Shown here in pieces: positions 1 to 20,275 of a DNA stretch of 20,275 nt (positions within the stretch are counted from its first letter, which is position 1; each line of letters starts with the position of its first letter). Made by a program: the position numbers and the translations under genes. A model generated the notes under the pieces. It was not told the DNA's origin and ran no database searches. It saw nothing but the letters and a program-made list of their open reading frames with translations. Where the stretch lies: positions 1 to 20,275 of the IMG/VR virus record IMGVR_UViG_3300020202_000432; one strand, given 5' to 3'. The stretch comes from a virus.

Positions 1-51
1 GTGGTTCCCGATTCGATCCCCGGCAACAAACCACTGAAGGGCAAGAGGTAA
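1..51 (+). CDS. 3' end of an unidentified CDS (partial)
   Basis: Frame 1 is open from the window edge and ends in TAA at 49-51, giving the C-terminus VVPDSIPGNKPLKGKR. The basic, Pro/Gly/Lys-containing tail reads like a genuine protein end, but 16 residues are too few to identify a family. It lies on the same strand as the P63C unit and is separated from it by about 330 bases, so it probably belongs to a different transcript. At first sight the stretch resembles a tRNA 3' end because of GATTCGATCC and ACCA, but the arms do not pair. Confidence 0.45.
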   Translation: MVPDSIPGNKPLKGKR

Positions 52-345
52 GCGCACAGGATGACGCCTTCGAGACCCGTCATCCGCCCCACCACTTTCT
101 GCGAAAATTCCTTAGAAAACCGCGCACTGCGGCCCTTCGGGACCACACCAAGAGCGTGTCGCAGTGTGGCAATTTCAGGCCTGTTTTCCAACATTGTGGA
201 TCTGGAATGTGGGTCCGCCTGTGGTTCCGGCGTGGTACTCTACGGCTGGGCCGTGGGGGGCTGCCGAATACACGGAATAAGGCAGATTCGCTGGCTGCTG
301 AGCCTGCGTCCGTCAGGACCACCCATTGGCCCTGCACCTCAACCG
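52..345. other. Non-coding region with potential RNA secondary structure
   Basis: No convincing gene is seen here. The open frame starting at 61 has mixed codon use, many Cys codons and runs into the downstream promoter and P63C start. The base composition is less GC-rich than the genes around it. Bases 123-168 can fold as a compact three-way junction: an outer stem 123-130/161-168 with one G.U pair, a UUCG-capped stem 131-135/140-144 with one mismatch, and a stem 145-148/156-159. A second hairpin pairs 188-189 plus 191-195 with 206-212. This may be a regulatory region, an untranslated RNA or chance structure. Confidence 0.35.
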
Positions 346-375
346 TTGACAGATGCTTGCGCGCATGCTTATGCT
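346..375 (+). promoter_or_regulatory. Sigma70-like promoter of the P63C gene
   Basis: A perfect -35 box TTGACA at 346-351 is followed after 18 bases by TATGCT at 370-375, a 4/6 match to TATAAT. The predicted transcription start falls at about 382-383, on the A of the ATG at 383, so the mRNA would be leaderless. No Shine-Dalgarno sequence lies upstream of 383. Assignment is by consensus only. Confidence 0.6.
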
Positions 376-386
376 TGCGCCCATGC
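353..386 (+). repeat. Tandem 16-bp direct repeat overlapping the promoter (candidate operator)
   Basis: ATGCTTGCGCGCATGC at 353-368 recurs at 371-386 as ATGCTTGCGCCCATGC. The copies match at 15 of 16 positions with an 18-bp period. Copy 1 fills the -35/-10 spacer; copy 2 overlaps the -10 box and the ATG at 383. Placement across the core promoter suits a repressor or autoregulator site. It also explains why reading this DNA as protein gives the repetitive MLARMLMLAPM, which argues against a start at 353. Confidence 0.55.
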
Positions 387-1402
387 AGAACAATACTCCC
401 CTCTCTGAAGTCGCGTCTGCGGGTGGCCGCGCCCGCGCCAGGAAGCTGAGCAAAGAGCAGCGCGCCGAGATCGCACGCACAGCGGCTTTGGCGCGGTGGG
501 GCGATGGCATCCCACGGGCCACTCATACGGGCGTGCTGAAGATCGGCGATGCCGAGATTCCCTGCGCGGTGCTCGAGGACGGCACCCGCCTGCTGACGCA
601 GTGGGGCTTCTACCGTGCGATTGGTCGCTCCGGACGTCCAGCAGCGGGCTGGGGATCCGATGTCGAAAAGGTGGCCCCTTTTCTGGCTCTCGACAACCTT
701 AAGCCATTTGTTTCTGAAGAGTTAGCGGATTCGACAAAGCCGATCGTTTTCCGACTCCCGTCCGGCGTAACGGCCTATGGGTATCGCGCCGAACTTTTGC
801 CTCAGGTATGCGAGGTCTATTTGAAGGCTCGCGAACAGGGCAAACTCCTCAAGTCGCAGCTCAAGTTCGCGCTCGCCTGCGAGATCCTCACGCGAGGCCT
901 CGCGCACGTCGGCATCATCGCGCTAGTAGACGAGGCCACAGGGCACCAGCACGACCGAGCTCGCGACGCACTTGCGAAGATTCTTGAAGAGTTCGTGGCC
1001 AAGGAACTACGCAAATGGGTCAGCACGTTCCCGGCCGATTATTACCGCGAGCTGTTCCGCCTGCGCGGGTGGCAGTTCCCCACGCTTCCGCAGGATCAGC
1101 AAAAACGGCCAGCGCTGGTTGGAAAGCTCACGAACGACATCGTGTACGCCAGACTCGCCCCGGGGGTTCGCGCGGAACTCCATCGCCTCACGCCTCGTGA
1201 CGAGCGCGGACGTCTCAAATATAAGCTGTTCCAGCGCCTGAGCGAGAACGTCGGGCATCCGCGCCTTCGCGAACACCTCGCATCTGTCGTGGCTCTTATG
1301 AAGGCGTCTGACTCCTGGGATCAATTCCTGCGCATTCTCGATCGCGCCCTTCCGAGGCACGCTGACCTGCCGCTCTTTGACGACGACAAGGCGCTCGCAT
1401 GA
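383..1402 (+). CDS. P63C-domain phage protein
   Basis: This encodes about 339 residues. The N-terminus has the GGRARARKLSKEQRAEIAR...ALARWG segment often seen at the front of P63C-type proteins. A middle region carries CAVLEDGTRLLTQ. The C-terminal half has ALVDEATGHQ, then RARDALAKILEEFVAKELRKW and FPADYYRELFRLRGW, the hallmark of the P63C family (Pfam PF10546, named from memory). The family occurs in phages and mobile elements; its biochemical role is unknown to me, and a DNA-binding or antirepressor-like regulatory role is only an inference. I chose the ATG at 383 rather than 353 or 371 because the earlier codons lie inside the promoter and repeats. The gene overlaps the next one by ATGA (1399-1402), so the two are probably translationally coupled. 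Codon third positions look less GC-rich than in the structural genes. Confidence 0.85.
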   Translation: MQNNTPLSEVASAGGRARARKLSKEQRAEIARTAALARWGDGIPRATHTGVLKIGDAEIPCAVLEDGTRLLTQWGFYRAIGRSGRPAAGWGSDVEKVAPFLALDNLKPFVSEELADSTKPIVFRLPSGVTAYGYRAELLPQVCEVYLKAREQGKLLKSQLKFALACEILTRGLAHVGIIALVDEATGHQHDRARDALAKILEEFVAKELRKWVSTFPADYYRELFRLRGWQFPTLPQDQQKRPALVGKLTNDIVYARLAPGVRAELHRLTPRDERGRLKYKLFQRLSENVGHPRLREHLASVVALMKASDSWDQFLRILDRALPRHADLPLFDDDKALA

Positions 1403-1596
1403 GCGCCACCGTCTTTCTGCGCTGCCCCGTCTGCTGCCACATCGTCGGTGAGGAGCGCGATCCCGAGCGGATCTCCCACACCTACCGGACGCTGGAGCAG
1501 CCCTGCACGAAGTTGCACTGTCAGCAGCAGTGGAAGGCGCGGGTCATCGCTGCGAGTGAGCAGGCGCTGGACGAGAAGACCCTGCTGACCGGCTGA
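1399..1596 (+). CDS. Small cysteine-rich (zinc-ribbon-like) protein
   Basis: This 65-residue protein is translationally coupled to P63C through an ATGA overlap. Five cysteines lie at residues 9, 12, 13, 36 and 41: a CPVCC knuckle near the N-terminus and a C-x4-C pair (CTKLHC) about 23 residues later, with His14 and His27 as further possible ligands. That pattern suggests a single small zinc site, although I cannot tie it to a named family. The tight coupling suggests a partner or modulator of the P63C protein; this is inferred from position only. No signal peptide or membrane segment is present. Confidence 0.7.
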   Translation: MSATVFLRCPVCCHIVGEERDPERISHTYRTLEQPCTKLHCQQQWKARVIAASEQALDEKTLLTG

Positions 1597-1600
1597 GCTG

Positions 1601-1609
1601 TGGTACAGT
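1601..1609 (+). promoter_or_regulatory. Extended -10 element upstream of the 77-residue membrane protein
   Basis: TGGTACAGT matches the extended -10 form TGn-TAnnnT. It lies 12 bases before the ATG at 1622, with no Shine-Dalgarno sequence between and no good -35 box. The expected start of transcription is a few bases before the ATG. The match is modest and may be fortuitous. Confidence 0.35.
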
Positions 1610-1621
1610 GCGCCCGCGCCC

Positions 1622-1855
1622 ATGAACGCCGCACTGTGGGTCATCGTCGCGTTACTCGCCCTGATTCTGATCACCACTGCGCGAGCAATGCGGTATCTCG
1701 CCACCATCCTGTGGGAGATCCGGAACCTCTCACCCGGTCATCAGGCGAGACTGGCCGCCTTCCGAGACGAGTTCATCGCTAGGGCAGAGCGTGCTGCACG
1801 GGCAGAAGCCCGCTTCGGAGCGTCGGCGGAGCCGCCCTCGTCACCAGAAACGTAG
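1622..1855 (+). CDS. Small single-pass membrane protein, unknown function
   Basis: This 77-residue protein has an N-terminal hydrophobic helix (residues about 3-20, NAALWVIVALLALILITTA), then an amphipathic, charged segment rich in Arg, Ala and Glu (residues about 33-70) that could form a cytoplasmic helix. Basic residues follow the helix directly, consistent with N-out/C-in topology. It starts 25 bases after the upstream stop, has no Shine-Dalgarno site, and is preceded by an extended -10-like element. It ends 30 bases before the convergent end of the minus-strand operon. It could be an immunity/exclusion membrane protein or a lysis accessory; no family is recognised. Confidence 0.65.
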   Translation: MNAALWVIVALLALILITTARAMRYLATILWEIRNLSPGHQARLAAFRDEFIARAERAARAEARFGASAEPPSSPET

Positions 1856-1885
1856 ATGCGCCACGCGAAATCGTGACGACATCGA

Positions 1886-2095
1886 CTAGGCCGCCGCGCC
1901 CTTGATCTGGCGCTTGTCCAGCCACTCGCGCATGATGCGCTCCTGCGCCTCCTGCCGCTGCCAGGGCGTCATCGCCTCTTTCTCAGCCTCGGTGTAACGC
2001 GGGCGTGTGGCGGGTCCCTCAGCCTCGCGCAGCTCGCGCTCGATGTCGATCTGGATCCGGCTGTAGCGACCGCGTAGCGTCGGCGGTATCGGCAT
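1886..2095 (-). CDS. Small charged hypothetical phage protein
   Basis: This 69-residue protein is rich in Arg, Glu and Gln, with a probable helical C-terminal half (EKEAMTPWQRQEAQERIMRE) and no membrane segment or cysteines. GGAAGGA lies at good spacing before the ATG at 2095, which supports the start. It is the last minus-strand gene of the long structural operon and sits about 85 bases beyond the 31-residue zinc-knuckle gene. I do not recognise a family; the composition would suit a small binding or packaging accessory protein, but that is not shown. Confidence 0.6.
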   Translation of the reverse strand: MPIPPTLRGRYSRIQIDIERELREAEGPATRPRYTEAEKEAMTPWQRQEAQERIMREWLDKRQIKGAAA

Positions 2096-2180
2096 CCGCG
2101 TTGTCCTTCCCCTAAGACTCCGGTCACGGGCCGCTGATCACCCAGGCCCCAGCAGGACCGGGTACTTCACTTCCCCGGTG

Positions 2181-2276
2181 TCACCTTCCCGAGCGACCAG
2201 CGGCCTTCTTCCCGCAGCACCAGCACCAGCCGTCGCGATCAAGCGAGCCCGGTGTCTGGCAGTGCGGACACTCCAT
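2181..2276 (-). CDS. 31-residue zinc-knuckle miniprotein
   Basis: The frame reads MECPHCQTPGSLDRDGWCWC and ends CGKKAAGRSGR. Cysteines at 3, 6, 18, 20 and 21 form a C-x2-C...C-x2-C zinc-ribbon pattern, and the lysine/arginine tail suggests nucleic-acid contact. The ATG at 2276 lies four bases after the TAG of the 57-residue gene, so translation is probably by reinitiation. It is shorter than most gene finders accept. The clean metal-binding spacing in a high-GC frame is the main support. Function unknown. Confidence 0.5.
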   Translation of the reverse strand: MECPHCQTPGSLDRDGWCWCCGKKAAGRSGR

Positions 2277-2279
2277 CGA

Positions 2280-2453
2280 CTACTGCCGCACGGTGCCGCC
2301 GGTCACGTTGCCGTCTTTCGCGACCAGCAACCCGATCGCGGTGATCACCACCGGGACGTCGGTGGCGGTGTCGATCGCGCCGCCGTTGGCCACCTTTGCC
2401 ACCACGCTGATGAGCGCGGCGATCCCCGCGAGCGTTGTTTTCCAGTTCCGCAT
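2280..2453 (-). CDS. Small holin-like/phage membrane-associated protein (57 aa)
   Basis: The protein begins MRNWKTTLAGIAALISVVAK and ends VITAIGLLVAKDGNVTGGTV. Two moderately hydrophobic stretches (residues about 7-21 and 34-45) are joined by a Gly/Asp/Thr linker. The opening MxNWKTTLxG is common in small phage proteins encoded near lysis genes. TAGGAG sits six bases before the ATG at 2453, a strong ribosome site. The start follows the TGA of the preceding gene by one base. It may be a holin-like or accessory lysis protein, but the segments are short for certain membrane spans. Confidence 0.65.
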   Translation of the reverse strand: MRNWKTTLAGIAALISVVAKVANGGAIDTATDVPVVITAIGLLVAKDGNVTGGTVRQ

Positions 2454-2454
2454 G

Positions 2455-2685
2455 TCAGTCTCCTAAATCGTTCGGGTCGGTCACGCGCCTTGGATTGCTC
2501 TGTAGCGTCCGCATCTCGGGCGCGGCGGGCGTCATGTCGGAATCACGGATCAAGACCGACCACCCGTGCTCGACCAGCTTGTTCTCCGCCACGTACCGCT
2601 CCGGTACCTTGAGCACGCGGCGTACGCCGAAGAGCGCCGCCGTAATGAGGCACCACGGTTCCGAGGGTGGCGGCGTGCGTCCCAT
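2455..2685 (-). CDS. Hypothetical phage protein (76 aa)
   Basis: From the ATG at 2685 the frame encodes 76 residues, beginning MGRTPPPSEPWCLITAALFG and ending in a charged, Pro/Asp-rich tail. No known domain is seen. The segment VPERYVAENKLVEHGWSVLI reads like a compact alpha/beta fold. GGAAG nine bases upstream supports this start. A TTG at 2724 would add 13 residues, just after the TGA of the preceding membrane-protein gene, but it has no clear ribosome site. The gene is packed between two small membrane-associated genes. Confidence 0.55.
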   Translation of the reverse strand: MGRTPPPSEPWCLITAALFGVRRVLKVPERYVAENKLVEHGWSVLIRDSDMTPAAPEMRTLQSNPRRVTDPNDLGD

Positions 2686-2733
2686 CTCATGCCGCTTCCG
2701 GCTGGCACCGCGACAGGTCGTCAAGGCGACGAC

Positions 2734-2979
2734 TCACTTGGAGCCCCCAAGGAACTGATACAGCGCGACGAACAGGCCGCCAACGAATGCGCCGGCCGTG
2801 GCGCCCCATGCCCCGCCTGTCTTCCGCGCATCCGCCCCACGGTCCTTGAGCACCGCGATCTCTTCGCCGTGCTTCCGCGTCTGGCCGTTCAGAACATCCA
2901 AGCGGTTGTTGACACCCGCGATGTCCTCGCGGAGATACCCCATGTGCGCCAGAAACTCGTCTCGTGTGAGGTCGCTCAT
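2734..2979 (-). CDS. Coiled-coil plus transmembrane protein, XhlA/holin-like
   Basis: This 81-residue protein has an N-terminal amphipathic helix with heptad spacing (residues about 8-48, including LREDIAGVNNRLDVLNGQ and EEIAVLKDR), then a Gly/Ala-rich C-terminal hydrophobic helix (residues about 56-78, GATAGAFVGGLFVALYQFLG). This arrangement is typical of hemolysin XhlA-like and similar phage lysis-module proteins that oligomerise and anchor in the inner membrane. GGGGA precedes the ATG at about nine bases. Neighbouring small membrane proteins support a lysis cluster, but no endolysin is present in the window. A Gly-zipper pattern is visible in the C-terminal helix. Confidence 0.7.
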   Translation of the reverse strand: MSDLTRDEFLAHMGYLREDIAGVNNRLDVLNGQTRKHGEEIAVLKDRGADARKTGGAWGATAGAFVGGLFVALYQFLGGSK

Positions 2980-2998
2980 GCCCGTCGTCCCCGCGTCG

Positions 2999-3007
2999 TG
3001 CTACCCT
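2999..3007 (+). promoter_or_regulatory. Extended -10-like element before the 52-residue membrane protein
   Basis: TGCTACCCT fits TGn plus a weak hexamer, TACCCT (3/6 to TATAAT), followed by ATTTTTC and GTG at 3015. The 7-base distance from hexamer to start codon is the same as for the P63C gene at 383. There is no purine-rich ribosome site. It is the only AT-rich patch nearby, which helps it stand out. Confidence 0.35.
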
Positions 3008-3014
3008 ATTTTTC

Positions 3015-3173
3015 GTGTCTGCCTGGCAGGACTACGCCGCCGCCGCCCTGGTCAAGCCGCGCACCATCCCGCAGTGGATCCTGCTGCCCATCGCATGGCT
3101 CGTCATCGTGTGGGGCTTCGCCGTCGTCGTGCTGACCGTCTCCGGCGTCATCTTTTCCATCCTCGGCGTCTAG
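3015..3173 (+). CDS. Antisense-oriented 52-residue membrane protein
   Basis: From GTG at 3015 to TAG at 3171-3173 the frame gives a 52-residue protein. It has a short polar N-terminus with Trp and Asp (SAWQDYAAAALVKPRTIPQ), then about 32 continuous hydrophobic residues to the end (WILLPIAWLVIVWGFAVVVL onward). That span is long enough for one tilted helix or a tight hairpin. It fills the only large gap between two minus-strand genes, and its TAG overlaps the TAG of the minus-strand ejection-protein gene in a shared CTAG. No Shine-Dalgarno site is present; a leaderless start is proposed. A chance hydrophobic frame in GC-rich DNA cannot be excluded. Confidence 0.45.
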   Translation: MSAWQDYAAAALVKPRTIPQWILLPIAWLVIVWGFAVVVLTVSGVIFSILGV

Positions 3174-4756
3174 TACGTCGGCTCCGGCGCTGGCCCGCTC
3201 TGCGCCGTGGTGCCGCCCGCCATCCGTGAGAACACCGACGAGGGCCGCTCCAACGCCGCGACCGCCGTCAGCCCCTTTGAGACCGCATCGGTGATCACAC
3301 TCTGATTGCCGGATGCGAGCGCGTCGGCCAGCCGTTGCTTCTGCACGGCACTCCACATCTGATAGCCAGGTGACGACAGCAACCGTCGCAAGGATGCGGC
3401 GAGTTGGCCGCCGATAACGGCGCCCCCAAGCTTCCCGGCAATGCCGGCACCCGGCGCGACGGCCTCTCCGACAATCGCCCCTGCGCCAGCTGCGATCGTC
3501 GGCGTCAACGTGCCGCTCTGCCCGACGCGCCGCTGATTCGTGGCGTGAGCGACGTCCTCGAGGTTCTGCCAGAACGCGAACTCCGCCATCACCGTGTCGA
3601 TGTCCGGTGACGCCTTGCTCAGTTCCTCGCGGAGCGCGGTGCGCCCCTCACGCGCCGCCCACGTCTTCCACTTGGTGCCGAGATCCGCGACCGTGAACCC
3701 CTTCCCCGCCTGCACGGTGGCGTCGAGGTTCTGGCGCAGCTTGTTCAGGGAGCCGATGGTGATGCGGTCGCCGTACTCCATGAGCACGTCCTGCACCTGC
3801 TGCATCGCCTGCACGGGCGCGGCATCGTTGACCACGCGCCGGCCATCGGTGGCCTGTCCGATGAACTGCGCCTTGGCGTCTTCCAGCCGTTCAACCAGCG
3901 GCAGCACATCGACTTCCTTGTTGGCGACCGCGCGCACCGCGTCACCGACCGCCTGCCCGGCCTTGTCGGATTCGAGCGCCGCACGCGCCTCGACGGACTG
4001 AAGGTCTCTGCCCCAGATGCGCCGACGCGTCATCTCCGGCGCGATGCGGGCCGCACGCGCCTTGTTCTCATTGGTGGTGGCGGCGAGCGCGCGCTCCATC
4101 TGGCCCGTCGCGCTGGCGGATAGGCGCTGCGCGGCGGCGTTGCGGACAGGGGCCGCGGCACGCACCGCGGCCGGCGTCACCGTCGGCGCCAGCAACCCGA
4201 GCCCGCGCCCGACGCCGCCCGCGATGTCACCGGACGCGATCTGTTCACCTGCCTGCGCCGCGGCTGGCCCGACGAACGGAATAGCCGTGGCGAGCCCGTG
4301 ACCGATCGTCTCGACGGCGGACAGGGCTTTGCCGCCCAACGTCGGCTCCGCGAGCACGCGACGCGCGCTGTCCGCCGTCTTACCAGCTTGGTCCGTGTGT
4401 GCGCCCACGATGGCCCCGCCGAGCAGCGAGAGCGCATCACTAGGATGGCGGAGCGCATACAGCGGCCCTTCCCAGTAGTCGCTGGGCGTGGTCGACGGGA
4501 GCACCGCCTGCGCGAAGTTGCCGAGCATGCGCTGAAACACGCTGCCCTCCGGCGCAGCATCCGCCGTGGGGAGCGGCGGCAGTGCCCGCGCCGCATCCGT
4601 CGCTCGGCCGATCACGCCGCGTTGAGACGTGCCGACCGGCTGCGCCTGCGCCTCGCGATACACCTTTGCGGCCGCCGCATCGATCTCGTCCGGCGTCATG
4701 GTGTCCGGGAACGCCACCGGCCCAACGCCGGGAATGTCGATTACCTTGTCCGCCAT
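3170..4756 (-). CDS. Internal virion / DNA-ejection protein (528 aa)
   Basis: The N-terminus has GVGPVAFPDTMTPDEIDAA, a short leader motif common in podophage internal and ejection proteins. Next come several Gly/Ala-rich hydrophobic stretches (residues about 110-200), an alpha-helical, Gln/Arg-rich central region with RITIGSLNKLRQNLDATV, and a second Gly-zipper-like region (TIAAGAGAIVGEAVAPGAG). There is no visible lysozyme or transglycosylase active site. It would be packaged in the head and inserted into the host envelope at infection; this role is inferred from family habit and position. Its ATG overlaps the upstream TGA by one base (TGATG). It is the third and last of three adjacent ejection-type genes. 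Confidence 0.65.
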   Translation of the reverse strand: MADKVIDIPGVGPVAFPDTMTPDEIDAAAAKVYREAQAQPVGTSQRGVIGRATDAARALPPLPTADAAPEGSVFQRMLGNFAQAVLPSTTPSDYWEGPLYALRHPSDALSLLGGAIVGAHTDQAGKTADSARRVLAEPTLGGKALSAVETIGHGLATAIPFVGPAAAQAGEQIASGDIAGGVGRGLGLLAPTVTPAAVRAAAPVRNAAAQRLSASATGQMERALAATTNENKARAARIAPEMTRRRIWGRDLQSVEARAALESDKAGQAVGDAVRAVANKEVDVLPLVERLEDAKAQFIGQATDGRRVVNDAAPVQAMQQVQDVLMEYGDRITIGSLNKLRQNLDATVQAGKGFTVADLGTKWKTWAAREGRTALREELSKASPDIDTVMAEFAFWQNLEDVAHATNQRRVGQSGTLTPTIAAGAGAIVGEAVAPGAGIAGKLGGAVIGGQLAASLRRLLSSPGYQMWSAVQKQRLADALASGNQSVITDAVSKGLTAVAALERPSSVFSRMAGGTTAQSGPAPEPTY

Positions 4757-6261
4757 CAGCGCACCGGTTCCACTTTCCCCGTCGCCGGGTTGTAGCGCAG
4801 AGCGGGCGCCGTCGCCCCGCTCGGAGCGCCAGTCAAGACGTCGTCGAAGACCAGCGCCGGATCCAGTTGGTATCGCCGCGCGGTGTCCTCAATGCGCCGC
4901 CGCGTCCCCGCCATCAACTGCTCGGACCCAGCCAGGAACTGCTGCGCGGTCTGCACCATCTCCGCCATCTCGCGGTCGGTCAAGGTCGTGCCGCCCTGTG
5001 CCAATCGCGTGGTGTAGCCCTGGATGCGATCCATGAGCGCCTGCCCTTCCGTCGTGCGGGCGTACTCCGATTCGCGAACGACGGAGGTCGGATCGAGGAT
5101 CTTCTGGAATGTGACGAGGACCGCCTGCGAGCCGCCGTTCTTGTCCCCATTGCGAAACCGATCGAGACCGGTGCGCATGATGTTCAGTTGCCGGCGCATC
5201 TCGCGCACGGGCTGGCTCGCCTTCGTCCACGTGCCGGCCAGCCGCTCGCCCATGCCGAACGCCTGGTAATCGGTGGGGCCGCCGCCGGCCCGCGACCGAT
5301 CGTCCGACTGGTTGTAGTCCTTGCGCGCCTGCAGGATCTGCTGTGGCGTCGGGCTGTCGCCGTACGTTCGCTGCACGTAGTCCTCAAACGACCCGACGGT
5401 AGCGCCGCCCCCGCCACCCGCTTTCTGCCATGCCCTGCGTGCCTCCGTCTGCTGCGCTGTCGGCATCTCTCCGAAACTCTTGAAGCCCTTCTCAACTGCG
5501 AACCGCGCTAAGAATTGCTCCTCTGGGGTGTTCGGCGTCAGAGTGGTTGGCTTCATCGGCAGCGGAATCGCGGCCCCGTCTTTCGCCGTCACGCCGCCGG
5601 CCCGTCCCGCCCGCGCCGTGGCCATCGACACCTTGCGGCCGTCGGCCAACTGCAGCGTCACGTCATCGCGGTTCAGGATCTCGGCGCCATGCTCACGGAC
5701 GGCACGGTCAATCGCCTCGTCCATCAGCTTCCGGTCCTTCGCGGCCTTCCTGCTGTCGGCGATGCGGATCCCGTCGAGTGACACGCCGTAGTAGTCCGCC
5801 AGCGGCTTCATCGCGGCGAGGTCATTCGCGAGTGCCACTTCGTCGTCGTACTGCTGCGCGCCTTGGATGACGGACTGATAGAACTTCGCGCGCTCCAACG
5901 CCTTGCGCTGCTCGCGTTCCTGCGCGGATTCGATCTCCTGCCGCTTCAGGTCTTGCCCCTTCAGGTACGCGGCGAGTCCCGTGCCGATGGCCAACCGATC
6001 GCGTCCACCGGCAGCAGCGGCGGCAATAATCGGGGCAACCGCGCCGAGGAACGAGGGCGCTTGCGGCGACCTCGTCGGCGTCGGCGGCACGAACGGCGGC
6101 GTCTGGAACGCCGGCATCGACAACTGGGGCGTCGGTGCCGGCGCGGGGGCTGCGCCGAACGTCGGCACGGCGGGCACACCGAGTGCCGGCGGCGTGCTCG
6201 GCGTCACCGCGCGGTCGTCGCGCTCCAGCATCGACATGAACGGCGACAGCGGCGGCGGCAT
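4756..6261 (-). CDS. Internal virion / ejection-type protein (501 aa)
   Basis: The first 90 residues are very rich in Pro and Ala and look disordered. They are followed by a short Ala/Gly hydrophobic patch (FLGAVAPIIAAAAAGG) and long charged helices (QDLKRQEIESAQEREQRKAL). A C-terminal helical domain has NGGSQAVLVTFQKILDPTSV and VRESEYARTTEGQAL, which recur in phage internal structural proteins. No catalytic motif is seen. GGGAGG before the ATG at 6261 supports the start. The gene is one base from the upstream stop and overlaps the downstream ATG, so co-translation with its neighbours is likely. Confidence 0.65.
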   Translation of the reverse strand: MPPPLSPFMSMLERDDRAVTPSTPPALGVPAVPTFGAAPAPAPTPQLSMPAFQTPPFVPPTPTRSPQAPSFLGAVAPIIAAAAAGGRDRLAIGTGLAAYLKGQDLKRQEIESAQEREQRKALERAKFYQSVIQGAQQYDDEVALANDLAAMKPLADYYGVSLDGIRIADSRKAAKDRKLMDEAIDRAVREHGAEILNRDDVTLQLADGRKVSMATARAGRAGGVTAKDGAAIPLPMKPTTLTPNTPEEQFLARFAVEKGFKSFGEMPTAQQTEARRAWQKAGGGGGATVGSFEDYVQRTYGDSPTPQQILQARKDYNQSDDRSRAGGGPTDYQAFGMGERLAGTWTKASQPVREMRRQLNIMRTGLDRFRNGDKNGGSQAVLVTFQKILDPTSVVRESEYARTTEGQALMDRIQGYTTRLAQGGTTLTDREMAEMVQTAQQFLAGSEQLMAGTRRRIEDTARRYQLDPALVFDDVLTGAPSGATAPALRYNPATGKVEPVR

Positions 6262-6262
6262 C

Positions 6263-7273
6263 CTACTGCCCTCCCATGAGATAGCCGAGATACTGCATCA
6301 GCCCCTGCGTCATCGCGGCGCGGCTCTGCGAGTCCATCTGCTGCGCGTTTTGCGCGAGCTGCTGGATCCCCATCAGCGACTGCAGCATCGACTGCGGCGA
6401 CCCGCTCGCTCCCATCAGCTGCAGATTGCGCTGGAAGGCGTTGTCCTGCAGTTGCAGCGGGATCCCGGCGTAGGTGTTGGCCTCGCGCAGACGGCTCTCT
6501 TCGGCGCCGGACAACCGGGCCAGCGTGTCCAGCGCCTGAAACCGCTGCTGCCGTGTCTGGTCGATGGCCCCACGCGCAAACTCCGACTCCACCTGCGTGC
6601 GAAGACCGCCGAAGTGCTGATCGATCCGCTGCAGGCCTTCGAGGGCGATCCCCGAGGACGGCGGGATCCCGCGCCGGTTCATCTCCTCGAGCCACCGCTG
6701 TTTGGTCTGGTCCGCCTCGCTGGAGATGGTGCTGAGCGCCTTGCCCTTGATGATTGATTCGTCCTGCGCGGAATACACTGGCTGGCGCAGCGTGTTCGCG
6801 AGCTCGCGCGCGTACTGCTCGAAGAGCGCCGTGCCGCTATTCGCGTCAGGATTCTGGAGATGCTGATACCGCGCGAGGGCAGAGTCTTCGACCAGCCGCG
6901 ACGCGGGGTCATCGAACAGTGGCGCCGTGTTCGTGAACCGCGAGATCGACTCCAGGGCGTCGCCCCCTGAGAAAAGCGACGGCAGCAGGGAGAGGTCATC
7001 GTCGGCCACCCGCATCCCACGCGAGGCCGCCTGCGAGCGCACCTGTGCTAGCTGCCGCTGGATCTCGGCGTTCGGATCGTCGTGCGTGTCGTAGAAGCTC
7101 TTCGCGCGGGTCTGCACGTCGGACGACTGCCCCTGCAGCCACGTCGGCATGTTCTCGAGCGCACGCGACCAGCGCGGCGGGGCTGGTGGCTGAGAGACCG
7201 TCTCGCCCGGCATGCGCCGCGCGTACTCGTCGTTCGGATCCTGGTTGTGATCCTGGTAGTCCAGCAGGGCCAT
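6263..7273 (-). CDS. Gln-rich helical virion protein, probable ejection protein (336 aa)
   Basis: This is almost wholly helical: an acidic, Pro-containing N-terminus (residues 1-45), then long Gln/Arg/Ala helices with EADQTKQRWLEEMNRRGIPP, TRQQRFQALDTLARLSG and LREANTYAGIPLQLQDNAFQ. The last pattern is common in podophage structural proteins. The C-terminus is Met/Gln-rich. A perfect GGAGG lies seven bases before the ATG at 7273, and the ATG abuts the TAA of the preceding gene. It has no enzyme motif and no signal peptide. A role as a tube-forming internal protein is inferred from composition and from neighbouring genes. Confidence 0.6.
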   Translation of the reverse strand: MALLDYQDHNQDPNDEYARRMPGETVSQPPAPPRWSRALENMPTWLQGQSSDVQTRAKSFYDTHDDPNAEIQRQLAQVRSQAASRGMRVADDDLSLLPSLFSGGDALESISRFTNTAPLFDDPASRLVEDSALARYQHLQNPDANSGTALFEQYARELANTLRQPVYSAQDESIIKGKALSTISSEADQTKQRWLEEMNRRGIPPSSGIALEGLQRIDQHFGGLRTQVESEFARGAIDQTRQQRFQALDTLARLSGAEESRLREANTYAGIPLQLQDNAFQRNLQLMGASGSPQSMLQSLMGIQQLAQNAQQMDSQSRAAMTQGLMQYLGYLMGGQ

Positions 7274-8137
7274 TTACCGGCCTCCAAAGGTGGGCGCCTG
7301 ATACCGATAGGCGCCTTCCGGTGCGGCGTTCGCCGTGGAGCCCGCAGGCGCCGTCGCGCCGCGATAGCGCGTCGGGCTCATGCCGTACGCCATGTTGACC
7401 AGCGCGTCATAGACCGGCTGGGCCTGCTGCATGCGCTGCCGTTGCAAGGCCAGCGTCTGCGAGATTTCGTTGCTCACGTTGGTGTCCGAGAACGGATTCG
7501 ATCCACCGCCGCCCATGAACATCGGGGCGAGTGCCGCGAGACCGGCGATGTCCTGCACGCTGTTCGGCACAGCGTTCTTCAGGCCCTTCATCAGCGCACT
7601 GCCGCCGCCGCTGGCTGTGCCAGCGGCAAGCGGGAACACCGACCCCGTCGCACTCCCAGCCGCCAGCGCGCCGCCGCTTGCGCCCATACCGGCAGCGGGG
7701 GCAATCCCCGCGGTCTGCATCGCACCCAGCTGGGCGCCGGAGATCCCGGGCAGCAGTCCACCGCCAGCGGTCGCCCCGCCGGCCGTCGCGCCACTGCCGC
7801 CCCCGAGCGCGCCCGCCAGCGGCCCCGCGCCCAGCGCGCCCGCCGTCGCCAGCGCACCGCCCGCGATCAGTGGATACCGGAACCACGGGTTGCTCCACGC
7901 CGTGCTGAGCCCGTGATCGGTGTTCACGTTGCCCGCGGGATCAATCTGGAGCTTCCCCGCAACCTGCGGATAGCGTGCCTCCACCCAGCGATCCGCCCTG
8001 CTCCGCTGGTCGCCGGTCAGCTTGATCGGCGCATCCGGATTGACGCCCATCGACTGCAGGAACGCCCGATACTCGGGGTTCGCCCGCAGTTGCGCGTTGA
8101 AGTCGTCGAGTGCGCGCCCCTTGCCCGTTATCGCCAT
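7274..8137 (-). CDS. Gly/Ala-rich virion/ejection protein (287 aa)
   Basis: An N-terminal helical domain of about 85 residues leads to NPWFRYPLIAGGALATAGAL and then about 110 residues dominated by Gly, Ala and Ser with GxxxG spacing, typical of membrane-inserting glycine-zipper proteins. A C-terminal helix has VSNEISQTLALQRQRMQQAQ and YDALVNMAYGMSPTRYRG. This design resembles phage pilot or ejection proteins that form a pore. CGGAG precedes the ATG at 8137. It is the first of the three adjacent ejection-type genes and follows the fibre genes. No homology could be tested. Confidence 0.6.
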   Translation of the reverse strand: MAITGKGRALDDFNAQLRANPEYRAFLQSMGVNPDAPIKLTGDQRSRADRWVEARYPQVAGKLQIDPAGNVNTDHGLSTAWSNPWFRYPLIAGGALATAGALGAGPLAGALGGGSGATAGGATAGGGLLPGISGAQLGAMQTAGIAPAAGMGASGGALAAGSATGSVFPLAAGTASGGGSALMKGLKNAVPNSVQDIAGLAALAPMFMGGGGSNPFSDTNVSNEISQTLALQRQRMQQAQPVYDALVNMAYGMSPTRYRGATAPAGSTANAAPEGAYRYQAPTFGGR

Positions 8138-8141
8138 GTCG

Positions 8142-8507
8142 TCACTCCGCGTAGACCCAGAACGTCGCGTTGGTGGTCGTGCTCGTCAGGTAGAAGTACG
8201 TCGCGTCGGCCGCGCGCGTGATCGTCTGATCCGGCAACGTCGCGTTGACCGTGTTCGGATCGAGGCACGGGATCAGTAGACGCGGCTTGCGCGCGAGCCC
8301 GTGGCCGACGGCCACTTCCTGATTGATCGTCCCGCTCGTCGTCACCGGCACCAGTCGCCCGTCAAAGTTCGTCGCCTTCACCGCCGCCGCGGCCGGCGAG
8401 CCGAACGACAGCTTCCCGAAGCCTTCGCGGATGATCGCGATGAGCGTCTTGCGCTGCTCCACGGGCAGCGGATTCGCGAGCGTTTCGAGGTAGCCAGTCG
8501 CACTCAT
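8142..8507 (-). CDS. Probable fibre-associated or receptor-binding beta-domain protein (121 aa)
   Basis: About 60 N-terminal residues with a helix (VEQRKTLIAIIREGFGKLSF) lead to a beta-rich C-terminal part with GHGLARKPRLLIPCLDPNTV and ATYFYLTSTTTNATFWVYAE. The HGLxRxPxxLI opening followed by a terminal WVY strand resembles small beta-sandwich domains found at the ends of phage fibres or spikes. The gene follows a fibre-tip gene by three bases, consistent with an assembly partner or an alternative tip. It has weak ribosome-site sequence. The specific role is uncertain. Confidence 0.5.
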   Translation of the reverse strand: MSATGYLETLANPLPVEQRKTLIAIIREGFGKLSFGSPAAAAVKATNFDGRLVPVTTSGTINQEVAVGHGLARKPRLLIPCLDPNTVNATLPDQTITRAADATYFYLTSTTTNATFWVYAE

Positions 8508-8510
8508 GTC

Positions 8511-9140
8511 CTAGCTCGCCGCCAAGTACGAAAAGCTCGCGCGAATCGAAATCGTGGACATCTGGGCATTCGTCCGCTGCGTGACACCCGGCACGCCGTA
8601 CACCAAGATGGACGTCGTCGCAGAGCCGACATGGAGCCCGAGTGCCACGCTCGAATCGGTCCACGGCGCCGTCACACCAGCAAACTGTCCCGTCGCGCTC
8701 GTGAACGGAAGGCCACCAATCGCCGCATTCGCTCCGCTGGCGGTGGACGGGTATGAGACATACAGCACAATCGTGACCAGCCGACCGACCTTCACGTAGT
8801 GACAGCCGTTGTTCACGATGGTTAGGCCCGCGCCACTCGCGTCCGTGGGCGTCCACGTGTCTGTCTCGTAGAAGGCCACCTCCCCGCCAGCGACCGTGAG
8901 CGTGCCACCGATGGTGGCATCGCCGGAGACGTGCAACTCGGCCCACTGCGCGCCGCTGCTGCCCAGATGCCGGTTGTTGGCTGTCGCATCGGGCAACAGG
9001 TCATGCGCCAGCCCGGTCCGGAGCGCCGACCCGATGGCCGTTACTTCCTCGTAGACGACATTCAGGTCTGCCGCCTGGGGGTAGTCGACGCCGTCCACGA
9101 TCGACGTGAACGACGGATCAGACGTTGGATAATTCGCCAT
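8511..9140 (-). CDS. Tail-fibre-like protein (209 aa)
   Basis: The N-terminal 50 residues (FTSIVDGVDYPQAADLNVVY) look like a virion-attachment segment. The middle has LGSSGAQWAELHVSGDATIG and a repetitive Gly-rich beta pattern. The C-terminal 110 residues (TWTPTDASGAGLTIV, YVKVGRLVTIVLYV, SGANAAIGGLPF) match the small beta-sandwich tip domain common on phage fibres and spikes. It is short for a fibre and may trimerise or attach to a larger part. Its ATG overlaps the hub gene's TGA by one base (TGATG), so the two are coupled. A receptor-binding role is inferred. Confidence 0.7.
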   Translation of the reverse strand: MANYPTSDPSFTSIVDGVDYPQAADLNVVYEEVTAIGSALRTGLAHDLLPDATANNRHLGSSGAQWAELHVSGDATIGGTLTVAGGEVAFYETDTWTPTDASGAGLTIVNNGCHYVKVGRLVTIVLYVSYPSTASGANAAIGGLPFTSATGQFAGVTAPWTDSSVALGLHVGSATTSILVYGVPGVTQRTNAQMSTISIRASFSYLAAS

Positions 9141-11029
9141 CAGATGCCACTCAGCGCCCCTTCGGGCACCATCTCCGTTGCGTAGCCGTACACCTTGAAC
9201 TCGGCCTGTCCCGTGTAGCGGAAGCGGAACGCGAGCGTCCGCCCTTCTGCCGTCAGCGGGAGGACGAACGGCTGCTGCAGCCGCCCGGCCCCACCATAGA
9301 GCCGTGAGGAGGTGCCGTAGAGCGCGGTCGTCGTGCCATACGGCAACAAGCCCGCGTCAATGTCGATGTCCTGCGATCCCTTGTTAGCCCCGTCCACGAT
9401 GGGGCTCAGGCTGAAGATCCCGGCCGCCGGCTGAAACTCCAGCACGCCCTCGGTGAACGAGGACACGTAGCCGCCCGTCGCGTGCGTGCTCGTCTCGCCG
9501 TCGCACACCAGATCGGCGCCGTCCGCGCTGTGGCCGGTCGCCTCGTTGGCGAGCTTGGCGACGGTCAGCCCCCACGACAGCAGCCGCCCGCGATTCCCCA
9601 ACGTCGGTTCCGACCCATCCCACGGGATGTAGCCACCGACCGTACGATCCGTGGTGGTCCACGCGGGAATCTCCTGCGTGCGCGTGCGATTCAGGTCGAG
9701 CACCAGTTCACCCGCGCTGCCCCATGGGTAGAGGCGCGGCACCGCCACGCGCAGTTCCTTGCGCAACCCGTGGTACACGCACGCCACCTTTTCGAGGTCC
9801 GCCGTCGAGGACCGCTGCATCAGATCCCGCCACGCCGGGTCGATGTTGTAGGACAGCAGGCGGTCACTCGCGCCGTCGAAGATGTAGACGCCTTCGGCCG
9901 CGGCGTGGATGATGCCGTTCTCGATCAACTCCACCGCCCGCGGCCCGAGTGCCCCCGCCTGCGCGCCGAGCGCCGGTCGCACCTCGAAGTCGAGCGACGT
10001 CTGCCCGATGATCACGAACGGCTTACTGGCCTGCCCGAAGACCACCAGCGTGTCGCCCTGTGCCACCGCGGCCGCGATGTCGTCGCCCTTCTCGAAGGGG
10101 ATCTCGATGTAGAAGAACGTCGGCCACGTCTGCGGCTCGAAAATCTGCGTGAAGTAGAGCCGGTTGCCGACCCAGCCCCACCAGCGGTTCTTCCAGACGA
10201 TCGCCGTCACGATGCCCGCCTCCGGCTTGTCGTGGTCGCTCGGCGCTTCGCTGTTGCTGCCCCACGTCGCGCTGGTGATGTCCCGCGTGGTCGTGGTGTT
10301 GTCGTACTCCGCGTACTTGCGGCGCACGGTCTCGCGGGCCGTCACGTCGCGGACGTAGAGGACGATCTTGTCCACCTGCGGATCGCTGGAGGCCGTGACA
10401 CTGACGCGGATGGTCAGGTTCGCGCCGGACACCGCCTGCGTCGCAGTCGCGGACTCGTTCCCCGTGTGCCCGAGCTCGTCGTCCTGGTAGCCGTAGGACA
10501 CCTCGTAGGTGTTCCCGCTGATCAACGAGCCACCCGAGACCGCAGAGAGCCCCGGTGCCGCGGCCGGCGGGTCGATCCCCATGTCCGTCCACGTGGTGCC
10601 GTCCGTCGTCTTCTTGGCGGGATTGACGCCGTCGAACACCGCCACCAGATTCCGGTCGTAGGGGAAGTAGTGCTGCGTCGTGCTGCTGCGGCCAGCGAGG
10701 ACAGCCGCGCCCCAGACACCCGCGTCGGACGGCTTGTAGACCGACCCGTTGTCGCTCGCCAGCGTGAACGGCACACCCTCGGCCAGGTAGACGCGCCGGC
10801 CGCCCTGAATCCGCCGATTCCCTAGGCTGGTCGTCGAGAACGACGTCCACCCCGGATAGGTGACGAGCGCGCCCGGCTCCTGCAGGCTCCAGTTCCGCAG
10901 CAGGCGGGCCTGGGACGGCTTCAGGAGCGACGGGGACACGCGCAGCTCGAGCCCGCCCGACAGGTCATCGACCCGCAGAAGTTGCGGGGTTTGGGCGATC
11001 CGCGTCCGCGTGGTCTTCAGGCTGGCCAT
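9140..11029 (-). CDS. Tail hub/stabilisation protein, P22 gp10-like (629 aa)
   Basis: The opening VDDLSGGLELRVSPSLLKPS and RLLRNWSLQEPGALVTYPGW is the usual start of podophage tail-stabilisation (packaged-DNA stabilisation) proteins of the P22 gp10 kind. Beta-rich repeats follow (SYGYQDDELGHTGNESATAT, WKNRWWGWVGNRLYFTQIFE, AVAQGDTLVVFGQASKPFVI), in keeping with a propeller-like fold. The protein would close the head-tail channel and carry fibres. The ATG at 11029 has only a distant GAGG. It lies 18 bases from the ATG of the divergent secreted-protein gene at 11048, so the operon is interrupted here by an opposing gene. Its C-terminus is translationally coupled to the fibre gene. Confidence 0.75.
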   Translation of the reverse strand: MASLKTTRTRIAQTPQLLRVDDLSGGLELRVSPSLLKPSQARLLRNWSLQEPGALVTYPGWTSFSTTSLGNRRIQGGRRVYLAEGVPFTLASDNGSVYKPSDAGVWGAAVLAGRSSTTQHYFPYDRNLVAVFDGVNPAKKTTDGTTWTDMGIDPPAAAPGLSAVSGGSLISGNTYEVSYGYQDDELGHTGNESATATQAVSGANLTIRVSVTASSDPQVDKIVLYVRDVTARETVRRKYAEYDNTTTTRDITSATWGSNSEAPSDHDKPEAGIVTAIVWKNRWWGWVGNRLYFTQIFEPQTWPTFFYIEIPFEKGDDIAAAVAQGDTLVVFGQASKPFVIIGQTSLDFEVRPALGAQAGALGPRAVELIENGIIHAAAEGVYIFDGASDRLLSYNIDPAWRDLMQRSSTADLEKVACVYHGLRKELRVAVPRLYPWGSAGELVLDLNRTRTQEIPAWTTTDRTVGGYIPWDGSEPTLGNRGRLLSWGLTVAKLANEATGHSADGADLVCDGETSTHATGGYVSSFTEGVLEFQPAAGIFSLSPIVDGANKGSQDIDIDAGLLPYGTTTALYGTSSRLYGGAGRLQQPFVLPLTAEGRTLAFRFRYTGQAEFKVYGYATEMVPEGALSGI

Positions 11030-11033
11030 CGGC

Positions 11034-11039
11034 TAGAAT
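11034..11039 (+). promoter_or_regulatory. -10 box of a leaderless promoter (TAGAAT)
   Basis: TAGAAT matches TATAAT at five of six positions and lies eight bases before the ATG at 11048. A -35-like TGGTCT (3/6) sits at 11011-11016 with a 17-base spacer, inside the start of the tail-hub gene. The predicted start of transcription is at or next to the ATG, giving a leaderless mRNA. The sequence between the divergent ATGs is only 18 bases. Confidence 0.55.
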
Positions 11040-11047
11040 CCGACCTC

Positions 11048-11533
11048 ATGCGTATAGCCGTCGTCGTGCTGCTGCTCATCCCGGCGGTCGCCGGGGCGCA
11101 AAACGAAGTGCTCATTCCGGTCACATCCGAATGGGCCGGCGTCATGGACTATGTGGATTCCGCCCCAAAACTTCGGCCCACATACGTCACGCTGACGATC
11201 AAGGACGGCACCGTTACTGGACGGTGGCGGGGCGGCAGCCAAGGCAGCACAAGTGCTGGCGACATCACAGGAACCATCGACAACACTGGCAAGACCGTCG
11301 TGAAGTTCACTCTGTTCGGTGGCGCAGAAGCCCCGAACGACAAGGGTGGATACGACATCGTCGCCATCGAGCGCTGTTCTGGCGAAGCCACGCTGAAGGG
11401 TCAATTGCATCGCGGTCCCATCCTGCGATTGACGGCGCCACGCATCGTGCTGGACACAGGGGCGAAGCGCATCAAGAACACTCACTGCAGCGACCTACGT
11501 AAGTTCGTCTGGACCCTTCAGATGCTTCGTTAG
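11048..11533 (+). CDS. Secreted protein with signal peptide, antisense cassette in the tail operon
   Basis: This 161-residue protein has a classic Sec signal peptide: MRIAVVVLLLIPAVAGA, with likely cleavage after AGA before QNE. The mature part (about 144 residues) is predicted beta-rich, with alternating strands such as TYVTLTIKDGTVTGRWRGG and GDITGTIDNTGKTVVKFTLF. Cys110 and Cys147 could form one disulphide, fitting an extracytoplasmic location. No known domain is recognised. It is the only clearly exported product here with its own promoter, and it is encoded against the surrounding virion operon. Third codon positions are visibly more AT-rich than in adjacent structural genes. Its TAG overlaps the TAA of the minus-strand neighbour by 4 bp. 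Likely a phage moron (host-altering cargo gene); this is inference. Confidence 0.75.
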   Translation: MRIAVVVLLLIPAVAGAQNEVLIPVTSEWAGVMDYVDSAPKLRPTYVTLTIKDGTVTGRWRGGSQGSTSAGDITGTIDNTGKTVVKFTLFGGAEAPNDKGGYDIVAIERCSGEATLKGQLHRGPILRLTAPRIVLDTGAKRIKNTHCSDLRKFVWTLQMLR

Positions 11534-12117
11534 GCGTTCCACGGCCCGCCGCGCCCGGTGTTCTCGACGTGTACGTCTGGGGGCGGTGGAGCCGACTGAC
11601 GCGCCTGAGCCCCGAGAATCTGATTCCAGATCACGGCTTCATCGAACGTCGGACCGCCGAACGGACTCTGCACGTAATCTCGGAAGCCTCCACGCCACGA
11701 TCGCTGCGTGGTGCCCGGCGCATACGTTGGAGCCGGTGCCGGATCCGCAAACTGCGGCACACCCTCAGCCGGCGCCTGCGGCAGGGGCATCGCCGGAATC
11801 CCGGTCATCCCTTGCAGCGCATCGCCGCCGTACGCGCCGGGGTATGCGGCCTGCTGGGCGTACTGGCCCGCCTCATCAATCCCCAGCACTGTGCGCAGCA
11901 CCGACTCCAGCACCGCCCCGCCGAAGTTCGATCCGGCCTGCTCCTGCGTGACCAGCGGCGATAGCGCATTCGCCGTTGCGCTCCCCGTCACACGCGGGAG
12001 CCGAAAGTTCAGCGTCTTGATCGCCCCCTGCGGCTGCACCTGCGACTGGCTCCGCGCCTGCTCGGCGGCGTTCTCGAAGTTCGGGACGAAACTAAACCCC
12101 AGGCTGTTGGTCGCCAT
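11530..12117 (-). CDS. Hypothetical virion-associated protein (195 aa)
   Basis: The N-terminal 60 residues include PQGAIKTLNFRLPRVTGSAT, a pattern seen in unnamed phage structural proteins between the adaptor and hub genes. The C-terminal half is Pro/Gly/Ala-rich with low complexity (AEGVPQFADPAPAPTYAPGT) and probably disordered. No signal peptide or catalytic motif is seen. AAGGA lies eight to nine bases before the ATG at 12117. The start overlaps the preceding zinc-ribbon gene by 26 bases, which suggests translational coupling. A head-tail connection role fits by position only. Confidence 0.55.
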   Translation of the reverse strand: MATNSLGFSFVPNFENAAEQARSQSQVQPQGAIKTLNFRLPRVTGSATANALSPLVTQEQAGSNFGGAVLESVLRTVLGIDEAGQYAQQAAYPGAYGGDALQGMTGIPAMPLPQAPAEGVPQFADPAPAPTYAPGTTQRSWRGGFRDYVQSPFGGPTFDEAVIWNQILGAQARQSAPPPPDVHVENTGRGGPWNA

Positions 12118-12340
12118 CAGTCGGTTCCTTTAGCGGCAATGGACGCTTCGCCAGGCGCACGGCCTGCGGTCCGAGATACTTCTGCTCCACCAACGGGCCG
12201 GTCGCATGGCCCACGATGCGCGGCGCTCCCACGTTCAACACGCCGGCAATCTTCCGCTCGCCACACGCGCACACCGGGCTCGCCACCTTGTCTGGGTCGA
12301 CGTCGCCGGTATGCCCACAGCGCCAGCGCACCGTCACCAT
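12092..12340 (-). CDS. Zinc-ribbon-like small protein (82 aa)
   Basis: The N-terminal part reads TVRWRCGHTGDVDPDKV and is followed by VCACGERKIAGV. RCGH and CACGE provide three cysteines and a histidine, a compact zinc-binding knuckle. The remainder is basic with a Lys/Pro-rich tail (LAKRPLPLKEPTDGD). The ATG at 12340 overlaps the TGA of the adaptor gene by seven bases, and its end overlaps the next gene by 26 bases, so three genes interlock here. The first 102 codons of the longer open frame to 12646 are only a shadow of the adaptor gene. Function unknown; nucleic-acid or virion binding is possible. Confidence 0.6.
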   Translation of the reverse strand: MVTVRWRCGHTGDVDPDKVASPVCACGERKIAGVLNVGAPRIVGHATGPLVEQKYLGPQAVRLAKRPLPLKEPTDGDQQPGV

Positions 12341-13086
12341 CGCCACGGATCCCCGGTGCGTGGCCGACGCAACGCGCGCCGGTAATCCACCGCCAGCCGC
12401 ACGCGCCCGCCGTTGCGCGGGGCTTGGTCGGCCTGATACTTCGTGACGATCGCGGCGAACATCTTCAGTTGCAGTTCGCGCCCTTGGTCGTTCTTCCGCA
12501 GCTTCTCGAGCATCGCCGCGGCGTAGTGGACGCAGGCCCGGTGATACGGCCGCAGCACCGTTCGTGGAGTCGCGTTGCCGAACGGCTCGTGGCTGTCGTC
12601 CGTCATGTCCGGCGGCTGCGCCACGTAGGGCACCAGCACCGACCATGTTTCCGCCACCGGCACACTCGGCGCCGGCACCAGCACGAGATACGTGCTGCCT
12701 CCATCCGCGCGCACGGTCCAGCAGTCCGGCACGCCGGCGGATTCTGCGCGCCAGTTCGGGCGCGTCTGGTTCAGCGTCTCCTCTGCGACGTACGGGAGGT
12801 CCGGCCCCTCGGTGTAGCTCGTGGTCGACGCCCCGACCCGCTGTAACGAGGCGCTGGTCTGCGAGGGCCGCAGGTAGTCCGTGAACGCCGTTTCGAGGTC
12901 GTATTCCTGAGTCCCTGACACGAGGGGCAGCGTGCCGCGTTTGACGTAGCAGCCGGTCTGCTCGGCAAACACGCGCTGCCCCTCGTTCACATAGCGTTTC
13001 CGCAGGACGGTCGTGAACCGCTGGCTGGTGTCGGCGGACCCCAGCTCCGTTGTCAGCTCCGTGCCGTACAAGTCGGAAAAGACCAT
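12334..13086 (-). CDS. Head-tail adaptor (connector) protein, P22 gp4/T7 gp11-like
   Basis: This 250-residue protein from the ATG at 13086 begins with helices (RFTTVLRKRYVNEGQRVFAE), followed by beta segments (RGTLPLVSGTQEYDLETAFT, STYLVLVPAPSVPVAETWSV) and a C-terminal helix (ACVHYAAAMLEKLRKNDQGR). This helical-then-beta layout is typical of podophage adaptors that dock under the portal ring. The longer frame to 13158 would add an Arg/Ser-rich extension overlapping the upstream gene and is rejected. No obvious ribosome site is seen, so coupling to the upstream stop 13 bases away is likely. Position between capsid and tail hub supports the call. Confidence 0.7.
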   Translation of the reverse strand: MVFSDLYGTELTTELGSADTSQRFTTVLRKRYVNEGQRVFAEQTGCYVKRGTLPLVSGTQEYDLETAFTDYLRPSQTSASLQRVGASTTSYTEGPDLPYVAEETLNQTRPNWRAESAGVPDCWTVRADGGSTYLVLVPAPSVPVAETWSVLVPYVAQPPDMTDDSHEPFGNATPRTVLRPYHRACVHYAAAMLEKLRKNDQGRELQLKMFAAIVTKYQADQAPRNGGRVRLAVDYRRALRRPRTGDPWRW

Positions 13087-13099
13087 CGACGCGGACTCG

Positions 13100-13609
13100 C
13101 TACGAGACGGCCGCCGAGAACGGCGTGGCTTCGGTGCCCGTGCCCGCGACCATGCCACGCACCGCCCACGTGCCCGCGGCGATGTCCTGCACCTCGATCC
13201 ACTCGCCCTTCATCGTGCCGCCCGAGGTCGACCGATTGAGCGTGATGGTGTCGGAGGTCGATGAGGACTCCCACAGCGAGGCGGTGTTGTCGGAGTCGTT
13301 CGCCATCGCCAGCACGCCGGACATGACGTCGGTCGCATTCGCGACCTGGATCTTGTGGCTGTTGGACGTGGCGACCGTGGAGATGACGAAGCGGAACACG
13401 GCCCCCGACCCCGTGGACGCCGGTAGCGTCACCGTGGAGCCCGTGAGTGTGTTGAGCAGGATGGTCTTGCCGTCGTGCGCCGCGACCGTCAGCGTCAGCG
13501 CCGATCCGGCCGGGACCAGCCGCTCCGAGGGCGCGAGCGTCACCTGCTGGCCGTTGACCTTGAACCCGTTGAGCGAATTGACCGGACCCGAGAAGGTGGT
13601 CTGACCCAT
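13100..13609 (-). CDS. Beta-rich head decoration/head-fibre-like protein (169 aa)
   Basis: The sequence has GSTVTLPASTGSGAVFRFVI, then HKIQVANATDVMSGVLAMAN, then SDTITLNRSTSGGTMKGEWI, and ends WAVRGMVAGTGTEATPFSAA. This order of beta-strand motifs is common in phage proteins encoded just after the major capsid gene and is thought to form capsid surface fibres or decoration; here that is family memory, not a search result. CGGAGA lies six bases before the ATG at 13609. A terminator-like hairpin separates it from the capsid gene, and an alternative stem abuts its ribosome site, so its dose may be set separately. Confidence 0.6.
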   Translation of the reverse strand: MGQTTFSGPVNSLNGFKVNGQQVTLAPSERLVPAGSALTLTVAAHDGKTILLNTLTGSTVTLPASTGSGAVFRFVISTVATSNSHKIQVANATDVMSGVLAMANDSDNTASLWESSSTSDTITLNRSTSGGTMKGEWIEVQDIAAGTWAVRGMVAGTGTEATPFSAAVS

Positions 13610-13618
13610 GGCTATCTC

Positions 13619-13685
13619 CGTGTGAAAATCCCGTCAGGCCAGCGTTCACACGCCGCCACGCCCTCCGCTGGCGCAGCCTGACGGG
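13619..13685 (-). terminator. Terminator-like hairpin with a mutually exclusive stem, after the capsid gene
   Basis: On the minus strand, CCCGTCAGG (13685-13677) and CCAGCG (13671-13666) pair with CGCTGG and CCTGACGGG (13644-13630), with a 5-base bulge. ATTTTC follows, giving an intrinsic-terminator layout with a short U run. A second perfect 8-bp pairing, CGTGTGAA (13652-13645) with TTCACACG (13626-13619), puts the downstream half of that stem in its loop. It ends against the CGGAGA ribosome site of the next gene. The connecting loop is too short for both stems to form together. Confidence 0.6.
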
Positions 13686-13709
13686 TCAATAGAGCGGAGT
13701 GGTCCGGAC

Positions 13710-14633
13710 CTAGGCCCCCTGCGTCGCCGCGACGTTGCGCCAGTCGAACGAGTCCCACACCTGCCGCAGCCGGATCGAGACGATCCAGTTGCCGGTCTTG
13801 GGATCCTGGCGTGGCGGGTTGAGCCGCGGCTTCACGCGATCGACCTGAATCAGGCCGTGCGCCGAGGTCTTCTTCGCAATCAGGTAGACCGCGTCGGCGT
13901 CGGCGATGTACTCCCACACGAGGGGCGTCAAGTTCATCGTGCCGCCCTTCAGGTGGTTGATGTCGTTGTCCGCGGTGCCCTGCAGCTTCTCCGAGCGGCA
14001 GATCCGCAGCGCCAGCCCCTCGTTGTCGGGATGCACCACGAGGAAGAAGTCACGGGCCGGGCGCATCAACTGCCCCGACTCGAGCTTCGTATTGGTCCGC
14101 ATGTCGGCACGCAGGGTGTCGAGCAGCGACGTGGACAGGTCCGCATCGACGGTCGGCTTGTTGCGCGCCGTGCCCCCGCGCTTCAGCGTGTGCGCCGTCG
14201 AGAACAGCGCCACGCCATCGGCCGTCGTCTGCGAGCTGAACCCGTTGTTCAGAACCGCCGCCGCCTGTGTCTCCTGCAGGATGCGGGCGGAGAGGCCGAG
14301 GTACCGCGAGTGCTGCGCGAGGACGTCGTAGTCGTCGTCTTCCTGCGCCGTCTCGGTGTACTGGAAGCCCATGCCGTACTCCCGCGGCGTGAAGTCCTTG
14401 GAGTACCCCGGCATGATCTGGTCGAAGCTGTACTCCTCGCCCTCACCCTTCGCCGGCATGGCCCCGAACGGCGCCAGGGACTGCTTGCGAATGAACTTGT
14501 GCGTGGTGCTGACGTTCTTGAACAGCTTCTTGTGGGTGGCCTCGTTCTCTTGCAGGCCTTCCCGCGTGAAATCTTCGATGACCTTCAGGACCTGATCGCT
14601 CAGCGCCCCGAAGACTCCTGATGTCTGTGCCAT
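13710..14633 (-). CDS. Major capsid protein, HK97 fold
   Basis: This 307-residue protein shows QYTETAQEDDDYDVLAQHSR, a long spine-like helix, the capsid signature TADGVALFSTAHTLKRGG, then LLDTLRADMRTNTKLESGQ and a C-terminal domain with DFFLVVHPDNEGLALRI and YIADADAVYLIAKKTSAHGL. The ALFSTAH motif followed by helix and beta segments is typical of HK97-fold major capsid proteins of podoviruses and Mu-like phages. AGGAGA at good spacing before the ATG at 14633 supports the start. It follows the decoration gene by 18 bases, and a terminator-like hairpin lies after it. It is the most abundant product expected from this window. Confidence 0.88.
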   Translation of the reverse strand: MAQTSGVFGALSDQVLKVIEDFTREGLQENEATHKKLFKNVSTTHKFIRKQSLAPFGAMPAKGEGEEYSFDQIMPGYSKDFTPREYGMGFQYTETAQEDDDYDVLAQHSRYLGLSARILQETQAAAVLNNGFSSQTTADGVALFSTAHTLKRGGTARNKPTVDADLSTSLLDTLRADMRTNTKLESGQLMRPARDFFLVVHPDNEGLALRICRSEKLQGTADNDINHLKGGTMNLTPLVWEYIADADAVYLIAKKTSAHGLIQVDRVKPRLNPPRQDPKTGNWIVSIRLRQVWDSFDWRNVAATQGA

Positions 14634-14651
14634 GAGGGAATCTCCTGTTCG

Positions 14652-15158
14652 CTAGGGCTTCAGCAGGCCCTGCTTGCCGCTGGCGGCGCGCACGATGACC
14701 GCCGCATTCACATCGCCGTGGACGCAATTGCCCGAGGTGCCATCCGGCTTCGGGCCGAACGCCACGACACGCACCACGACGGTGGACGTCTCCGTGCGGT
14801 CGACGCGCCAAATCACGTTGGTGCCGTCCGACACCAGCCCGAACTCGTTGCCGATGTCGTCGTTGTCGAGCGTCTGGGTGTCGCCGATCACCGCGTGGAA
14901 CTCGGCCTCGGCGTCGAGCATCCACACCTGAATGTCGGTGCCCTCGACGCCGCTCGCGTCCTTCGCGGCAAAGCCAACGACCGTGCCGTCCGGATCCGCG
15001 GCGGCAGCGGCGACCTGGTTCCCCTTGTCGGTGGTGGTGTTGAGGATCAGCGGGGCGCCGACCTTGAAGGTCTGCGACGGCGCTTCAGGAAACGTCCGCG
15101 TCCTGACGGCGCGCGCGGGGCGGATGTAATGCCCCTTGCTAATGCTGTAGGTGGCCAT
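14652..15158 (-). CDS. Capsid decoration (cement) protein
   Basis: This 168-residue protein begins MATYSISKGHYIRPARAVRT, then a mostly beta region with SQTFKVGAPLILNTTTDKGN, GTVVGFAAKDASGVEGTDIQ and VWMLDAEAEFHAVIGDTQTL. Small beta-rich proteins of this composition directly upstream of the capsid gene usually coat and stabilise the head. A longer frame to 15332 exists, but GGGAGG just before the ATG at 15158 and the non-protein-like extension favour 15158. No membrane segment or enzyme motif is seen. It is transcribed with the capsid gene 18 bases downstream. An adjacent 360-base leader may control both. Confidence 0.7.
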   Translation of the reverse strand: MATYSISKGHYIRPARAVRTRTFPEAPSQTFKVGAPLILNTTTDKGNQVAAAAADPDGTVVGFAAKDASGVEGTDIQVWMLDAEAEFHAVIGDTQTLDNDDIGNEFGLVSDGTNVIWRVDRTETSTVVVRVVAFGPKPDGTSGNCVHGDVNAAVIVRAASGKQGLLKP

Positions 15159-15520
15159 GCGGTGGCCCTCCCTCTCGCTCGCGGACAGCTCACGCCGACC
15201 ACGAACAAATGCAATGAGATGGAGGTCGGGTTGTGTGCCGCGCGAGCCGCTCCGACCGTGCTGCGGAGATCGCGCCGAACACTCGCTAACGGGGAGCGAC
15301 CCGAGCACGGAATGGCCGATGCCGTGCTGCACCGAACGCGCGTCAGAGTGCGCGACCCTCTATGGCGTCAGTCCGGGAGCCACCACCAGAACACCGACAG
15401 ACGGGCCGATGATCCGACCGTCCGAGATCACACGTCAGACTGAGGAACCAGCGCCGCACCACCGAAGCGATGCGGCCCTAGTCCGGCTGTCCGACGCGTT
15501 CCCAAGGAGGTAGTTGGAGG
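15159..15520 (-). other. Structured 362-base gap upstream of decoration/capsid genes
   Basis: This is the longest gene-free stretch in the structural operon. Open frames in it are shadows without ribosome sites. It contains a two-part hairpin, CGCGA (15241-15245) with TCGCG (15270-15274) and CTCCG (15250-15254) with CGGAG (15264-15268). There is also a 7-bp hairpin AGCACGG/CCGTGCT at 15304-15310/15322-15328. The minus strand carries ACCTCCTT near its 5' end, complementary to a Shine-Dalgarno consensus. It may be a capsid-mRNA leader, promoter or small RNA; no clear -35/-10 pair was found. Confidence 0.4.
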
Positions 15521-15715
15521 TTACGCCGCGGCGGACGCCGCCGGAAGATGCGAAACACCCCTTTTTGCAGACTTGGCGCGGCGGCAGGCTGCGCACCGAG
15601 AGACGGCTGGCTCGAGACCGCAGGCGTAGCACAGGCCGAGCACACGACGGGCGGCGCGCAACACACGCATGTTGCGTCGTGCCCGGTCCCGTGCGCGCTC
15701 AGCCCGCGTCGTCAT
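15521..15715 (-). CDS. Small zinc-ribbon protein (64 aa)
   Basis: A basic helical N-terminus (TTRAERARDRARRNMRVLRA) is followed by CYACGLEPAVSRCAAC, a textbook C-x2-C...C-x2-C zinc ribbon, then RRAKSAK and an Ala-rich end. Small phage proteins of this kind recur across genomes; some lie near HNH or packaging genes, but the function is unknown. The ATG at 15715 lies two bases after the TAG of the preceding gene, so reinitiation is likely. The longer open frame to 16030 is a shadow of that gene. Confidence 0.6.
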   Translation of the reverse strand: MTTRAERARDRARRNMRVLRAARRVLGLCYACGLEPAVSRCAACRRAKSAKRGVSHLPAASAAA

Positions 15716-15717
15716 GA

Positions 15718-16461
15718 CTACAGCGTGATCCGCTCGCGCTGGCCTTCGGAGATCTGCAGGTCGATCCCGCGATGCACGAAGCTCCCCGCCTCGTCGGCGT
15801 TGTGCCCCATGTTCCCCGCTGCCGCCGCCGTGCTGTCCGCCAGGTAGTCCTGCAGCTTCGACTTCGAGGACAGCAGGCCATCCCGCAGCATCGCGTCCCG
15901 GCGCTTCTTGTAGGCGTACAGCTTGCGCGGAATCTTGTGCAGCACTTCCTGCCCGCGGTCCCCCTTGCGGACGAACCCGTCCGTCTTGTCCTCGGAGACC
16001 ACCATCTCGCGGGATTGCAATTCGTCCCACTGCACCTTGACGTAGCCCTCCTGCAGCGCCTGCTGGAGTCGGCCTTCCTTGGTGCCGTTGAACCAGCGCA
16101 GGTGCCAGTAGCGCTGCTCGCCCTGCGGGTCCTCTGACACAGGCGTCTCGCCCTTGAGCCGAATGTCTCCGCTCGCGGCGACGCCTTCCACCACCCGGCG
16201 CTCGAAGACCTCAATCCCCGGATAGTCGGCGTGCTCCTGCAGCAGCTGCGCGAGCTCGGCATCCAGCTTCGCCTGCTCGTCGTCCTGCTCCAGCGCCTTG
16301 GCCGACGTGCCGGTCTGCGCGGCCCGCAGTGTCTCGATGGTCTGCTGCTGCTCGGTCACGATGTCGAGCAACTGGTCCATCTGCGCGCGCACCGCAGCCA
16401 GTTCGTTGGGCTGCTGATCCGCGCCGGTGTCCACTACCGTCTCTGCCTTCTTCTTCGCCAT
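15718..16461 (-). CDS. Coiled-coil virion-assembly protein (247 aa)
   Basis: A coiled coil fills residues about 20-78 (LAAVRAQMDQLLDIVTEQQQ, ALEQDDEQAKLDAELAQLLQ). A compact domain follows, with GEQRYWHLRWFNGTKEGRLQ and REMVVSEDKTDGFVRKGDRG, and then a basic helical C-terminus. No signal peptide or enzyme motif is seen. It sits between the probable scaffold and capsid genes, so a scaffold-partner or head-assembly role is plausible. Its ATG lies three bases after the TAA of the preceding gene. Confidence 0.6.
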   Translation of the reverse strand: MAKKKAETVVDTGADQQPNELAAVRAQMDQLLDIVTEQQQTIETLRAAQTGTSAKALEQDDEQAKLDAELAQLLQEHADYPGIEVFERRVVEGVAASGDIRLKGETPVSEDPQGEQRYWHLRWFNGTKEGRLQQALQEGYVKVQWDELQSREMVVSEDKTDGFVRKGDRGQEVLHKIPRKLYAYKKRRDAMLRDGLLSSKSKLQDYLADSTAAAAGNMGHNADEAGSFVHRGIDLQISEGQRERITL

Positions 16462-16464
16462 CGG

Positions 16465-17379
16465 TTACTCCAGGTCCACGCCGGCGGCGTAATCGAGCCG
16501 TGGGCGCGAGGTTGAGGCTGTGGCCGGGTCGAGGCCGTGATCGCGATACACCTTCTGCAGGGCCGGCGAGAGGCGGATGGCCGCCTGTCCCGGTGCGCGT
16601 CGCGCCGTGGTGTCTGCTGGAATCGCAGGCGGCGTGGACGGCTTCGCCGCGGCTGCCGTGGCCGCCGCGCCCTGTGCCGGCGTCAACTTGCCTTCACGCA
16701 CCGCACGCCCGATCGCGGCGTCCCATGCGCGCATCGCCACCTTGCCATCACGGAGCATCTGCGCGCCGTTAGGCATCGACAGCAGCGCGTCGAACTCCTC
16801 CTTGACCACCGCCTGCACGTCGGGCGAGTAGTTGGCAGCAACATTCAGGGCTTCGGCGTAGTGCTTGCGGGCCACGTCGAAGGCGGCCTGGTGCTGCATG
16901 GGCGCCACTTCCTCGCGCACCGTGGAGCGGATCAGGCCGTCCACACGCTTGGCGGCGTCCAGGTCGGGCACGCGCTGCCCGTTCTCCACCTTGTACAGGC
17001 CCACCTGCTCCGCCACCGCTGCGAGACGCTCGCGCTCGGCTTCCCGGTTGGACTTCGGCGGCTCAGCGAGCACGCGGCCTTCGAGGATGGCCTGCTGCAT
17101 CTCCGGCGTCAGGCGCTGGAGGACCGGGGCGTAGTGCGTGATCTGCTGCTCGAGCGCGCGGCGGGCCTTGCGCTCCTCGATCAGTTCGGCCAGGAGGCCG
17201 TTGGGCTTCTTCTCCGGCGCGGGTTCAGGTTCGGCAGCGGCGGCGGGTTCTTCGGCCGGGGTCGCTTCTGCCGCAGGTGTTTCCTCCTGGGCAGGTTCAG
17301 CGGCAAGCTCCTCGGCCACCGCAGTTGCCGTCTCGCCAGTATCCAAGTCAATTTCGCCGGGGCGCAGTTCGTCACTCAT
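16465..17379 (-). CDS. Probable capsid scaffolding protein (304 aa)
   Basis: The first 60 residues are strongly acidic and Ala/Pro/Glu-rich (AAEPAQEETPAAEATPAEEP), a common opening for phage scaffolds. The middle is alpha-helical and charged (LLAELIEERKARRALEQQIT, REAERERLAAVAEQVG). The C-terminus is Ala/Pro-rich and basic. Location between the portal and capsid genes matches usual scaffold placement. AGGA precedes the ATG at 17379, which overlaps the upstream gene by ATGA. A protease or other head-assembly role cannot be excluded, but no catalytic motif is seen. Confidence 0.6.
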   Translation of the reverse strand: MSDELRPGEIDLDTGETATAVAEELAAEPAQEETPAAEATPAEEPAAAAEPEPAPEKKPNGLLAELIEERKARRALEQQITHYAPVLQRLTPEMQQAILEGRVLAEPPKSNREAERERLAAVAEQVGLYKVENGQRVPDLDAAKRVDGLIRSTVREEVAPMQHQAAFDVARKHYAEALNVAANYSPDVQAVVKEEFDALLSMPNGAQMLRDGKVAMRAWDAAIGRAVREGKLTPAQGAAATAAAAKPSTPPAIPADTTARRAPGQAAIRLSPALQKVYRDHGLDPATASTSRPRLDYAAGVDLE

Positions 17380-17507
17380 GCCTGTTCCTCACGTTCCTCA
17401 GTAACGCGTTCCCAGCCAATGCGATACCTATCCAGCACCCATGTCTCCCCTGTCTGACTGTCCAGCCGATACAGACGCCCGTCGTACTCCAGAAATACGA
17501 ACTTCAT
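17376..17507 (-). CDS. 43-residue hypothetical protein
   Basis: The protein begins MKFVFLEYDGRLYRLDSQTG and ends ETWVLDRYRIGWERVTEERE plus three residues, which suggests a small beta-beta-alpha unit with a charged tail. It interlocks with both neighbours by ATGA overlaps (17504-17507 and 17376-17379). AGGAGA lies about nine bases upstream of its ATG, which strongly supports translation despite the length. No family is recognised. It may be a minor head protein or a regulatory peptide ahead of the scaffold. Confidence 0.65.
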   Translation of the reverse strand: MKFVFLEYDGRLYRLDSQTGETWVLDRYRIGWERVTEEREEQA

Positions 17508-17851
17508 GCGCTTGCTCTCTCCTGTGCCGCTGCTGTCTCACAACTCGTCCGCGTGCGGAACGAGATCACATGCGAATCCTTCAACTCACCCGTCTCGCCA
17601 GTCCGCACGTCGAACGGTACGGCGAACACCCCACCGAACTGCCCGACGCGCCATACATTGATCGGCGCCCCACTCGCCCGGATGGCCTCGATCATCTCCA
17701 CGCGCAACTGTTCGGCGATGGCGTGGAACAACTCCGCGTTCTCCAACGCGACATACGGCACGGTGGCGTACACGGCATTCTCTGTGTGCAGGATGCCGTC
17801 GCGGTTCTTGGACGTGTTGTCAGTGCGGACCGGCTCAGCAAACACGCTCAT
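17504..17851 (-). CDS. Hypothetical phage protein (115 aa)
   Basis: This mixed alpha/beta protein has LHTENAVYATVPYVALENAE, then HAIAEQLRVEMIEAIRASGA, then PINVWRVGQFGGVFAVPFDV. It has no membrane segment. The alternating hydrophobic pattern suggests a compact soluble fold. The start overlaps the GroES-like gene's stop by four bases and the stop overlaps the 43-residue gene, so it is co-translated with both. No known domain is recognised; a structural or capsid-assembly accessory role is suggested only by position. Confidence 0.6.
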   Translation of the reverse strand: MSVFAEPVRTDNTSKNRDGILHTENAVYATVPYVALENAELFHAIAEQLRVEMIEAIRASGAPINVWRVGQFGGVFAVPFDVRTGETGELKDSHVISFRTRTSCETAAAQERASA

Positions 17852-18141
17852 GCGGCATCCCGTCTCGGAATGACGGCGGTAATCTCCGTCTCACGCAGAA
17901 ACAGCGCCTCGTGCTGGTCCGTCAACGGCAGCGGATCGCCTGCGCTCGGCGCGAATGCCACCCAATCGCCGGGCGCCACCTCGTGACACTCCGGGCCGAC
18001 CTTCAGCACGCGGCCACACGTCACGGGCGGCGGCAGCGCGTGCGCCAAGATGAGGCCGGAGGCGTGATCGCGCTCCTCCGGCTGGTGCGGCAGCAGGACG
18101 AGCACGCGGTTCTTCATCGGGCGGATCTGATCGAGCCTCAT
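17848..18141 (-). CDS. Phage-encoded GroES-like co-chaperonin (97 aa)
   Basis: The length equals cellular GroES. The protein opens MRLDQIRPMKNRVLVLLPHQ, like the conserved IRPLxDRVLV start. Residues about 18-34 form a charged mobile loop ending ASGLIL, whose L-I-L (residues 30-32) aligns with the I-V-L tripeptide that binds GroEL. Then GRVLKVGPECHEVAPGDWVA matches the GxVxxVGxG...VKxGDxV strand region, and the C-terminus LFLRETEITAVIP matches the final LxxxExDIxAVI. A strong AGGAGGT seven to eight bases before the ATG at 18141 decides the start. The protein should cap host GroEL and could help fold the capsid protein, as phage T4 gp31 does; that part is inferred. The CDS overlaps both neighbours by ATGA. 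Confidence 0.8.
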   Translation of the reverse strand: MRLDQIRPMKNRVLVLLPHQPEERDHASGLILAHALPPPVTCGRVLKVGPECHEVAPGDWVAFAPSAGDPLPLTDQHEALFLRETEITAVIPRRDAA

Positions 18142-18467
18142 GCGCGGGCACCTCCTGTCAGCGGACGGCGACGAAGGCCCGCGAAGCGATCGACCTTGCC
18201 CCGCGACTGCGCCTCTTTCAGTTGCCGGATGCGCTCCTCCGGCCAGCGGACATTGGCCCGCATGCCGGCGAAGGTGTCGAGGATGCGGGAGGACGCGAAC
18301 GGCCACTCTTCCGGCGTTACCGCTTTGCGTTCAGCACGTAGGACGGCTTCGAGGGCGGCTGGCCCCCACCGCTCATCCATGTGATCGAGGTACAGCCGCC
18401 AGCCGGGCGACTGGATCATCGCTTCGAGCTCGGCGCGCTCGGCGTCCGGTGTCAGGATGTCAGCCAA
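18138..18467 (-). CDS. Small helical phage protein with a TTG start (109 aa)
   Basis: The frame reads from a TTG codon at 18467, with GGCGG nine bases upstream. The protein is helical and charged: LTPDAERAELEAMIQSPGWR, then LEAVLRAERKAVTPEEWPFA, then PEERIRQLKEAQSRGKV with a basic end. No domain is recognised. It overlaps the preceding Tat-like gene by eight bases and the co-chaperonin gene by ATGA. TTG is the only sensible in-frame start, an unusual choice in this operon. A head-accessory role is possible. Confidence 0.55.
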   Translation of the reverse strand: MADILTPDAERAELEAMIQSPGWRLYLDHMDERWGPAALEAVLRAERKAVTPEEWPFASSRILDTFAGMRANVRWPEERIRQLKEAQSRGKVDRFAGLRRRPLTGGARA

Positions 18468-18696
18468 CGCTGTTTACCGCCTTCCTTAGAGCCTCTCGTG
18501 TCGGCACATCCACAGGGCTCGACAAGTACCGCCACGGGGCGTACTCGAACGTCTCCCATGTGGATCGGACACGAACGGTGACGACGTGCCGCCCGCCTGG
18601 CAGGGCCACTGGCTGCCCCGCCCCCATCGCGGCGGGCGCAACTGTCAGTGCCCCGAAGACACCGGCTATCCGCGTACAGAACGCGCGTCGGTCCAT
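18460..18696 (-). CDS. Small protein with a Tat-like signal sequence (78 aa)
   Basis: The N-terminus MDRRAFCTRIAGVFGALTVA contains a twin-arginine pattern (RR-x-F) followed by a hydrophobic stretch and a possible AMGA cleavage site. The roughly 50-residue mature part (HVVTVRVRSTWETFEYAPWR) has no recognised fold. Cys7 lies inside the signal, not in a lipobox position. The ATG at 18696 abuts the TAG of the portal gene. An exported or membrane-anchored product between portal and capsid-assembly genes is odd. It could be an exclusion protein, or the signal could be a chance hydrophobic helix. Confidence 0.55.
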   Translation of the reverse strand: MDRRAFCTRIAGVFGALTVAPAAMGAGQPVALPGGRHVVTVRVRSTWETFEYAPWRYLSSPVDVPTREALRKAVNSVG

Positions 18697-20275
18697 CTAC
18701 GGCGCCCCCACTTCGCTCAACATCTGCTGCAGCAACTGCTCACCCCCAAAGCTCGGCGCCGGCCCCCCGCCAATCCCCGGCATCCCCGGTGGCAGGGCGC
18801 CTTGTGGCGGCATCGCGGGTGCCGGTGGCGTGAACTCGCCGATGAACGCCTGCACATCCCGCGGCTTCAACTCCGTGACCAGCATCTGCATCAGCGCCTC
18901 GCCGAACTCCGGCGATGCCACGCGCGCCGCGATCTGCGGGTTCGCCTTCGCCCACTGGAACGCGAGGCTGACGCCATCCAGCAGCATCTTCATGCGCCGG
19001 TTCGGGTCTGCGCTCTCGACGGAGCCCCGCGGCTTGAAGCGGAACTGACCGGCCAGCATGTCGGCGGTGAATCGCCCGGTGAACTCGGGATCCTTGCGCT
19101 GCACCTTCGAGACGACGGCCGCCGGGGCCATCATCCCGCCGTCCTCCTGATCCCGCAGCGCCTGCACTTCGATGGCGTGAATCAACTCACCCAGGTCTTC
19201 CATCGCCTCCTGCAGGTTGCCGATCGGGTCATCGGTGCGGGTGAAGCTCTCGCGCGTCGCCATCTGGTTCTCGCCCAGCGTGCGCGACTTCTCCGACTGC
19301 TGGCCGATCCCGATGTCATTGATCCCGATGATGCGTTGGCCGTCGGCCACGCACTGCTGTTCCTTGTTGATCGCCTGCGGCGTCACGTCATCGAACTCGA
19401 ACGGCTGGACCTCGTTCATGCTCGCCACATGGATGGTCCGCCCCGGTCCGAACGGCTGCAGTTCCGGGTCAAAGCTGGAGCCGTGCAGCACTTTCATCGG
19501 CGCATTCGCCTTCATCGTGCCCCGGTCGGCGTTCATGTTCCGCCACGCCGTGTGCTCCTCGATCGTCGTCAGGAGCTTCGTCAGGATCATCGAGTAGGGG
19601 TAGACCGAATACGGGCACGGGTAGGGCGCAAACACCACCGTCCGCCAGCGATTCAGCCAGTCGCACTGAAGATCCAGCAGCGCATCGTGCGTGTCGGACA
19701 CCACGGCGCTGTAGAGCCGTAACCCGTGCCCCAAGTCCAGCCACGCCTGCACGCGCCACAGCTCGAACTCGACGAACTCCTCCCCCTGCGCGACGTCGAC
19801 CGAGACGCCGGCCCGGTCCTGCTCGGCCCGCTGCTGCCGCTCGTTGCCGCTCCCCAGCTTTTCGGCGTCAGCCTTGCTCCACTGCTTCGCGGCGACCTTG
19901 CGATCCAGTTCCGCCTTGGTGATGTAGAAGCGCGTCGCACGGCCCCAGACCTCCCGCTCGTCCTCGGCATGGGATGGCAGGAACAGGAAATCCTTCATGG
20001 ACCGCCTGCGGACATAGGCCCCGCGGCGCTTCTGGTCCTCGTACTCGAACTTCACCTCGACGTAGCAGGTCGGGTCCGCGCAGGGCATCGGGCGACCGTC
20101 CTCCCCAATGACCGGCAGCATCTCGCCGTCTTGGATCAGGATGTTATTCAGTTCGTCCCGCTGCGGCTCGGCGCGAATGACTTCGACGCGGATGATCGGC
20201 TCGGCGTCCTCGCAGACTTCTGCGACGGTGCCGGTCTCCACGAGTGCCGAGGTGACGACGCGCTTCAGGGTCTGC
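18697..20275 (-). CDS. Portal protein, P22-like (5' end truncated by the window)
   Basis: The frame is open from the right edge; a GTG at 20241 is only an internal codon (TSALVETGTVAEV). Portal features include VKFEYEDQKRRGAYVRRRSM, LRLYSAVVSDTHDALLDLQC and the central helices ENQMATRESFTRTDDPIGNL plus MEDLGELIHAIEVQALRDQE. A Pro/Gly-rich C-terminus follows (PMPPQ-type repeats ending QQMLSEVGAP). This matches P22-type portals, the dodecameric ring through which DNA enters and leaves the head. About 100-200 N-terminal residues are probably missing. The TAG abuts the next ATG, so the downstream head genes follow directly. Confidence 0.8.
   Translation of the reverse strand, partial: QTLKRVVTSALVETGTVAEVCEDAEPIIRVEVIRAEPQRDELNNILIQDGEMLPVIGEDGRPMPCADPTCYVEVKFEYEDQKRRGAYVRRRSMKDFLFLPSHAEDEREVWGRATRFYITKAELDRKVAAKQWSKADAEKLGSGNERQQRAEQDRAGVSVDVAQGEEFVEFELWRVQAWLDLGHGLRLYSAVVSDTHDALLDLQCDWLNRWRTVVFAPYPCPYSVYPYSMILTKLLTTIEEHTAWRNMNADRGTMKANAPMKVLHGSSFDPELQPFGPGRTIHVASMNEVQPFEFDDVTPQAINKEQQCVADGQRIIGINDIGIGQQSEKSRTLGENQMATRESFTRTDDPIGNLQEAMEDLGELIHAIEVQALRDQEDGGMMAPAAVVSKVQRKDPEFTGRFTADMLAGQFRFKPRGSVESADPNRRMKMLLDGVSLAFQWAKANPQIAARVASPEFGEALMQMLVTELKPRDVQAFIGEFTPPAPAMPPQGALPPGMPGIGGGPAPSFGGEQLLQQMLSEVGAP

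Follow-up and report, generated by a model that had tools for sequence, protein, structure and literature searches.

Gene content of the window

The DNA analyzed here (hereafter the window) is a stretch of 20,275 nucleotides from the IMG/VR virus record IMGVR_UViG_3300020202_000432, and its features are collected in Table 1. The gene on which this work is centered is an ORF of 97 codons opening with ATG and preceded, at a distance of 9 nt, by a Shine-Dalgarno sequence, both of which were read directly in the sequence. ATGA overlaps couple it to both of its neighbors, that is, the upstream small gene at 18138-18467 and the downstream one at 17504-17851, which lie on the same (-) strand and for which Pfam and PHROG searches returned no known family. 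A 152-aa version of the same frame, starting at GTG, is unlikely, since it would reach deep into the upstream gene.

Table 1. Features of the co-chaperonin gene and of the head module in the window.
Feature	Coordinates	Strand	Basis
SU10-type adaptor protein	12334..13095	-	Pfam SU10_adaptor, 1.3e-16
Major capsid protein (MCP), 307 aa, putative client	13710..14633	-	Pfam Phage_capsid_4, 2e-15
Likely homologue of the relatives' ~190-aa gene directly upstream of MCP	14652..15173	-	Top match of the profile
Homologue of the relatives' ~160-aa gene two upstream of MCP	15718..16461	-	Profile 5.1e-7, hhalign probability 84%
Probable scaffold (position and size only)	16465..17379	-	Place corresponds to the relatives' ~300-aa gene
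Cpn10/GroES-family co-chaperonin gene, 97 aa	17848..18141	-	Pfam Cpn10, PHROG 3188, AlphaFold2 model
Short turn PECHEVAP at the usual roof-hairpin site, residues 50-57	17971..17994	-	Alignment
Mobile loop, residues 16-42	18016..18096	-	Low pLDDT, alignment
Hydrophobic tripeptide LIL, residues 30-32 (GroEL binding predicted)	18046..18054	-	Alignment
Shine-Dalgarno sequence AGGAGG	18151..18156	-	Read in the sequence
Portal protein, truncated at the 5' end where the window stops	18697..20274	-	Relatives' portal profile, hmmsearch 6.9e-5, hhalign probability 92%

An earlier note on this DNA, made from the sequence alone, had placed the gene among head-assembly genes, and this is indeed the case: the MCP (3.2 kb downstream), the SU10-type adaptor, and a portal homologue surround it. 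The divergence of the portal is such that neither Pfam nor PHROGs recognized it, and it was found only by a profile of syntenic portals. The profile of the relatives' MCPs matched the window MCP at 8e-110, a value obtained with the window's own sequence in the profile. The likely homologue directly upstream of the MCP is the top match of the corresponding profile with an E value of 0.075 (hhalign E 5e-4, probability 31%), and the probable scaffold exhibits no similarity to Pfam, to PHROGs, or to the relatives' profiles. Overall, the gene order of the window is that of its relatives, with one extra small gene (17504-17851). Neither a GroEL gene nor a tRNA was found in the window, which is a 20-kb fragment only. 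At its other end, the window also carries a P63C-domain (antirepressor-like) gene on the (+) strand (353-1402; PHROG 2384 at 5e-118).

Family membership and predicted fold

The protein matches Pfam Cpn10 (PF00166) at 1.3e-9 with 38.4 bits, above the curated cut-off of 21.1, and PHROG 3188 (co-chaperonin GroES) at 1.4e-11; the next match, PHROG 931 (E 0.0085), is the family of T4 gp31, which itself scores 3.7e-50 there. These matches lie far above chance and bear out the previous description of a 97-residue protein with a GroES framework. That description also had it as otherwise divergent, in agreement with its 38 bits to Cpn10 against the 98-132 bits scored by the GroES proteins from 31 genomes within a single bacterial phylum. 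None of the models of housekeeping GroES (NCBIfam PRK00364) gave more than 28 bits, where their cut-offs are 96-142. Since the Pfam cut-off is exceeded and the housekeeping cut-offs are far from being reached, we consider the protein, as judged from its sequence, a true but divergent member of the GroES family. It had no match in annotated phages (tblastn) or in genome contigs, and the search of IMG/VR yielded a single true relative (L002); a second match (L003) was discarded, since the protein it comes from is unrelated and the similarity, which spans 14 residues, is due to chance.

The single-sequence AlphaFold2 prediction reached a pLDDT of 36 and gave no usable model; the prediction based on an alignment of 44 sequences (the window protein and 43 IMG/VR relatives) reached 85.6, with its minimum in the mobile loop. 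The mobile loop is disordered in free GroES. When the model was compared with known structures (Foldseek, VIA-align), Cpn10 structures ranked first and gp31 was among the matches: Z was 11.5 for Cpn10 of Thermus, 11.5 for GroES of Xanthomonas (rmsd 1.1 over 65 residues), and 10.4 (2cgt; rmsd 2.1 over 70) and 9.5 (1g31) for T4 gp31. Most of the named viral models matched by this fold are labeled co-chaperonins. Thus, the structural comparison with both GroES and gp31, which the earlier note had proposed as a check, supports a predicted GroES beta-barrel fold.

A conserved position in related phages

The MCP of the window is shared, at less than 60% identity, by 21 phage records. All ten inspected reference records with a related MCP encode a Cpn10 protein, in nine cases between the portal and the MCP, and the order is as a rule portal, GroES, a gene of ~300 aa, two smaller genes, and MCP, as seen in HTVC023P, CRP-901, Pag-Yong1, DSL-LC04, ct2G2228, QDWS535, and others. 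The gene occupying this slot in GB2A is annotated as hypothetical, yet it matches PHROG 3188 at 1e-10. The exception is ct7ZZ929, which has no Cpn10 gene in the capsid module and a match elsewhere (MW202601.1, 13798-14013, (+) strand), so that adjacency of GroES to capsid genes is not obligatory. In IMG/VR, a relative of the slot gene is present in at least 593 stretches, and the same MCP lies 2.0-2.2 kb downstream of it in 39/39 loci, these being the ones that extend 3.5 kb downstream among the 80 fetched. Hence, related phages do carry the same gene beside those of the capsid, as the earlier note had suggested looking for. Among three bacterial chromosomal (prophage-like) regions with a related MCP, two have a Cpn10 gene ahead of it; no Cpn10 was found near the MCP of chromosomal region L195. 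GroEL (Cpn60) was found in none of 19 related records, while the controls were detected in 14 cases out of 14; the absence of a phage-encoded GroEL from these records implies that the partner is the GroEL of the host.

In the literature, GroES is reported to belong to the core of HTVC023P-type pelagiphages, which comprises 13 genes (PMC9599517), and it appears on the genome map of CRP-901 (PMC10149686). The window gene lies on the same strand as the portal and MCP genes and between them, as in HTVC023P-like podoviruses, and it shares with the phage co-chaperonins of PHROG 3188 the family, the slot, the strand, the MCP lineage, and the lack of an accompanying GroEL. A co-chaperonin between portal and MCP is already known from many podovirus-like phages, and the window copy is not new in kind. 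It differs from many PHROG 3188 proteins, however, in having no N-terminal extension.

Mobile loop and roof

The lengths of the mobile loop and of the roof were compared in one alignment embedding 45 cellular GroES, 13 Nitrospirota GroES, 43 phage co-chaperonins, gp31, and the window protein. The hydrophobic tripeptide reported previously is present in the window protein as SG-LIL. The loop ahead of it counts 13 residues, versus 10-11 in cellular, 11-12 in Nitrospirota, and 11 in 40/43 phage proteins, and 15 in gp31; the part that follows, tripeptide included, counts 13, as in cellular and Nitrospirota GroES, versus 14 in gp31 and 17-18 in 40/43 phage proteins. The earlier note had also read a host adaptation in the charge pattern of the loop, an idea that did not hold: the net charge ahead of the tripeptide (-2) falls within the cellular (-4 to +2) and Nitrospirota (-3 to -1) ranges and is therefore unremarkable (phage proteins, -5 to +4; gp31, -5), and the SG ahead of the tripeptide also occurs in 14/45 cellular GroES.

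Beside the loop ahead of the tripeptide, which is two residues longer, what sets the window copy apart is the roof, a feature absent from the earlier note. The spacer at this site is 17-18 residues long in cellular GroES, 10-28 (mostly 18) in phage proteins, 10 in gp31, and 8 both in the window protein and in 13/13 Nitrospirota GroES. As far as the alignment can tell, the missing roof beta-hairpin is a real departure of the window copy; this hairpin is typical of Cpn10/GroES and not defining, since undoubted members lack it. Because of its absence, the dome of a window lid should be open at the top. At the opposite extreme, two slot co-chaperonins (L094, 8001-8450; L095, 8001-8384) carry a 28-residue spacer, and the former has the stretch VTCGRVLKVGP in common with the window protein.

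Three further comparisons help to place this protein. E. coli GroES shares the fold, the mobile loop, and the tripeptide with it, but has a roof hairpin and is about 32% identical. T4 gp31 shares the GroES fold, the lack of a roof, a longer loop ahead of the tripeptide, and a similar SG-L-I-hydrophobic motif, but its sequence similarity to the window protein does not reach significance in the pairwise comparison (z 0.6), and no capsid genes flank gene 31 in the T4 stretch that was read. The Nitrospirota GroES share both the roof spacer of exactly 8 and the 13 residues from the tripeptide onward, the closest case being that of L174 (aligned stretch VGPEVKEVKVGD against VGPECHEVAPGD); their best matches, however, reach 31-33% identity, and their tripeptide is I/L-Y-V/I rather than LIL. 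All 13 of them (L135, L165-L176) are roofless and carry this unusual tripeptide, unlike the other 45 bacterial GroES.

The divergence of the protein (38 bits to Cpn10, a long branch, an odd composition, and a lost roof) might suggest that it has kept the GroES fold as a structural or regulatory protein no longer working with GroEL, for instance as an accessory of the virion or of the scaffold. Some relatives in the same slot would fit such a fate: the co-chaperonins of the QDWS535 group (L012, 3531-3872; L125-L130) have long, degenerate mobile loops, most of them without a clear GG-hydrophobic tripeptide, and may have lost the usual mode of GroEL binding. The loss of GroEL binding, though, is expected to erode the tripeptide, and in the window protein LIL is intact and followed by a loop of the cellular length, which makes this explanation highly improbable.

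Relationships and possible host

The best pairwise scores of the window GroES are practically equal for cellular (102), Nitrospirota (100), and phage (102) proteins. Phylogenetic trees that include gp31 and L129 place it among cellular GroES; without these two it falls among phage co-chaperonins, a position that is not secure (support 68/98), and in the trees it forms a long branch with an odd composition. Its loop geometry is closer to cellular GroES than to that of the phage slot, and its roof length is like that of Nitrospirota. The only close bacterial match obtained for a gene of the window points in the same direction: the nearest bacterial relative of the P63C gene lies in a Nitrospira MAG (57% identity), with relatives also in Halomonas, Rhizobium, and Mycobacterium at 53%. 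Relatives of the window MCP, at no more than 33% identity, are rare in both phyla examined, occurring in 2/296 Nitrospirota and 2/398 Pseudomonadota genomes. One may speculate that the usual slot co-chaperonin was replaced by a roofless GroES acquired independently from a Nitrospirota-like host whose own GroES is roofless, a scenario that we regard as doubtful. If it were true, phages would swap lids matching the GroEL of their host, and selection would act on the slot and not on one gene lineage.

Proposed function and possible client

On the whole, we suggest, with a probability of about 0.72, that the gene encodes a phage lid of the GroES family that works with the host GroEL in the folding of one or more phage structural proteins, most likely the MCP. 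What was observed, and forms the basis of this idea, is the family, the fold, the intact tripeptide, the gene overlaps, the conserved gene order, and the absence of GroEL from the relatives. According to this model, the co-chaperonin would be produced from the head operon, its translation being coupled to that of its neighbors, and should assemble into a heptameric lid; the mobile loops would dock on the host GroEL through the tripeptide LIL, and the resulting chamber would fold one or more structural proteins during head assembly, the most probable client being the MCP encoded downstream. By analogy with gp31, it is plausible that such a lid retunes GroEL. In T4, gp31 is essential for the folding of the capsid protein gp23, and its lack of roof loops together with its longer loop is credited with providing a larger chamber, suited to the 56-kDa gp23 (PMC6318259). 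As a point against the model, the window MCP, with only 307 aa, is well below gp23 in size and gives no size-based need for a lid of the phage's own; the argument based on chamber size does not carry over to the window. In the literature found on this phage group, no interaction or client is shown for any member.

The small size of the MCP leaves room for a different division of roles, in which the protein is still a lid for the host GroEL and serves the portal, a large tail protein, or folding in late infection at large, its place in the head operon reflecting timing only. Two proteins, the portal with at least 525 aa and one of 629 aa (9140-11029), are indeed larger, and in ct7ZZ929 the Cpn10 gene is located outside the head module. 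Nevertheless, a slot kept near the MCP in every one of the 39 IMG/VR loci and in two chromosomal regions is more than timing requires, and we consider a client other than the MCP unlikely.

The finding can be summarized as real, of a known kind, and strongly conserved, with a particular twist that is modest. Most of what is known about phage lids for the host GroEL comes from T4. That a large group of podoviruses keeps a GroES gene in its capsid module, and no GroEL, suggests that capsids are commonly folded with the help of chaperonins. A roofless lid in this slot also offers a natural comparison for the function of the roof and for whether phage lids track the GroEL of their hosts.
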